Positions 1-64,000 of a stretch of 64,000 bases of DNA are shown here, in pieces. A program made the position numbers and the translations under genes. Below the pieces are notes generated by a model. It was not told the DNA's origin. It saw nothing but the letters and a program-made list of their open reading frames with translations, and did not search any database. Numbering within the stretch: position 1 is the first letter of the stretch; the number at the start of each line of letters is the position of its first letter. The stretch is from Stutzerimonas stutzeri (GTDB taxonomy: Bacteria; Pseudomonadota; Gammaproteobacteria; Pseudomonadales; Pseudomonadaceae), in contig NZ_JYHV01000004.1 of NCBI RefSeq assembly GCF_000952685.1, positions 62,001 through 126,000 on the forward strand, in the 5' to 3' direction.

Positions 1-255
1 GATGGTCTTGCCGGACTCGGCGACCGCCGGGTCCAGACGCATGCGTTCGAGTTCTTCGCGAAAGACTGCGACTTCTTCAGCGCTGAACAGATTGGGGACG
101 ACCAGATAGCCGTCACGCTCGTAGCGCTCGATCTGCTCCGGCGAGAGGGGCGCATTGGCCAGGTCGTTGCGGTAGACAACCGGATCCAGACGCTCCTGCC
201 AGCTGGGCTCGTCTTGCTGGCGTGAAGGGTACAGGTCGGCTTGTGCGGGGTTCAC
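1..255 (-). CDS. ectD: Ectoine hydroxylase EctD (5' part, runs off window)
   Basis: The first 85 codons of EctD, the Fe(II)/2-oxoglutarate dioxygenase that converts ectoine to 5-hydroxyectoine in the cytoplasm. The visible N-terminus contains the family segment LSPEQIERYERDGYLVVPNL followed by FSAEEVAVFREELERMR; the iron-binding and 2-oxoglutarate residues lie beyond the window edge. The start is GTG at 255, preceded by a GGAGAG ribosome site about 7 bases upstream. It is the fourth gene of the ect operon and is separated from ectC by a strong hairpin. Assignment rests on N-terminal similarity and operon position. Confidence 0.9.
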   Translation of the reverse strand, partial: MNPAQADLYPSRQQDEPSWQERLDPVVYRNDLANAPLSPEQIERYERDGYLVVPNLFSAEEVAVFREELERMRLDPAVAESGKTI

Positions 256-283
256 GTTAGCTCTCCTTTCGATGCCTTCGGGA

Positions 284-316
284 GGCAGCGGGGCGGGCTC
301 AGCCCGCCCCGCTGCC
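284..316 (-). promoter_or_regulatory. Intercistronic 15-bp hairpin between ectC and ectD
   Basis: A perfect GC-rich inverted repeat, arms 284-298 and 302-316 with a 3-base loop, begins 3 bases after the ectC stop codon and ends about 29 bases before the ectD start. There is no T-tract on either side, so it is more likely an mRNA-stability or partial attenuation element than a full Rho-independent terminator. It would set the ratio of EctD to EctABC. The structure is read directly; the role is inference. Confidence 0.75.
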
Positions 317-319
317 CGC

Positions 320-715
320 TCAAACGGTTTCGGCCTCAAGCGGATAGACACCGCTCTCGTCGTGTACTTCCTTGCCATTGAGTGGCGGGTTGAACACGCA
401 GGCCATCTTCATGTCCTCGCTGCCGCCGCGCAGTAGGTGCTCGTCGTGCTTGTCGAGGATGTACAGGGTGCCGGGCTCGATCTTGTAGATCTTGCCGTCG
501 GCGATGGTTTCGACCTCACCGTTACCGCTGATGCAATACACCGACTCCAGATGGTTCTGGTAGTGGATATGCGTTTCGGTGTTGGCATAGATGGTGGTGA
601 TGTGGAACGAGAAGCCCATCTTGTCATCCTTGAGCAACATGCGGGTGCTGTCCCAAGTCTCGGTCTTGATCTTGCGGTTGGACTGCTCGCAGTCAGCCAG
701 GGTACGTACGATCAT
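320..715 (-). CDS. ectC: L-ectoine synthase EctC
   Basis: Cupin-fold enzyme that closes N-gamma-acetyl-2,4-diaminobutyrate to ectoine, the last step of ectoine synthesis. The 131-residue length is typical. The three metal-ligand positions known from the characterised enzyme are all present: Glu57 (in NHLES), Tyr85 (in GTLYILD) and His93 (in DEHLLRGG). The C-terminus carries the conserved [17 protein letters not shown] segment. ATG start at 715 with an AAGGA site upstream. It sits 12 bases downstream of ectB and is followed by the ectC/ectD hairpin. Confidence 0.97.
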
Positions 716-727
716 ATTTTCGATTCC

Positions 728-2005
728 TTAAGAGGCAGCCTGATTGTTGTCCTGTTCGGACATCACGGCGGCAAACGCCTTGTCCAGAATGCTCATGGCC
801 TTGTCGATCTGCTCTTCGCTGATGATCAGCGGGCAGAGGCACTTGACCACTTCGCTGTGGGCGCCGCTGGTTTCGATCACCAGGCCGTTTTCGAAAGCGT
901 GGCGGCAGATGGCGGCGGCGGTTTCGCCGTCCGGGCAGCTGATGCCGATCATCATGCCGCGGCCTTTGACGAACAGCGAATCAGGGCCGTAACGGCGGAC
1001 GATCTTGTGCATGCCATCGGCGATGCGCTTGCCCTTGGCCTGAACGCTCTTGGCGAACTGGTCATCGCTCCAGAAGTGCTCGATGGCCGCAGCAGCGGTA
1101 ACGAAGGCGTGGTTGTTGCCGCGGAAGGTGCCGTTGTGCTCGCCCGGCTTCCACTGGTCCAGCTCCTTGCGCAGCAGCACCATGGCGAACGGCAGACCGA
1201 AGCCCGAAAGGGACTTGGACAGCGTGATCATGTCCGGCTTGATGCCCATCTCTTCGAAGCTGAAGAAGCTACCGGTACGCCCGCAGCCGGCCTGGATGTC
1301 GTCGATGATCAGCAGCATCTCGTGCTTGCGGCAGAGTTTTTCCAGCTTGCGGATCCACTCGGCCGACGCGGCGTTGAGGCCGCCTTCGCCCTGGACCACT
1401 TCGACGATCACCGCGGCGGGTTTGTCGATGCCGCTGGAAGGGTCTGTAAGCAGCTTGTCCATCATGCCGATGGTGTTGACCTTCTCGCCGAAGTAATTGG
1501 CGTACGGCATGCGGCTGACGTCGGTCAGCGGAACGCCGGCAGCGCCACGGTGATGCTTGTTGCCGGTCGCCGCGAGGGCGCCGATGCTGCAACCGTGGAA
1601 GCCGTTGGTGAAGCTGATCACGTTGTTGCGGCCGGTCACCTTGCGCGCCAGCTTCAGCGCGGCCTCGACCGCGTTGGTGCCGGTCGGGCCGGTGAACTGC
1701 ATGACGTAGTCCATGTTGCGCGGCTTGAGGATCAGCCGATCGAAGGTCGACAGGAAGCGCTCCTTCGCATCGGAATACATGTCCAGGCCGTGGGTGATGC
1801 CATCGGCGGCGATGTAATCGAGCAGCGCCTGCTTCAGTACCGGATGGTTATGGCCGTAGTTGAGCGTGCCGGCTCCGGCGAGGAAGTCGATGTAGTGCTT
1901 GCCTTCACGGGTGATCAGTTCTGCGCCGCGGGCCTGCTTGAAGACCACGGGGAAGGAGCGGCAATAACTACGGACACCGGATTCGTGCAGTTCGAACGTT
2001 TGCAT
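728..2005 (-). CDS. ectB: Diaminobutyrate-2-oxoglutarate transaminase EctB
   Basis: PLP-dependent class III aminotransferase making L-2,4-diaminobutyrate from aspartate semialdehyde and glutamate, the first ectoine step. From the internal ATG at 2005 it is 425 residues, the normal EctB length. Visible landmarks are GPTGTNAVEAALKLAR (about 106-121), IIDDIQAGCGRTG (about 233-245) and the PLP lysine Lys264 in TLSKSLSGFG. The start has its own AAAGGA site 6 bases upstream, so independent translation is likely even though the ectA frame reads straight into it. It lies 12 bases upstream of ectC. Confidence 0.93.
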   Translation of the reverse strand: MQTFELHESGVRSYCRSFPVVFKQARGAELITREGKHYIDFLAGAGTLNYGHNHPVLKQALLDYIAADGITHGLDMYSDAKERFLSTFDRLILKPRNMDYVMQFTGPTGTNAVEAALKLARKVTGRNNVISFTNGFHGCSIGALAATGNKHHRGAAGVPLTDVSRMPYANYFGEKVNTIGMMDKLLTDPSSGIDKPAAVIVEVVQGEGGLNAASAEWIRKLEKLCRKHEMLLIIDDIQAGCGRTGSFFSFEEMGIKPDMITLSKSLSGFGLPFAMVLLRKELDQWKPGEHNGTFRGNNHAFVTAAAAIEHFWSDDQFAKSVQAKGKRIADGMHKIVRRYGPDSLFVKGRGMMIGISCPDGETAAAICRHAFENGLVIETSGAHSEVVKCLCPLIISEEQIDKAMSILDKAFAAVMSEQDNNQAAS

Positions 2006-2536
2006 AGGGTTTCCTTTGATTCGTTGTCTGGAGTCGGTGGCGTCGAACGGACCCGCCCGATAAAGCTCTTCGTCTTCGTGTTGCCCGGCGAAGTGCTTGG
2101 CCCGAGAGAACAGCGTGCGAGTGCTGTAGTCGGTCTCCAGTTGAGCGAAAGCCTTCTTGAACAACGCCTGCGAGGCGCCGTTGTCAGGCGAGATGGTCGT
2201 TTCCAGGTGACGGACGCCCTGTTCTCTGGCGACCCGAGTGACCAGGGCCATCAGCATGCGCAGTGCCAGACCCTGGCCCCGCATCGAAGCGTCTACCGCG
2301 ACTTGCCAGACGAACAGCGTGTCGGGGCGAGCGGGAGGGCGATAACCGGAAATGAAACCTACCAACTGGCCGTTTGCGTTTTCGGCCGCGATGGAGGTGT
2401 CGGCGAAGTCGGAACACTGCAGCAGGTTGCAGTACACCGAGTTGGTATCCAGAGGCTGGCAGCGTGCTACCAGATCATGGAGGGCAGAACCGTCGCCGTC
2501 GGTTGGGCGACGGAGCGTTACGGTAGGAACACTCAA
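728..2536 (-). CDS. ectA: EctA (diaminobutyrate acetyltransferase) continuous in frame with EctB
   Basis: The EctA part (about 176 residues) is a GNAT acetyltransferase that acetylates L-2,4-diaminobutyrate; it has the acetyl-CoA loop VAVDASMRGQGLALRML and ISPDNGASQALFKKAF. The EctA frame has no stop codon: after HEDEELYRAGPF it runs through DATDSRQRIKGNP directly into the EctB start methionine and on to the ectB stop. None of the three frames on this strand contains a stop in that junction. I chose the TTG start at 2536, which has AAAGGA 6 bases upstream; an in-frame GTG at 2584 would extend the protein by 16 residues including SINNPKG, seen in relatives, but it falls inside the predicted promoter. 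Whether a fused EctAB is made or the sequence lost a stop by substitution is open. Confidence 0.75.
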   Translation of the reverse strand: MSVPTVTLRRPTDGDGSALHDLVARCQPLDTNSVYCNLLQCSDFADTSIAAENANGQLVGFISGYRPPARPDTLFVWQVAVDASMRGQGLALRMLMALVTRVAREQGVRHLETTISPDNGASQALFKKAFAQLETDYSTRTLFSRAKHFAGQHEDEELYRAGPFDATDSRQRIKGNPMQTFELHESGVRSYCRSFPVVFKQARGAELITREGKHYIDFLAGAGTLNYGHNHPVLKQALLDYIAADGITHGLDMYSDAKERFLSTFDRLILKPRNMDYVMQFTGPTGTNAVEAALKLARKVTGRNNVISFTNGFHGCSIGALAATGNKHHRGAAGVPLTDVSRMPYANYFGEKVNTIGMMDKLLTDPSSGIDKPAAVIVEVVQGEGGLNAASAEWIRKLEKLCRKHEMLLIIDDIQAGCGRTGSFFSFEEMGIKPDMITLSKSLSGFGLPFAMVLLRKELDQWKPGEHNGTFRGNNHAFVTAAAAIEHFWSDDQFAKSVQAKGKRIADGMHKIVRRYGPDSLFVKGRGMMIGISCPDGETAAAICRHAFENGLVIETSGAHSEVVKCLCPLIISEEQIDKAMSILDKAFAAVMSEQDNNQAAS

Positions 2537-2573
2537 AACAAATCCTTTGGGGTTGTTGATTGAATCCTTTATT

Positions 2574-2603
2574 AGAATAAACACATCAAAAATTTAATCT
2601 CAA
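2574..2603 (-). promoter_or_regulatory. Candidate ect operon promoter
   Basis: On the minus strand TTGAGA (2598-2603) and TATTCT (2574-2579) are separated by exactly 18 bases. I recall that the ect promoter characterised in P. stutzeri also uses a TTGAGA -35 element with an 18-base spacer and a poor -10. The spacer here is AT-rich. If correct, transcription starts near 2567, downstream of the GTG at 2584, which then cannot be the ectA start. Confidence 0.5.
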
Positions 2604-3193
2604 CCCGAGCTGCCTTTCATTGGCCTGGATTCGTCGTTGATATGGCGGAAGTTCGCCGCTTATCGAGCAATCTGAACTTTTTGACGAGGCCGAGGAGTGC
2701 GAGCCGAATTCGGCTAAATATCACGGCAGATATCTTCTGTGAGTTGAGCTGAAGAATCAACGTGCATTTCGGGCCCCGCTGGCCTGCTTTCAGTGGGTAT
2801 CCTGCGGCCGCCGAGAGTTTCCGTGTAAGCCAGCGAAATCAAGGGCTGTAGCGAAAATCCATGCCGCCGCTGGTGCCGCCGTCTGGCACCGATGCAGGCC
2901 GGAAGAGATGTAACGGAAGTTGCGCTGCGAAACGCTCGAGATTCGGCCGCTGCACTATCGTGTTCGCCCAGAGATATTCAGCGCGAATATCGGCGATATG
3001 TTCCGGGAAGATTGACGACTTCGTCGCGTTCAATGAAATTTTTGTGGCGAATTGAATTGAGCGGGTTCGATCAAGTTGTTCTGGTAGTTGATGGGCGGCG
3101 GCTGAGTTAGTTATCTCGATAAGCCGCAAGCCGCTCTGTGCCGCGTGCTGCAACTGTTCCGGGCGCCGCTGATGGCGCGCCCGGAAAGGTGCC
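2604..3193. other. 590-base stretch between ectA and zwf without a convincing gene
   Basis: This stretch is visibly more AT-rich than its neighbours. Open frames on both strands (for example 2839-3153 minus) have no recognisable motif or good ribosome site. A 14-bp perfect palindrome, AGCCGAATTCGGCT, lies at 2702-2715, about 100 bases upstream of the ect promoter, and could be an operator. An inverted repeat (3157-3166 / 3177-3186) follows the zwf stop and is listed separately. Confidence 0.5.
3157..3186 (-). terminator. Hairpin downstream of zwf
   Basis: Inverted repeat TTCCGGGCGC / GCGCCCGGAA, 10 bp with a 10-base loop, starting 8 bases after the zwf stop codon. There is no clear T-run, so termination strength is uncertain; it may instead protect the 3' end of the zwf message. 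Confidence 0.45.
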
Positions 3194-4636
3194 TCAACGC
3201 CACCACTGCCGGCCTTGGTGCTCGATCAACTGGTGCGCCTGGTCCGGGCCGTCGGTGCCGGCCGGATAGGGCCTCGGTTTGCGGTAGTGGCTGTGCCAGC
3301 CACGCAGGATCGGATCGACCCAATTCCAGGCGGCTTCCACTTCGTCGCGGCGCATGAACAGCGTCGAGTCGCCTTCGATGACATCCAGCAGCAGCCGCTC
3401 GTAAGCCTCCCAGCGGCGGGTCTTGCTGAAGGCATTGGCGAGGTTGAGGTCCAGCTCGACGGGCTCCAGTTGCATGCCCTTGCCTGGTGCCTTGGCCATC
3501 ACCTGCAGGCTGATGCTTTCTTCGGGTTGCAGGCTGATCACCAGGCGGTTCACCTCGCCCTTGGTAAAGAGCATGTGCGGAACCTGCTTGAAGGTGATGA
3601 TGATCTCCGAGCGCTTGCGCGCCATGCGTTTGCCGGTGCGTAGATAGAAGGGCACGCCGGCCCAGCGCCAGTTGTCGATCTCGGCCTTCACCGCGACGAA
3701 GGTCTCGGTGTCGCTGTCGTTGTCGACATCGTTTTCGAAGTAATAGGCCTGCACATCGTGGCCGCCGATGCGTCCGGCGCCGTATTGCCCGCGCACGGTC
3801 TTGTCCTGCACGTCGTCGCTGGTGATCGGCTTGAGGGCTTCGAGAATCTTTACCTTCTCGCCACGTATCGACTTGGCATCGAACCGCACCGGCGCCTCCA
3901 TCGCAACCAGGCAGAGCAGCTGTAGCAGATGATTCTGCAGCATGTCGCGCATGGCGCCGGCGTGGTCGTAGTAGCTGCCGCGGTTCTCGACGCCGAGAGT
4001 TTCGGCCACGGTGATCTGCACATGGTCGATATGGCCGCTGCGCCAGATCGGCTCGAACAACGCGTTGGCGAAGCGCAGCGCCATAAGGTTCTGTACGGTT
4101 TCCTTGCCCAGATAATGATCGATCCGGTAGATCCGCGATTCGGGAAACACCGCGCCGATCGCCTCGTTGATTTCCAGCGCGGAATCCAGCGAATGACCGA
4201 TTGGCTTTTCCAACACGATGCGCGCGTCTTCCCCGGCAAGACCTGCGCTTTCCAGATTGGAGGCAATGGGCTCGAACAGCCTTGGTGCGGTGGCCAGGTA
4301 ATGCACCCGCACGCGTCCCTCGGCTTGACCGAGGTGATGCGCGAGGCCGATGAATTCGCCTCGCTGGGACGCGTCCATGGCGAAGTAGTCGAGCCGTCGG
4401 CTGAACGCTTGCCAGACGTCGGCCTCGAAATCGGTGCGTGCGATTTCCGCGCGGCAATGACGCTCGGCCAGGCTCAGATAGGTGTTGCGGTCGATGTCCT
4501 GACGGGAGATCGCGAGGATGCGCACGTCGTCGTGCAATCGCTTTTCACGGTGCAGGTGGTAGAGCGCAGGGATGAGTTTGTGTAGCGCCAGATCGCCGGT
4601 ACCGCCAAATACCAGCATGTCGCAGGAAATAGACAC
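3194..4636 (-). CDS. zwf: Glucose-6-phosphate 1-dehydrogenase
   Basis: Oxidises glucose 6-phosphate to 6-phosphogluconolactone with NADP(+)/NAD(+), entry to the Entner-Doudoroff and pentose phosphate routes. At 480 residues it is near family length. The N-terminal nucleotide site is VFGGTGDLALHKL (about 9-21) and the active-site segment is RIDHYLGKETVQN; EKPIGHSL is also conserved. The GTG start at 4636 has GGAG 7 bases upstream. It is divergent from hexR with a HexR operator between them. Unlike many pseudomonads, pgl and eda do not follow zwf here; the gene is alone. Confidence 0.97.
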   Translation of the reverse strand: MSISCDMLVFGGTGDLALHKLIPALYHLHREKRLHDDVRILAISRQDIDRNTYLSLAERHCRAEIARTDFEADVWQAFSRRLDYFAMDASQRGEFIGLAHHLGQAEGRVRVHYLATAPRLFEPIASNLESAGLAGEDARIVLEKPIGHSLDSALEINEAIGAVFPESRIYRIDHYLGKETVQNLMALRFANALFEPIWRSGHIDHVQITVAETLGVENRGSYYDHAGAMRDMLQNHLLQLLCLVAMEAPVRFDAKSIRGEKVKILEALKPITSDDVQDKTVRGQYGAGRIGGHDVQAYYFENDVDNDSDTETFVAVKAEIDNWRWAGVPFYLRTGKRMARKRSEIIITFKQVPHMLFTKGEVNRLVISLQPEESISLQVMAKAPGKGMQLEPVELDLNLANAFSKTRRWEAYERLLLDVIEGDSTLFMRRDEVEAAWNWVDPILRGWHSHYRKPRPYPAGTDGPDQAHQLIEHQGRQWWR

Positions 4637-4687
4637 AGCGTCACTCCTAGAAGGTGGACAGACTCAAAGGTGGGCGATGCTGCAAGG

Positions 4688-4706
4688 CTTGTAGTATAAC
4701 TACAAG
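4688..4706. promoter_or_regulatory. HexR operator between zwf and hexR
   Basis: CTTGTAGTATAACTACAAG is a perfect palindrome, 8-bp arms around ATA. It matches the known HexR site pattern TTGT-N7/8-ACAA and lies 52 bases upstream of the zwf start and about 91 bases upstream of hexR. HexR normally represses zwf until 2-keto-3-deoxy-6-phosphogluconate binds. The single site could control both divergent genes. Confidence 0.88.
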
Positions 4707-4796
4707 CCCACTACACCCAGCCGGCAAGAATGGATGCGAGCGCACCCGCAGCGTTCGGCCCCTCTTGCCAGGTATTGATCATAGCGAGTCCGGAAC

Positions 4797-5663
4797 GTGA
4801 ACCTGCTGCAACACATCGCTCAATCGAGAAGTTCGCTACGCAAGTCGGAGCTGAAGGTGGCCGACCATGTGCTCCTCGATCCAGCCGCCGTGATGCACAG
4901 CTCGATGGCCGACCTGGCCCATGTGGTGGGGGTCAGCGAGCCGACCATTGTGCGTTTCTGCCGCGCCATTGGTTGCCTGGGTTTCCAGGATCTGAAGCTG
5001 AAACTGGCGCAGAGCCTCGCTGCCGGCGCCAGCTTCGGCCAGTTCGCCATCAGTGAGAATGATTCGGTCACTGACTTCGCGCTGAAAATCTTCGACACCA
5101 CCTTGCATACGCTGATGGAAGTGCGCGAAAAGCTCGACTCCGATGCGTTGGAGCGTGCGGTCGCCGCCATGGCCAAAGCGGAGCGGGTGGAGTTCTACGG
5201 TTTCGGCGCGTCCGGCGCGGTGGCCACCGATGCCCAGCACAAGTTCTTTCGCCTGCTGCTCAGCGCGGCGGCCTATTCCGATCCGCACATGCAGGCGATG
5301 TCGGCTGTCACCTTGAAGCCCACCGACGTGGCGATCTGCATTTCCCAGTCGGGGCGCTCCAAGGACCTGCTAATCACCGCCAATGTGGTGCGCGAGTCCG
5401 GCGCCACGCTGATCACGCTCTGTCCGAGCCAGACACCGCTGGCCGAACTCGCCACCATCAACCTGGCCATCGACGTCCAGGAAGACACCGAAATCTACAC
5501 GCCGCTGACCTCACGCATCGCCCATCTGGTAGTCATCGACGTGCTGGCGATGGGCGTCGCCATGGCCCGTGGGCCGAGCTTGGTGAACCACCTGAAGAGC
5601 GTCAAGCGCAGCCTGCGCAGCCTGCGTCTGTCGCCCAAGTCGGTGAAACCTCACGAAGATTGA
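4797..5663 (+). CDS. hexR: HexR, RpiR-family repressor of glucose catabolism
   Basis: Repressor of zwf and Entner-Doudoroff genes, released by KDPG. At 288 residues, with an N-terminal RpiR helix-turn-helix (roughly 1-75, containing VGVSEPTIVRFCRAIG) and a C-terminal SIS sugar-phosphate domain (roughly 120-260, with FYGFGASGAVATDAQHKF and CISQSGRSKDLL). The GTG start at 4797 fits the conserved beginning MNLLQHIAQSR of Pseudomonas HexR. Divergent from zwf, with the operator in the shared intergenic region. Confidence 0.96.
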   Translation: MNLLQHIAQSRSSLRKSELKVADHVLLDPAAVMHSSMADLAHVVGVSEPTIVRFCRAIGCLGFQDLKLKLAQSLAAGASFGQFAISENDSVTDFALKIFDTTLHTLMEVREKLDSDALERAVAAMAKAERVEFYGFGASGAVATDAQHKFFRLLLSAAAYSDPHMQAMSAVTLKPTDVAICISQSGRSKDLLITANVVRESGATLITLCPSQTPLAELATINLAIDVQEDTEIYTPLTSRIAHLVVIDVLAMGVAMARGPSLVNHLKSVKRSLRSLRLSPKSVKPHED

Positions 5664-5770
5664 GTGGCTGGCGCCGCACCGGTCGTCATCGCAGTGTCAT
5701 CAGCCTGACCTTATAGCGTCACCCATGGCGCCGATGCTGAGCCTCCCAGCACCTTTCTCGGGAGACCCGC

Positions 5771-5965
5771 ATGGCCCAGCACCGCGAAACCTACGTCAAC
5801 CTCGACGCCCGTGCCCGCCGCAAGCAGCAAGACGAGCGTCGCATGCATTTTCGCCGCGCCATCGAAAGCTATGACGAGCAACGCCAGCTGCAGGCGCAAC
5901 TGATGGAGTTTCCCGACCTGATGATTGCCGGTCCGCAGCTGTCGTCCTCGGCAGAGTGCCGCTAG
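5771..5965 (+). CDS. Small charged hypothetical protein (64 aa)
   Basis: Unrecognised 64-residue soluble protein, rich in Arg, Gln and Glu, with no signal peptide or membrane segment. Most of its length (residues 1-46) looks like a single charged helix (RARRKQQDERRMHFRRAIESYDEQRQLQAQ). A GGGAGA ribosome site sits 6 bases before the ATG. It is 107 bases after hexR in the same direction and is followed by a convergent hairpin. Probably real because of the ribosome site and isolated position; function unknown. Confidence 0.6.
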   Translation: MAQHRETYVNLDARARRKQQDERRMHFRRAIESYDEQRQLQAQLMEFPDLMIAGPQLSSSAECR

Positions 5966-5970
5966 TGAGC

Positions 5971-5998
5971 GCCACACCGGCCTGAGCGCCGGTGTGGC
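5971..5998. terminator. Hairpin between convergent genes
   Basis: Inverted repeat with 11-bp arms (5971-5981 / 5988-5998) and a 6-base loop between the small plus-strand gene ending at 5965 and the minus-strand reductase ending at 6009. There is no T-run. The convergent location suggests a bidirectional stop or 3'-end stabiliser. Confidence 0.5.
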
Positions 5999-6008
5999 CC
6001 GCGCCGGC

Positions 6009-7022
6009 TTATGCGGGTTGTTCCAGTAACGCCATGAGGTCGGCGTGCAGCGCGTCGGGTATGTCCACGCCATCGCGCAGCGTCCGCTCGCGGGCCTCAT
6101 AGCGCCGCTGTGACGGCAGTCGGGCGCCCTGGCCTTGAATGGACTCGAACATCGTCTCGGCACGCGCCAGGTGCTCATCAGCGGCATCGCCGAGGATTCG
6201 CTTGGGGTCGATGACGATGATCAGCTCACCGCCATAGGGCGCCGATTTGGTGCCGGCATCGTAGGTCAGCGATTCCTGGCTGGTCATGTCGCCGATCAGC
6301 GGACCGGCGAGCAGCTCGACCATAGCCGCCAGGGCCGAGCCCTTGTGGCCACCGAAGGTCAGCATGGCGCCGTTGAGTGCCTGTGCGGCGTCGGTGGTGG
6401 GGTTGCCTTGGGCGTCTATTCCCCAACCCTCGGGGATCGGATTGTCAGCGCGGCGATGCAGCTCGATCTCGCCGCGCGCCACGGCGCTGGTGGCGAAGTC
6501 GAAGATGAACGGTAGCTTTCCGGCGCGTGGCCAACCGAAAGCGATCGGATTGGTGCCGAATACCGGTCGGCTGCCACCGGCAGGCGCGACCCAGGCGTGG
6601 CTCGGTGTACAGGCCAGGGCCACCAGCCCGGCTGCGGTCAGCGTCTCCATTTCCGACCAGAGCGCCGAGAAATGCACGCAGTGGTTGATGGCCAGCAAAG
6701 CGATGCCCTGTTGCCGCGCCTTGTCGAGCAGCAGGGGCAAGCCGGCTTGGAACGGCACCTGGGCGAAGCCGCCCCTGGCGTCCACACGCACCACGGACGG
6801 CGCGTGATCGACGACCTCGGGTACCGCATCGGGAACTACCTTGCCGGCTTTCAGCGTCGCGATGCAGCCCAGCAGGCGATAGATGCCATGGGATTTGCAC
6901 TCGTCGCGTTCCGCCGCGACCATGCTTTCGGCGATGGCCTCGACATAGGCTTCGGCGAACCCGTGCTGGCGCAGGATGCGCTGCGCCAGATCGCGTACTT
7001 CATCCAGGGTTAAGCGGGCCAT
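6009..7022 (-). CDS. LDH2/MDH2-family Delta1-pyrroline-2-carboxylate reductase
   Basis: NAD(P)H-dependent oxidoreductase of the LDH2/MDH2 family, 337 residues. It most resembles the pseudomonad DpkA/LhpD group that reduces Delta1-pyrroline-2-carboxylate (and Delta1-piperideine-2-carboxylate) to L-proline (L-pipecolate). The catalytic His of the family is in DECKSHGIYR (near 45), and the cofactor region includes GTNPIAFGWPR and FDFATSAVARG. It is the last gene of the lhpC-TRAP operon. The two 3-hydroxyproline dehydratases nearby would make exactly its substrate. A malate/lactate dehydrogenase activity cannot be excluded from sequence alone. Confidence 0.8.
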   Translation of the reverse strand: MARLTLDEVRDLAQRILRQHGFAEAYVEAIAESMVAAERDECKSHGIYRLLGCIATLKAGKVVPDAVPEVVDHAPSVVRVDARGGFAQVPFQAGLPLLLDKARQQGIALLAINHCVHFSALWSEMETLTAAGLVALACTPSHAWVAPAGGSRPVFGTNPIAFGWPRAGKLPFIFDFATSAVARGEIELHRRADNPIPEGWGIDAQGNPTTDAAQALNGAMLTFGGHKGSALAAMVELLAGPLIGDMTSQESLTYDAGTKSAPYGGELIIVIDPKRILGDAADEHLARAETMFESIQGQGARLPSQRRYEARERTLRDGVDIPDALHADLMALLEQPA

Positions 7023-7059
7023 GCATTTCTCCTCTAAATGAATCCCAAGGGGTAGCGGT

Positions 7060-8370
7060 TCAGAACAGTTGCCTCGGCAGCCAGGTGGCGATGCCCGGTA
7101 CGGCGAGGATGATCAGGAACAGCAGCAGCTGAATGGCGATGAACGGCAGAACGCCCTTGTACATGTGACCGTAGCTCATATCCGGCGGCGCGATCGAACG
7201 CAGGTAGAAGATCGACGGAGCCAGCGGCGGCGTCAGGTAGGCCGTTTGCACCACTACCATGAACATCACCGCGAACCAGATCGGATCGATCCCTGCCAGC
7301 TTCACCAACGGCATGAAGATCGGTACGAAAATCAGCACGATCGAAATCCAGTCCAGCACCATGCCGGCGATCAGCACGATGGCCATCAGCGCCAGGATCA
7401 GCCAATAAGGGCTCAGGTCCATCGCGCCCATGAAATCGGCGAGCATCCAGCCACCGCCGCTGGCGGCGAAGATCGCGGTGAACATGGTGCCGCCGGTAAC
7501 GATCAGCATGATCATGGCTGTGATGGTGATGGTTGAGACCAACGCCTCGATCAGCCGGGCCACGCTCAATTCGCGAAAGCACAGCGCCAGCAAGGCCGCA
7601 CCGAACGCACCGACCGCGGCGGATTCGGTGGGCGAGGCGATCCCGGCAAGCATCGAGCCGAGCACGGCGAAGATCAGCAGGAACGGCGGAATCAGCGCCT
7701 TGAGCGTGATCGCCAGCTTTTCCATCAGCGGCGTGGCCTGCATCGCCGGCACGGCGGGGGCCAGCGAAGGTGTGATCCAGCAGCGCACGCCGATGTAGAG
7801 CAGGAACAACGCCAGCATCAGCACACCAGGAATCAGTGTCGCGGCGAACAGCTGGCCGATCGATAGCTGCGCCATCGAGGCGTACACCACGACGATCACC
7901 GATGGCGGGATAATGGTGCCAAGCGAGCCGCCTGCGCAGATGGTGCCGGCGATCAGCGAGCGGTCGTAGTGGTATTTGCTCATGGCCGGGATGGCCATCA
8001 TGCCGACGACGATTTCAACTGCGCCGACGATCCCCGAGCTGGCGGCGAAGATGCCGCACATCAACATGGTCGACATCGCCAGGCCACCGGAAAAGCCGCC
8101 GAGCCAGAGCTGCAGCGCCTCGTACAGCCGCCGGGCCAGGCCGCTGCGCTCGAGGATTGCACCCATCAGCACGAACAACGGGATCGCGGAGAGCGAAAAG
8201 TTGGTCGAGGCCTGCAGCAGCGAGCCGAACATCTGCTGGAAGATGTTTTCGCCGAACAGCAGCATGCCGAACAGAGCTGACACGGTGATCAGCGAAAACG
8301 AAACCGGAATGCCGAGAAAGATGAAGACGAACAGCATCGCGAACATCAACAGCGGGATGAAATCCATCAT
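7060..8370 (-). CDS. TRAP transporter large permease (DctM type)
   Basis: Large membrane subunit of a tripartite ATP-independent periplasmic transporter, 436 residues and strongly hydrophobic, with about twelve predicted membrane segments. Typical DctM blocks are present: GGSLGTIIPPSVIVVVYA and GIASPTESAAVGAFGA. It couples sodium or proton entry to solute uptake. The ATG at 8370 overlaps the stop of the small permease (ATGA). Position in an operon with lhpC and the pyrroline-2-carboxylate reductase suggests it brings in a hydroxyproline isomer or a related acid; the substrate is inferred. Confidence 0.93.
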   Translation of the reverse strand: MMDFIPLLMFAMLFVFIFLGIPVSFSLITVSALFGMLLFGENIFQQMFGSLLQASTNFSLSAIPLFVLMGAILERSGLARRLYEALQLWLGGFSGGLAMSTMLMCGIFAASSGIVGAVEIVVGMMAIPAMSKYHYDRSLIAGTICAGGSLGTIIPPSVIVVVYASMAQLSIGQLFAATLIPGVLMLALFLLYIGVRCWITPSLAPAVPAMQATPLMEKLAITLKALIPPFLLIFAVLGSMLAGIASPTESAAVGAFGAALLALCFRELSVARLIEALVSTITITAMIMLIVTGGTMFTAIFAASGGGWMLADFMGAMDLSPYWLILALMAIVLIAGMVLDWISIVLIFVPIFMPLVKLAGIDPIWFAVMFMVVVQTAYLTPPLAPSIFYLRSIAPPDMSYGHMYKGVLPFIAIQLLLFLIILAVPGIATWLPRQLF

Positions 8371-8876
8371 TCGGGCATTCCCCCGCTGGGCTGCTTCTGG
8401 TCGGTGAAGTAGCGGTAGGCGTCGACCAGCACCTGCAGGGTCAGTGCAGCCAGGCCGATGGCCAGAGCGCTGTAGAACGGCCAGATCAGCGGTGCCCAGG
8501 GGCTGACGTGTTCGACCTCGCCGGTGACGAAGGCGTGCCAGGTGCGTTTGCCGGCCGTCCAGGTCAGGGCGCCAAGAATGGGGGCGAACAACAGCAGGTA
8601 GAACAGGCCGTTGATCCAGCGCTGCACGGCCGGCTTGAGCCGCGAGGCGAGAAAGTCGATGCGCACGTGGGCGTCGATCTTCAGCGCATAGGCGCAGCCG
8701 AGAATGAACATGGCGCCATTGAGCATGTAGGAGATGTCGAAGGCCCAGAGCGTCGGCGCGTTCAGCACGTAACGCGAGAACACTTCGAAGATCATCGCCA
8801 GCACCAGTAACAGCGCCATGGCCGCCGCGACCCAGAGCAGGGCGGTGCCCGGCCAGTCGAAACAATTGCGCTTCAT
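8367..8876 (-). CDS. TRAP transporter small permease (DctQ type)
   Basis: Small membrane subunit of the TRAP system, 169 residues with four predicted membrane helices (about 14-32, 48-65, 88-106, 130-150). The DctQ hallmark EVFSRYVLN followed by WAFDISYMLNG is clear. It pairs with the downstream large permease by a 4-base overlap and lies 43 bases after the binding-protein gene, with a hairpin in between. Confidence 0.92.
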   Translation of the reverse strand: MKRNCFDWPGTALLWVAAAMALLLVLAMIFEVFSRYVLNAPTLWAFDISYMLNGAMFILGCAYALKIDAHVRIDFLASRLKPAVQRWINGLFYLLLFAPILGALTWTAGKRTWHAFVTGEVEHVSPWAPLIWPFYSALAIGLAALTLQVLVDAYRYFTDQKQPSGGMPE

Positions 8877-8887
8877 TGAACCTCCAG

Positions 8888-8911
8888 GCCGGCCGCCACT
8901 GGGCGGCCGGC
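8888..8911 (-). promoter_or_regulatory. Hairpin between TRAP binding protein and permease genes
   Basis: Perfect 10-bp GC-rich inverted repeat (8888-8897 / 8902-8911, loop ACTG) just after the dctP-type stop codon and before the small permease. Such hairpins often stabilise the upstream message so that the periplasmic binding protein is made in excess over the membrane subunits. The role is inferred from position. Confidence 0.6.
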
Positions 8912-8919
8912 GGCGTTGC

Positions 8920-9969
8920 TCAGTGACGGTACAGGTAGGACGAGTTGTCCGACCAGCGCTTCATGTAGTCCTGGTAGTCCTTGAGGATCGCCTTGGCGTC
9001 AGTCTTCCCTGCGGCGCGTGCCTCGATCTGTGAGGTGACCAGGTCATTGCCGCGCTTGGCCAGATCCTCAATCGCTGCCGGATCCAGCCGGAGGATCTCG
9101 ATGCCGGCGTCCTTGTAGGTCTGCATGGCTTTCATGTCGGCGTCGAGGAAGTGAAAGTAGCTCTGCATCGTGGTCAGCTTGGCCGCCGCTTCGAGCTTGG
9201 CCTGGGTGTCCTTGTCCAGCGAGTCCCAGCTCTTGGTGGTCATGAAAAATTCCCAGACGAACGACGGCTGGTGCACGCCCGGCGTGAGAATGTAGGGCGC
9301 GACCTCGTGAAAGCCCTCGGTGAGGTTGGCGCCCGGCGTTGCCCACTCAATGGCGTCCACGCCCTTGCGTTGCAGCAGCGTGTAGATCTCGCCTGGCGGC
9401 ACCACCGTTGGCGAGGCGCCGACCTGCTTGACCACTTCGGCCCAGGCGCCGGCAGTGCGGTACTTCACGCCCTTGAAATCTTCCAGGCTTTGAATCTTCT
9501 TGTTCGAGTGGGCAAGGATCTCGGTGCTGCCGACGCCGACCACCATCGAGTGCAGGCCCATCTCCTTCTCACGGTATTCCTGCAGGTATTTCAAGCCATT
9601 GCCCTCGTACAGCCAGGACAGCGTCTCTTCGCCGGACATGCCGCCCGGGTAGCTGGCGAACACGTTGTTCAACGGGTCCTGATTGACCAGGTAAGTGGAG
9701 GTGGAGTGCCCAGCCTTGAGTACGCCGTTCTGTACCGATTCGAAGACCTGCAGCGCCGGGACGATCACCCCGGCGCCGACCGGGCGGATCTTCACCTCGC
9801 CATCGGTCAGCAGGTCAGCGTTCTTGGCGAAGCGCACCAGGAAATTCTCGAAGAAGAAACTGCCTTCCGGCACCGAAGTTGGCACCGTGTAAGTCTCGGC
9901 GGCCTGGGTGCCGGCGCACGCCAGGGCCAGGCCGAAGACGGCGAACAGATGGGCTTTTTTCAGTTGCAT
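8920..9969 (-). CDS. TRAP transporter solute-binding protein (DctP type)
   Basis: Periplasmic binding protein of the TRAP system, 349 residues. A signal peptide covers about residues 1-23 (MQLKKAHLFAVFG..., cleavage likely after TQA). The mature protein has the DctP features ILAHSNKKIQSLEDFKGVKYR and the ligand-arginine region KYRTAGAWAEVVKQVGASP. I chose the ATG at 9969, which has GAGAGG 6 bases upstream, over an ATG 15 bases earlier. It is the second gene after lhpC. Family members bind carboxylates, keto acids or amino acid derivatives; the ligand here is probably a hydroxyproline-related compound by context. Confidence 0.9.
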   Translation of the reverse strand: MQLKKAHLFAVFGLALACAGTQAAETYTVPTSVPEGSFFFENFLVRFAKNADLLTDGEVKIRPVGAGVIVPALQVFESVQNGVLKAGHSTSTYLVNQDPLNNVFASYPGGMSGEETLSWLYEGNGLKYLQEYREKEMGLHSMVVGVGSTEILAHSNKKIQSLEDFKGVKYRTAGAWAEVVKQVGASPTVVPPGEIYTLLQRKGVDAIEWATPGANLTEGFHEVAPYILTPGVHQPSFVWEFFMTTKSWDSLDKDTQAKLEAAAKLTTMQSYFHFLDADMKAMQTYKDAGIEILRLDPAAIEDLAKRGNDLVTSQIEARAAGKTDAKAILKDYQDYMKRWSDNSSYLYRH

Positions 9970-10045
9970 GGCGAAACCTCTCATGGCGAGTCAGGGGCCT
10001 GGCCGCAGGCGCGGCACAGGCAGGTTGCGGCAGGGGCGGAACGGC

Positions 10046-10963
10046 TCACAGGCCTACGTCGGGCAGCGTCGGACGATTGGCCATGGCTTTGGCCATGATC
10101 TGTTCGACGTACTGACGGTCAGCATCGGGTAGGGCCAGGCGTGGTGGGCGAGTCAGGGCACTGCCGCGGCCGGCGATGGCTTCGCAGAGCTTGATGCATT
10201 GCACCAGGTCGGCACGGGCGTCGAGATGGAGGATCGGCATCAGCCATTCGTAGATCGGCATGGCCTCGGCGAAACGGCCGGCTTTGGCCAGTCGGAAAAT
10301 GGTTTCGCCTTCCTTGGGGAACACGTTCGACATGCCCGACACCCAGCCCTCGGCGCCCACGGCGATGCTTTCCAGCACCACGTCATCGAGGCCGGCGAAC
10401 AGCACGAAGCGGTCGCCGACTTCGTTGCGCACATCGATGAAGCGGCGGGTGTCGCCCGAGGAGTCCTTGAAGCAGACCACGTTGTCGCAGTCGGACAGCG
10501 AGATGAGGATGTCCGGCGTGACGTCGTTTTTGTAGATCGGCGGGTTGTTGTAGACCATCAGCGGCACATCGGCATTCTTCGCCACGTAGCGGTAGTGCTC
10601 GGCGGTCTCGAACGGCTTGGAGCCGTAGACCAGCGCCGGCATCAGCATCACGCCGTCGACGCCGACCCGCTTCACCGCATTGGCGACCTTCGCCGCTTGC
10701 ACGCTGGTGAATTCGGCCACGCCGCAAATTACCGGCACGCGGCCTTTGGAGGCGTCCACGGCGACCTCGGTGACGGCGATCTTTTCTTCTGTGCTCAGCG
10801 AGGTGTTCTCGCCTACCGAGCCGCAGACCACCAGCCCTGACACGCCGTCACGGATGACGTTGGAGATGACCTTGTGGGTTTGTTCAAGGTTGATGGAAAA
10901 GTCATCGTTAAATTGCGTGGTAACGGCGGGGAAGACCCCGCTCCAGTTGACTCGTTTGCTCAT
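10046..10963 (-). CDS. lhpC: 1-pyrroline-4-hydroxy-2-carboxylate deaminase (DapA family)
   Basis: Class I aldolase-fold enzyme of the DapA/N-acetylneuraminate lyase family, 305 residues. It deaminates the cyclic imine made from cis-4-hydroxy-D-proline to alpha-ketoglutarate semialdehyde plus ammonia. The Schiff-base lysine is Lys166 (VVCFKDSSGDTRRF) and the catalytic Tyr is Tyr138 (LMVYNNPP). The start is ATG 10963, with GGGAGA 6 bases upstream; a longer in-frame start at 11020 would run through the CGTATACG box and is unlikely. First gene of the operon carrying the TRAP transporter and reductase. Confidence 0.9.
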   Translation of the reverse strand: MSKRVNWSGVFPAVTTQFNDDFSINLEQTHKVISNVIRDGVSGLVVCGSVGENTSLSTEEKIAVTEVAVDASKGRVPVICGVAEFTSVQAAKVANAVKRVGVDGVMLMPALVYGSKPFETAEHYRYVAKNADVPLMVYNNPPIYKNDVTPDILISLSDCDNVVCFKDSSGDTRRFIDVRNEVGDRFVLFAGLDDVVLESIAVGAEGWVSGMSNVFPKEGETIFRLAKAGRFAEAMPIYEWLMPILHLDARADLVQCIKLCEAIAGRGSALTRPPRLALPDADRQYVEQIMAKAMANRPTLPDVGL

Positions 10964-10988
10964 GTTTGTCTCCCGTCTTATGGTATTT

Positions 10989-10996
10989 CGTATACG
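10989..10996. promoter_or_regulatory. CGTATACG operator, copy 1 (lhpC operon)
   Basis: Palindrome CGTATACG in the context TTTCGTATACGTT, 26 bases upstream of the lhpC start. The same box with the same TTTCG/CGTT flanks occurs at 16817, and a variant occurs at 22347. The GTATAC core is typical of sites bound by FCD-type GntR regulators, one of which is encoded at 21560-22306. Binding is inferred. Confidence 0.7.
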
Positions 10997-11056
10997 TTGT
11001 GCTTCGTGTAAAGAAGGCATCCCTGCTCCGTCGCGCCCGAAGGACGGGCGTCTGTT

Positions 11057-12094
11057 CTACTGCTGTTTGGCTCCCGGCCAGGTGTCGGAGAGCCGATAGC
11101 CTTCCGGCCAAGGGTCGTCCGGGTCGAGCATGTGTTGGTGCGTGCCGGTGATCCAGGCACGTCCCGAGATGCACGGATAGATCGCTGGCTGGCCGGCCAG
11201 CTCGGTCAGCGAATCGATGCGGCAATGGAACTCCGAACCGAGGATCGAGCGTCCGATGAAGGGCTCGCCCACGGCCAGCTGTTCCTTGGCATGCAGCACC
11301 GCCATGCGCGCCGAACAACCGGTGCCGGTCGGCGAGCGGTCGATCTTGCCCGGCTGGATGACCACGGCGTTTGCACCGGTGGCCACGCCTTGCTCGCGGA
11401 CCACCGGGGCGGCCAGCTGGCAGAAAGAGATATGCGCCCAATCCGGGTTGCTCGGGTGGACGAAACCGAGCTGCTCGTTGGCCGCGCGGGTGATCTTCAA
11501 CCCCGTGGCGACCAGATCGGCCGCCTCGTCGGGACGGATGCTGAAGCCCAGCGCCTGAGCGTCGGCGATCACGAAACTGTCACCGCCATAGGCTGTGTCG
11601 ACCTTGAGCGTGCCGAGGCCTTCGACTTCGAGCATGGCGTCGAGCTTGTCGGCGAAGGAAGGCACGTTCCGCACCTCGACCCGCTCGACCTTGCCGTTAC
11701 GGCACTGGGCGACCACGTCGATCAGCCCGCCCGGCGCTTCGAGCGTCAGCCGTGTTTCCGGCTCGGTCATCGGCAGGATGCCGCTGTCCAGCAGTACCGT
11801 GGCGACACACAGTGAGTTGGAGCCGGACATCGGAGGTGTGTCGGCCGGCTCCATGATGATCCAGCCCATCTGCGCGCGCGGGTTCTTTGGCGGGACCAGC
11901 AGATTGACGTGACGGAACACCCCGCCGCGCGGCTCGTTGAGCATGAAGTTGCGCAGGGTTTCGTCACGAGCGATCCAGCGGGACTGCTCCCACAGCGTGT
12001 CGCCCGGTGGCGGGGCGACGCCGCCGATGATGACGTCACCGACTTCACCCTCGGCGTGGCAACTGACGACGTGTATGACCTTGCTCGAACGCAT
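11057..12094 (-). CDS. Proline-racemase-fold trans-3-hydroxy-L-proline dehydratase (probable)
   Basis: 345-residue member of the proline racemase superfamily. At the two catalytic positions it has Ser90 ([10 protein letters not shown]) and Thr256 ([13 protein letters not shown]) instead of the Cys/Cys pair of racemases and 4-hydroxyproline epimerases. A Thr at the second position is the mark of trans-3-hydroxy-L-proline dehydratases, which convert the substrate to Delta1-pyrroline-2-carboxylate. The gene follows the ABC-transporter ATPase by 10 bases, and the reductase for the product is at 6009-7022. An epimerase role is less likely because a Cys/Cys enzyme exists at 20509-21507. Confidence 0.83.
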
Positions 12095-12104
12095 GCGATC
12101 TCCC

Positions 12105-12827
12105 CTAAATCACCGACTTCAGGAAAGCCGCGGTTTCCGGCTTCTGCGGGTTGCTGATGACCTGATCGGGCGGGCCGATCTCGTGCACCAGGCCATCACG
12201 GAAGAACGCGACCCGATCGGACACCTCGCGAGCAAAGCCCATCTCATGGGTTACCAGCACCATGGTCATGCCGTCTTCAGCGAGCAGGCGCATAGTGTCG
12301 AGCACCTCGCCAACAAGCTGTGGATCCAGGGCCGAAGTGGCCTCGTCGAACAGCATGTAATCAGGCGACATGGCCAGTGCGCGGGCGATGGCCATGCGTT
12401 GCTGTTGGCCGCCGGACAGCTTGCTGGGGAATACCTTCAGCTTGTCCGCCAAGCCGACATGGGTGAGTTGCTTGACCGCCAGTTCTTCGGCTTCGGCGCG
12501 GCTTTTGCCGAGTACCTTGCGTGGCGCCAGCATCACGTTTTCCAGCACCGTCAGATGCGGGAAGGCGTTCCATTGCTGGAAAACGATGCCGATCTTCTGC
12601 CGCAGCTTGTTGATGTCGGTGCCCTTGGCGTGCACTTCGGTGCCATCGACACGGATCGAACCGCTCTTGATCGATTCCAGCCCGTTGATGCACATCAGCA
12701 GGGTCGACTTGCCCGAGCCCGAGCCACCAATGATCGAGACCACCTCACCCTTGTTGACGGTCAGGTCGACGCCCTTGATCACTTCGAGCTCGCCGAAGGA
12801 CTTGTGCACCTTTTCGATCTCAATCAT
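12105..12827 (-). CDS. Amino-acid ABC transporter ATP-binding protein
   Basis: ATPase of a polar amino acid uptake system (GlnQ/HisP type), 240 residues. Walker A is GGSGSGKST (about 34-42), the Q-loop is [13 protein letters not shown], the signature is [15 protein letters not shown] and Walker B is [12 protein letters not shown]. The ATG at 12827 overlaps the stop of the upstream permease (ATGA). It energises the permease pair encoded just upstream and works with the binding protein at 15949-16758. Confidence 0.95.
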
Positions 12828-13468
12828 TGCTGCCACCTTTTTTCCAGCCGGGCGCCCAGGCGAGCGACCACCAGGCTCATGACGTAGTAGATGAGTCCCG
12901 CGATGCAGAGCACCAGCAGCGGCTCCTGAATGCGCGTGACAATGGTCTGCGAGGCGCGTAGCAGCTCGATGATGCCGATCCACATCACCAGCGCGGTGTC
13001 CTTCATTACCGACAGCACCAGATTGACCCAGCCTGGAAAGGCGACGCGGGTCGCGACCGGCAAGACGATATAGCGCAGGTCCTGCCAATAGGTCAGGCCC
13101 AGCGAGCGACTGGCCAGACGCAAGCTGCCCGGCACCGCCAGCACGCCGCCGCGCACCACTTCGGTGAAAAAAGCCGCGGCGTAGATTCCCAGCACCACGC
13201 AGCCGACGGTGAAGGCGCTCCAGTCCAGCCCGACGATGCTTTTCAGGGCGTTGAACAGGACGAACTGGATCAGAAGCGGCACGCTGCGAAAGATGTCCAG
13301 GAACCAGGCCAGCGGCAGACTTGCCCGGGGAAACAGCGCGCGAATCACGCCGAAGACGATGCCGGCAATGGTGCCCAGCAGCATCGCCCAGAAGGTCAGC
13401 ATCAAGGTCACACCGGCGCCCTTGAGCAGGAACAGCAGATCGGTTGAGGTCAGGCTGGTATCAAACAT
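12824..13468 (-). CDS. Amino-acid ABC transporter permease (second)
   Basis: Inner-membrane permease of the HisM/GlnP family, 214 residues with about five membrane helices. The EAA-loop region is SLRLASRSLGLTYWQDLRYIVLPVATR (about 134-160). It likely forms a heterodimer with the neighbouring permease at 13479-14144, from which it is separated by 10 bases. Part of the operon that also carries aconitase X and the 3-hydroxyproline dehydratase. Confidence 0.93.
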   Translation of the reverse strand: MFDTSLTSTDLLFLLKGAGVTLMLTFWAMLLGTIAGIVFGVIRALFPRASLPLAWFLDIFRSVPLLIQFVLFNALKSIVGLDWSAFTVGCVVLGIYAAAFFTEVVRGGVLAVPGSLRLASRSLGLTYWQDLRYIVLPVATRVAFPGWVNLVLSVMKDTALVMWIGIIELLRASQTIVTRIQEPLLVLCIAGLIYYVMSLVVARLGARLEKRWQQ

Positions 13469-13478
13469 GCTCGGATCC

Positions 13479-14144
13479 TCAGTAGCGGAACAGCCGCCAG
13501 GCCATCAGCCGGGCCACCCCTACGATCAGCTTGGCGATCAGGTAATAGATCACGGCGGCCAGGGCGAAATATTCGAAGGTGCGGAAGGTCTTGACGTTGT
13601 AGTCCTGGGTCACGCCGGTGAGGTCGTTGTTCAAGCCGACGATCACGCCCAGCGAGGTCATCAGCACGGCCCAGACCATCTGGTTGGAGAGCGGGTGGAA
13701 GACGATGCGCAGCAATTGAGGAATGACGATCAGCCGGTACGCCTGGAACGCACTCATGCCCAGCGATCGCGCGGCGCGCATCTGCGTATCCGGCACTGCT
13801 TTCAGGCCGCCGCGGAAGTTTTCCGCCAGGTAACCGGCGTTGTTGAAGGTGATGCCGGCAAGCAGCGCCGCCCAGGAGCTGATGTGCCAACCGAAGGCGC
13901 CGAGGCCGAAATACAGCGCGTAGATCTGGAACAGCGATGGCGTGTTGCGTGCCACCGAGACCCAGGCGCTGCCAACGCCTTTGAGCAGCGGGTTGCGGGT
14001 CTCGCGCATGGCGGTCAGCACCAGTGCGATGAGCACGCCGAAGATCATCGACAGCGCGGCGGTCTCGAAGGTGACCACCGCGCCGGCGAGCATATCCGGC
14101 AGGGCGCGGAAGGCGGGCCGCCAATGGAAGGTGTAGTCGAACAT
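13479..14144 (-). CDS. Amino-acid ABC transporter permease (first)
   Basis: Inner-membrane permease of the polar amino acid family, 221 residues. The EAA-type loop is DTQMRAARSLGMSAFQAYRLIVIPQLLR, and membrane helices surround it. It starts 3 bases after the aconitase X stop codon, so it is tightly coupled to that gene. Together with the 12824-13468 permease it should form the channel for the hydroxyproline-linked ABC importer. Confidence 0.93.
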   Translation of the reverse strand: MFDYTFHWRPAFRALPDMLAGAVVTFETAALSMIFGVLIALVLTAMRETRNPLLKGVGSAWVSVARNTPSLFQIYALYFGLGAFGWHISSWAALLAGITFNNAGYLAENFRGGLKAVPDTQMRAARSLGMSAFQAYRLIVIPQLLRIVFHPLSNQMVWAVLMTSLGVIVGLNNDLTGVTQDYNVKTFRTFEYFALAAVIYYLIAKLIVGVARLMAWRLFRY

Positions 14145-14147
14145 CGC

Positions 14148-15935
14148 TCAGTGCACTCCTTCGATGTCGGCAGCGGTAAGCCAGCGCGGCAGGCGACCAC
14201 TGGTTTGGCCGCTGCAGGCGGTATCGACGCATTCGGCCAGGCTGCCGAAGCGCACCTGCCGGCCAACCAGACCGGGTGCGTAATGGGCGTATTTGCCAGA
14301 GTTGGTCATCAGGGTGCGCGCCGTCAGCGGCACGACCGGTTCTTCGAGCATGCACCAGCAGGTGTCGGTAATGATCTGCACACCGAAGCGCTCTAGCGTC
14401 TGCAGGTATCCGGCTTCGCTGGCTTGTCGCTGGATCTCACGACCGCAGGTGACCAGTACGGCCACATCGGTGTGTTTCACCCGGCCTTCGCACAGCTGTG
14501 CAAGGCGGGCGAATTCGCTCAACGAGAAATGCGGATTGCCCAGGCTAATCAACTCGATATCTGCAAATTCACCGCTGTCCAGTTCGCGCCAGCTGGCCAG
14601 CAGATCGGCACGTTGGACCGACAGGATGCGATCTGGCGCTTGGCCGCCCAGGGCAGCCTCGGCCGATGGCGCTTCCGGTGTAACGCCAACGATATGAAAC
14701 ATCGGCGCCGCCGAGGTGGTGGCGAAGGCAGCGCCAAAGGCCTTGAGGTCGTCGAGCGTCGGTTCGCGTTGTTCGAGCCCGCAGATCACAGGGATGTCGC
14801 TGCCGCAGAGCAGGCCGAGGTGATAGCCCAGCAGCGGGTAGAAGGCGTCATCCAGATCCTGCAGCGCAGGCAGGTCGATACGCAGTGTGGCGTGGCGCTG
14901 ATCGGCCAGGTGGCAGCCCGTCAGCGGCGCGCGGCCGGTCAGGGCGATGCAGATATCCAGGAAGTCGGGGTACTTCAACGTGCGCGCACCCAGCACGCTA
15001 TTGGCATACACCACGGCATTGGATTCCGCCCAGACGACCTGCTCACCGGCGCTTGGCGCGCTGTCGAGCAGATAGGGCGCGCAGGTGAAACTGGCGCTGG
15101 CGCCCATTTCGACATAGGCGTCGGCCAACTGGCTGGCCGGCTCGCCGAACGTGGCGGCGACGCCCATCTGTCGCCAGTGGCGCTGATCCACAGAGATCGA
15201 ATTGAGGGTGGTCGGGACCTTCACCTGCCCGCCCCAGTCGGCCAGCTGCCGTGCGAACCTGAGACTCGCCGGCCCGGTATAGATGCAGCCGTCGATATGC
15301 GCCTGGGTGATATCCACCAGCTCCCGCGCGCCTTGGAGTTCGGCCATGCGCAACAGGATTTGCATGGCCGCCTGAGTGGCCTTGCCATGCTCACCGGCGA
15401 GCATGGCCTGGTCCTGCGCGTTCAAGGTAATGCTTGCCGGTAAGGGGTATTCGGGAGCCGTCGAAGCGGTCCATTCATCTTTTGGCAGCTCGGCGAAGCC
15501 CTCCACCCGGCCGTTTTCGATGCGCAGGTAGCGGGCGTCGCGCAGCGCCGCGAAGGCTTGCGAACCGATGCTCACCACCGGAAGCGAACGGTCGAACAGT
15601 TGCTGCGCCACCAGTACGCCGAGGGTGAGAATTTCCTCTGCTTCGGCGAAGACCAGCGCGGCCGGTGCATGACCGTTGAGGATGAGCTCCAGCAGGACAC
15701 TGCTGCCGGTGCAGGACCCACGCCCGCTGGGAATCGCCAACACCTGGCCGGCGATGACCTGACCGTTGAGCGGGTGGTGACGGTCGATCACTTCGCCACT
15801 CAACGGATCAACGCCGCCCCAGAAACTCAGGCCCACCTCCGCATGCAGACAGGCTGCCTGGGCACTGCCCGACACCAGGCTGCGCCCCCGGAAATTGAGC
15901 GCAGGCTGTTGGATGAGCGCGTCGCGACGAAGCAT
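14148..15935 (-). CDS. Aconitase X, fused small and large domains (cis-3-hydroxy-L-proline dehydratase type)
   Basis: 595-residue AcnX protein. The N-terminal ~140 residues are the DUF126 swivelling domain (with AIPSGRGSCTGSSVLLE), and the remainder is the DUF521 catalytic domain (GASASFTCAPYLLDS, WAESNAVVYANSVLGARTLKYPD, ITDTCWCMLEEP). Fused bacterial AcnX proteins of this type are known to dehydrate cis-3-hydroxy-L-proline to Delta1-pyrroline-2-carboxylate; archaeal and other split forms act on mevalonate phosphate. It lies between the ABC binding protein and permease genes, in the same operon as the trans-3-hydroxyproline dehydratase, which supports the hydroxyproline role. Confidence 0.88.
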   Translation of the reverse strand: MLRRDALIQQPALNFRGRSLVSGSAQAACLHAEVGLSFWGGVDPLSGEVIDRHHPLNGQVIAGQVLAIPSGRGSCTGSSVLLELILNGHAPAALVFAEAEEILTLGVLVAQQLFDRSLPVVSIGSQAFAALRDARYLRIENGRVEGFAELPKDEWTASTAPEYPLPASITLNAQDQAMLAGEHGKATQAAMQILLRMAELQGARELVDITQAHIDGCIYTGPASLRFARQLADWGGQVKVPTTLNSISVDQRHWRQMGVAATFGEPASQLADAYVEMGASASFTCAPYLLDSAPSAGEQVVWAESNAVVYANSVLGARTLKYPDFLDICIALTGRAPLTGCHLADQRHATLRIDLPALQDLDDAFYPLLGYHLGLLCGSDIPVICGLEQREPTLDDLKAFGAAFATTSAAPMFHIVGVTPEAPSAEAALGGQAPDRILSVQRADLLASWRELDSGEFADIELISLGNPHFSLSEFARLAQLCEGRVKHTDVAVLVTCGREIQRQASEAGYLQTLERFGVQIITDTCWCMLEEPVVPLTARTLMTNSGKYAHYAPGLVGRQVRFGSLAECVDTACSGQTSGRLPRWLTAADIEGVH

Positions 15936-15948
15936 CGTTATCCGCCGA

Positions 15949-16758
15949 TCAGTAGTAGACGCCCGGCACGGTCAGATCCACCGGTTTGCCGCCGACCCAC
16001 TTTTCGTATAGCTCGGCATAGCGCCCGGAGCGCACTTGCTGATTGACGAACAGATTCAGGTAATTGACCAGGCCATACTCGCTGCGCTTGGCGGCCAGCG
16101 ATACGTAGTCGATGACGTAGGGGGCGTCACCGGCGATCTTCAGACCCTTGTATTTGCCCGATTTGATGGTGGAAGCGGCGACGGTATTGGTGACCACCGT
16201 GGCGTCCACATGGCCCTGCGCGACCGCGAGAATGGTGTCGTTCTGCGACTGGTAGGCGCGGAAGCTGCCTTCGCCCCAACTCTTCACATCCTTCTCCAGC
16301 GCGATGGCTTCGAAGGTGCCGCTGGTGTTACCGACCGGGCGACCCTTGAGGTCGTCGTAGTCGTTGATGCCCGTCTCTTCGCGGGTCAGCACCACCATGT
16401 TGAAGGCGAAGTACGGAATGCTCATGCCGACCGTCTTGGCGCGCTCCAGGGTGTCCGAGGTGGAGGCGACGATCACGTCCGCGCGGCCCGAGACCAGCGC
16501 CGGGATTCGATCGGGGAAGGGTGTTTCAACCACTTCCGCATCGACTCCGAGGACCTTAGCCAGGTCGTTGCAATAGTCGACGTCGAAGCCAGCGGGCTTG
16601 TTGCCTTCATCGCGAAAGCCCATGGGTGGGAAGTCGAGGGTAACGGCGCAGCGCAGTTTGCCCGAGCCGATGATGTCGTCGAGCTTGTCGGCCTGGGCAA
16701 TGGAGGTTATGGAGGCGGCAAGCAGAGCGCTAACGGCCACAACTAGGGTTTTCTTCAT
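15949..16758 (-). CDS. Amino-acid ABC transporter periplasmic binding protein
   Basis: Family 3 solute-binding protein, 269 residues, with a signal peptide (MKKTLVVAVSALLAASITSIAQA, cleavage after AQA). The mature part begins with IIGSGKLRCAVTLDFPPMGF and has GFDVDYCNDLAKVLG, the usual amino acid ligand fold. First gene of the operon SBP-AcnX-permease-permease-ATPase-dehydratase. A CGTATACG box lies 59 bases upstream of the ATG. The ligand is probably a hydroxyproline isomer, by context. Confidence 0.93.
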   Translation of the reverse strand: MKKTLVVAVSALLAASITSIAQADKLDDIIGSGKLRCAVTLDFPPMGFRDEGNKPAGFDVDYCNDLAKVLGVDAEVVETPFPDRIPALVSGRADVIVASTSDTLERAKTVGMSIPYFAFNMVVLTREETGINDYDDLKGRPVGNTSGTFEAIALEKDVKSWGEGSFRAYQSQNDTILAVAQGHVDATVVTNTVAASTIKSGKYKGLKIAGDAPYVIDYVSLAAKRSEYGLVNYLNLFVNQQVRSGRYAELYEKWVGGKPVDLTVPGVYY

Positions 16759-16816
16759 ACAGTCCTCGTCGATGCGGTTGATCGTCCAGTTGATTCAAGC
16801 AGCTGTTTCGAGATTT

Positions 16817-16824
16817 CGTATACG
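16817..16824. promoter_or_regulatory. CGTATACG operator, copy 2 (ABC/AcnX operon)
   Basis: CGTATACG in the context ATTTCGTATACGTT, identical over at least 12 bases to the box upstream of lhpC. It sits in the 268-base gap between the AraC gene and the binding protein gene. A likely operator for the island's GntR regulator. No other feature was recognised in this gap. Confidence 0.7.
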
Positions 16825-17026
16825 TTATCCGCAGAGCAATAGCCGTGCCGGTCGATCCAAGCGCGACCGGCGGGCTGACCAAGTAGCCAGTAGTCTTGCC
16901 GTAAGGCGCGATCTAGAGCCGAAAGCTCTGGGGTGCCTCGAGCCATGGGAGCGAAGCGACCGTTCGTCGGATTCTGCGCGGACACGATGCACGCTGGGCT
17001 CGTCTGCTACAAATGGGAGCAGCGCG

Positions 17027-17794
17027 TTACCAAGTTGCCCGATGGTTGGTCGGGAGTGCGTCTCGATAGGCGCTGGGGGACAGGCCGGTCAGCGCACGGA
17101 ACTGGCGGCTGAAAGCGCTGTGATCGGTATAACCGCAACGCAGGGCTATCTCGGTGATGGGCAGCGCTCCGCTAAGCAGCTCGGTTGCGGCGTCCAGCCG
17201 GGCCTTGTGGATCATCTGCCGAGGGGTGAGGCGGAATATCCGTTTGCACATTCGCTCCAGCTGCGCGACCGATAGTCCGGCGATGGTGGTCAGCTCCGAC
17301 AGCCTGATGGGGCGGAAATGGTTTGCACGGATATGGGCGTCCACTGCGGCGAGCTTGAGGTAGGCGGGGTTGTTGGCCTCAGGCGCCTGAAGGTCGATGG
17401 ACACCCCGGCCATACCGATGATCGTGCCGTCGGGATCGCGTAGTGCCAGTTTGTGTGTCATGCACCAGCCCGGCTGCCGGCCCGGGTAAAGGTGCAGCTC
17501 CAGTTGATCCTGCAGGCGCAGCCCCTGGCTGAGCACACGGCGGTCCTGGTTGGTGTATTGAGCACCGAAGCCGGAGGGGAAAACCTGCTCGGCGGTCAGG
17601 CCCAGCAGCGCATTCGGCTCGCGATGCCCGCAGCGTTCGGCCAGCGTGCGGTTGGCCAGGCTGTAGCGAGCGTCGGTGTCCTTGATGAAAAACACCACCT
17701 CGGGCATGGCGTCAAGCAAGGGTGCGATCAGCTTCAGGCTGGCCAGCAATGTGGGCAGATCCGCGGGTGTGTCGGTCGAAAGCAGGGAGTGCAT
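17027..17794 (-). CDS. AraC-family regulator with N-terminal PAS-like domain (LhpR-like)
   Basis: 255-residue regulator. The N-terminal half (about 20-135) reads as a PAS sensor (LDAMPEVVFFIKDTDARYSLANRTLAER, IIGMAGVSIDLQ), and the C-terminal ~100 residues are an AraC/XylS DNA-binding domain (LPITEIALRCGYTDHSAFSRQFRALTGLSPSAYR). It lies 65 bases after lhpE in the same direction. In P. aeruginosa an AraC-type activator, LhpR, controls hydroxyproline genes, so this is a plausible counterpart. The ATG at 17794 is the only good start; its ribosome site is weak. Confidence 0.85.
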   Translation of the reverse strand: MHSLLSTDTPADLPTLLASLKLIAPLLDAMPEVVFFIKDTDARYSLANRTLAERCGHREPNALLGLTAEQVFPSGFGAQYTNQDRRVLSQGLRLQDQLELHLYPGRQPGWCMTHKLALRDPDGTIIGMAGVSIDLQAPEANNPAYLKLAAVDAHIRANHFRPIRLSELTTIAGLSVAQLERMCKRIFRLTPRQMIHKARLDAATELLSGALPITEIALRCGYTDHSAFSRQFRALTGLSPSAYRDALPTNHRATW

Positions 17795-17859
17795 CGGGCG
17801 CGCTACGAGCAGGGGAAGCCCGAGGATACGATCGACAACCGGCGAATGGTAGGCATGGC

Positions 17860-19137
17860 TCAGGACTGTGTCTGGTGCGGGTCCGTCTGTTCGCCTTCGG
17901 CCAGGGCCATGAGCGTACCGATGCGCGCCGGACTGATCGGCTGGCGCGGTTTTGGCGGCTGCCAGCCGAACAGGAAGTCGCTGGCTGCACCGCAGATGCG
18001 CCCTTGGCAGGCGCCCATGCCGCACCGACTCTCCAGCTTGGCCTCGACCCAACTGCCGTGGCTGGCCATCGCCGAGTAGGGCACGTCCTCGCAGCGGCAT
18101 ACCAGCGTGTCGGGAGCGGCCAGCGTCTTCAGCCGCTCGTTCAGCCGGAAGGTTTGCCCCAGCAACTCGGCAAAGGCCTGCCAGCGTTGTCGCTCGGCGA
18201 ATCTCGCCTTGGCCCGCCCGAGATCTCCGATAGCGGTGTAGCCGGCGATGCTGCCCTCGACCAGCGCCAGTTCGCTGCCGCCGAAGCCGGTGCATTCGCC
18301 GGCTGCGAAATGATCCGCCAGGCTCGTAGCCTGATAGGCGTCGACTCGAAGGGAGCGCTCGGCGAGGGCACAACCTAGTACCTGACCGAGCTCGGTGTTA
18401 GGGATCAGGCCGAAGCCACAGGCCAGACGGTCGCAGGCGATTTCCGAAACTTTGCCGTTTTGGCTCAGGCGTACCGCTTCCAGGCGCTCGGTGCCCAGTG
18501 CCGCCAGCACCTGCGTGCTACTGCGATAGTGCGCATCGCTCAACGTGATTGCCTGCAGGGCCTTACCTGGCCAGCGTGGTAAACGAGCGACGAAACCGGC
18601 GAGTGCCGTCAGTGGCGCCTGCTCGGCAATGCGCAGCAAGTGCGCGCCGGCACGTTTGGCGGTGGCCGCGCTGGCCAGCAGGAGCGGACCGCTGCCGGCG
18701 ATCACCAGGCGTTGAGTGGTCACTGGCATGCCACCCTTGATCAGCGCCTGCAGCCCACCGGCGCCGGTCACGCCGGGCAACGTCCAGCCGGGAAAAGGCA
18801 GCAGCAGCTCGCGCGCGCCGGTGCAGAGGATCAATTTGTCGTAGCTGACGAGATGTCCCTGTTGCGCATCTTCGAGGAGCAATCGTTTGTCGCCGGGTGC
18901 CGCGATCACCCGTACGCCATTGCACAGCTCGATATTCGCGGCGTCCGCCAACGCCTGTCGCTGCTGCCGAGCCATGGCGGGCAACTGGGCCTGCGGCCCG
19001 TCACGCCAGATCTGTCCGCCCGGGACGGGATTGTCGTCGAGGATCGCGACACTCGCGCCGCTGGGCGCGGCGGCCAGGGCGGCGGACATTCCGGCAGGGC
19101 CGGCGCCGACAATGAGAATGTCGTAATGCGATTTCAT
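17860..19137 (-). CDS. lhpE: D-hydroxyproline dehydrogenase, FAD/NAD-binding alpha-type subunit
   Basis: 425-residue flavoprotein of the pyridine-nucleotide-disulphide oxidoreductase type, similar to HcnB/OoxA. It has an N-terminal dinucleotide fold (DILIVGAGPAGMSAALAAA) and a C-terminal BFD-like [2Fe-2S] motif (CRCEDV... RCGMGACQGRICG). It overlaps the 2Fe-2S gene by 4 bases (ATGA). With lhpB and lhpF it should form the heteromeric enzyme oxidising cis-4-hydroxy-D-proline, passing electrons to the respiratory chain. Gene order epimerase-lhpB-lhpF-lhpE matches the P. aeruginosa lhpABFE set, as I recall it. Confidence 0.88.
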   Translation of the reverse strand: MKSHYDILIVGAGPAGMSAALAAAPSGASVAILDDNPVPGGQIWRDGPQAQLPAMARQQRQALADAANIELCNGVRVIAAPGDKRLLLEDAQQGHLVSYDKLILCTGARELLLPFPGWTLPGVTGAGGLQALIKGGMPVTTQRLVIAGSGPLLLASAATAKRAGAHLLRIAEQAPLTALAGFVARLPRWPGKALQAITLSDAHYRSSTQVLAALGTERLEAVRLSQNGKVSEIACDRLACGFGLIPNTELGQVLGCALAERSLRVDAYQATSLADHFAAGECTGFGGSELALVEGSIAGYTAIGDLGRAKARFAERQRWQAFAELLGQTFRLNERLKTLAAPDTLVCRCEDVPYSAMASHGSWVEAKLESRCGMGACQGRICGAASDFLFGWQPPKPRQPISPARIGTLMALAEGEQTDPHQTQS

Positions 19138-19370
19138 GGACGGGTTTCCACATTCATGCCAGCGAGACAGGGCGTCTGGCAGGCCAGTCGGCGCTGGCCG
19201 TCGATACTGACCCGACATTCCTGACAGATGCCCATGCCGCACAGCGGCGCGCGGCGTTCGCCGGATACCGAGGTGCGGCTGCTACCGTCGCCGCCCAGAT
19301 ACAGCGCCGCGGCCACCGTGGTGCCGGGTGCGACCTGCAGCACGCGACCGTCGAGCGTGATTTCAATCAT
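19134..19370 (-). CDS. lhpF: D-hydroxyproline dehydrogenase, small [2Fe-2S] subunit
   Basis: 78-residue ferredoxin-like protein of the HcnA/SoxX type. The cluster ligands are visible as C-x4-C-x2-C in LCGMGICQECRVS, followed by a fourth Cys in LACQTPC. It is embedded between the two flavoprotein subunit genes with ATGA overlaps on both sides, which indicates a translationally coupled complex. It should transfer electrons between the FAD subunits. Confidence 0.9.
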   Translation of the reverse strand: MIEITLDGRVLQVAPGTTVAAALYLGGDGSSRTSVSGERRAPLCGMGICQECRVSIDGQRRLACQTPCLAGMNVETRP

Positions 19371-20512
19371 GACCCAGGCCTCCAGGCGGCAGTGGCAGAT
19401 GTCGATGGCCTGTCTGATGACTGATGAAAGCGCGCTGGGCTGTAGGGCTCGATGGCCAGTGCGGGCTGTCTGCCCAGCAACTGTGCGACCAGCAATTCGG
19501 CCGTGCCGGGTGCCGTGGTCACACCCAGCCCCTCATGGCCGACAGCCAGCCACAGGCCCGGCTGCTGCGGATGCTCACCCACCAGCGGCAAGCCATCCGG
19601 GCTCGCCGCGCGAAAACCGGTCCAGCTGCGAATGGCGTTCAACCGGGCCAGGCCGGGCATGAAGTCGACGGCGCGCTTGAGCATTCGCGCCAGCATCCAG
19701 CTGTCGATCTCCGGATCGCGGGTGCCGAACTGCCGCGAAGAGCCGATGAACAATTGCCCGGTCGGGCGCGGCTGAATGTTGCAGGCCACTGATGGCCCTT
19801 GGGCGTTGTGGGCGCTGGTGACATAGCCCAGTTCGACCAGCGTGTGACTGACCTTGCCGGGGTAGCGGTCGGTGATCAGCAGGTGGCCTTTCTTCGGCTG
19901 GATCGGCAGCTCTGGGCAGAGTTCGGTCGCGTCAATCCCGTTGGCCAGCACCACTGCCTGTGCGTGCAGGAGGCTGCCGTCGCTCAGCTCGACCTGTTGG
20001 CCCTGTAGGCCCGTCACGCACGCCCGCCGCTGAACGATGCGCTTGCCGCCCTGCGCGATCAGCCAGCGCGCCGCGTTGGGCGCATAGAGAATGCCGTCGC
20101 CGCTGACTTTCAAGGCGCCATGCAGCCCACTGTGCAGTTCGGGTTCGGCTGCTCGGAGCGCTGCGCCGCCCAACAATTCGCAGCTCATGCCCTGTTCCGA
20201 CAAGGTCTTGAGTTTGTGTTCGGCTACCGCCATTTCGTCATCGCTGGCGGCGAGCCAGAGGGTACCGTTGTTGCGATAGCCGCAGCTTTCGTCCATCACC
20301 CGGCCCAACTCCCGCCAACGCTGGATCGAAAAGTCACTCAGCGCCAACTCGGCCGGGTTGTCATCCAGCACCACCAGATGGCCCATGCCGGCCGCCGTCG
20401 CGCCGCTGCGCTGGGCGTCCAATAGCAGCACATCGAGGCCGTTGGCGGCCAGTTCGTGGGCGCAGGCGGCGCCGATGATGCCGGCGCCAATGATGATCAC
20501 ATCCGCATTCAC
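19367..20512 (-). CDS. lhpB: D-hydroxyproline dehydrogenase, D-amino-acid-oxidase-like subunit
   Basis: 381-residue FAD protein of the DAAO/glycine oxidase/HcnC family. The N-terminal dinucleotide motif is [17 protein letters not shown], and conserved C-terminal elements are [22 protein letters not shown] and [19 protein letters not shown]. This is the catalytic subunit for oxidation of cis-4-hydroxy-D-proline to the cyclic imine used by LhpC. The GTG start at 20512 overlaps the lhpA stop (GTGA), and the end overlaps lhpF, so the four genes are translationally coupled. Confidence 0.9.
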
Positions 20513-21507
20513 GGATGAATGCCCCAGGCGAAGGGGTCGTCGTCCTCGATCAGCAAGGTGGCTTCGGCGCTCAGGTGCGCGCGGCCGCGGATGGTCGGCA
20601 CGATACGCTCGCCGTCCGACTCGTAACTGGCCGTGAATTCGCTGCCGATGACGCTGGCCTGGCGCCAGGTTTCGCCGGGTTGCAGCTTGCCGTCCGCCGC
20701 GAGACACGCCAGCTTGGCGCTGGTGCCCGTACCGCAGGGCGAACGGTCATAGGCCTTGCCGGGGCACAGGACGAAGTTACGACTGTCGGCTTGCGGCGAA
20801 GCTGCCGCGCTCGAGCGGTCGTCGCTTGCCGGTGAAACGCCCGGCTGGCTACTCGCCTCGTCGGGCTCGGCAAACAGCTCGATATGGTCGATTTCGCCGC
20901 CGTCTTCGCCACGTACGCCCTGTGCTTCCAGGGCCTGGCGCACCGCCCAAGTATAGGCCGTGAGCGCCTCGATGTTGTCGCCGGCGATGCGTTGGTCGTG
21001 CTCGGCGATGAGGAAGAACCAGTTACCACCCCAGGCGATATCGCCGGTCACCGTGCCGAGGCCTGGCACCTCGACGCTTACGGCCTTGCGGTAGCGATAG
21101 GCGGGGACGTTGCGCACGCTCACCGATCGGTCTTCATGCAGGGTCGCCTGCACCGTACCCACCGGCGTCTCGATGCGGTGAACGCCGGGCTGGATGCGTC
21201 CTAGATGCGCCAGCGACACCACCAGGCCGATGGTGCCGTGGCCGCACATGCCCAGGTAGCCGCTGTTGTTGAAGAAGATCACGCCGGCGCAGGCCGTTGG
21301 GTCTACTGGCTCGCAAAGCAGTGCGCCGACCAACACGTCGTTGCCACGGGGTTCGAGCATGGTTGCCGCACGCCAGTGATCATGCTGTTCGGCAAGCACT
21401 CGACGACGCTCGGCCATGCTGCCAGCCCCGAGCTCAGGAAAACCATCGATGACCAGCCGAGTCGGTTCGCCACCGGTGTGGCTGTCGAGAACCTGAATGC
21501 GCTTCAT
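20509..21507 (-). CDS. lhpA: 4-hydroxyproline 2-epimerase
   Basis: 332-residue proline-racemase-fold enzyme that converts trans-4-hydroxy-L-proline to cis-4-hydroxy-D-proline. Both catalytic cysteines are present: Cys88 (GMCGHGTIG) and Cys258 ([12 protein letters not shown]). It is roughly 20 residues longer than typical bacterial 4-hydroxyproline epimerases because of a Ser/Ala/Asp-rich insertion at about 214-241. The ATG at 21507 was chosen because the protein then begins with the conserved [17 protein letters not shown]. It lies 52 bases downstream of the GntR gene, same strand. Confidence 0.93.
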
Positions 21508-21559
21508 AGCCGCCCTGCCTGTATGGGGAATGAGTGACAAGCATCCATCGGCGGCCTGC

Positions 21560-22306
21560 TTACGGCTTGAACGTTTTCGCCTGCGTGGATGACGAAATCG
21601 GCACAGGCCAGACGGGTGTTTCGATACCGGTCCAGCGGTGGCCATGAGGCAGATGCTCGAACAACGCCCGACACACACCGATGATGTGACGTTCGATCAG
21701 TTCCGCACACAGGTCTACATCACCGCTGCGACAGGCACGGAGGATTTCGCGATGTTCCAGGTCGGCGCCGTGTTTGCCTTCATGAATGCTCATCTGTACC
21801 CGCAGGTAGCGCTCGACCTTGTCATGGATGGAGCGGATCAACTGCATCATGAACGGGCGCTGCGCCGGCCCGTAGAGGCAGGCATGAAAGGCCCAATTCA
21901 ATTCGGCCCAGCGCGCGGCGTTGTCTTCATGCACGAATTCGGCACAGATCGACTCGGCTTCGGCAAAGGTGGCGTCGTTCATGTTCGGCACGGCGAGGCG
22001 GATGATCTGGGTCTCCATCAGCACTCGCACTTCGAATATCTGCGCGAGTTCCGGCTCGGTGAGCACGGTCACGACCGCGCCCTTGTTGCGCTGGAACGAC
22101 ACCAACCCTTCGGCTTCCAGACGTTTGAGCGCTTCGCGCACCGGGATCTTGCTGACATTGAACAGGCGCGCCACATCATCCTGACGCACCGGCTCGCCCT
22201 CGGCGAACTGGCCGCTGATAATCGCCTCGCGCAGGTGCTTGGCAATCACTTCGGAAGCCGAGGGGACGATACCGAGGTTCGGTGCGTTGAAGGAATTGAG
22301 CGGCAC
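21560..22306 (-). CDS. GntR-family (FCD) transcriptional regulator of the hydroxyproline island
   Basis: 248-residue regulator. The winged helix-turn-helix is near residues 17-80 ([41 protein letters not shown]), followed by an FCD all-helical ligand domain ([35 protein letters not shown]). An ORF start at 22357 is possible, but it would place the CGTATACG box in the coding region, so I prefer GTG 22306 at the conserved domain boundary. It probably autoregulates and controls all three island operons. Ligand unknown; a hydroxyproline pathway intermediate is the natural guess. Confidence 0.85.
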
Positions 22307-22346
22307 AGCAATGAACTCTGGATGACGGGGGATGAGCGGAGAATAT

Positions 22347-22354
22347 CGTATACG
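22347..22354. promoter_or_regulatory. CGTATACG operator, copy 3 (gntR-lhpABFE unit)
   Basis: CGTATACG in the context ATATCGTATACGCAA, about 41 bases upstream of the preferred gntR start. The core is identical to copies at 10989 and 16817; flanks are less conserved. Its position suggests autoregulation of gntR and control of the lhpA-lhpB-lhpF-lhpE-araC genes read from the same direction. Confidence 0.65.
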
Positions 22355-22414
22355 CAAATCCGCTTCACGTTTTCCGATAAAGGGCCGGGCGCCGCCAGCG
22401 GCCTCTCGAATGCA

Positions 22415-23359
22415 TTATGGGTTGCCTGCGCTGAACTGACGTTCCAGTGCGTTGATCCGCTGCCGTTCGGTACGAGCGAAGGCGAAGAAGGTTTGCGCCA
22501 CGGGTGACAGGTATTTTCCGCGCGGGTGCACCAGGCACCAGCTGCGCATCAACGGCAACTCTTCGACGGGTAGCTCGCAGAGCACGCCGGCCTTCAGTTC
22601 ACGGAGTACCGCATGTCTTGGCAGCAGCGCCAAGCCGAGCCCGGCTAGTACGGCTTCACGCTGCGCCTCCAGTGAGCCGAGCTCCATGGTCTGGGCGAAA
22701 TGAGCGCGTTTCTGGTCGCAATAACGCTCGGTGGCTCGGCGGGTGCCGGAGCCGGACTCACGGATCAGCAATGGCCAAACGGTAAGGTCCTGCAATGTCA
22801 GCGCCGCTTTGCTGCACAGCGGATGGCCTGCTGGCGCGACGGCAATGATGGCGTTGTCCAGGAAGGGCAGGAATTCGAGATCCATATCCGCCGGCACCTG
22901 GGAGATGAGCAGCAGGTCGTCGCGGTTGGCGCTCAATCGATGAATCGCCTCGGCGTGGTTGACCACCACCAACTGCAGGCTGACCTCAGGGTGCAATTGA
23001 CGAAACGAGGCGAACAGGTGAGGTGCGAAGTACATGGCGCTCGATTCCACCGCCAGTTTCAGCTGGCCCTGCAATGAGCCCTGTAACGTCGACAGCTGCA
23101 TGTCGAGGCTTTCCAACCTGCCGAATATATCTTCGCTGGTGCGCCTGAGCGCTTCGGCGGCCTCGGTCAGATAGAGCTTCTTGCCCGAATACTCGAAGAG
23201 CGGTTGGCCCAGCAGTTCTTCCAGCTGGCGAATCTGCAGGCTGACGGCTGGCTGGGTCAGGGCCATCTGCTCGGCTGCACGGCTGTAGGAGTGGTTGTCG
23301 CACACCGCTCGGAACACGCGTAGCTGGCGCAGGGTCATGCGCATCAGTGACTTTCTCAT
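22415..23359 (-). CDS. pycR: LysR-family regulator PycR
   Basis: 314-residue LysR-type regulator. N-terminal winged helix: LRQLRVFRAVCDNHSYSRAAEQ (about 10-31) and LTQPAVSLQIRQLEELLGQPLFE. The C-terminal effector domain follows. It is divergent from pycA with 208 bases between them, the arrangement of PA5437/PA5436 in P. aeruginosa, where the regulator is named PycR. The start could also be the Met at 23344; the protein fold does not depend on it. Confidence 0.88.
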   Translation of the reverse strand: MRKSLMRMTLRQLRVFRAVCDNHSYSRAAEQMALTQPAVSLQIRQLEELLGQPLFEYSGKKLYLTEAAEALRRTSEDIFGRLESLDMQLSTLQGSLQGQLKLAVESSAMYFAPHLFASFRQLHPEVSLQLVVVNHAEAIHRLSANRDDLLLISQVPADMDLEFLPFLDNAIIAVAPAGHPLCSKAALTLQDLTVWPLLIRESGSGTRRATERYCDQKRAHFAQTMELGSLEAQREAVLAGLGLALLPRHAVLRELKAGVLCELPVEELPLMRSWCLVHPRGKYLSPVAQTFFAFARTERQRINALERQFSAGNP

Positions 23360-23423
23360 GGGGCCTCTAGCGGTTCTCGTCTGCGGATATCGGTTGCGAA
23401 TGAAGGACGTTCGGCACAGTTGT

Positions 23424-23439
23424 ATAAGTCAAAGCTTAT
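23424..23439. promoter_or_regulatory. Candidate LysR-type operator between pycR and pycA
   Basis: ATAAG-N6-CTTAT, a 5-bp-arm inverted repeat in the otherwise plain 208-base pycR/pycA intergenic region, 65 bases upstream of the pycR start and 128 bases upstream of pycA. LysR-type regulators usually bind short AT-rich dyads of this kind between themselves and a divergent target. Proposed from position and symmetry only. Confidence 0.4.
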
Positions 23440-23567
23440 GCCTGACCAAACAATTATTCATTTTCGGTAATTGCTGCGCAAAGGGTAGGGTAAAACACAT
23501 CGCCTGAAGCGGCGTAATCACACGGTCCGACACGGGACCGCCTGCTCACTGATCCGAGGGACGAAGC

Positions 23568-24983
23568 GTGATCAAGAAGCTGCTGATCGCCAACCGCGGG
23601 GAAATTGCCGTCCGCATCGTGCGGGCTTGCGCAGAAATGGGAGTGCGCTCGGTGGCGGTGTTTGCCGAACCCGATCGCCACGCGTTGCACGTCAAACGTG
23701 CCGACGAGGCCTATTTCATTGGCGAAGATCCGCTGGCGGGTTACCTGAACCCGCGCAAGCTGGTCAACCTGGCTGTGGAAACCGGCTGCGACGCCTTGCA
23801 TCCGGGCTATGGTTTTCTGTCGGAAAACGCTGAGCTGGCGGAAATCTGCGCCGAGCGCGGCATCCGCTTCGTCGGCCCCAGCGCCGAAGTGATTCGCCGT
23901 ATGGGCGACAAGACCGAGGCGCGCCGAAGCATGATCAAGGCCGGCGTGCCGGTCACCCCGGGCACCGAAGGTAACGTGGCGGATGTCCGTGAGGCACTGA
24001 GCGAGGCCGAACGCATCGGCTATCCGGTCATGCTCAAAGCCACCTCCGGTGGCGGCGGTCGCGGTATCCGTCGCTGCAATTCGCGCGAGGAGCTTGAGCA
24101 GGCCTACCCACGGGTGATCTCCGAGGCGACCAAAGCGTTCGGTTCGGCGGACGTGTTCCTGGAAAAGTGCATCGTTGAGCCCAAACACATCGAGGCTCAG
24201 GTGCTGGCTGATTCGTTCGGCAATACCGTGCACCTGTTCGAGCGCGACTGCTCGATCCAGCGACGTAACCAGAAGCTTATCGAGATCGCACCGAGCCCAC
24301 AGCTCACGCCCGAACAGCGTGCCTATATCGGCGACCTGGCGGTGCGCGCGGCCAAGGCGGTGGGCTATGAGAACGCCGGCACCGTGGAGTTCCTGCTCGC
24401 CGACGGCGAGGTGTATTTCATGGAGATGAACACCCGGGTGCAGGTGGAGCACACCATCACCGAGGAAATCACCGGCATCGACATCGTCCGTGAGCAGATC
24501 CGCATCGCCTCCGGTCTGCCGCTTTCGGTCAAGCAGGAAGACATCCAGTACCGCGGTTTCGCCCTGCAGTTCCGCATCAATGCGGAGGAGCCGCGCAACA
24601 ACTTCCTGCCCTGCTTCGGCAAGATCACTCGCTACTACGCTCCCGGCGGGCCAGGCGTGCGCACCGACACGGCGATCTATACCGGTTACACCATTCCGCC
24701 GTATTACGACTCCATGTGTCTGAAGCTGATCGTCTGGGCGCTGACCTGGGAAGAGGCGCTGGCGCGCGGCTCGCGTGCGCTGGATGACATGCGTGTACAG
24801 GGCGTGAAGACCACCGCCAGCTACTACCAGAAAATTCTGGAAAACCCGGATTTCCGCAGCGGGCAGTTCAACACCAGCTTCGTCGATAACCATCCGGAAT
24901 TGCTGAACTACTCGATCAAACGCAAGCCGGGCGAACTGGCCCTGGCCATCGCCGCCGCCATCGCCGCCCACGCAGGCCTGTGA
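23568..24983 (+). CDS. pycA: Pyruvate carboxylase subunit A (biotin carboxylase)
   Basis: 471-residue ATP-grasp biotin carboxylase, which carboxylates the biotin on subunit B. Motifs include ANRGEIAVRIVRAC (N-terminus), KATSGGGGRGIRRC (glycine-rich ATP loop, about 158-171) and MEMNTRVQVEHTITE (about 285-299). The GTG start at 23568 has GAGGGA just upstream. It is followed 10 bases later by the B subunit, so this is the two-subunit anaplerotic enzyme of pseudomonads rather than the acetyl-CoA carboxylase subunit AccC. Confidence 0.93.
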   Translation: MIKKLLIANRGEIAVRIVRACAEMGVRSVAVFAEPDRHALHVKRADEAYFIGEDPLAGYLNPRKLVNLAVETGCDALHPGYGFLSENAELAEICAERGIRFVGPSAEVIRRMGDKTEARRSMIKAGVPVTPGTEGNVADVREALSEAERIGYPVMLKATSGGGGRGIRRCNSREELEQAYPRVISEATKAFGSADVFLEKCIVEPKHIEAQVLADSFGNTVHLFERDCSIQRRNQKLIEIAPSPQLTPEQRAYIGDLAVRAAKAVGYENAGTVEFLLADGEVYFMEMNTRVQVEHTITEEITGIDIVREQIRIASGLPLSVKQEDIQYRGFALQFRINAEEPRNNFLPCFGKITRYYAPGGPGVRTDTAIYTGYTIPPYYDSMCLKLIVWALTWEEALARGSRALDDMRVQGVKTTASYYQKILENPDFRSGQFNTSFVDNHPELLNYSIKRKPGELALAIAAAIAAHAGL

Positions 24984-24993
24984 GGAACGAACC

Positions 24994-26808
24994 ATGACTG
25001 CTCAGAAGAAAATCACCGTTACCGACACCATCCTGCGTGACGCCCACCAGTCGCTGATCGCCACCCGCATGCGCACCGAAGACATGCTGCCGATCTGCGA
25101 CAAGCTCGACCGCGTCGGCTACTGGTCGCTGGAAGTCTGGGGCGGCGCGACGTTCGACGCCTGTGTGCGCTTCCTCAAGGAGGACCCGTGGGAGCGCCTG
25201 CGTCAGCTCAAGGCGGCGCTGCCCAACACGCGTCTGCAAATGCTGCTGCGCGGGCAGAACCTGCTCGGTTACCGCCACTACGCCGACGATGTGGTTGAGG
25301 CCTTCTGTGCCAAGGCGGCGGAGAACGGCATCGATGTGTTCCGTATCTTCGATGCAATGAACGATGTACGGAACCTGGAAACCGCGATTCGTGCGGTAAA
25401 GAAGACTGGCAAGCACGCCCAGGGCACCATTGCCTACACCACCAGCCCCGTACACACCGTCGAGTTGTTCGTCGAGCAGGGTCGGGCGATGCGCGACATG
25501 GGCGTCGACTCCATCGCCATCAAGGACATGGCCGGCCTGCTGACGCCGTTCGCCACCGGAGATCTGGTGCGCGCGCTGAAGGCCGAGGTCGACCTGCCGG
25601 TGTTCATCCACTCCCATGACACCGCCGGTGTCGCCAGCATGTGCCAGCTCAAGGCCATCGAGAACGGCGCCGACCACATCGACACGGCGATTTCCAGCTT
25701 CGCCTGGGGCACCAGCCACCCGGGCACCGAGTCGATGGTCGCAGCCCTGCGCGGCACGCCCTATGACACCGGCCTTGACCTGGAACTGATCCAGGAGATC
25801 GGCCTGTACTTCTATGCGGTGCGCAAGAAGTACCACCAGTTCGAAAGCGATTTCACCGGTGTCGATACCCGGGTGCAGGTCAACCAGGTGCCCGGTGGGA
25901 TGATTTCCAACCTGGCCAACCAGCTCAAGGAGCAGGGCGCGCTCAACCGCATGGACGAAGTGCTCGCCGAAATCCCCCGCGTGCGCAAGGACCTGGGCTA
26001 CCCGCCGCTGGTGACCCCGACTTCGCAGATCGTCGGCACCCAGGCGTTCTTCAACGTGCTCGCCGGCGAGCGCTACAAGACCATCACCAACGAGGTGAAG
26101 CTCTACCTGCAAGGTCGCTACGGCAAGGCGCCGGGCACCATCGACGCCCAGCTGCAGCGCCAGGCCATCGGCGGTGAGGAGATCATCGAAGTACGTCCGG
26201 CCGACCTGATCAAGCCGGAGCTGGACAAGCTGCGCCAGGAGATCGGTGCGCTGGCCCACAGCGAAGAGGACGTGCTGACCTACGCCATGTTCCCCGACAT
26301 CGGCCGCAAGTTCCTCGAGGAGCGCGAGGCCGGCACCCTGCAACCGGAAGTGTTGCTGCCGATTCCAGACGGTAGTGCCGTGAGTGCCGCCGGTGGCGAG
26401 GGTGTACCGACCGAGTTCGTCATCGACGTGCACGGCGAGACCTACCGGGTCGACATCACCGGTGTCGGCGTCAAAGGTGAAGGCAAGCGGCACTTCTTCC
26501 TGTCCATCGACGGCATGCCGGAGGAAGTGGTGTTCGAACCGCTGAACAACTTCGTCGGCGAAGGCGGCAGCAAACGCAAGCAAGCCAGCGCGCCTGGCGA
26601 CGTGAGCACCAGCATGCCGGGCAATGTGGTCGATGTGCTGGTCAAGGAAGGCGACGTGGTCAGGGCCGGACAACCGGTGCTGATCAGCGAGGCGATGAAG
26701 ATGGAAACCGAAATCCAGGCGCCCATCGCCGGCACGGTGAAGGCGGTACACGTGGCCAAGGGCGACCGGGTGACCCCCGGCGATCTGCTGATAGAGATCG
26801 AGGCCTGA
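24994..26808 (+). CDS. pycB: Pyruvate carboxylase subunit B (carboxyltransferase plus biotin carrier)
   Basis: 604-residue OadA-like protein that transfers CO2 from biotin to pyruvate, giving oxaloacetate. The N-terminal carboxyltransferase domain (about 1-300) has TDTILRDAHQSLIATRMRTED and metal-site segments IHSHDTAGVASM; a PYC/OADA middle domain follows; the C-terminal ~75 residues are the biotinyl domain with the biotin lysine in SEAMKMETE. No partner membrane subunits of a decarboxylase pump are nearby, so a soluble carboxylase is favoured. A terminator follows. Confidence 0.93.
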   Translation: MTAQKKITVTDTILRDAHQSLIATRMRTEDMLPICDKLDRVGYWSLEVWGGATFDACVRFLKEDPWERLRQLKAALPNTRLQMLLRGQNLLGYRHYADDVVEAFCAKAAENGIDVFRIFDAMNDVRNLETAIRAVKKTGKHAQGTIAYTTSPVHTVELFVEQGRAMRDMGVDSIAIKDMAGLLTPFATGDLVRALKAEVDLPVFIHSHDTAGVASMCQLKAIENGADHIDTAISSFAWGTSHPGTESMVAALRGTPYDTGLDLELIQEIGLYFYAVRKKYHQFESDFTGVDTRVQVNQVPGGMISNLANQLKEQGALNRMDEVLAEIPRVRKDLGYPPLVTPTSQIVGTQAFFNVLAGERYKTITNEVKLYLQGRYGKAPGTIDAQLQRQAIGGEEIIEVRPADLIKPELDKLRQEIGALAHSEEDVLTYAMFPDIGRKFLEEREAGTLQPEVLLPIPDGSAVSAAGGEGVPTEFVIDVHGETYRVDITGVGVKGEGKRHFFLSIDGMPEEVVFEPLNNFVGEGGSKRKQASAPGDVSTSMPGNVVDVLVKEGDVVRAGQPVLISEAMKMETEIQAPIAGTVKAVHVAKGDRVTPGDLLIEIEA

Positions 26809-26821
26809 CAGATGTCCCTTA

Positions 26822-26846
26822 GGGAGCCGCAAGGCTCCCCTTTTTT
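26822..26846 (+). terminator. Rho-independent terminator of pycAB
   Basis: Stem GGGAGCC / GGCTCCC with a GCAA loop, followed by C and six T residues, 14 bases after the pycB stop codon. A textbook intrinsic terminator. Confidence 0.93.
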
Positions 26847-26944
26847 GTTCGCGGTCTGCTGATCATCGAGCGATCCGAGAGCAACCGGCGATGCACCGGA
26901 TCGTCGATGCTGTTCTGATCAAGCAGAGCGCGGTGTAGGGCAAC

Positions 26945-27340
26945 TCAGCGCTTCAGGCGGGTTTGCTTGCGCAGTTCCATCAGATCGCCTTGGGTGCAGG
27001 TCAGCGGTTCGGCGCCGGTCAGGTCATAGCAGCGCTGACCGAAGCCCATCGGCCAATAGATGATGCCGCCGGGTGGCCAGAAGATCGACGCAACGCGAAA
27101 GCGCGCACGCAGTTTGCCTTGCTGCAGCAGTTCGCCTTGATCATTGCTGAGCTTGTAGGGAATGCCGCCAGCGGCGGTCCAGAAGAACGGACGGGTCTTG
27201 ACCAGGCCCTGGGAGTATTGCTGCGGTCGCTCATAGACGGACACCTGGCTGTGTTCCGGCAGCTTGAAATAGGTCGCGGTGGAGCAACCGCTGAGGAAGA
27301 TAGCAAGTGCCAACAGGCTCGCCGCTCGTTTCAACATCAT
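26945..27340 (-). CDS. Hypothetical lipoprotein (131 aa)
   Basis: Small predicted lipoprotein: signal peptide MMLKRAASLLALAIFLSGC with lipobox LSGC at Cys19. The mature part has no family that I recognise; it contains PFFWTAAGGIPYKL and IFWPPGGIIYWPMGFGQRCYDL and two further cysteines that could pair. An AAGGAA site lies 8 bases upstream of the ATG at 27340. It stands alone, convergent with pycB. Confidence 0.78.
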   Translation of the reverse strand: MMLKRAASLLALAIFLSGCSTATYFKLPEHSQVSVYERPQQYSQGLVKTRPFFWTAAGGIPYKLSNDQGELLQQGKLRARFRVASIFWPPGGIIYWPMGFGQRCYDLTGAEPLTCTQGDLMELRKQTRLKR

Positions 27341-27575
27341 ATCGATTCGTTCCTTGTGGTGATGCCCAGGGCACATACCGCGCCCTGTAAAGCGGGCGGC
27401 ACTATACCCCCGCGCACGGAAGATGGCGAAACTGTGGCGCTGAACGGCGCAGTCGCAAAACCGTGGTCGAGCGGTTGTCTCAACCGCCGAGGGGTCGATG
27501 TAGCGCTGCTGCGCTGGACCCCGGCCTTGCTATGGAGGTGTGTTTGGAAGGGCTAGGCTGGTTTGGCTTCCTTGG

Positions 27576-28022
27576 TCAAAGCGCATGACGGTACTGCAGG
27601 AAGCCGGAACGCTCGGCGATGCGCTCGTAAAGTTGCATCCCGGTGTGGTTGCTCTCATGAGTCAGCCAGTGCACTTTCGAGCTGCCAGCGGCGCGGGCCT
27701 CGGCGTAGACGTGCTCGATCAATCGACGTCCAACGCCGGTGCCGCGCAGTTCCGGGCTTACGAACAGATCTTGCAGATAACAGCTGTCTTCGACCGTCCA
27801 GTTGGAGCGGTGAAAGATCCACTGCACCAGACCGAGCGCTTTTCCATCCTGCCAGGCCAGTGCGGCGTGGGTGGGTTCGGTGGGGTCGAGGAAGCGTTGC
27901 CAGGTGTTGGCGCTGGTCTCAGCGGGCAGCTCGGTTTGGTAGAAGCTCAGGTAGCCCAGCCAGAGCGCCAGCCAGGCGTCGTGATCATCGGGCGTTACGG
28001 GGCGGATCTGGATAGACGACAT
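27576..28022 (-). CDS. GNAT-family N-acetyltransferase
   Basis: 148-residue acetyltransferase. The acetyl-CoA-binding segment is LQDLFVSPELRGTGVGRRLIEHVYAEA (about 84-110), followed by WLTHESNHTGMQLYERIAERSGF. The N-terminus reads IQIRPVTPDDHDAWLALWLGY. The fold is clear but the substrate is not; relatives act on amino acids, polyamines or protein N-termini. It is divergent from the glutaminase gene. Confidence 0.87.
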   Translation of the reverse strand: MSSIQIRPVTPDDHDAWLALWLGYLSFYQTELPAETSANTWQRFLDPTEPTHAALAWQDGKALGLVQWIFHRSNWTVEDSCYLQDLFVSPELRGTGVGRRLIEHVYAEARAAGSSKVHWLTHESNHTGMQLYERIAERSGFLQYRHAL

Positions 28023-28186
28023 GAGAGGGTTCCGTCTGGTGCTGATCGGGACACTGGAAGGCCTACGGCAGGGGCTGGGATGGACTGTGATGATCACCGT
28101 CTGCCTGGCGTCTGTAGCCTACGGCGCAATTGGCCGGCGCGGCAATGCACTGGCGTGCCGCGACTTTCTCCACCCATAGGGCCTAT

Positions 28187-29095
28187 ATGCAAAGCCTGTT
28201 GAGCGAAATCCTCGATGAAGTCCGTCCGCTGCTCGGTCAGGGCAAGGTAGCGGACTATATTCCCGCACTGGCGGACGTGCCGGCCAATCAATTGGGTATC
28301 GCCGTTTGCAGCGCGTCCGGCGAGCTCTTCCATGCCGGGGATGCCAAGACACCGTTTTCGATCCAGAGCATTTCCAAGGTATTCAGCCTGGTTCAGGCGA
28401 TTCAGCATGGTGGCGAGTCGCTGTGGGAGCGGCTGGGCCACGAGCCGTCCGGCCAGCCGTTCAACTCGCTGGTGCAGCTGGAATTCGAGCGTGGCCGTCC
28501 CCGGAACCCCTTCATCAACGCCGGCGCGCTGGTGATCTGCGATATCAACCAGTCACGCTTCGCCGTGCCGGCGCTATCCATGCGTGATTTCGTTCGGCAT
28601 CTGTCGGGAAACCCCTTGATCATCTCCGATACGAAAGTCGCCGATTCGGAATATCAACACCGAGCACGCAACGCGGCGATGGCCTACCTGATGCAGGCGT
28701 TCGGCAACTTCCACAACGATGTCGAGGCGGTGCTACGCAGCTATTTTCATCATTGCGCGTTGCGCATGAGCTGCGTCGACCTGGCGCGAGCGTTCGCCTT
28801 CCTCGCCCGCGATGGCGCTTGCCCAGAGGGCGGCGCCCCAGTGCTGAGCCCACGGCAGGTCAAACAGGTCAACGCCATCATGGCTACCAGCGGGCTTTAC
28901 GACGAGGCTGGCAATTTCGCCTACCGCGTCGGCCTGCCTGGTAAAAGCGGTGTCGGTGGAGGAATTGTCGCGGTGGTGCCGGGCCGTTTCACCGTCTGCG
29001 TCTGGTCGCCGGAGCTGAACCAGGCCGGCAACTCGCTGATCGGAATGGCGGCACTGGAGAAACTATCGCAGCGCATCGGCTGGTCTATCTTTTGA
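28187..29095 (+). CDS. glsA: Glutaminase
   Basis: 302-residue serine-dependent glutaminase that hydrolyses L-glutamine to glutamate and ammonia. The catalytic S-x-x-K motif is Ser61-Lys64 in [10 protein letters not shown]; other family blocks are [31 protein letters not shown] and [18 protein letters not shown]. The start is ATG 28187, with AGGG 6 bases upstream; an upstream in-frame start at 28130 has no site and adds unconserved residues. A weak hairpin follows. No glutamine transporter is adjacent. Confidence 0.94.
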
Positions 29096-29120
29096 GGCGC
29101 CTCGATATCTGTTCCATCGA

Positions 29121-29148
29121 GCCGGGAGATGGCTTCCCGGCTTTCGTT
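29121..29148 (+). terminator. Probable terminator after the glutaminase gene
   Basis: Inverted repeat GCCGGGA / TCCCGGC (29121-29127 / 29135-29141) followed by a short T-containing tail (TTCGTTA), 25 bases after the stop codon. Moderate intrinsic-terminator shape. Confidence 0.5.
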
Positions 29149-29226
29149 ACGGTCTGTCACACCTTCGCGGTGTCTGGCCTTGAGCGTGCAACGTCGTATC
29201 CAACCAAACCATAAAGAGAGATTGCC

Positions 29227-29922
29227 ATGAGTCTCGAAGACAAGACGACCGAAACGGCGCAGGAGGCGCTCGATAACCTGATCGCGGGGGTCATGCAGTT
29301 CCGCGAAGATATCTATCCGCAGCAGCGCGAGCTGTTCAGCAAGCTGGCCAACGAACAGACGCCGCGTGCGATGTTCATTACCTGCGCCGACTCGCGCGTC
29401 CTGCCGGAGCTGATCACTCAAAGCTCGCCAGGCGATCTGTTCGTTACACGCAACGTCGGTAATATCGTGCCGCCTTACGGAGTCATGAACGGGGGCGTAT
29501 CGACCGCCATTGAGTTTGCCGTGATGGCCCTCGGGGTCCATCACATCATCGTCTGCGGTCACTCAGACTGTGGCGCAATGAAAGCGGTGCTGAACCCGTC
29601 CAGTCTGGACAAAATGCCCACCGTAAGAACCTGGCTGCGGCATGCCGAGGTGGCTCGCACGGTGGTGGAGGCCAACTGTGGTTGCGCTGACCACAATACC
29701 CTGGGGGTGCTGATCGAGGAGAACGTACTGGCTCAGCTCGATCACCTGCGCACTCATCCGTCGGTTGCGGCGCGGCTAGCCAGTGGTGAGTTGTTCATTC
29801 ATGGCTGGGTGTACAACATCGGCACCAGCGAGATTCGTGCCTACGATGCGTCGCGCGGTGAGTTTCGCCTGATTGGCGATGGCCCGCTGCCGATGGCCAC
29901 GCCCAAGTCACGCTACGTTTGA
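29227..29922 (+). CDS. Beta-class carbonic anhydrase
   Basis: 231-residue zinc enzyme interconverting CO2 and bicarbonate. All metal and catalytic residues of beta carbonic anhydrases are visible: Cys53, Asp55, Arg57 (CADSRV) and His112, Cys115 (GHSDCG). The segment RNVGNIVPPYG is also conserved. It stands alone, ATG at 29227 with an AGAGAG-like site. Bicarbonate supply to pyruvate carboxylase is one use in this organism but is not implied by the location. Confidence 0.95.
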   Translation: MSLEDKTTETAQEALDNLIAGVMQFREDIYPQQRELFSKLANEQTPRAMFITCADSRVLPELITQSSPGDLFVTRNVGNIVPPYGVMNGGVSTAIEFAVMALGVHHIIVCGHSDCGAMKAVLNPSSLDKMPTVRTWLRHAEVARTVVEANCGCADHNTLGVLIEENVLAQLDHLRTHPSVAARLASGELFIHGWVYNIGTSEIRAYDASRGEFRLIGDGPLPMATPKSRYV

Positions 29923-29935
29923 CGACTTTCGACCC

Positions 29936-29955
29936 AAGGCGCCTTAGGGCGCCTT
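29936..29955. terminator. Convergent hairpin, identical to the typA terminator stem
   Basis: AAGGCGCCTTAGGGCGCCTT, 8-bp perfect stem with loop TTAG, between carbonic anhydrase (plus) and the binding-like protein (minus); the stop codon of the latter lies in the loop. No T-run on either side. The same 20-base sequence occurs at 60152-60171. Confidence 0.55.
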
Positions 29956-30732
29956 GCGGTCGCGGATCAGGTAGCAGAGGTCCGGCGTCTTGCTGCAGCC
30001 GGCATATCCTTCGCTGATGACCTCATTCAGCGCCTGTTGCAGACGACTTACCGCTTCGTCCGGGGTGTCCTTGTTCAGCGCCAGATAGAGATCGGTCGGT
30101 TGGAAACTCAGTACCTGCTGTAAGCCTTCCGCGCCGTGCTGTTTAGCTTGGTAGCGCCAGACCGGATCGGCTGTCGCCCAGAGGTCGATGCGTCCGCTGA
30201 GCAATTTGCGCAGGTTCTCTTCCTCGCTCAGGCTGTCGATTGGCTGAAAACCCTGGCTCGTCAGCAGCTGGCTGACGCCGCTGCTTTTCTCGGCGCCGAT
30301 TTCGTAGTGCTTGGCCTGGCTCAGATCCGTCAACGATATCGCCGCACCCGGCGCGGCGAGCAGAACGCTCTCGTAGCGGGCGAGCGGTCCGACCCATTTG
30401 AATTGCGACTGGTTCTGCGGTGTGCGGGTAACCGAGAACAGCCCATGACCGGTGTCGCTCAGGGTCTGGGTGTAAATACGGTCCCAGGGCGAACGTAGCG
30501 TCAGGCTGTAGGCAATCCCGGCGCGCTTGAAGATTTCCCGCACGGTGTCCGTGCTGATGCCCTCGACTTCGTCGCCACGGGCAAAACTCTTGTGGTTCGG
30601 CCCCATGTTGAACGGCGGGAAGTTATCGGTCTGCAGGATGATTTTATAGTTGCTTGGCAGTTCAGCATGGGCAACGCCCGTTCCGGCGAGCAGAACAGCG
30701 AGCAATAGGATGAATTTATGAAGATGGCCCAT
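29944..30732 (-). CDS. Periplasmic solute-binding-like protein (family 3)
   Basis: 262-residue secreted protein with a signal peptide (MGHLHKFILLLAVLLAGTGVAHA, cleavage after AHA). The mature part has the family 3 amino-acid-binding fold (ILQTDNFPPFNM, REIFKRAGIAYSLTLRSPWDRIY, GSLF-like GHGLFSVTRTP). No permease or ATPase gene is adjacent, as is common for the orphan SBP_bac_3 proteins of pseudomonads. Ligand and role unknown. Three cysteines occur only at the C-terminus (GCSKTPDLC). Confidence 0.85.
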   Translation of the reverse strand: MGHLHKFILLLAVLLAGTGVAHAELPSNYKIILQTDNFPPFNMGPNHKSFARGDEVEGISTDTVREIFKRAGIAYSLTLRSPWDRIYTQTLSDTGHGLFSVTRTPQNQSQFKWVGPLARYESVLLAAPGAAISLTDLSQAKHYEIGAEKSSGVSQLLTSQGFQPIDSLSEEENLRKLLSGRIDLWATADPVWRYQAKQHGAEGLQQVLSFQPTDLYLALNKDTPDEAVSRLQQALNEVISEGYAGCSKTPDLCYLIRDRKAP

Positions 30733-30952
30733 AGTATCGGCTTCCTTGACGCTGTTTTTATTGTTGGCCCGCCAAGGGTAGTCGCGCGATGTCTGCGTTG
30801 CTAGCGCGGAGGCCTCTCGACGTGAACCAAATCGAAACGCTCCGCCATGCGCCTCTCGACGGCCGTCGAGGCGAGTTGAAACAGGCGAAGGATGCGGGAC
30901 GCGGTACGTAAGGGCTGCGGAGTGGACGGTGCCGTCTGGCTCGACACGCTGG

Positions 30953-30982
30953 CGGTGCGCCGCACGGAAAGTCGGCGCACCG
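30953..30982 (-). terminator. Hairpin downstream of the thioesterase gene
   Basis: Perfect 10-bp inverted repeat CGGTGCGCCG / CGGCGCACCG with a 10-base loop, 26 bases beyond the stop of the minus-strand gene at 31009. No T-run. The rest of the 276-base gap 30733-31008 shows nothing else recognisable. Confidence 0.5.
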
Positions 30983-31008
30983 ATTTGGAGCGGATCGCGG
31001 TGGGGGTG

Positions 31009-31461
31009 CTACTTGTGCAGGACGAACTGGCCGGTAAAACGCACGGCGTCGCGGCCGTCGGCGGCGAGGATCCGGCTGGTCAGCGTGAGACGAGAGCGGC
31101 CACGTCGACGATAGATGGTTTCGAAGCGATTCCAGGCCTCGTCGTCCGGTGCGGAGCAGATCGCGGTGGCGTCGTCTACAACCGGGAGCGGATAGTCGAT
31201 CTGACCCTCATGAATGACGATGTGGCCGTCCTCGATCCCTGCCTCGCGCAGGCGCAGATGCAACCAGCCCCAGCCAGCCAGCACCGACGCACAATACAGG
31301 CTGCCGCCGAACATGCTGCTCTTGTGGTTGATGTTCGCTTGCAGCGGGACCTTCAGGCGCAGCTCGTGATTTTCCCATTGCTCGACACGCAGGCCCATCG
31401 CCCGGGTCAGTGGGATGTCGTGATGCAGAATGGCTTCCAGGTAGCGGCTATCGCGGCTCAT
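31009..31461 (-). CDS. Hotdog-fold thioesterase-like protein (YiiD C-terminal domain type)
   Basis: 150-residue protein matching the putative thioesterase domain found at the C-terminus of E. coli YiiD. Features are HHDIPLTRAMGLRVEQWENHELRLKVPL and the central hotdog helix NINHKSSMFGGSLYCASVLAGWG. A similar stand-alone version is common in pseudomonads. The substrate (an acyl-CoA or acyl-ACP) is unknown. ATG at 31461 begins the conserved part. Confidence 0.8.
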   Translation of the reverse strand: MSRDSRYLEAILHHDIPLTRAMGLRVEQWENHELRLKVPLQANINHKSSMFGGSLYCASVLAGWGWLHLRLREAGIEDGHIVIHEGQIDYPLPVVDDATAICSAPDDEAWNRFETIYRRRGRSRLTLTSRILAADGRDAVRFTGQFVLHK

Positions 31462-31606
31462 GCCGGGTGGATTCCTAAACGTTTGCAGATACAGGCAGAC
31501 GTCAAGCATGACTGCTGAGTCACGAGATTGCCAGTTTCCACATGCGCTTTTTTCCCGGTTTCCAGGCGCCACTCGACGGTCGGAGGAGGTGCGTAGGTAG
31601 CCTGCT

Positions 31607-32029
31607 TCAGCGAGCGGCGGTTTTCTGCTGGTAGGCGCAGTAGCCGGGGCGCGGGCACATCCTGGGATGGTTGCGGCAGGTGTCCGGGCGCTTGGCATAG
31701 ACCGTGCATAAGCGTGTCTTGCGATCGAGGTAGAGACAATCACCGTTGGCCAGCCGCGTCAGGGTGAAAATGCCATGCTTCTGATTGAAGTGCTCGACGA
31801 TGCCGGCTTTGCTCAGGCGCTTGGCGACGTTTTTCGGCGGCTCGTCACGCTCGAAGGCATCGACCAATTCCAGGCGGATCAGGTCATCGATGCGCACCTC
31901 GACCGGCAGCGTGCAGCACGTGGCCTGGCAATCGCGGCACAATCCGTTGCTGTAGCGGGCCCAGGTTTCCAGGCGGTCGGGGTCGGCGGAAGCGATCAGT
32001 CGGGTCTTCAATGCGGCGGTATCGGTAAT
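31607..32029 (-). CDS. YkgJ-type cysteine-cluster protein
   Basis: About 134-141 residues, with the zinc- or iron-sulphur-binding cysteine pattern of the YkgJ/UPF0153 family: CRDCQATCC, then GDCLYLDRKTRLCTVYAKRPDTCRNHPRMCPRPGYC. Function unknown. The start is problematic: the conserved protein begins around ALKTRLIASADPDRLETWARYS, but the only in-frame starts near it are an ATT at 32029 and a TTG at 32011, neither with a clear ribosome site; the next is an ATG far upstream at 32182, which adds Arg-rich unconserved residues. Divergent from glgP. Confidence 0.78.
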   Translation of the reverse strand: MTDTAALKTRLIASADPDRLETWARYSNGLCRDCQATCCTLPVEVRIDDLIRLELVDAFERDEPPKNVAKRLSKAGIVEHFNQKHGIFTLTRLANGDCLYLDRKTRLCTVYAKRPDTCRNHPRMCPRPGYCAYQQKTAAR

Positions 32030-32212
32030 GGCGGCGCGCGATGATAACGGCCCACGGTGGAATTTCCAGCGATTCCGACGAGTCGAACGCCGGACAGACG
32101 GTCGCGCAGGTTCAGTTGAAACCTGCAAACCTGTCTGTATTGCCCTTTGTAGCGGTGAGTCGGTGCCGCCAAGAACCCTCATCCCCTATTCCCAGCTTCA
32201 CGAGGTCTGTCC

Positions 32213-34672
32213 ATGTCGCAAGAATCGACTGCTCCCAATGCCGATGACGTAGCTACCTTTCGCAACGCGATCATCAGCAAGCTGACCTACTCGATCGGCA
32301 AGGATCCAGAACACGCCTCCAACCATGACTGGTTCGAGGCAGTCGCACTCGCCACTCGCGACCGTATGATCGATCAGTGGATGGATCGTACGCGCCAGGG
32401 ATATCGCGAAGGCAAGAAGCGGGTGTATTACCTCTCGCTGGAATTTCTGATCGGCCGGCTGCTCACTGACAGCCTGAGCAACCTCGGGTTGCTGGACGTG
32501 GCTCGCGAGGCGCTGGCTGGCGTGGATGTGGATTTCGAGCGCATCCGCCTGGCTGAGCCGGATGCTGCGTTGGGCAATGGCGGTTTGGGAAGGCTGGCGG
32601 CCTGCTTCATGGAAAGCATGGCGACGCTGGGCATCGCGGCGCATGGTTATGGGATTCGTTACGATCATGGGCTGTTCCGCCAGGCCATCGTCGACGGCTG
32701 GCAGCACGAGCAGACCGAAACCTGGCTGAATTTCGGCAACCCCTGGGAATTCGAACGCCCCGAAGTGAGCTATCTGATCGGCTTTGGTGGCAGTGTCACG
32801 GCCATGCCGCACGACGCTACCGGGCCGGACCAGCCCAAGCATTTCTGGCACTGGGCCGAAGGCGTGCGCGCCATCGCCTATGACACGCCGGTAGTCGGCT
32901 GGCGCGGGGCGAGCGTCAATACGCTGCGATTGTGGCGGGCCCGCGCCGAGGCGGATTTCCATCTGGAGCGCTTCAACGCCGGTGACCATATCGGGGCTGT
33001 CGCCGAGGAAGCCCGTGCCGAAAGTATCTCGCGAGTGCTGTATCCCGCCGACAGCACCGAAGCCGGTCAGGAGCTGCGCCTGCGTCAGGAGTACTTCTTC
33101 GTCGCTGCCTCGTTGCAGGACCTGATACGGCGTCACCTGGACCAACGCGGTACGCTACTGAACCTGCCGGAATTCGCTGCCATCCAGCTCAACGACACGC
33201 ATCCCGCTATCGCCGTGGCGGAGCTGATGCGGCTATTGGTCGACGTGCACGACATACCCTGGCGCAAGGCGTGGGAGCTGACCGTCGGTACGCTGTCCTA
33301 TACCAACCACACCCTGCTGCCGGAGGCATTGGAAACCTGGCCGGTGGGGCTGATGGAGCGCCTGCTGCCGCGTCACATGCAGATCATCTACCTGATCAAT
33401 GCGCAGCATCTCGATGCCTTGCGGGAGCGGGGCGTGCATGACCTCGACCTGCTGCGCTCGGTATCGCTGATCGAGGAAGGGCACGGTCGGCGGGTGCGCA
33501 TGGGCAACCTGGCATTCCTCGGTTCGCATTGCATCAACGGCGTCTCGGCGCTGCACACCGGACTGATGCGCGAGACGGTATTCACCGATCTGCATTCGCT
33601 GTACCCGAAACGCATCAGCAACAAGACCAACGGGATCACCTTCCGTCGCTGGCTTTACCAGTCCAATCCGCAGCTGACCCGGTTGCTAGTCGACCACATC
33701 GGTGAGGAGCTGCTCGACGCGCCAGAAACAATGTTGCGGAAACTGGAGCCCTTCGCCGACCAACCGGACTTCCGGGCGCGGTTCGCTGCCCAGCGGCTTG
33801 GCAACAAGCAGCTGCTGGCGCGGATGATTCAGGAGCGGCTGGGTATCAGTGTCGATCCGAATGCGCTGTTCGATGTTCATGTCAAACGCATCCACGAATA
33901 CAAGCGGCAGCTGCTCAATTTGCTGCATACCGTGGCGCTGTATCAGGCAATTCGCTCCGACCCGGGCGGCAGCTGGGTGCCACGTGTGAAGATCTTCGCC
34001 GGCAAGGCAGCCGCCAGTTACCACACGGCCAAGCTGATCATCAAACTGACCAACGACATTGCTCGGACCATCAATGATGACCCGACAGTGCGCGGCCTGC
34101 TCAAGGTGGTGTTCCTACCCAACTACAACGTCAGCCTGGCCGAGCGCATCATTCCCGCCGCCGACCTGTCCGAGCAGATTTCCACTGCGGGACTCGAGGC
34201 CTCGGGCACCAGCAACATGAAGTTCGCCCTCAATGGCGCGCTGACCATCGGCACGCTCGATGGAGCCAACGTCGAGATGTGCGAGCAGATCGGTGCCGAG
34301 CACATGTTCATCTTCGGCATGACCGCCGAGGAGGTCGAGGCACGCAAGCAAGCCAACGAATACAACGCCGAAGCCATCATCATCGACTCTCCGCGGCTCA
34401 ATGAGGTACTGATGGCGATTCGCAACGGTGCCTTCTCAGCCGATGATCCGGCCCGTTACACAGCGCTGATCGATGGCCTCAAATGGCATGACACCTTCAT
34501 GGTCTGTGCCGATTTCGAGGCTTACTGGAAGGCGCAGTTGGACGTCGAAACACGCTGGCGCGACGCTGATAGCTGGTGGCGTTCGGCTGTGCTGAATACG
34601 GCGCGCACGGGCTGGTTTTCGTCCGACCGGACCATCCGCGAATACGCCGAGGAAATCTGGAAGGTGCTCTGA
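32213..34672 (+). CDS. glgP: Glycogen phosphorylase
   Basis: 819-residue GT35 phosphorylase that releases glucose 1-phosphate from glycogen or maltodextrins. Conserved blocks: RVYYLSLEFLIGRLLTDSL near the N-terminus, DAALGNGGLGRLAACF, the glucan-site region WEFERPEVSY, FNVHVKRIHEYKRQLLN-like, and the PLP lysine in EASGTSNMKFALNGAL near residue 668. ATG at 32213 with GAGGT 7 bases upstream. No glycogen synthesis genes are nearby. Confidence 0.96.
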   Translation: MSQESTAPNADDVATFRNAIISKLTYSIGKDPEHASNHDWFEAVALATRDRMIDQWMDRTRQGYREGKKRVYYLSLEFLIGRLLTDSLSNLGLLDVAREALAGVDVDFERIRLAEPDAALGNGGLGRLAACFMESMATLGIAAHGYGIRYDHGLFRQAIVDGWQHEQTETWLNFGNPWEFERPEVSYLIGFGGSVTAMPHDATGPDQPKHFWHWAEGVRAIAYDTPVVGWRGASVNTLRLWRARAEADFHLERFNAGDHIGAVAEEARAESISRVLYPADSTEAGQELRLRQEYFFVAASLQDLIRRHLDQRGTLLNLPEFAAIQLNDTHPAIAVAELMRLLVDVHDIPWRKAWELTVGTLSYTNHTLLPEALETWPVGLMERLLPRHMQIIYLINAQHLDALRERGVHDLDLLRSVSLIEEGHGRRVRMGNLAFLGSHCINGVSALHTGLMRETVFTDLHSLYPKRISNKTNGITFRRWLYQSNPQLTRLLVDHIGEELLDAPETMLRKLEPFADQPDFRARFAAQRLGNKQLLARMIQERLGISVDPNALFDVHVKRIHEYKRQLLNLLHTVALYQAIRSDPGGSWVPRVKIFAGKAAASYHTAKLIIKLTNDIARTINDDPTVRGLLKVVFLPNYNVSLAERIIPAADLSEQISTAGLEASGTSNMKFALNGALTIGTLDGANVEMCEQIGAEHMFIFGMTAEEVEARKQANEYNAEAIIIDSPRLNEVLMAIRNGAFSADDPARYTALIDGLKWHDTFMVCADFEAYWKAQLDVETRWRDADSWWRSAVLNTARTGWFSSDRTIREYAEEIWKVL

Positions 34673-34889
34673 GCGAAGCGGGGCGATCGTCTGCAGCAGT
34701 CCTACGCGCACTGCAGGCGCCCGGCTCGTCAGGGGAGCAAAGCGCCCGCCAGAGCGGCTGCTTGATGAACGCTGCAGGCACTTTGCCGCTGCGCTGAACT
34801 CTGCCGCCCCTGGGTGGGTCTGAGGGAGGGTTAGTTTCCCCCTGGCCTGCTAAACTGCGCGGGTTTTTCCATCCTCCGGAGTCATTTTC

Positions 34890-35900
34890 ATGTCACGCGT
34901 AACCCTGAGTCGCTACCTGATCGAGCAGACCCGCAGCAACAATACTCCTGCCGATCTGCGTTTCCTTATCGAGGTAGTGGCCCGAGCGTGCAAGGAAATC
35001 AGCCACGCCGTTTCCAAGGGCGCATTGGGCGGCGTACTCGGTTCGACCGAAACCGAGAACATTCAGGGCGAAGTGCAGAAGAAGCTCGACGTGCTGTCCA
35101 ACGAAATCTTGCTCGAAGCCAACGAGTGGGGTGGCCACCTGGCCGGCATGGCGTCGGAGGAAATGGACAACGCCTACCAGATTCCCGGCAAGTACCCGAA
35201 GGGTGCTTATCTGCTGGTCTTCGATCCACTGGACGGTTCCAGCAACATCGATGTCAACGTCTCGGTCGGCACCATTTTCTCGGTGCTGCGCTGCCCCGGT
35301 GAATGCTTCAGCCAGAACGATGCGCTGGGCGAAGAAGCCTTCCTTCAGCCGGGCACCAAGCAGGTCGCGGCGGGTTACGCCATCTATGGTCCGCAGACCA
35401 TGCTGATGCTCACCTTGGGCAACGGCGTGATGGGCTTCACCCTGGACCGCGAGCTGGGCAGCTTCGTGCTCACCCATGAAAACATCCGTGTACCGGAAAG
35501 CACCGCCGAGTTCGCGATCAACATGTCCAACCAACGCCACTGGGAAGCACCGGTGCAGCGCTACGTCAGCGAACTTCTGGCTGGTGCCGAAGGCCCGTTG
35601 AACAAGAATTACAACATGCGCTGGATCGCTTCGATGGTGGCTGACGTGCATCGCATCCTGACCCGCGGTGGCATGTTCATGTATCCCAAGGATGCACGCG
35701 AGCCAGGCAAGGCCGGCAAGCTGCGATTGATGTACGAAGCCAACCCGATGTCCTTCATCATCGAGCAGGCCGGCGGCGCGGCAACGACAGGCACTCAGCG
35801 TATCCTCGATGTCCAGCCCGAATCGTTGCATCAGCGCGTGCCGGTCTTCCTGGGTTCTAAGGAAGAAGTCGAACGCATCACCGGCTACCATCAGGGCTAA
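34890..35900 (+). CDS. fbp: Class I fructose-1,6-bisphosphatase
   Basis: 336-residue gluconeogenic phosphatase hydrolysing fructose 1,6-bisphosphate. The metal-binding signature is [14 protein letters not shown] (about 110-123), and the substrate region is [31 protein letters not shown] at 34890 with CGGAG 8 bases upstream. It starts a short run with the DUF924 gene, 3 bases after its stop, mirroring PA5110-PA5109 in P. aeruginosa. Confidence 0.97.
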
Positions 35901-35903
35901 CCG

Positions 35904-36509
35904 ATGCAGCGGATGCCCTGGCTGGAATTGCTGAACTGGTGGTTCGGCGAGGGCGTCACCGTCAGTGAAATTTCTGAACAAAAAAATGGCTTGTGGTTCG
36001 GCTACAAGCCCGAGCAGGACGCCGAAGCCCGAGCCCGCTTCGGTGAGTTGGTCGACCGGGCGCTGGCTGGCGAGCTGACCGACTGGGCTGAGTCGCCCCA
36101 TGGCTGGTTGGCGCTGGTGCTGTTGCTCGACCAACTGCCCCGCATGATCTATCGCGGGACACCGCAGGCATTCGCCGGGGATGAGCGCGCCCTGCAGCTG
36201 GTGCGCGACGGCATGGCCCATGGCGGCGATGTGCTGCTCGCCCCGATTCAGCGCGTGTTCATTTATTTGGTGCTCGAGCATGCGGAGGATCTTCGGGTAC
36301 AGGATCAGGCCGTCGCGCAGTTCCAGATGCTCCACGGCCTCGTCGGGACCGAAGACCAGGCGCTGTTTGCCGATTTCCTCGACTATGCAGTGCGCCATCG
36401 CGATGTGATTTCCAGATTCGGCCGCTTTCCCCATCGCAATGAAGTGCTCGGCCGGGAAACCACCGAGGCCGAGCAGGTATTCCTGACCAAGCCTGGATCC
36501 CGCTTCTAG
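35904..36509 (+). CDS. DUF924 family protein
   Basis: 201-residue soluble protein of the all-helical DUF924 family, which resembles tetratricopeptide-like folds. Recognisable segments are LNWWFGEG, LALVLLLDQLPRMIYRGTPQAFAGDERAL and a C-terminal SRFGRFPHRNEVLGRETTEAEQVFL. Function is unknown. It begins 3 bases after fbp and is probably co-translated with it. Confidence 0.88.
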   Translation: MQRMPWLELLNWWFGEGVTVSEISEQKNGLWFGYKPEQDAEARARFGELVDRALAGELTDWAESPHGWLALVLLLDQLPRMIYRGTPQAFAGDERALQLVRDGMAHGGDVLLAPIQRVFIYLVLEHAEDLRVQDQAVAQFQMLHGLVGTEDQALFADFLDYAVRHRDVISRFGRFPHRNEVLGRETTEAEQVFLTKPGSRF

Positions 36510-36605
36510 GCGATGCACGCGCCGCCTTACGACCCGCTCCGAATCGTTAATTTGACCGGCGTGGCCAAGCAGGGCCAGCCACCGACCGACCCAAGGAAAT
36601 CTGCC

Positions 36606-36860
36606 ATGTCGTTGCGTTATCTATCATTAATCGTCGCCGTTGTGCTGGTGGCTGCCTGTAGCCCGATCACTCAAGAGAACTTCGCCAAGCTGAAAGCCGG
36701 CATGCCCCGCTCGGAGGTCGAAGAGTTGTTGGGTAAGCCGGGCGAATGCGCTGGTGCGCTGGGCATGTCCAGTTGCACCTGGGGCCAGAAGAACAGTTTC
36801 ATCAGTATTCAGTTCGCCGGCGACAAGGTGATGATGTTCTCCGGCCAAGGCCTGAAATAG
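36606..36860 (+). CDS. Small lipoprotein with SmpA/BamE-like repeat motif
   Basis: 84-residue predicted lipoprotein: signal peptide ending VLVAAC with lipid-modified Cys18. The mature part has KLKAGMPRSEVEELLGKPGEC, the short motif shared by BamE/SmpA-like and DUF3862 proteins, and two further cysteines. AAGGAAA lies 7 bases before the ATG. It sits between DUF924 and the lipocalin gene, 8 bases before the latter, so it is likely co-transcribed. Confidence 0.8.
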   Translation: MSLRYLSLIVAVVLVAACSPITQENFAKLKAGMPRSEVEELLGKPGECAGALGMSSCTWGQKNSFISIQFAGDKVMMFSGQGLK

Positions 36861-36868
36861 GACCCTCT

Positions 36869-37408
36869 ATGCGTCTCGTCGTGACCCTGTGCTGTGTCTT
36901 GTCGATCATAGGCTGCGTACGTCAGGATGCGCGTGAAACGCCCGAAACGACCGGGCAAGTCGACCTCCAGCGCTATCAGGGGACCTGGTATGAACTGGCG
37001 CGTCTGCCGATGTTCTTCCAGCGTAACTGCGTGCGGTCCGAGGCCCATTACGAGCTACGGGACGATGGCCGCGTGGCGGTGACCAACCGCTGTGAAACCG
37101 CTGATGGCGAATGGCAACAGGCTCAGGGCGAGGCGGCACCTCAGCAACCAGGACACACCGATAAGCTCTGGGTTCGTTTCGACAACTGGTTCAGCAATCT
37201 CTTCCCGGGGCTAACCAAGGGCGATTACTGGATTCTTTACCTCGACGATGACTATCGCGTGGCGCTGGTGGGGAGTCCGGATCGCGACTACCTCTGGCTG
37301 CTGTCACGGGAGCCGGAAGTCGACTCGGCGATGCGCGACAGGCTGCTCGATGAAGCCCGTAGGCGCGGCTACGACGTCAGTGGGCTGATCTGGCGCGGCA
37401 AGTCTTGA
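36869..37408 (+). CDS. blc: Outer-membrane lipocalin Blc
   Basis: 179-residue bacterial lipocalin. Signal peptide with lipobox SIIGC (Cys16). The lipocalin signature is VDLQRYQGTWYELARLPMFFQR, and later motifs are GDYWILYLDDDYRVALVGSPDRDYLWLLSR. It binds lysophospholipids or fatty acids at the outer membrane. It follows the small lipoprotein closely, the same neighbourhood as PA5107 in P. aeruginosa. Confidence 0.93.
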   Translation: MRLVVTLCCVLSIIGCVRQDARETPETTGQVDLQRYQGTWYELARLPMFFQRNCVRSEAHYELRDDGRVAVTNRCETADGEWQQAQGEAAPQQPGHTDKLWVRFDNWFSNLFPGLTKGDYWILYLDDDYRVALVGSPDRDYLWLLSREPEVDSAMRDRLLDEARRRGYDVSGLIWRGKS

Positions 37409-37467
37409 CCCCCTGGGCGTCGGGCCCGCTGAGCGGCGCCGCTCTCGCTCTGGCAAGCGAGTTGCCA

Positions 37468-37896
37468 TTATTCCCAGTGCAGCCGTGCCAACAGCCACTC
37501 GCCGTCCTCCCGCCACCACTCGAGTCTGACTTGATAGTGACCGACGCGTTGGGGAAGCCAGCGCTCGGCACCGGTTAGCGCCACCTGTGCCTCGCTGTAG
37601 CCCTTGTTCGAATAGTTTGGGTCGATCCAGCTATGGCGGTTGAGCGCAATTACCCGCACATTTTCATGACGTAGGAACATCAAGCCGGCCGTGCGCCGCA
37701 CCCAGTCTCGATCGAGGTGCTGATTGGCGCTGAACTCAGGATGAATCCGCGCGATCAGTTCGCCGGCGTCCTTGTTCTCGATACTGTCCTGCAGTGACTG
37801 CGCGGCGATATTCAGCGCGGCTTGCGGATCATCGCGACCACAACCGGCCAGCAGCACCAGTGCCACGGCAGTTGCGGCTAATTTCCATAGGGGCAT
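37468..37896 (-). CDS. Hypothetical lipoprotein (142 aa)
   Basis: Predicted lipoprotein with signal peptide MPLWKLAATAVALVLLAGC (Cys19). The mature domain looks like an NTF2/Cif-like fold (LQDSIENKDAGELIARIHPEFSA ... GHYQVRLEWWREDGEWLLARLHWE). No specific family recognised. GAGGT is 6 bases before the ATG. It faces blc convergently and pip divergently. Confidence 0.8.
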   Translation of the reverse strand: MPLWKLAATAVALVLLAGCGRDDPQAALNIAAQSLQDSIENKDAGELIARIHPEFSANQHLDRDWVRRTAGLMFLRHENVRVIALNRHSWIDPNYSNKGYSEAQVALTGAERWLPQRVGHYQVRLEWWREDGEWLLARLHWE

Positions 37897-37976
37897 GCCG
37901 AACCTCTCGAACCTCGTTATGATGCCGGAAACGTCAGGCGGGCCGTTGAGCCCGCGCCACGACTATGGAGTGTGCC

Positions 37977-38948
37977 ATGCAGACCTTGTACCCGGAGATC
38001 AAACCCTACGCCCGGCACGAGCTGGCGGTCGAATCACCGCATGTGCTTTACGTCGACGAGAGTGGATCACCGGAGGGGCTGCCCGTGCTGTTCGTGCATG
38101 GTGGCCCAGGCGGCGGTTGTGATGCGCTAAGCCGGCGCTTTTTCGATCCCAACCTGTACCGCATCATTACCTTCGACCAGCGTGGTTGTGGTCGCTCCAC
38201 CCCCCACGCCAGCTTGGAAAACAACACCACCGCTCACCTTATCGCCGATATGGAGCGCATTCGTGAATCCCTCGGTGTCGATAAATGGGTACTGTTTGGC
38301 GGTTCCTGGGGGTCGACACTGTCCCTGGCCTACGCTCAGGCCTATCCCGAGCATGTACATGCGTTGATTCTGCGCGGGATATTTCTCTGTCGTCCGAAGG
38401 AGTTTTCCTGGTTCTATCAGGAGGGCGCCAGCCGCCTGTTCCCCGATTACTGGCAGGATTTCCTCGCTCCGATTCCGCCGGAAGAGCGTGGGGATCTGAT
38501 GCAGGCCTATTACAAGCGCCTGACGGGCACCGATCAGATCGCCCAAATGCACGCGGCCAAGGCCTGGTCCTGCTGGGAGGGCCGCACCGCCACACTGCGC
38601 CCCAACACCCAGGTGGTCGATCGCTTCTCCGACACTCATCGGGCGCTGGCGATGGCGCGCATCGAATGCCACTACTTCGTCAACAACGCCTTTCTCGAGC
38701 CCGACCAACTGCTGCGTGATATGCACAAGATCGCTCACCTGCCAGGCATCATCGTACATGGGCGCTATGATGTCATTTGCCCGCTGGAAAACGCGTGGGA
38801 ACTGCACGAGGCGTGGCCCAACAGCGAGCTGCAAATCATCCGAGAGGCGGGCCACTCGGCGTCGGAATCAGGCACCTGTGATGCATTGGTCCGAGCCGCC
38901 ACTGACATCGCCCAGCGATTGCTCCACCTTCCCCCCGAGGAGGCCTGA
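37977..38948 (+). CDS. pip: Proline iminopeptidase
   Basis: 323-residue alpha/beta hydrolase of peptidase family S33, which removes N-terminal proline from peptides. Oxyanion motif HGGPGGGC, nucleophile Ser in [14 protein letters not shown] (about 110-124), catalytic Asp in HGRYDVICP and His in REAGHSASE. Complete and typical in length. The stop overlaps the dtd start (ATGA). It could supply proline that converges with the hydroxyproline pathway. Confidence 0.95.
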
Positions 38949-39385
38949 TGAAGGGACTGATCCAGCGCGTGCGGCATGCGCGGGTCGAGGTGGCGGGCGA
39001 GGTGGTCGGCAGCATCGATCAGGGGTTGCTGGCGCTGGTCGGTGTTGAGCGTGAAGACGACCGTGCCCGGGCCGACAAGTTGTTGCACAAACTGCTGCGT
39101 TACCGGGTATTCAGCGATGAGCAAGGCAAGATGAATCGCTCCTTGAGCGACATCGGTGGCGGCCTGCTGCTGGTTTCACAGTTCACCCTGGCGGCCGATA
39201 CGCGCAGCGGTCTGCGGCCCAGCTTTTCCAGCGCAGCGCCGCCCTCCCTCGGCGAAGAGCTCTACGAATACCTGCTCGCCCAGGCGCGCCGGCAGCATTC
39301 GCAGGTCGCCGGCGGCCGTTTCGGCGCCGAGATGCAGGTCCACCTGCAGAACGATGGGCCGGTGACTTTTCTGCTGGAAAGCTGA
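38948..39385 (+). CDS. dtd: D-aminoacyl-tRNA deacylase
   Basis: 145-residue DTD that removes D-amino acids mischarged on tRNA. Signature segments are [21 protein letters not shown] and the C-terminal [11 protein letters not shown], containing the cross-subunit GP motif. It overlaps pip by one base (GATGA arrangement), so the two are co-translated. Confidence 0.96.
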
Positions 39386-39404
39386 GACGCCCCGCCGCGG
39401 TGGC

Positions 39405-39824
39405 TCAGCGCTTCGACGGCTCCAGGCCGTTCTCATGCAGCCAGGTCATCGCATACTCGCGCAGCTGTACGGTCTGGTAATCCAGCCAGGCCTGGCGAAC
39501 CTCGGGGAAGTCTTCCAGCTTGAAATCGAAGGTTCGCAACGGCTTGCGACCCTGCAAGGCATGGCTCAGCACGGCATGGGCGTTGGGATCGTGCTGGGTG
39601 AACAGGAACGCTTCACGCATGGCGATCGATTGCGCGAGCCCGAGCGGCTCGATATGCAGAAACCGATCTTCCTGTACGTCGTATTTCTCGTCCGCGCCCG
39701 GCACGGTTTCGCCCGGAAACACTGCGAGGATTTGGCCGGACTCCAGATCGAGGTAATGCTCGCTGGCGTCGCGGCTGTCCAGCGCGTATTCCAGGCGGTG
39801 AAGATCAATGGTCAAAGGTCGCAT
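39405..39824 (-). CDS. UPF0158-family protein
   Basis: 139-residue soluble protein of the UPF0158 family. It has RLEYALDSRDASEHYLDLESGQIL near the N-terminus and FDFKLEDFPEVRQAWLDYQ near the C-terminus. Function unknown. The ATG at 39824 starts the conserved part; an in-frame extension to 39902 is not conserved in character. Convergent with dtd. Confidence 0.82.
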   Translation of the reverse strand: MRPLTIDLHRLEYALDSRDASEHYLDLESGQILAVFPGETVPGADEKYDVQEDRFLHIEPLGLAQSIAMREAFLFTQHDPNAHAVLSHALQGRKPLRTFDFKLEDFPEVRQAWLDYQTVQLREYAMTWLHENGLEPSKR

Positions 39825-39934
39825 GGCAGTTGCCGCTGTCTTGGGGTTCAGTAGCTCTGACCTGCATGTTCCAGATGGGTGCATTACGTTCATCGGTCGC
39901 ATGGTGGCAGCCGGTCTGAAGTGCCGGGCCGCGA

Positions 39935-40642
39935 TCAGAACAGACGCGCCAGCAACGCGCTGACGGCGGTTTCCACGCGCAGGATTCGCTCGCCCAGTTG
40001 GACCGGCTGTAGCCCTGCCTCGGTGAGTTTGTCGACTTCGTAAGGAATCCAGCCACCTTCCGGTCCGATCGCCAGCGTCACCGAGTCGGAGATGGCGCGC
40101 GGACAGTCCGGATAGTCGCCTGGATGACCGACCAGCCCGCGAGTGCCAGCGGCCAGCTGCGGCAGACGATCTTCGACGAAGGGTTTGAAGCGCTTCTCGA
40201 TGCTTACCTCGGGCAGCACTGTGTCACGTGCCTGTTCCAGACCGAGCAGCAGTTGTTCGCGAATCGCCGCCGGTTCGAGGAACGGAGTCTGCCAGAAGCT
40301 CTTTTCCACCCGGTAACTGTTGAGCAGCACCAGTCGTGGCACGCCCATGCAAGCGACGGTCTGCAGCACTCGGCGGAGCATCTTCGGCCGGGGCAGCGCC
40401 AGCAGCAGGGTGACCGGCAGCTTGGCCGGAGGTGGTTGGTTCAGCTCGACGTCCAGCTCGGCTTCGTCGGTGCTCAGTCGCAGCAGCCGACCCTGGCCCA
40501 TCTCACCGCCTAGCAGGCCGACACGCAGGCTTTCGCCCGCCACGGCACGGTGCACGTCCTGGATGTGTTTGAGGCGGCGATCACGCAGGACCACGCGGTT
40601 GGCGGCCACAAAATCGGCCGCCTCCAGCAGCAACAGATTCAC
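39935..40642 (-). CDS. rsmE: 16S rRNA m3U1498 methyltransferase
   Basis: 235-residue SPOUT methyltransferase modifying U1498 of 16S rRNA. The trefoil-knot SAM region is [37 protein letters not shown]. The GTG start at 40642 overlaps the tatC stop (GTGA). Last gene of the his-tat-rsmE run, as in other pseudomonads. Confidence 0.95.
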
Positions 40643-41442
40643 GGGCGGGGCGCGGGTGGCTGGTCACCGCTATGCACCTGGCTGTCGTCAGCATCCCCGC
40701 GGAATTCCTCTTCGCGCTTCTTGACCATGCTGCCGCAGATCAGTCCGGCTTCGAACAGCAGCCACATCGGCACGGCCAACAGTGCCTGGGAAAACACGTC
40801 TGGCGGGGTAAGGACCATGCCAACCACGAAACAACCAACCACCACATAGGGCCGACTCTTGCGCAGCGTGGCGACGTCGACGATGCCCACCCAGATCAAC
40901 AGGAAGGTCGCCACCGGGATCTCGAAGGCCACACCGAAGGCGAAAAACAGCGTCAGGACGAAATCGAGGTACTGGCCGATGTCGGTCATCATCGCCACGC
41001 CTTCGGGCGTCACGCTGGCAAAGAAACCGAACATGATCGGGAACACCACGAAGTAGGCGAAGGCCATGCCGCCGTAGAACAGGAAGATGCTGGAGATCAG
41101 CAGCGGCACCGCCACCCGCTTTTCATGCTTGTACAACCCCGGTGCGATGAAGCTCCAGATCTGATGCAGGATCACCGGCATCGACAGGAACAGCGCCACC
41201 ATCATGGTCAGCTTGAACGGCGTCAGGAATGGCGAGGCCACTCCAGTGGCGATCATCGTGGCACCTTCCGGCAGATAGGCGCGCAGCGGGGCTGCCACCA
41301 GCGCATAGATCTGCTGGGAGAAATAGAACAGCCCGCCGAACAGCAACAGGATCGCCACCACGCAGCGCAGCAGGCGCTTGCGCAGTTCCGTCAGGTGGGC
41401 AACCAGCGGCATTTCCTGATCATCGATGGAGTTATTGCTCAT
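40639..41442 (-). CDS. tatC: Twin-arginine translocase subunit TatC
   Basis: 267-residue polytopic membrane protein that binds Tat signal peptides. N-terminal conserved [11 protein letters not shown] followed by about six membrane helices; family motifs [13 protein letters not shown] and [16 protein letters not shown] are present. Overlaps tatB by 4 bases (ATGA). Confidence 0.97.
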
Positions 41443-41828
41443 GGCTCAGCGGGTCTGTCCGGGCGGGGTACGGGGGCCGTTTCGGCGGGTTTGGCTTCGC
41501 TGGGCGCCGGCACATCGAGCGTGCCCGCCTCCGGTGCAGGCGTGGCGGACTGCGGAGAGGCGCTGCCGCTGGCGGTCGGTGAGCTGGGCATGATGCTCTG
41601 CTTCATTTCCCGCTCGAGGTCGAGGATGCGCTCGTTATGCAGCTGACGGCGAATCTCGTCGGCGCCAATTTCGCGCTCGACCTCGGACTTGATGTTGGCA
41701 AAGCTGCGCTTGGCCCGGCCGATCCAAAGCCCGGCAGTGCGTACGGCACCCGGCAAGCGTTCCGGGCCGAGCACGAACAGCGCGACCAGGCCGATCAGCA
41801 GCAGTTCAGTGAAGCCGATATCGAACAT
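41439..41828 (-). CDS. tatB: Sec-independent translocase protein TatB
   Basis: 129 residues: one N-terminal membrane helix ([26 protein letters not shown]), an amphipathic helix with the TatB glutamates, and a Pro/Ala-rich C-terminal tail. Starts 6 bases after tatA and overlaps tatC. Confidence 0.95.
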
Positions 41829-41834
41829 GGCGCC

Positions 41835-42065
41835 TCAGTTCTTCTTCGTTGGATCTTCGACCTTGCGGGCCTCGGCATCGATGGTGTGATTCTGCTTCTC
41901 TTCGACGCTGGGCTTTTCCTCATCGGTGCCCATGGACTTGCGGAAGCCCTTGATCGCATCGCCAAGGTCAGAGCCCAGGCCCTTGAGGCGCTTGGTACCG
42001 AAGAGCATGACCACGATGAGCAGAATGATCAGGAGTTGCCAGACGCTGATTCCACCAAAACCCAT
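41835..42065 (-). CDS. tatA: Sec-independent translocase protein TatA
   Basis: 76 residues with one membrane helix ([19 protein letters not shown]) and the TatA hinge [22 protein letters not shown], then a charged tail. First tat gene, 22 bases after hisE. Confidence 0.96.
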
Positions 42066-42087
42066 GCTGCGTTACTCCAGTTGAATG

Positions 42088-42420
42088 TCAGGATTGTGGG
42101 CGCGCGGCTTTTTCCGCGTGCCCGGAGAGGCCGAAACGTCGGTCCAGTTCGTCCAGTACCGCCTGCGGGTGCTGGTCAAGTGCGGCCAGCATCACCAGAC
42201 TATGAAACCACAGGTCGGCGGTTTCGTAGATCAGATCGCTGGCGTCGCCACTGACGGCGGCGTCCTTGGCGGCCAGGATGGTTTCCACCGACTCCTCGCC
42301 GACTTTCTCGAGGATCTTGTTCAGGCCCTTGTGATACAGGCTGGCCACATAGGAGCTGTCCGCAGCGGCGCCCTTGCGGGCTTCCAGCACCTCGGCCAGA
42401 CGGGCGAAGGTGTCACTCAT
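42088..42420 (-). CDS. hisE: Phosphoribosyl-ATP pyrophosphatase
   Basis: 110-residue MazG-like hydrolase for the second step of histidine synthesis. The metal-binding motif is [14 protein letters not shown] with [14 protein letters not shown] at 42420, overlapping the end of hisI by 8 bases. Confidence 0.95.
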
Positions 42421-42808
42421 GTGTGTGCTCCGCATAGATCGCGCCCGGGTCCTTGAGGACCGGCTCGACGGTTTTCCATTCGTCGTTCTCGAAGACCCGG
42501 TAGAAGCAGCTTTCGCGGCCGGTATGGCAGGCGATGCCGCCCACCTGCTCGACCATCAGCACGATCACGTCGGCGTCACAGTCCAGGCGCAACTCATGCA
42601 GCTTCTGCACATGGCCGGACTCCTCGCCCTTGCGCCACAGCTTGCCACGCGAACGTGACCAGTAGATGGCGCGGTGTTCCGCTGCGGTCAGGGCCAGTGC
42701 TTCGCGATTCATCCAGGCCATCATCAGGATGCGCCCGGTCCGATGGTCCTGGGCGATGGCCGGTACCAGGCCGTCTTCGTTCCAGTGTATGTCGTCCAGC
42801 CAGTTCAT
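42413..42808 (-). CDS. hisI: Phosphoribosyl-AMP cyclohydrolase
   Basis: 131-residue zinc enzyme for the third step of histidine synthesis. Motifs are [27 protein letters not shown] and the Cys/Asp ligands [12 protein letters not shown]...[10 protein letters not shown]. Leads the hisI-hisE-tatABC-rsmE run. Confidence 0.97.
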
Positions 42809-42857
42809 CGAATTCTCCGCTCAATGCGCCAAGTGTGCCAGCCTCACCGACTGCTGG

Positions 42858-44468
42858 CTATCGGCGCACCACGATGTAGATGCCGGCGCTCAGCATCACC
42901 CAGGCCGGCCAGGTGGTGACGGCGGTAATACTGTCGGCCGTGGCGGCCAGGGTGGCACCGCCACCCAGCAGCACGGCACCGACGAGGCGCAACGGCCAGT
43001 TCCGATGATGCTCGTGCCACGGCGGCGGCGGGTTGTTCGCGTGGGGGTTGGACATGCGTTCGAGCAGCTCGCGGGTCATGCCGGCCAGGTGCGGCAGCTG
43101 CTCGATCTGCGCCTGAGCGTTCTTCAGCAACTGCTTGGGGCTCATGCGCTCGCGCATCCAGCGCTCCAAGTAAGGCTGTCCGGTGGCCCAGAGATCGAGC
43201 TCGGGATACAGTTCTCGGCCGAGCCCCTCGATGTTGAGCAGCGTCTTCTGCAGCAGCACCAATTGAGGCTGGACCTCCATGTTGAAGCGCCGCGCGACCT
43301 GGAACAGGCGCACCAGCAACTGGCCGAAGGAAATGTCCTTCAGTGGCTTCTCGAAGATCGGCTCGCAGACGGTGCGAATCGCCGCCTCGAACTCGTTCAC
43401 CTTGGTTTCCGCCGGCACCCAGCCCGAGTCGATGTGCAGTTGCGCAACCTTGCGGTAGTCGCGCCTGAAAAAGGCCATCAGGTTGCGCGCCAAGTAGTCC
43501 TGGTCTTCGGGCGTCAGGCTGCCGACGATGCCGAAATCTACGGCGATGTACTGCGGATTCCAGGGTTGATGGGTACTGACGAAAATGTTGCCGGGGTGCA
43601 TGTCGGCATGGAAGAAGCTGTCGCGAAAGACCTGGGTGAAGAAAATCTCCACGCCACGCTCGGCCAGCTGTTTCATGTCGGTGCGCTGTTCGGCCAGCCG
43701 CGCCATGTCGGTCACCGGCACGCCGTAGATGCGTTCCATCACTAGCACCTGGGGCCGGCAGTAATCCCAATGGACCTGGGGCACGTAGAGCAGCGGCGAA
43801 TCTTGGAAGTTGCGCTTGAGCTGGCTGGCGTTGGCGGCTTCGCGCAGCAGGTCGAGCTCGTCATAGATGGTCTTGGCGTAGTCCTCGACTACTTCCACCA
43901 GGTGCAGCCGGCGGGCTTCGGTGGACGCGCGCTGGGCGGTCTTGGCCAGCAGGAACAGCCAGGCGATGTCCTGGCTGATCACCGGGCGCAGGTTGGGTCG
44001 CACCACCTTGACCACCACCTCTTCGCCGCTGCGCAGCCTGGCGGCGTGGACCTGGGCCACCGAGGCGGACGCCAGCGGCTTGCTGTCAAAGCGGGCGAAG
44101 ATCTGCCCCACCGGTGCACCCAGCTGGCGCTCGATCAAGGCCGTGGCGACGGCCGAGTCGAAGGGCGGTACGCGGTCCTGGAGCATCGCCAGTTCCTCGG
44201 CGATATCTGGCGGCAGCAGGTCGCGTCGCGTCGAGAGGATCTGGCCGAACTTGATGAAGATCGGGCCGAGGCCTTCCAGGGCCAGGCGCAGGCGCGCGCC
44301 ACGGGACAGCACGGTACGCCGGCGTGGCAGCCAGCGCCAGGGCAGCAGGTAGCTGGTCGCACGCAGCCACCAGGGCATCGGCAGATCGAGGATGATGTCA
44401 TCCAGGCGGTAGCGGATCACCACCAGCAAGATGCGAAACAGGCGGCGGGCGGCGGCGAACAGCTTCAT
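42858..44468 (-). CDS. ubiB: Ubiquinone biosynthesis accessory protein UbiB
   Basis: 536-residue atypical ABC1/ADCK kinase-like ATPase needed for ubiquinone synthesis. The characteristic KxGQ element is [17 protein letters not shown], the glycine-poor loop is [16 protein letters not shown], and the metal site is [10 protein letters not shown]...AVDFGIVG. Two C-terminal hydrophobic segments anchor it to the membrane. Overlaps ubiJ by 4 bases. Confidence 0.96.
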
Positions 44469-45088
44469 TCGGGTTGGTCTGGTTTCAAAGATTGGTTGAG
44501 CCGTTCGACTCGGGCTTCGAGTCGGTCGAGGTCGAGCTTGAGACGATCGAGTTCGACGAAGCGTGTTTCGGCCTCGGCGATGCCGACCAGGGCCCGTGAT
44601 TCTTCGCTGAGGTAGTCCGCCAGGTCCTGGCGCAGGCTGTGCGCGCTCTGCCGTGCCCAGGCGGCCTGGCCACGGACACCGCTGCCGAGCAGCTGAGCAG
44701 CGACCGGTCCAAGCCAGCGCGAGACTTCGTACTCCCAGTCCAGCTCCAGGTCCTGCAATACGTCGGCGAGATTCATCAACGGCGCGCTGTCACCTTCGAT
44801 CTCGACGTCCGGCCCGTGCAGGATGGCGGTCTTGTTGCGGCTGGTGGCCAGGCGCATCAGGCTCGCGGCCGAGGCACGCAAGCGGCAGTCCGGCTCGATG
44901 CCCCAGTCTTCGGCGAGTCTCAGCCCTTCGGCATCGGCGAGGATGAACAGCCGCCAGTCAGGCGCGATACAGTCGACTTCGATGATCTGCCCGCTGAGTT
45001 TGGCCAAGCGTGGCAACGCCGTCGGATCCAGGCGCAGCACGCGGTTTATCCCGCGCTCGGCGCCGGCCAGGAGGGCTGCGCGCAGCAT
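44465..45088 (-). CDS. ubiJ: Ubiquinone biosynthesis accessory factor UbiJ
   Basis: 207 residues with an N-terminal SCP2 lipid-binding domain (about 15-115) and a C-terminal coiled-coil ([21 protein letters not shown]). Scaffold/lipid carrier of the ubiquinone enzyme complex. It lies between ubiE (1-base overlap) and ubiB (4-base overlap), the usual order. Confidence 0.93.
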
Positions 45089-45858
45089 CAGGGCTTGATG
45101 CCGCGATGCAGGGCGACGATGCCGCCGGTCATGTTGTGGTAGGTGACGCGCTCGAAACCGGCGTCGGCCATCATGCCCTTCAGGGTTTCCTGGTCCGGAT
45201 GCATACGGATCGACTCGGCGAGGTAACGGTAGCTCTCGGAATCGTTGGTGATCAGCTTGCCCATCATTGGCAGCAGGCTGAACGAATAAGCATCGTAGGC
45301 CTTGGAGAGCATCGGGTTGGTCGGCTTGGAAAACTCCAGCACCAGCAACCGGCCGCCGGGCTTGAGCACGCGCAGCATGGAGGCGATGGCGTCTTCCTTG
45401 TGCGTCACGTTGCGCAGGCCGAAGGCGATGGTCACCACGTCGAAATGGTTATCCGGGAAGGGCAGCTTCTCGGCATCGGCCTGGACGAACTTCACGTTGC
45501 CCGCCACGCCCTTGTCGAGCAGCCGGTCACGGCCGACCTTGAGCATCGAGGCATTGATGTCGGCCAGCACCACTTCGCCGGTCGGCCCGACGATGCGCGA
45601 GAACTGACGCGTCAGGTCGCCGGTACCGCCGGCGATGTCCAGCACGCGGTTGCCGTGGCGTACGCCGGACAGCTCGATGGTGAAACGCTTCCAGAGGCGA
45701 TGCACGCCGGCGGACATCAGGTCGTTCATCAGGTCGTACTTGGCGGCCACAGAATGAAACACCTCGGCCACCTTCTGCGCTTTTTCGCTCTCCGGCACGT
45801 TCTTGTAGCCGAAGTGGGTGGTGGGCTCTGCGTCACGCTCTTTGCGGGGATCGGTCAT
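45088..45858 (-). CDS. ubiE: Ubiquinone/menaquinone C-methyltransferase UbiE
   Basis: 256-residue class I SAM methyltransferase methylating the quinone ring. Motif I is [15 protein letters not shown], with [36 protein letters not shown] at the N-terminus and [20 protein letters not shown] later. ATG at 45858 starts the conserved part. Upstream lies a 244-base gap, with no sign of the pha genes that precede ubiE in P. aeruginosa. Confidence 0.97.
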
Positions 45859-46102
45859 GTCACTGTCACCGGAAGAATGTGCCGGCATTCTAAACCTAAA
45901 AGGCCGAAAGCCGACAAAAGCCGAAGCGCGACAAAAGCGCTGGTCGGCAAGAATCCGCGCCGTAGGATCTCGCGGAGATTGCTTCCGTCGACACCATCCG
46001 GCGCGTTGCGGGGGGCGGATGGGGCAGGCGCCGTGATTGACCCGGGTGTATCGCCATCCGCTAGCCGCCAAGGAAGGTGCATCGACATCACTGCCAACAA
46101 GG

Positions 46103-46978
46103 TCACGGCTGGCTATGCACCCGCCCCAGGAAGTCTCTGGACAGCTGGGCGACCTGCTCCAGATGGGTTTCCAGGAGCCAGTGGCCGCCGTCGTCGAACA
46201 GATGCAGCTCGGCGTCCGGCAGGTCACGCAGGTAGGCTTTCGCCGAGCCCTGCGGCATATAACCGTCGCGAGGACCCCAGACGATCAGGGTGGGCGGCTG
46301 ATGCTCGCGCAGATAGGCCTGGTAGCGGGGAAACCAGGCAAGGTTGTCCTTGAGCCCCGCGATCACTTGCGTTGCGATTTCGTGGCGACGAGGCGTCATC
46401 AGCGCCCAGTGCAGGTGCCAGAGGTCGGGCGGGATGCGCAATGCCGTCGCGGGATCCACCTCGTTGAGGAATTCTTCCTCGAACCCTTTCAGGCTGACGG
46501 CCTCCGCCAGCCCTGCGCGGGCCTGCGGCGTCGGATTGGCGAAGAACTGCTGCAGCGCGGCATATTTCGGGCCTAGCTGATCTTCGTAGATATCACCATT
46601 CTGCAGGATCAACGCGGCGATGCGCTGCGGCTCGGCAATCGCCAGGCGCAGGCCGATCTGCGAGCCGAAGTCGTGCAGGTAAAGCGCGAAACGCTCGATG
46701 CCCAGGCGCTGGATAAAGCGTGCGAGGAAGTCGGCGTAACCGTCGAAGTCGTAGGAGAATCCTTCCGGGGTCGCGCTGTAGCCGCAGCCCGGGAAGTCCG
46801 GCGCGACCAGCCGCCAGCGGTCGGCAAGCAGCGGCATGTAAGCCCTGAACTCATAGGACGAGCAAGGATAGCCGTGGGGCAGCAGCACCACGGGCGCGCC
46901 TTGCGGCCCGGCGGCCCGGTAGAACACCTCGATACCGTCGAGGTCCAGGCGGTGATGGATGACACTGCTGGCGTGCAT
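46103..46978 (-). CDS. Alpha/beta hydrolase with Asp nucleophile (epoxide hydrolase/dehalogenase-like)
   Basis: 291-residue alpha/beta hydrolase. The nucleophile position in the elbow is Asp103 (LHDFGSQIG), as in haloalkane dehalogenases and epoxide hydrolases, rather than Ser. [11 protein letters not shown] is the oxyanion region, Asp238 lies in WGPRDGY and the catalytic His is His266 (DDGGHWLLE). The substrate is unknown. It occupies the interval between DUF971 and ubiE where P. aeruginosa carries its polyhydroxyalkanoate cluster. ATG at 46978 fits the domain start. Confidence 0.85.
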
Positions 46979-47127
46979 GGCGATCGCGCTCCCGGCAGCT
47001 CGTGGTGGATGATCCGTCGATACGCAATCTTCGACCGTACCGCCACCCGCGTGCTCCGCCATGGGACTGCCGTTGGGCGGAAAGCCGATGCCGCCTCGCC
47101 CGGGGCCCGCTCGTCGAGGCGGCGCTG

Positions 47128-47502
47128 CTAGAGCATCAGCTTGACGGGGGAAATGTCAGGATCGCGCGACTTGCCGGCTTTGGCCAGCGCCTCGAGATAC
47201 TCATCCCACAGCTGTTGCTGGTTGCTGGCCAGGTAATGCAGGTAATCCCAGGTATAGAGTCCGCTGTCGTGGCCGTCGCTGAAGGTCAGTTTCAATGCGT
47301 ACTGCCCGGCCGGCTCGATACCCTCGAGCGCGACATTGATCTTGCCCGTCTGTAGGATCGGATTGCCATGGCCCTGCACCTCGGCGGACGGCGAGTGCAC
47401 CCGTAGAAATTCGGCGGGCAGGACGTAGCGCTGTTCGGCGCCATACTCCAGCTCCAGCGTTTTCGACATCTTGTGCAGCTTGATCGCGGTAGGGATGCGC
47501 AT
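47128..47502 (-). CDS. DUF971 (GBBH-like N-terminal) protein
   Basis: 124-residue protein of the DUF971 family, related to the N-terminal domain of gamma-butyrobetaine hydroxylases. Conserved LSKTLELEYG-type start (KMSKTLELEYG) and YALKLTFSDGHDSGLYTWDYLHYL. It follows hslU in the same direction, as PA5055 does in P. aeruginosa. Function unknown. Confidence 0.9.
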   Translation of the reverse strand: MRIPTAIKLHKMSKTLELEYGAEQRYVLPAEFLRVHSPSAEVQGHGNPILQTGKINVALEGIEPAGQYALKLTFSDGHDSGLYTWDYLHYLASNQQQLWDEYLEALAKAGKSRDPDISPVKLML

Positions 47503-47564
47503 CGGGTACTCCGGGTGCCGACGCCGGGCGCTCATGGTGCCCAGTGTCGGCCGCGTGCTTGCGT

Positions 47565-48908
47565 TTAGAGAATGTAGCGCGACAGGTCTTCGTCTTCGGC
47601 CAGTTCGCCGAGATGGCTGTTGACGTAGGCGGTGTCGATGCGGATCGGCTCGCCGTTCTGCTGGCCGGCCAGGTCGCCGGCGCTGAACGAAACCTCTTCA
47701 AGCAGCCGCTCGAGCAAGGTGTGCAACCGGCGTGCACCGATGTTCTCGGTCTTCTCGTTGACCTGCCAGGCGATCTCGGCCAGACGCTTGATGCCGTCCT
47801 CTGCGAATTCGATGCCCAGCCCTTCGGTCTTCAGCAGCTCGCGGTACTGCTCAGTGAGCGAGGCGTGCGGCTCGGTCAGAATCCGCTCGAAGTCCTGCGG
47901 CGACAGGGCCTTGAGCTCGACGCGGATCGGCAGGCGGCCCTGCAGTTCGGGCACCAGGTCGCTGGGCTTGGACAGATGGAAAGCACCACTGGCGATGAAC
48001 AGGATGTGGTCGGTCTTGACCATGCCCAGCTTGGTGTTGACCGTGCTGCCTTCGATCAGCGGCAGCAAGTCGCGTTGAACGCCTTCGCGGGACACGTCGG
48101 CGCCGCCGGTATTGCCGCGCTTGGCGACCTTGTCGATCTCGTCGATGAAGACGATGCCGTTCTGCTCCACCGCTTCGAGGGCGCGGGCCTTGAGCTCTTC
48201 CTCATTGACCAGCCGTGCCGCTTCCTCGTCACGGACCAGCTTGAGCGCGTCCTTGATCTTCAGTTTGCGGCTCTTCTTCTTGCCCTTGCCCATGTTGGAG
48301 AACAGGTTCTGCAGCTGGCTGGTCATCTCTTCCATGCCGGGCGGTGCCATGATTTCCACGCCGCCCGGGTTATCCGCGACCTCGATGTCAATCTCCTTGT
48401 CGTCCAACTGGCCTTCGCGCAGACGCTTGCGGAACAGCTGGCGCGTGTTGGAATCGTTGCTGTGCACCGGCTCTTCGCTGAAGCCGGTGGGGCGCGCCTG
48501 CGGTAGCAGGGCGTCGAGGATGCGCTCCTCGGCGGCATCCTCGGCGCGATGACGCATCTTGCCGACTTCCTGCTCGCGCATCATCTTCAGCGCAGCATCG
48601 GCCAGGTCGCGGATGATCGATTCGACGTCACGGCCGACATAGCCGACTTCGGTGAACTTGGTCGCTTCCACCTTGATAAACGGCGCATTGGCCAGTTTGG
48701 CCAGGCGACGGGCGATTTCGGTCTTGCCGACGCCAGTCGGGCCGATCATCAGGATGTTCTTGGGGGTGACTTCCGGGCGCAGCTCGGCGGACAGCTGCAT
48801 GCGCCGCCAGCGGTTGCGCAGGGCGATGGCAACGGCACGCTTGGCGTCGTCCTGGCCGATGATATGGCGATTGAGTTCGTGGACGATCTCGCGGGGCGTC
48901 ATGGACAT
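47565..48908 (-). CDS. hslU: ATP-dependent protease ATPase subunit HslU
   Basis: 447-residue AAA+ unfoldase of the HslUV protease. Walker [15 protein letters not shown] (about 57-70), substrate pore [22 protein letters not shown], Walker [12 protein letters not shown] and the C-terminal LSRYIL tail that docks to HslV. ATG 48908 was chosen because it starts the conserved [12 protein letters not shown]. 175 bases separate it from hslV. Confidence 0.97.
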
Positions 48909-49083
48909 TTTTTCGTTACTCCCGAAGCTGGGCAGGATACAAACAGGCCGTTTGAAAAACGTAGGCGAGGCCGGCAAGTCGAGGCAAAAACAGGCGAGGA
49001 AGTGGAGTTTAGTGGTTTAAATGAGCATTCCGAGCCTGTTTTTAACGAAGGATTGCCAACGCAGGTAGTTTTTCATCGACCTG

Positions 49084-49620
49084 TCAGATCGCGCTGTCCA
49101 GTTCCTCGATGGTCAGATTCTGGTTGGTGAAGACGCAGATGGTGCCGGCAATGTTCAGCGCGGTTTCGGCGATGTCCTGTGCGGACATGTCATCGCCGCC
49201 TTTTTGCATCAGGGCCATGGCGGCGGCCTGGGCGAAACCTCCGCCGGAGCCCATGGCGATCAAGTCGTTTTCCGGCTGGACCACGTCACCGTTGCCGGTG
49301 ATGATCAGCGAAGCGTCCTTGTTGGCCACGGCCAGCATGGCTTCCAGGCGGCTCAACGAACGGTCGGTGCGCCAGTCCTTGGCCAGCTCGACGGCGGCAC
49401 GCACGAGATGGCCCTGGTGTTTTTCCAGTTGGCCTTCGAAGCGTTCGAAAAGAGTGAAGGCATCGGCGGTGGCGCCGGCGAAACCAGCCAGTACCTGGCC
49501 GTGATACAGGCGCCGGACTTTTTTGGCATTGCCTTTCATGACGGTATTGCCGAGGGAAACCTGGCCGTCGCCGCCCATGACGACTTTGCCGTTGCGGCGT
49601 ACTGAAACGATGGTGGTCAA
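49084..49620 (-). CDS. hslV: ATP-dependent protease proteolytic subunit HslV
   Basis: 178-residue threonine protease subunit. After removal of the initiator residue the mature enzyme would begin [21 protein letters not shown], with the catalytic Thr first. The start codon is TTG at 49620 with GGAG 8 bases upstream; no ATG or GTG is in a position that would expose the Thr. Upstream of hslU in the same direction. Confidence 0.95.
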
Positions 49621-49888
49621 GGGAAAATCTCCACGCAGCGGGGCGATGAATGCCCGAATGCGCTTGATATGGGGGACGCTGCCGCGCATTTCAACCGACA
49701 CTCGGCCTGCCAGCCGAATAGACCGAAACCCGGCCGGCCCGAAGGCGGGTCATCGGGTCGAGCGCCGCCTGCCTCGCGTCGTATGTTTGCGCGCCTGCCG
49801 CCGATACGTGGCGGCGAGGTGTCTGGCTATGACGTGCCCTGAGCTGGCCGGCTGTCGTGCGGATGGTGGGTTTCAGCCAGACGGCGCT

Positions 49889-50350
49889 TCACTCGAGCGC
49901 AAAATCCAGCTGTCGCCAGGCCTCGTATACCGCGACGGCGACGGTGTTGGACAGATTCAGGCTGCGGCTGTTCGGCCGCATCGGTAGGCGCAGGCGCTGC
50001 TCGTTTGGTAATGCGTCGCGAATCTCCGCTGGCAGGCCGCGGCTTTCCGGGCCGAAGAGAAAGGCATCGCCGCGATGGAACTGCACCTGATGGAAGGGTT
50101 GTGAACCTTTTGTGGTGAACGCGAACAGTCGCGGCTGGTTGAGGCTTGCCAGGCAGCTGTCGAGGTCGGAATGACGTTTGAGCGGCGCATATTCGTGATA
50201 GTCCAGGCCCGCGCGGCGCAGACGCTTGTCGTCCAGCTCGAAGCCCAGCGGCTCGATCAGGTGTAGGCTGCAGCCGGCATTGGCACAGAGCCTGATAATG
50301 TTGCCGGTATTCGGCGGTATCTCCGGCTGAAAAAGGATTACATGGAACAT
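49889..50350 (-). CDS. trmL: tRNA (cytidine/uridine-2'-O-)-methyltransferase TrmL
   Basis: 153-residue SPOUT enzyme that 2'-O-methylates the wobble base of tRNA-Leu. N-terminus [23 protein letters not shown]; knot motifs [11 protein letters not shown] and [21 protein letters not shown]. Its ATG overlaps the ATG of a divergent gene by 2 bases. The 268 bases between trmL and hslV contain no recognised gene. Confidence 0.96.
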
Positions 50351-50819
50351 GCGCGTCACCGACTCTGAAAACGACCGGCATTCTACTGCGGCAGGCGACC
50401 CTGCGGCAGGCGCCCCTGCGCGGCGCGATCCGCTACCTCGCCTGCGTCGGCGCTTTTTTGGCTCGCTGGTGCTGATCGGGTTGCTCGTGGGTGCCATGAT
50501 CGGTCGGGTCACCGCACCCGGTCCGGTGCAGCTACTGCGTGTCGAGCCAGCCACCGATGGTTTGCAGCTCTGGTTCGATCGTGAGCCGGAGCTGTACAGC
50601 CAGGATGTCGATGGCGCGGTCGGTATGTTGTTTCAGGCACAGGGCCGCGACGGTAGTGGACGGCTTGATCCGGGCGGCACGAACATTGGTTGGCGCCTGC
50701 AAACGACCGAGAAGGGATTGCTGCTGCACTTCGTGGCGACCCGGCCGCTGGCAGCCGAGTGGGACGCCGAGAAGCGGGACGGCGATTGGCTATTGAAGGT
50801 GCGAGTCGCACCGCGTTGA
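50349..50819 (+). CDS. Membrane-anchored hypothetical protein (156 aa)
   Basis: 156 residues: a basic cytoplasmic N-terminus (1-35, ending [13 protein letters not shown]), one membrane helix (about 37-53, [17 protein letters not shown]) and a soluble domain of about 100 residues with no recognised motif. Sits between trmL and ntrC, matching the hypothetical gene PA5126 in P. aeruginosa. The start overlaps the divergent trmL start, so an alternative downstream start is possible. Confidence 0.75.
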
Positions 50820-50843
50820 GTGCGACCCTCGGCGCACCGGCGG

Positions 50844-52280
50844 TCAGTTGTCCTCGCCTTCGTCGTCGTCGGCTCCCTCCACGCCCATGCCCAGCTCCTT
50901 GATCTTGCGCGTCAAGGTATTGCGCCCCCAGCCGAGCAGCAGCGCCGCATCGCGACGGCGCCCGGCAGTGTGCTTGAGGGCGGTCTCGATCATGATCCGC
51001 TCGAAAGCCGGTACCGCTTCATCGAGCAGGTTCGATCGGCCGCGCGCCAACGCCAGGTCGGCCCACTGGTGCAGCGCCTGCTCCCAGTTGTTCGCCGGCA
51101 GGGCGTCGGCGGGCTGGTTGAGCAGCTCGGGCGGCAGGTCGCTGACATGCACTTCGCGCCCAGAGGCCATCACCGTGATCCAACGGCAGGTGTTCTCCAA
51201 CTGGCGAACGTTGCCCGGCCAGGGCAGGTTTTTCAGGTAGTCCTCGGTTTCCTGCTTGAGCAGCTTGGTCTCGACGGAAAGCTCCTGCGCGGCGCTGGCG
51301 AGGAAATGCCGGGCCAGCGCGGGGATATCTTCGCGCCGATCGGACAGACGCGGGATGTGAATGCGGATGACGTTCAGGCGATGGAACAGGTCTTCGCGGA
51401 ACTTGCCGGCCTGCACCAGGGTTTCCAGGTCCTGGTGGGTGGCGGCGATGATCCGGACATCGACCTTGACCGGCGTATGACCACCGACGCGATAGAACTC
51501 ACCGTCGGCCAGGACCCGCAGCAGACGGGTCTGGGTGTCGGCCGGCATATCACCGATCTCGTCGAGGAACAGGGTGCCGCCATCGGCCTGCTCGAAACGC
51601 CCGCGGCGCTGGTTGGCCGCGCCGGTGAAGGCGCCTTTCTCGTGGCCGAACAGCTCGGATTCCATCAGGTCCTTGGGGATAGCCGCCATGTTCAACGCGA
51701 TGAACGGCGATGCCGCACGCGGACTGTGGCGGTGCAGGGCGTGCGCCACCAACTCCTTGCCGGTGCCGGACTCGCCATTGATCAGCACGGTGATGTTGGA
51801 ATGGCTGAGGCGGCCGATGGCGCGAAAGACTTCTTGCATCGCCGGCGCCTCGCCGATGATTTCCGGCGTCTGGTGCTGGTTGGTCGGCTCCTGCAGATGC
51901 TGCTGTTCCTGCGCATGCTGGTTGGCCCGCTTGACCAGCGACACGGCGTCGTCGACGTCGAACGGCTTGGGCAGATATTCAAAGGCGCCACCCTGGTAGG
52001 ACGCCACCGCGCTGTCGAGGTCTGAATGCGCGGTCATGATGATCACCGGCAGGCGCGGGTGTAGTTCGCGGATCTGCTTGAGCAGGTCCAGGCCGCTGGT
52101 GCCGGGCATGCGGATGTCGGAGATGATCACGTCCGGTTGTTGCCGCGCCAGGCGGGCGAGCACGCTGTCGGCGCTGTCGAAGCTCTGCGTGGCCATGCCT
52201 TCCTGCTGCAGCGCCTTTTCCAGTACCCAGCGGATGGAGCGGTCGTCATCGACGATCCAGACGTTTTCGCTTCGGCTCAT
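50844..52280 (-). CDS. ntrC: Nitrogen regulation response regulator NtrC
   Basis: 478-residue sigma-54 activator. Receiver domain with phosphorylatable Asp55 (VIISDIRMPG), AAA+ domain with Walker A GESGTGKE (169-176) and the sigma-54 contact GAFTGA (216-221), and a Fis-type C-terminal helix-turn-helix (RRRDAALLLGWGRNTLTRKIKEL). Overlaps ntrB by 4 bases. It should act at the sigma-54 promoter of glnA at 56441-56456. Confidence 0.97.
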   Translation of the reverse strand: MSRSENVWIVDDDRSIRWVLEKALQQEGMATQSFDSADSVLARLARQQPDVIISDIRMPGTSGLDLLKQIRELHPRLPVIIMTAHSDLDSAVASYQGGAFEYLPKPFDVDDAVSLVKRANQHAQEQQHLQEPTNQHQTPEIIGEAPAMQEVFRAIGRLSHSNITVLINGESGTGKELVAHALHRHSPRAASPFIALNMAAIPKDLMESELFGHEKGAFTGAANQRRGRFEQADGGTLFLDEIGDMPADTQTRLLRVLADGEFYRVGGHTPVKVDVRIIAATHQDLETLVQAGKFREDLFHRLNVIRIHIPRLSDRREDIPALARHFLASAAQELSVETKLLKQETEDYLKNLPWPGNVRQLENTCRWITVMASGREVHVSDLPPELLNQPADALPANNWEQALHQWADLALARGRSNLLDEAVPAFERIMIETALKHTAGRRRDAALLLGWGRNTLTRKIKELGMGVEGADDDEGEDN

Positions 52281-53359
52281 AGGGAAGAGGCTCCTTGTTC
52301 CAGCGGCAGGAAGATCGAGAATGCGGTGTGGCCGGGATGGCTTTCGCATTCGATCAGGCCCTGATGCTGACTGATGATGTTCTGGGTGATGGCCAAGCCA
52401 AGTCCGGTTCCGTCCGGACGGCCACTGACCATCGGATAAAAGAGGGTGTTCTGCAGTTCGGCCGGGATTCCCGGACCGTTGTCGATGATTTCGAGACGCG
52501 CGACCAGACGATGCCGGACGTGTCCGATGGTGAACTGGCGCAGGGTGCGGGTGCGCAAGGTCAGGCGACCGAGGCCCAGCTCGCACTGTCCGGCCAGTGC
52601 TTGCATGGCGTTACGCATGATGTTGAGCACGGCCTGGATCATCTGTTCGCGGTCGAGCAACACTTCGGGGATGCTCGGATCATAGTCGCGCACCAAAATG
52701 AGGCTTCCCTGGCTTTCAGCCTCGATCAGGCTGGCCACATGCTCGAGCACTTCGTGGATGTTCGTCATTGACAGGGAGGGCAGCTTGTTCGAGCCGAGCA
52801 TCCGATCGACCAGGTTCCGCAAGCGGTCGGCTTCCTCGATGATCACCCCGGTGTAGTCCTTGAGATGCTCTTCGGGCAGCTCTCGCGATAGCAGCTGTGC
52901 GGCGCCGCGGATGCCGCCTAGCGGATTCTTGATCTCATGAGCAAGGCCGCGCACCAGCAGCTTGGTGGTTTCGTGAGCGGACAACTGCGCTTCTTCCTTG
53001 GTGATGCGCAGCAAGCGATCGCGGGGCAGCACCTCCAGCAGCAGCATGGTTTCCTGGCGGGTCAGTATCGGCGTGACGGCGTAATCGACGGTCAGTGTCT
53101 GGCCATTGGTTGAGGTCAGCGTCGCTTCGCGCTTGGTAAACGGATGTGCCTGTTCCACGGCCTGGCGCAGCGCGGCCAGCGCTTCGGCTGATTCGGTGAA
53201 AAGCTCGCTGATGAACTGGCCGTGGCTACGCTGGCCGCTCACGGCGAGCAGCATCTCTGCAGCCGGATTCATATATTCCAGCCGCAAGCGCGAGTTAAGC
53301 AGCAGCGTCGCGGTGGTCAGGTTCTCGATCAGCAGGCGCTGTAGGGCTTCGTTGATCAT
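52277..53359 (-). CDS. ntrB: Nitrogen regulation sensor kinase NtrB
   Basis: 360-residue histidine kinase, soluble. PAS domain in the first ~110 residues, the phosphorylated His141 in RGLAHEIKNPLGGIRGA, and the ATP-binding N box (IMRNAMQAL) and G boxes (DNGPGIP, GTGLGLAI). Phosphorylates NtrC under nitrogen limitation and is inhibited through GlnK/PII. An ATG 12 bases further upstream is an alternative start. Confidence 0.97.
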   Translation of the reverse strand: MINEALQRLLIENLTTATLLLNSRLRLEYMNPAAEMLLAVSGQRSHGQFISELFTESAEALAALRQAVEQAHPFTKREATLTSTNGQTLTVDYAVTPILTRQETMLLLEVLPRDRLLRITKEEAQLSAHETTKLLVRGLAHEIKNPLGGIRGAAQLLSRELPEEHLKDYTGVIIEEADRLRNLVDRMLGSNKLPSLSMTNIHEVLEHVASLIEAESQGSLILVRDYDPSIPEVLLDREQMIQAVLNIMRNAMQALAGQCELGLGRLTLRTRTLRQFTIGHVRHRLVARLEIIDNGPGIPAELQNTLFYPMVSGRPDGTGLGLAITQNIISQHQGLIECESHPGHTAFSIFLPLEQGASSL

Positions 53360-53526
53360 GGCTGTCTGCATCCGATGGGTAAGACGGGAAATGCAAGAAG
53401 CAAACCAAGGCGCTCTTTTTCGGCGCGGCGGCGTGCGCGCTAGCGCTCCAGAGCGGGGCGTCGTGAAAAACGAGTGAAGCGGATCGGATCGGTCCGGCTT
53501 ATGCACCATTCAGGTGCATAGCATGG

Positions 53527-54162
53527 TCACAGAAAGGGCACGAAGGGAATATCTTTCTTTTCCTTGGGTTTATCCTTCAGCGGGCATTCGGGGCGGACGC
53601 CGTAATCGTCCTTCTTGCAGGGATTGACCATGCGTCGCTGGGCCAGCGAGGTGCGCATCATATGAAAGGTGCGCGGTAGGCTGCTCTGCAGGGGCTGGCC
53701 GTTCTCATCGATCACTTCCACAGTGAGCTGGTGGGTGCCGCGATCGATGTTCTGCAAAACGAACTGCGAGCCGCCATCGGCCAGGCCGGCGGCGTAGCCG
53801 TCCATCAGCAGGCGGTAGCGGTGGCCCGGCAACAACCCAGGCGTGCTGGCGACCTTGACCAGCAGGCCGCCGGCATTGTCGCGAATCGTGGCGTCTGGTT
53901 GCGGCGCAAGGATCTCGAGCAGGCTGTAGTGGTGCTTCGCAGTGTCGACCGTCGGCGCCGGCTCTGGTGCTTGCGGACGGTGCGTTTCGACTGCGGGCAT
54001 GCGGTTGGTCGGCCCAGGTTTCACCGACTCGACCGACCGCCCGCCGGGGCGATCGGTGAACACGCGGTTGCCCTGTTCGTCCGTATAGCTGTAGATCTCG
54101 GCGACAGCAGGCAGGGCGCAGGCCAGCAGGGCGGCCGCGAATATTCGATGACTGACGTTCAA
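53527..54162 (-). CDS. DUF4124-domain secreted protein (copy 2)
   Basis: 211-residue protein with a signal peptide (HRIFAAALLACALPAVA, cleavage after AVA) followed by a DUF4124 motif: EIYSYTDEQGNRVFTDRPG. A fibronectin-like second half includes LLMDGYAAGL and NIDRGTHQLTVEVID. The TTG start at 54162 overlaps the stop of the upstream paralogue (TTGA). Function unknown. Confidence 0.85.
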   Translation of the reverse strand: MNVSHRIFAAALLACALPAVAEIYSYTDEQGNRVFTDRPGGRSVESVKPGPTNRMPAVETHRPQAPEPAPTVDTAKHHYSLLEILAPQPDATIRDNAGGLLVKVASTPGLLPGHRYRLLMDGYAAGLADGGSQFVLQNIDRGTHQLTVEVIDENGQPLQSSLPRTFHMMRTSLAQRRMVNPCKKDDYGVRPECPLKDKPKEKKDIPFVPFL

Positions 54163-54749
54163 GACGCAGGTTTCGGTTTGGGGGTGGGTGTCGGTTTGGG
54201 TTTCGGCGGAACTGTCGGTTTGGGTCGCAACGCGGGGCTGGAGGTGTTGACCCGCTGCACGGTGAACTGCTCCTGGGCACGCTGAATCACCTGTCCGCCG
54301 CTCAGCACTTCGGCTTCGATGACATGGGTGCCGCGATCGACGTTGGTCAGCTGCAGCGACGTATTGCTGCTCGGTTCTCCCTGGGGCTCGCCATCGAGCA
54401 GAAAGCGGATCCGATGATTCCTGCGCAGTGGTGGATCGAGTTGAGCATTGACCACGAAGGTGCCGTTGTTCGCCCGCAGCGCCTGCTCGTCCGGTATGCC
54501 GCCGATGGACAGGCTGCGGTAGGCCTGCTGTCGGTCCGTGCCGTTCTGCTCTTCGGGTAAGGGTGGCGGTGCGTTCGGCACCTTGATGTCCACGGTATTG
54601 GCAGGCGGCAGATCGATGGTCTCCGCCGTCACGCCTTCCGGTGGCTGGTTGGTGAAGACCGTGTTGCCCTTGTCGTCTGTGTATTTGTAGATCTGCGCCA
54701 TGGCCGGGGCCGTTAGCAGTACGAGCAGGCTGAACAATGCGATGCGCAT
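54159..54749 (-). CDS. DUF4124-domain secreted protein (copy 1)
   Basis: 196-residue paralogue of the next gene: signal peptide MRIALFSLLVLLTAPAMA, DUF4124 core QIYKYTDDKGNTVFTNQPPEG, then NVDRGTHVIEAEVL, and a C-terminal Pro/Lys repeat tail (PKPTVPPKPKPTPTPKPK). ATG 54749 has GGAG 6 bases upstream. Lies between glnA and ntrB in the same direction as both. Confidence 0.87.
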   Translation of the reverse strand: MRIALFSLLVLLTAPAMAQIYKYTDDKGNTVFTNQPPEGVTAETIDLPPANTVDIKVPNAPPPLPEEQNGTDRQQAYRSLSIGGIPDEQALRANNGTFVVNAQLDPPLRRNHRIRFLLDGEPQGEPSSNTSLQLTNVDRGTHVIEAEVLSGGQVIQRAQEQFTVQRVNTSSPALRPKPTVPPKPKPTPTPKPKPAS

Positions 54750-54884
54750 GGGAAGCTCCGCGGAGTGAATGCGGGAAGCCTTGCACTGTGTTGGTGGACA
54801 GGCAAGTGCCAACGTTGCGATTTGCGATCGATGCCCGCCGGTCGCAGCGCAAACGCATGTTGTCCTGCCCTGCGATAGCGTAGA

Positions 54885-54915
54885 TATAAAAAAGGCCTCC
54901 CGAAGGAGGCCTTTT
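54885..54915 (-). terminator. Intrinsic terminator of glnA
   Basis: Stem AAAAGGCCTCC / GGAGGCCTTTT (54890-54900 / 54905-54915) with a TTCG loop on the minus strand followed by a run of T residues. 18 bases past the glnA stop. Strong terminator; symmetric enough to work both ways. Confidence 0.95.
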
Positions 54916-54932
54916 CTATCATGCGGACTGGC

Positions 54933-56339
54933 TTAGACGCTGTAGTACAGGTCGTATTCCAGCGGGTGCACGAAGGTGCGGACCTTGATTTCTTCCTCGC
55001 TCTTGAGCTCGAGGTAGGCGTCAATGAAGTCGTCGGAGAACACGCCGCCCTTGGTCAGGAACGCACGGCCCTTGTCCAGCTCTTCCAGAGCTTCCTTCAG
55101 GCTGCCGCACACCTGCGGGATCAGCTTGCCTTCTTCCGGCGGCAGATCGTACAGGTTCTTGTCAGCTGCATCGCCAGGGTGAATCTTGTTCTGGATGCCG
55201 TCCAGGCCAGCCATCAGCAGTGCGGCGAAGCACAGGTAGGGGTTGGCAGCCGGGTCCGGGAAGCGCGCTTCGATACGGCGGGCTTTCGGGCTGGATACGT
55301 ACGGGATACGGATCGAGGCGGAGCGGTTGCGGGCCGAGTAGGCCAGCATCACCGGTGCTTCGAAGCCCGGAACCAGACGCTTGTAGGAGTTGGTCGACGG
55401 GTTGGTGAAGCCGTTCAGCGCCTTGCCGTGCTTGATGATGCCGCCGATGAAATACAGGGCGGTATCGGACAGGCCGGCGTAGCCTTCGCCTGCGAAGGTG
55501 TTCTTGCCATCCTTGGAGATGGACATGTGTACGTGCATACCCGAACCGTTGTCGCCGTACAGCGGCTTCGGCATGAAGGTCGCGGTCTTGCCGTAGGCAT
55601 CGGCGACGTTGTGTACGCAGTACTTCAGGGTCTGAACTTCGTCAGCCTTGTTAACCAGCGTGTTGAACTTGACGCCGATTTCGTTCTGGCCGGCAGTGGC
55701 CACTTCGTGGTGGTGCACTTCGACGACCAGGCCCATCTCTTCCATGGCGTTGCACATGGCGGTACGGATTTCGTGGTCGTGGTCGCACGGCGGAACAGGG
55801 AAGTAACCGCCTTTGACGGCCGGACGATGGCCCTTGTTGCCGCCTTCGATGTCAGCGTCGGTGTTCCAGGAGCCTTGCTCGGAGAAAATCTTGAACATCG
55901 AGCCGGAGATGTCGGACTTGAACTTCACTTCGTCGAAGATGAAGAACTCAGGCTCCGGACCAACGAATACGGTGTCACCGATACCGGTCGACTTGAGGAA
56001 TTCTTCGGCGCGCTTGGCGATCGAGCGAGGGTCGCGGTCGTAGCCCTGCATGGTGCTCGGCTCGACGATATCGCAGACCAGGATCAGGGTCGGCTCTTCG
56101 GTGAACGGATCCAGTACGGCGGTTTCATCGACCGGCATCAGGATCATGTCGGAGGCTTCGATGCCCTTCCAGCCATGAATGGACGAGCCGTCGAACATTT
56201 TGCCGTGCTCGAAGAAGTCTTCGTCCTGAGCGTCACGCGCCGGAACGGTCACGTGGTGCTGCTTGCCTTTGGTGTCGGTGAAGCGCAGATCAATCCACTT
56301 CACATCGTAATCTTTGATCAGTTGAAGCGACTTCGACAT
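54933..56339 (-). CDS. glnA: Glutamine synthetase type I
   Basis: 468-residue glutamine synthetase. Motifs: [11 protein letters not shown] and the metal site [14 protein letters not shown], the ATP region [16 protein letters not shown], and the adenylylated Tyr in NLYDLPPEE near residue 397. ATG 56339 with GGAGAG just upstream. Controlled by a sigma-54 promoter and, by inference, NtrC. Confidence 0.98.
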
Positions 56340-56440
56340 GGTGCTCTCCAAGTGGTGGAAGCGTTGGCAGACAAAGCTTCCCAAATCTAGGGGTGAAGCC
56401 GAGCGGGGATACTCCGTCAAGGCGACCTGCCTCACAAGGG

Positions 56441-56456
56441 AGCAAATTGCATGCCA
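56441..56456 (-). promoter_or_regulatory. Sigma-54 promoter of glnA
   Basis: Minus-strand TGGCATG-N4-TTGCT, which matches the -24/-12 consensus TGGCACG-N4-TTGC with one change. It lies about 100 bases upstream of the glnA start, on the correct strand, so initiation would be near 56430. Confidence 0.9.
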
Positions 56457-56540
56457 GTGCTCCGTGATGGGTCCGGACGCCTGAAAACGGCGGCTCCCTG
56501 ACAACTTGGGGCGTTTGGCCAGCCGTATTCTAATTATTAC

Positions 56541-56555
56541 GCCCCATAGTGGTGC
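56541..56555. promoter_or_regulatory. Candidate NtrC enhancer site upstream of glnA
   Basis: Minus-strand GCACC-N5-GGGGC, one base from the NtrC palindrome core GCACC-N5-GGTGC, about 85-100 bases upstream of the -24 element. A further half site TGGTGCAA lies at 56581-56588. Spacing is typical for NtrC activation. Confidence 0.6.
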
Positions 56556-56685
56556 GATATGGAGTGGCGTCGTCCTGTTTTGGTGCAACTCGTGTGGGAT
56601 TGAGAAAACTGACTAAAGCTTGATCAATTTCCGATATACTCCGCCCCCCTCTTTTTACGCCTTGCCGGCGCTTGCGCTGTTTTCC

Positions 56686-58140
56686 ATGAAACTGATCGTC
56701 AAAGTATTCCCAGAAATCACCATCAAGAGCCCGCCGGTGCGAAAGGGGTTCATTCGCCAGTTGGCGAAGAATATCCGCACCGTGCTGCGCGACCTCGATC
56801 CCGACTTGCGGGTGGAAGGGGTGTGGGACAACGTCGAGGTGGAAACGGCGCTCAGCGATTCGAAGTTGCTGAAGGAAATGATCGAGCGCCTCCGCTGCAC
56901 GCCGGGTATCGCCCATTGCCTGGAAGTGCACGAGTACCCGCTGATGGGTCTGGACGACATCGTCGACAAATGCAAGGCGCACTTCGCCGACCGGCTGGCC
57001 GGCAAGATATTCGCTGTCCGCTGCAAGCGTGCCGGCAAGCATCCGTTCAGCTCGATGGACGTCGAGCGTCATGTCGGCAGTGAGCTGCGTGTGCACTGCG
57101 GCGCCGCCGGCATTTCGCTGAAAGCGCCGGAAATCGAAGTGCGGATGGAGATCCGCGACCAGCGCTTGTTCATCGTGCATGCCCAGCATGACGGCATTGG
57201 CGGCTATCCGCTGGGTGCGTTGGAGCAAACACTGGTGTTGATGTCCGGTGGGTTCGATTCCACCGTGGCCGCCTACCAGATGATGCGCCGCGGACTGATG
57301 ACGCACTTCTGCTTCTTCAACCTCGGCGGTCGTGCCCATGAGCTGGGTGTGATGGAAGTCGCCCACTATTTATGGAAGAAGTACGGCAGCTCGCATCGCG
57401 TGCTGTTTATCAGCGTGCCCTTCGAAGAAGTCGTTGGCGAGATTCTCGAGAAGGTCGACAACAGCCAGATGGGCGTGGTGCTCAAACGCATGATGCTGCG
57501 CGCCTCGACCGAGATTGCCGAGCGTCTGCACATCGATGCACTGGTGACCGGCGAGGCGATTTCCCAGGTGTCGAGCCAGACGTTGCCGAACCTGTCAGTG
57601 ATCGATTCGGCCACCGACATGCTGGTGCTGCGCCCGCTGATCGCGAGCCACAAGCAGGACATAATCGACACCGCTTTCGAAATCGGCACGGCCGAGTTCG
57701 CCAAGAACATGCCCGAATATTGTGGCGTGATCTCGAAGAATCCGACCACCAAGGCCAAGCGCTACCGTATCGAACACGAAGAGAAACAGTTCGACATGGC
57801 AGTCCTCGAGCGTGCCATGGCCAACGCCCGTCAAGTCGCCATCGACCGGGTGATCGACGAGCTGGCCCAGGACCTGCAAGTCGAAGAAGTCGCCGAGGCT
57901 TCTGCAGGCCAGGTGGTGCTGGACATCCGTCATCCCGATGCAGCCGAGGACGAACCCCTGCAGCTGGATGGCATCGAAGTGCAAACGTTGCCGTTCTATG
58001 CGATCAACAACCGCTTCAAGGAGCTGGACGTGAATCGCCAGTACCTGCTGTATTGCGATAAAGGTGTCATGAGCCGCCTGCATGCTCATCATTTGTTGAG
58101 CGAGGGGCATATCAATGTGCGCGTTTATCGTCCGGCATAA
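56686..58140 (+). CDS. thiI: tRNA 4-thiouridine synthase/sulfurtransferase ThiI
   Basis: 484-residue protein: N-terminal ferredoxin-like and THUMP domains (about 1-165), a PP-loop ATPase ([21 protein letters not shown], about 183-205) and a C-terminal rhodanese domain with the active Cys in [14 protein letters not shown]. Makes s4U8 in tRNA and supplies sulphur for thiamine thiazole. ATG 56686 starts the conserved [15 protein letters not shown]. Confidence 0.97.
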
Positions 58141-58309
58141 GATGCCCGGGCTGAATGGCGGCAGTATCCGTCACCGCCCTCCCGACCCGCACCGCGGCCT
58201 GTAACGGCCGCGACACCTCGTCAATTGTCAGCTTTTATCAAACCGATTTTTCGCGTAGGGCGCTGAGCGCATCCGCTCCACCGCCCGACCCAACTACGAG
58301 ACCACTACT

Positions 58310-60130
58310 GTGATCGAGAATCTACGTAACATCGCCATCATCGCTCACGTTGACCATGGCAAAACCACCCTGGTCGACAAGCTTCTGCGCCAGTCCGGCA
58401 CCCTGGAGCGCGGCGAGCTCAACGATGAGCGCGTGATGGACTCCAACGACCAGGAAAAAGAGCGCGGCATCACCATCCTGGCCAAGAACACCGCCATTCG
58501 CTGGAACGAATACCGGATCAACATCGTCGACACCCCCGGCCACGCCGACTTCGGCGGTGAAGTAGAGCGTGTGATGTCGATGGTCGACTCCGTGCTGCTG
58601 CTGGTCGACGCCCAGGACGGCCCGATGCCGCAAACCCGCTTCGTGACCAAGAAGGCCTTCGAAGCCGGCCTGCGCCCGATCGTGGTGATCAACAAGGTCG
58701 ACCGTCCGGGCGCGCGTCCGGACTGGGTGCTGGATCAGATCTTCGACCTGTTCGACAACCTGGGCGCCACCGAAGAGCAGTTAGACTTCCAGGTCGTCTA
58801 CGCCTCGGCCCTGAACGGCATCGCCGGTCTGGACCACACCGACATGGCCGAAGACATGACCCCGCTGTATCAGGCCATCGTCGACCACGTACCGGCCCCG
58901 CAGGTCGATGTCGATGGCCCGTTCCAGATGCAGATCTCCGCGCTGGACTACAACAGCTTCCTCGGCATCATCGGCGTAGGCCGCATCGCCCGTGGCCGCG
59001 TCAAGCCGAACACCCCGGTCACTGCCATCGACATGCATGGCAAGAAGCGTAACGGCCGTATCCTCAAGCTGATGGGCCACCACGGTCTGCACCGCGTCGA
59101 CGTCGACGAAGCCACCGCTGGCGACATCGTCTGCATCAGCGGTATGGATGAACTGTTCATCTCCGACACCCTGTGCGACCAGAACCACGTCGAAGCCATG
59201 AAGCCGCTGACCGTTGACGAGCCAACCGTATCCATGACCTTCCAGGTCAACGATTCCCCGTTCTGCGGTAAGGAAGGCAAGTTCGTCACCAGCCGTAACA
59301 TCAAGGAGCGCCTGGACAAGGAGCTGCTGTACAACGTGGCCCTGCGCGTCGAAGAAGGCGACTCGGCTGACAAGTTCAAAGTCTCCGGTCGCGGCGAGTT
59401 GCACCTGTCGGTGCTGATCGAAACCATGCGTCGTGAAGGCTTCGAAATGGCCGTGGGCCGTCCAGAAGTGATCATCCGTGAAGTCGACGGCGCCAAGCAT
59501 GAGCCGTTCGAGAACGTCACCATCGACATCCCTGAAGAAGCGCAGGGCAAGGTGATGGAAGAGATGGGCCTGCGTAAGGGCGACCTGAGCAACATGGTGC
59601 CGGATGGCAAGGGCCGTGTTCGCCTGGAGTACAACATCCCGGCCCGTGGTCTGATCGGTTTCCGTAACCAGTTCCTGACCCTGACCAACGGCGCAGGCAT
59701 CCTGACTTCGATCTTCGACCGCTACGACGTGATGAAGTCCGGCCACATGTCCGGCCGTCAGAACGGCGTACTGGTATCGGTCGAAACCGGCAAGGCGCTG
59801 ACCTATTCGCTGGAAACTCTGCAGGCGCGCGGCAAGCTGTTCGTCGAGCATGGCCAGGAAATCTACAACGGCCAGATCGTCGGCCTGAACAGCCGTGACA
59901 ACGACATGGGCGTGAACCCCACCAAGGGCAAGAAGCTCGACAACATGCGTGCTTCGGGCAAGGACGAAACCATCGCCCTGGTTCCGCCGGTCCGCTTCAC
60001 GCTGGAACAGGCTCTGGAATTCATCCAGGACGACGAGCTGTGCGAAGTGACCCCGAAGTCGATCCGTCTTCGCAAGAAGATCCTCGACGAAGGCGAGCGT
60101 AACCGCGCTGCGAAGAAAGCCAAGGCTTGA
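58310..60130 (+). CDS. typA: Translational GTPase TypA/BipA
   Basis: 606-residue ribosome-binding GTPase. G1 motif AHVDHGKTT (12-20), [20 protein letters not shown], and NKVD; C-terminal domains include the conserved [12 protein letters not shown] and [15 protein letters not shown] start at 58310. Followed by a strong terminator. Confidence 0.98.
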
Positions 60131-60149
60131 TTCCGGCTTAGCTACAACG

Positions 60150-60174
60150 AAAAGGCGCCTTAGGGCGCCTTTTT
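60150..60174 (+). terminator. Intrinsic terminator of typA
   Basis: Stem AAAAGGCGCC / GGCGCCTTTT with loop TTAG and T-run, 19 bases past the typA stop. Contains the same 20-base core as the hairpin at 29936-29955. Confidence 0.93.
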
Positions 60175-60265
60175 GCTGTCTGTAATTCCCGGCTGGACGT
60201 TAGTCGTTTCGCCTTTCCCCCCGTATAGAGATCAGGGGCCTGCTCATCATTGCAGTTCGCGATAA

Positions 60266-61153
60266 CTAGAGCTTCCCTCGCTCCGGCCCCTTCAATGCAA
60301 ATTGCTTCGGCCAGTCACGATGGTTGAAGACTTGGCCCTCGGCGCGAATGCGGGCGATCTCGCGCAGGTCGACGGTTGCAAAGACCCAGCGGGGCTCGTC
60401 GTCCGTGCCTTCCGCCAGGATGCCGTCGTCGGGAAAGCCGTAATCGACTGGCGTGTAGACACTGGCGCGGCCAGTATTGACGTCAACCGCTTCGGACCAG
60501 GGGGCATGGCCGACGGTGGGCGCCTGGACCACATAGCATTGATGTTCCAGCGCGCGGGCCTGGCAGCCGATACGTACCCGATGGAAACCCGCCTGGGTAT
60601 CGGTGCAGCTGGGAACCAGCAGCAAATCTGCTCCGGCTGCAACCTGCTGGCTCGCAATCATAGGAAACTCAGAGTCATAGCAAATCAGGATGCCGATACG
60701 GCCCAGTTCGGTATCGATTACCTCAATGTGGTTGCCACCACTGATACGCCATTGCTCAGTCTCGAAGCGAGTCATCATCAGTTTGTCCTGATGCCCTAGC
60801 TTTCCTTGCGGGCCAAACAGGGTTGCCCGGTTTACGACACGGCCAGCCTGCAATTCAGTCGGGAAGGAGCTTGCCAGAATCAGGACGTCATAGCGGCTGG
60901 CAAGGGTCTGGTGTATTTCGTGCCACTTCGGCAGCAAGGTCTGCATCGTACGGAGCTGCTGCTGCAGGTCGCTGTAAACCGCCTCGCCGAACAGCGAGGC
61001 CAGTTCCATGCTGCCGTATTCGGGAAACACCAACAGTTTGGCGCCTTGCTGCGCGGCGTTGGCGATCCAGGTCTCCAGTTTTTCAGCGAACTCATCCCAG
61101 TGTGAAAAAAAACCGATATCGTACTGGGCTGTCGCCAGCTTAAACGCGCTCAT
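60266..61153 (-). CDS. Carbon-nitrogen hydrolase (nitrilase superfamily)
   Basis: 295-residue amidase-like enzyme with the intact catalytic triad Glu45 (VFPEYGS), Lys124 (GHQDKLMMTRFE) and Cys158 (LICYDSEFP). The closest picture I know is the nitrilase half of the GNAT-nitrilase fusion YhcX of Bacillus subtilis. Its start overlaps the stop of the upstream GNAT gene (ATGA), so the two are translated together. Substrate unknown; an N-acyl amide or omega-amide is plausible. Confidence 0.9.
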   Translation of the reverse strand: MSAFKLATAQYDIGFFSHWDEFAEKLETWIANAAQQGAKLLVFPEYGSMELASLFGEAVYSDLQQQLRTMQTLLPKWHEIHQTLASRYDVLILASSFPTELQAGRVVNRATLFGPQGKLGHQDKLMMTRFETEQWRISGGNHIEVIDTELGRIGILICYDSEFPMIASQQVAAGADLLLVPSCTDTQAGFHRVRIGCQARALEHQCYVVQAPTVGHAPWSEAVDVNTGRASVYTPVDYGFPDDGILAEGTDDEPRWVFATVDLREIARIRAEGQVFNHRDWPKQFALKGPERGKL

Positions 61154-61746
61154 TGCAAATGTTTCATCCAGAAGATCATGGGTTTGAGTGACTCCCGCCC
61201 ATCGCCAAGGTCTTTCCAGCTGAAGTGCGTCGTCAGCTCCGGGTGTTTTTTGTACCCACGATGACGCCAGAACTCATCCAGTGGCTGGTAATCGGCAGGG
61301 CGAGCAGGATGGGTAGCGGGCCGCTCCACCCCACAGAAGCAGGAATACCTCATGCCGCCAATGGCGCGCGCATGCAGCTCACGTTGTTCAAAAAACGCCA
61401 CTCCCGCCCCCTGCCCGCGGTATTCAGGCAGTAACACGGATTCGCCGCAGTAAAATATTTCATCAATGTTGTAATCCGCCTCGCGGAAGGGCTGCTGGAC
61501 TTCATCCGTCTCATGGGACATCGGTAACCCGGTAGACGCACCTACGACCCTGTCGCCATCGAATGCCAGCACCACCACACTGTGCGGTGCTTCGATGTAG
61601 GTTTGCAGATAGCGCGCCTCGTAATCCGCGGCACCGTCATACAGGTACGGAAAGTCGCGGAACACGCGCATGCGTAACCGAGCCAGTTCAGGGATGAACC
61701 GATGAAGCGCTGCGCCAGACAAGCGCCGGAAGATCAACTTGGCCAT
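61150..61746 (-). CDS. GNAT-family acetyltransferase paired with the nitrilase gene
   Basis: 198-residue acetyltransferase. The acetyl-CoA loop is SVLLPEYRGQGAGVAFFEQRELHARA, with SHETDEVQQPF and PADYQPLDEFWRHRGYKKHPELTTHFSWKDL, the latter resembling the GNAT half of nitrilase fusions such as YhcX. Overlaps the nitrilase gene by 4 bases and the upstream SnoaL-like gene by 1 base. Confidence 0.87.
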   Translation of the reverse strand: MAKLIFRRLSGAALHRFIPELARLRMRVFRDFPYLYDGAADYEARYLQTYIEAPHSVVVLAFDGDRVVGASTGLPMSHETDEVQQPFREADYNIDEIFYCGESVLLPEYRGQGAGVAFFEQRELHARAIGGMRYSCFCGVERPATHPARPADYQPLDEFWRHRGYKKHPELTTHFSWKDLGDGRESLKPMIFWMKHLQ

Positions 61747-62153
61747 TACACGGAAACTTGAGCGATCCAGTCTTCAAGGTTGTAGTAGTTGGTGACCCGC
61801 GCCACTTGGCCGTCTCTGATCACGAAGAAAGCCCCAGCCGGAAGGCGGTAAGTCTGGCCCTTCGCTTCGGGCAGCCCTTCATCGGTCGCCAGGTATTCCC
61901 CGATGACCGTGAACTCGACCGCTGCTCGGTCGCCGGCTTCATTCGTGGTGATGGAGAGGTCCACGATAGTCTCCCGGTAGTTGCGGTTCATGCGCTCCAT
62001 GAACTTCGCAAAGGCCGCCTTGCCGACCTCACGTCCACTCTGGTTGATGTCGTGAATGACATCGTCCGTCAGCAGCGAGAGAAAGGTATCCATGTCGCCG
62101 GCGTTAAAGGCATCGTAGTAGCGTTGCAGTAGATGTGCGGTGGCCTGATGCAT
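61746..62153 (-). CDS. SnoaL-like/ketosteroid-isomerase-fold protein
   Basis: 135-residue NTF2-like protein. It has the SnoaL pattern LLQRYYDAFNAGDMDTFLSLLTDDVIHDINQSGREVGKAAFAKFMERM and ends PAGAFFVIRDGQVARVTNYYNLEDW. A small cavity enzyme or binding protein; role unknown. First gene of the operon with GNAT and nitrilase, joined by a one-base overlap (TAATG). Confidence 0.87.
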   Translation of the reverse strand: MHQATAHLLQRYYDAFNAGDMDTFLSLLTDDVIHDINQSGREVGKAAFAKFMERMNRNYRETIVDLSITTNEAGDRAAVEFTVIGEYLATDEGLPEAKGQTYRLPAGAFFVIRDGQVARVTNYYNLEDWIAQVSV

Positions 62154-62316
62154 GAGTGAAGTGTCCTGAATTGATACGTCGTCCGATAGTAGTCAGTCGC
62201 GGCGGCCAGGCGAAAGAGCATGCGTTCGGGCTGGCAAGATCAAGTATGAGAGGGTCGCAACTGGCTATATCGACCGCTAAGGCTTAGCCGGCTCGGCATT
62301 ATTTTCCCGGCCTCGC

Positions 62317-63216
62317 TCAGCGATCCCAGTCCGGCTGTTCAGCAAGCCGCTCGATCAGAAAATCCAGCAAGGCGCGTAGTGCTGGCGGCATTTGCCGGCG
62401 TGTGCCATAGAGCGCATGGATACCCAGTTCCTGCGGTTCGTACTCGGGCAGTAGCTGCACCAGTGCCCCGGAACGCAGCAGCGCGCTAACTGAGTAAAGC
62501 GGCTGCAAACTGATACCCGCATCGGCCAGCGTGGCCTCCAGCAGCACCATGGACTCGTTGGCGCTGAGGTTACCCCTGACGGCCACGGCGAAGGGCTCGC
62601 CGGCGCGTTGGAACTCCCAGATGCTGCGGCCGAAATAGGCGTAGCTCAGGCAATTGTGCTGCGCCAGATCCGTAGGCCGCTGTGGCGTGCCATGGCGCTT
62701 GAGATAGCTCGGTGTCGCGCACACCGCCGAACGACATACGGCGAGCTGGCGGGCGATCAGATTGGGGTCGAGCTGGTTGGTGATGCGCAACGCCAGATCG
62801 ACCCGCGCTTCCACCAGATTGACCGTTTGACTGTCGATCAGCAGATCGAAATCGACCTGCGGATACATAGCCATAAATGCGTTGAGCTGGTGCACCAGCC
62901 AGGCCTGGGCGAATGACTGGCTGCAGGCGATACGCAGGTTGCCACGTGGGGCGATATCGCTACTCGAACTGATGCCCTGCATGGTTTCGGCTACGGCGAG
63001 CATTTCCCTGCACTGCGGCAATAGCTGCTCGCCGATGCCGGTCAGGCTCAGTTTGCGCGTGCTGCGGTGCAACAGACGCGCGCCGACCCAGCTTTCCAGT
63101 TCGGCGAGATAGCGCGAAACCATCGCCCGCGACATTTCCAGCGCCTCGGCAGCCGCTGTTTGGCTGCCTCTGTCCACCACTTCGACAAATACCCGGGTTG
63201 CCGTCAGTCGATCCAT
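62317..63216 (-). CDS. LysR-family transcriptional regulator
   Basis: 299-residue LysR regulator of the type with an N-terminal helix-turn-helix MDRLTATRVFVEVVDRGSQTAAAEALEMSRAMVSRYLAELESWVGARLLHRSTRKLSLT-like segment and an effector domain. It is divergent from the MBL-fold gene, with a 100-base shared intergenic region containing a repeat (63227-63247), so it probably controls that gene. The 163 bases between it and the SnoaL gene show nothing recognised. Confidence 0.92.
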   Translation of the reverse strand: MDRLTATRVFVEVVDRGSQTAAAEALEMSRAMVSRYLAELESWVGARLLHRSTRKLSLTGIGEQLLPQCREMLAVAETMQGISSSSDIAPRGNLRIACSQSFAQAWLVHQLNAFMAMYPQVDFDLLIDSQTVNLVEARVDLALRITNQLDPNLIARQLAVCRSAVCATPSYLKRHGTPQRPTDLAQHNCLSYAYFGRSIWEFQRAGEPFAVAVRGNLSANESMVLLEATLADAGISLQPLYSVSALLRSGALVQLLPEYEPQELGIHALYGTRRQMPPALRALLDFLIERLAEQPDWDR

Positions 63217-63217
63217 T

Positions 63218-63251
63218 ATTCGCTCGATATGCGCAACAAATATGCGCGAAT
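63218..63251. promoter_or_regulatory. Candidate LysR operator between lysR and the MBL-fold gene
   Basis: A direct repeat of ATATGCGC (63227-63234 and 63240-63247, 13 bases apart) framed by an inverted ATTCGC (63218-63223) and GCGAAT (63246-63251). Located centrally in the divergent promoter region. Symmetry and place suggest the operator; no experimental support. Confidence 0.4.
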
Positions 63252-63316
63252 TAAGGGGCTTTTTGAGCCATTTAAAGCAACTAATATCCCTCCGTCACTC
63301 AAAAACGGAGGCTCTC

Positions 63317-63850
63317 ATGTTCCCAACCCGTATCGTTCGCCAACTTCTCGCCGGTGCTGCTTTGCTCGCCGGTGCCAGCGCCGTCCTGGCGCAACCGCTC
63401 AGCGTCGAGGTGTACAACCCCGGCGAAAGTGCCGTTTTTCCAGTCGCGTCTACGCTGATCAGCGGCGAGCGCGACGCGATTTTGGTCGACGCGCAGTTCT
63501 CCACTCGCGAAGCCCAGGAGCTCGTCGAACGCATCCAGGCCAGCGGCAAAACCCTGACCACCATTTTTATCAGCCACGGCGATCCCGATTTTTACTTCGG
63601 CCTCGATACCCTGACCCGCGCCTACCCCGAGGCCAAGGTGCTGGCGACGGCGGAGACCGTCGCCCATATCGAAAAAAGCCGCGCGCCCAAACTGGCGTAC
63701 TGGGGCCCGATCCTCAAGGACAGCGCGCCGCAGCGCACCCTGGTGCCGGAAGTTCTGCAGGGCGATAGCCTGACCCTGGAAGGGCAGAGCTTGCAGCTGA
63801 TCGGCCACGACCCCAAGCACACCAATGCAGTGGCCCTGACAGGTCGGTGA
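63317..63850 (+). CDS. Metallo-beta-lactamase-fold protein, probably truncated
   Basis: 177 residues with a signal peptide (cleavage after VLA in LLAGASAVLAQP). MBL-fold segments are visible (AILVDAQFS, TIFISHGDPDFYFGLDTL), but the protein ends in DPKHTNAVALTGR where relatives, as I remember them, continue for about 100 more residues. The metal motif reads H-x-D-x-D-F (His87, Asp89, Asp91, Phe92) rather than HxHxDH, so metal binding may be altered even in the full-length family. GGAGG is 6 bases before the ATG. An inverted repeat at 63822-63868 begins near the point of divergence. Confidence 0.75.
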   Translation: MFPTRIVRQLLAGAALLAGASAVLAQPLSVEVYNPGESAVFPVASTLISGERDAILVDAQFSTREAQELVERIQASGKTLTTIFISHGDPDFYFGLDTLTRAYPEAKVLATAETVAHIEKSRAPKLAYWGPILKDSAPQRTLVPEVLQGDSLTLEGQSLQLIGHDPKHTNAVALTGR

Positions 63851-63868
63851 AAGAACTACCTGCATTGG
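63822..63868. repeat. Inverted repeat at the breakpoint of the MBL gene
   Basis: CCAATGCAG (63822-63830) and CTGCATTGG (63860-63868) are perfect 9-bp inverted arms separated by 29 bases, spanning the end of the truncated MBL gene. Could be an insertion-element end, a small hairpin element or a terminator. The remaining 132 bases to the window end show no convincing gene. Confidence 0.45.
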
Positions 63869-64000
63869 CCCTTCTGATAAAAGACAGGGCGTAAACACAG
63901 GCTCGGCAAGTCGCTCGCGACTAACGCGCTGCAGCGCGGAGCCGTTGACTGGTATTTCGCTGCGCTGCGTTTCTCGCCTGTTTTTGCGGGCCGCCATCGG

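Follow-up and report, generated by a model that had tools for sequence, protein, structure and literature searches.

An In-Frame EctA–EctB Fusion Recurs in Stutzerimonas and Beyond and Retains an Internal EctB Start

Genes and Features at the ect Locus

In the window—the whole 64,000-nt stretch of DNA analyzed here, from a salt-tolerant bacterium—ectA lacks a stop codon: its frame continues across a linker of 13 residues to the EctB start methionine and on to the ectB stop (Table 1). Translation of the minus strand from 2536 to 728 agrees with the original prediction on this point; none of the three minus-strand frames has a stop within the linker, and the AAAGGA that the prediction placed 6 bases before EctB's own ATG is found at 2017..2012. 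Both halves of the frame exceed their equivalog cut-offs, with the TIGR02406 match spanning fusion residues 8–164 and the TIGR02407 match residues 180–589. The frame is free of stops as far back as 2584 (618 aa if counted from there); TTG 2534–2536, conserved across the genus as the start of EctA, was chosen over this upstream extension.

Table 1. Features of the ect locus in the window
Feature	Position	Strand	Details
ectAB fused ORF	728..2536	-	602 aa, calculated 65.8 kDa, TTG start
EctA part, diaminobutyrate acetyltransferase, residues 1–164	2045..2536	-	TIGR02406 190.7 bits, cut-off 120.6
Linker DATDSRQRIKGNP, 13 residues	2006..2044	-	Between EctA core and EctB start
EctB part, diaminobutyrate--2-oxoglutarate transaminase, 425 aa	731..2005	-	TIGR02407 652.9 bits, cut-off 552.2
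EctB's own ATG	2005	-	Free EctB 46.4 kDa (calculated)
Internal Shine-Dalgarno-like AAAGGA	2012..2017	-	6 nt upstream of EctB ATG
ectAB Shine-Dalgarno-like AAAGGA	2543..2548	-	6 nt upstream of TTG 2536
ectC, ectoine synthase	320..715	-	PF06339 and NF009806 above cut-off; 12 nt after ectAB stop
ectD, ectoine hydroxylase, 5′ part	1..255	-	Frame open from 255 (GTG start by analyst's choice); runs past window edge

ectC, ectD, and ask all lie downstream of ectAB in the same direction, the arrangement of an ectABCD-ask operon except that no stop divides ectA and ectB into separate frames. The profile search placed the ectD match (TIGR02408, 405.7 bits) at G000:C19:61368-62192; ask, an ectoine-type aspartate kinase (NF006614, 743.9 bits), is outside the window, and zwf adjoins the locus on the side opposite ectC.

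A profile search of the genome found no second EctA or EctB above cut-off. The sole EctA and the sole EctB thus lie in the fused frame. Free EctA is not encoded; unless it is released by cleavage, EctA must act tethered, at the N-terminal end of the fusion protein. A lysine in the motif LSKSLSG at fusion residue 441 (EctB residue 264) is likely the equivalent of the PLP-binding Lys274 of P. lautus EctB (PMC6915088). An AlphaFold2 model of the fusion (48 sequences; mean pLDDT 72.6) was uninformative on assembly; its pLDDT falls below 50 at residues 167–194, and the linker, modeled with low confidence, is probably flexible.

Distribution of the Fusion within the Genus

We searched 56 Stutzerimonas genomes, including that of the window, for EctA. 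A full-length match was present in 55; in the remaining genome (G019, 73% complete) the match is a fragment at a contig end. The junction, read in 55 loci, is fused in 13 and split in 42, and every split locus has the ATGA overlap (−4) between ectA and ectB. The fusions comprise the window's clade A (n = 9), clade B (G002 and G014), and clade C (G009 and G025). Clade A is monophyletic with an SH-aLRT of 99 in a quick tree of 98 rows and is supported at 100/99 in a careful tree that kept four of its nine rows. Several fused genomes—G025, G037, G046, G048, and G050—are listed with one or two contigs. A separate search, which overlaps the survey so that some genomes occur in both, contained at least five fused loci among the matches listed for its best 80 loci: Pseudomonas sp. 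Q2-TVG4-2, MAG UBA10829, S. stutzeri CLN100, S. azotifigens 115A1, and S. nosocomialis A31/70. The original prediction spoke of one strain and proposed comparison with the ect loci of related strains; in that comparison the fusion is not confined to a single strain but is fixed in a nine-genome clade and recurs elsewhere.

The DNA upstream of ectB is similar in split and fused species. In the junction alignment, clade A differs from its split relatives by one extra base ~27 nt before the ectB ATG and has ATGC in place of ATGA, so that the old overlapping stop is gone. A one-base insertion thus moved clade A ectA into the ectB frame, and the linker 3′ of the inserted base corresponds to what was once an out-of-frame translation of the ectA 3′ end. 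The original prediction that no single indel within this linker would recreate a stop holds; the clade has lost its overlapping ATGA stop too. The alignment excludes a stop-codon substitution as the origin of clade A, since it shows the insertion instead. Clades B and C likewise differ from split relatives by length changes; they reach the ectB frame by other such changes, with different linkers and with ATGA retained. In 40 of the 42 split loci, no stop interrupts the ectB frame over at least the 21 codons preceding its ATG, which leaves room for many small indels to join the two genes. As a forerunner of the fusion, programmed frameshifting is not supported: the ectB frame is stopped three codons before the ATG in 2 of 42, read-through is not conserved in split relatives, and the fusion is a single frame.

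One genome, G040, is the sister of split G023 by gyrB, yet around ectA its ect block resembles fused relatives more closely. When L231 (G040:C41:1-20000) was compared with L230 and L232, its flanks were 95–96% identical to G023; its ectA window was 80% identical to G023 and 90% to G026. This mismatch suggests that a fused allele moved by recombination and stayed, and the allele probably entered the G040 lineage by homologous recombination.

Recurrence outside the Genus and Number of Origins

Broader samples, which overlap one another and all come from one phylum, were searched in the same terms. The family sample held EctA in 113 of 398 genomes, 55 of them Stutzerimonas; among the 58 EctA genomes outside the genus, no frame was longer than 271. 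EctA was found in 148 of 293 genomes of the order, where eight genomes besides the window's had frames of 607–662 aa. All eight read as in-frame EctA–EctB; EctA was above cut-off in each by genome search, and EctB was above cut-off in each of the four examined as whole proteins (L226, L227, L228, and L229). The class (EctA in 43/369) and phylum (51/398) samples yielded no further frame long enough. A 337-aa frame in G421 proved to be split when read, and the open frames of 303–317 aa in G760, G883, and G941 are too short for a full fusion. In L228:379-2600 (G579), the fused ectAB frame ends at 2199, where the ectC frame starts, a contact resembling that of ectA and ectB in split Stutzerimonas.

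The careful tree comprised 45 rows with EctA and EctB, picked from the 98 of the quick tree; three rows in which no EctB was found (L137, L139, and L145) were left out. Fusion requires six changes on the careful tree, five of them forced by well-supported branches, and seven on the quick tree, again with five forced and with L133 apart from the other f28 fusions. Tree tests, whose groups were named after the quick tree was known, rejected one origin for all fusions (a single clade of fused rows, AU p 7e-8), clades A, B, and C as one Stutzerimonas clade (p 0.003), and A and B as one clade (p 0.017); B and C as one clade was compatible with the data (p 0.29). Grouping L134 with the f28 fusions was also rejected, and for both L134 and L135 the sister row is split and carries the same genus code as its partner. 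The minimum number of origins suggested by these results is five (A, B/C, the f28 group, L134, and L135), with several of the rows concerned sitting on long branches. The change counts give no direction; we favor gain over loss because split Stutzerimonas loci are uniformly ATGA.

Plasmids gave 572 records with matches, 36 of them covering at least 80% of the query. Among the 20 listed, ectA and ectB are annotated as two features in 19 and one has no annotation. Three of the four single-piece alignments listed likewise gave no fusion, with H12 and H19 annotated as separate genes and H11 containing the EctB frame alone. A Sphingomonas sp. MEA3-1 plasmid (L267, CM003352.1) has EctB in its own frame. 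Its tblastn match extends over EctA, yet no EctA frame of at least 140 aa with a start is listed; the ectA of this plasmid may be short or interrupted.

Selection on the Fused Frame

In clade A, pN/pS is 0.06 for the EctA part and 0.06 for the EctB part, and purifying selection on both means that the tethered EctA, judged by its pattern of substitution, is evidently functional. The linker is less uniform. Its pN/pS is 0.18 in clade A (~13 codons, pairwise averages), 0.46 in four g71 species, and above 1 in clade B on very few sites; clade C has no synonymous change. Stop counts gave no significant evidence of selection for a stop-free linker in a clade A simulation: all nine linkers stayed open in 57% of neutral runs (34% with equal base frequencies), the probability of any stop among them being 0.43, or 0.66 with equal base frequencies. 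Evidence for selection on the fused frame is, on these patterns, mixed.

The strongest alternative is a tolerated accident, in which occasional small indels fuse ATGA-overlapping genes and the long form suffices and drifts, with no gain from tethering. We regard this as a live possibility, somewhat short of probable; it disputes only that tethering is favored and is compatible with two products. The open ectB frame upstream of the ATG in split loci offers many indels that could fuse the genes, linkers differ between clades and vary by whole codons inside clade A, and chance could well leave a linker without stops; but the fusion arose at least five times by our count, a fused allele was apparently carried to another lineage by recombination, and the g71 linker is exactly 63 nt in four of four species whose fourfold sites are 43–55% different, though it is 75 nt in L128, which is more distant.

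A gene pair with the identical overlap bears on the same question. trpB and trpA overlap by ATGA in 29 of 30 loci read (TGATG in the remaining one), yet no fusion of the two occurs in any of the 54 genomes where trpB matched strongly, which argues against fusion as a simple by-product of such overlaps. For 53 of the 54 this was judged by frame length (404–471 aa, short of both genes); G003, read directly, has the ATGA as well, and its long trpB frame is an upstream extension rather than a fusion. The control is a small one, consisting of one gene pair in which changes to the TrpB tail may be more constrained.

Retention of the Internal EctB Start

The ATG at the EctB start is kept in all 21 fused loci (13 Stutzerimonas and 8 others), mostly with a Shine-Dalgarno-like site. 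When clade A was simulated at the fourfold-site rate, 99.85% of runs ended with the ATG lost from one or more of the nine tips; the figure was 97.7% when base frequencies were set equal, 95% when the rate was halved, and 77% when it was quartered. At the internal EctB starts of the 21 fused loci, the duplex formed with the 16S tail has a median energy of −6.0 kcal/mol, against −2.8 kcal/mol at 304 other in-frame ATGs in those genes, 17 of which are as strong as the EctB start of their own gene. The internal site is weaker in fused loci than in split relatives (median −7.7 kcal/mol, n = 42), and certain distant fused loci have a weak one (L133, −4.7 kcal/mol); ATGs as strong as the internal start number 4 of 10 others in L131 and 3 of 18 in G048.

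Codon choice adds to this picture. The linker glycine codon 9 nt before the ATG is GGA in 12 of the 13 fused Stutzerimonas loci and GGT in one, against 15 GGA among 702 glycine codons (2.1%) outside the linker (Fisher p 7e-18 with relatedness ignored; 1e-5 for three groups each with GGA). From this bias, the internal Shine-Dalgarno seems to be under selection at the nucleotide level. It is accordingly quite unlikely, in our judgment, that the fusion protein is the sole product and EctB is always tethered: both domains do lie within one continuous frame, but the internal ATG and Shine-Dalgarno, if relics, have kept the ATG in 21 of 21 loci and the rare GGA in 12 of 13. A sequencing or assembly error at the junction can be set aside, ruled out as it is by independent genomes, for although fused and split frames differ by one base only, the same kind of junction occurs in nine clade A genomes, some in one or two contigs, and clade A carries the second change from ATGA to ATGC plus whole-codon indels.

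The EctA start is TTG in all 42 split loci and in 11 of 13 fused loci of the genus, the other two having TTG one codon upstream; this is a conserved rare start codon across the genus. TTG is usually taken as a weaker start codon. Given a weak EctA start, free EctB may be more abundant than EctAB.

One Gene, Two Predicted Products

Taken together, the comparative data make it probable that one gene with two starts yields a 66-kDa EctA–EctB enzyme plus free 46-kDa EctB. The original prediction had guessed at these two products, and clade fixation, recurrence, and the kept internal Shine-Dalgarno and ATG all lend the guess support. Ribosomes starting at the TTG would make the 602-residue EctA–linker–EctB enzyme, and those starting at the internal Shine-Dalgarno and ATG would make free EctB.

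EctB makes diaminobutyrate and EctA acetylates it (PMC6915088). The EctB of P. lautus is described as a tetramer in the same source, that of two other species was called a hexamer in older reports, and the EctA crystal structure 3D3S is a dimer (PMC5924519). A pure dimer–tetramer fusion could cross-link, and free EctB, if made and co-assembled with EctAB, would relieve this cross-linking; it would keep EctB in excess of EctA and let the assembly close. The ATGA overlap of split genes suggests termination–reinitiation coupling (PMC10666635), which the fusion would swap for coupling of another kind.

A fuller version of this model holds that the one-gene, two-protein design evolved repeatedly under selection, with EctA only tethered, the tethered form diluted by free EctB in a mixed EctAB/EctB oligomer, diaminobutyrate handed between successive active sites, and the ratio of EctA to EctB fixed. 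We advance it tentatively, as a rather doubtful extension.

Ectoine is an industrial product and a salt protectant, and the two enzymes that open its dedicated pathway are generally regarded as separate proteins. An EctA–EctB fusion that occurs naturally and recurs supplies ready-made candidates for a bifunctional enzyme, and close relatives with and without tethering constitute a natural experiment on substrate hand-over. The junctions also illustrate how genes overlapping by ATGA can become, by a simple route, a single fused gene in which a second start is retained.

Published Readings and Known Systems

Earlier surveys seem to have read fused ectAB as loss of ectA. For S. nosocomialis, the published cluster is ectBCD-ask with no ectA (PMC10165715). 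In strain A31/70, ectA is present and fused to ectB, both above cut-off, so the published reading is corrected for this strain, and the reported loss appears, from its sequence, to be an EctA–EctB fusion. S. kirkiae, reported as ectBC-ask in the same source, is probably a second case: an ectD match is found in 53 of 56 genus genomes and is missing only in G009, G025, and the incomplete G019, so that exactly clade C lacks ectD and would fit the S. kirkiae arrangement. Fusion is also a likely candidate reason for the six genomes of one branch reported without ectA (PMC8792951). Our search, largely of open-access literature with subscription journals mostly outside it, found no natural EctA–EctB fusion.

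Three known systems offer points of comparison. Like the canonical ectABCD-ask operon of Stutzerimonas, for example that of P. stutzeri A1501, the window's locus has ectC, ectD, and ask together with ectA–ectB beside zwf, and the TTG start of ectA is common to both; it differs in that ectA and ectB form one frame and, in clade A, in having no ATGA overlap. EctA–EctC and EctA–EctC–EctD fusions occur in eukaryotes (PMC5796728) and likewise join ectoine pathway enzymes in one chain, but their partner is EctC rather than EctB, and the accessible text of that source mentions no internal start. Some prokaryotic fusions of neighboring genes match frameshifted gene pairs elsewhere (PMC3711429). As described there, two adjacent genes are joined by a frame transition, as in ectAB; in contrast to those pairs, the ectAB indel is fixed in the DNA, and a recoding signal is unneeded.
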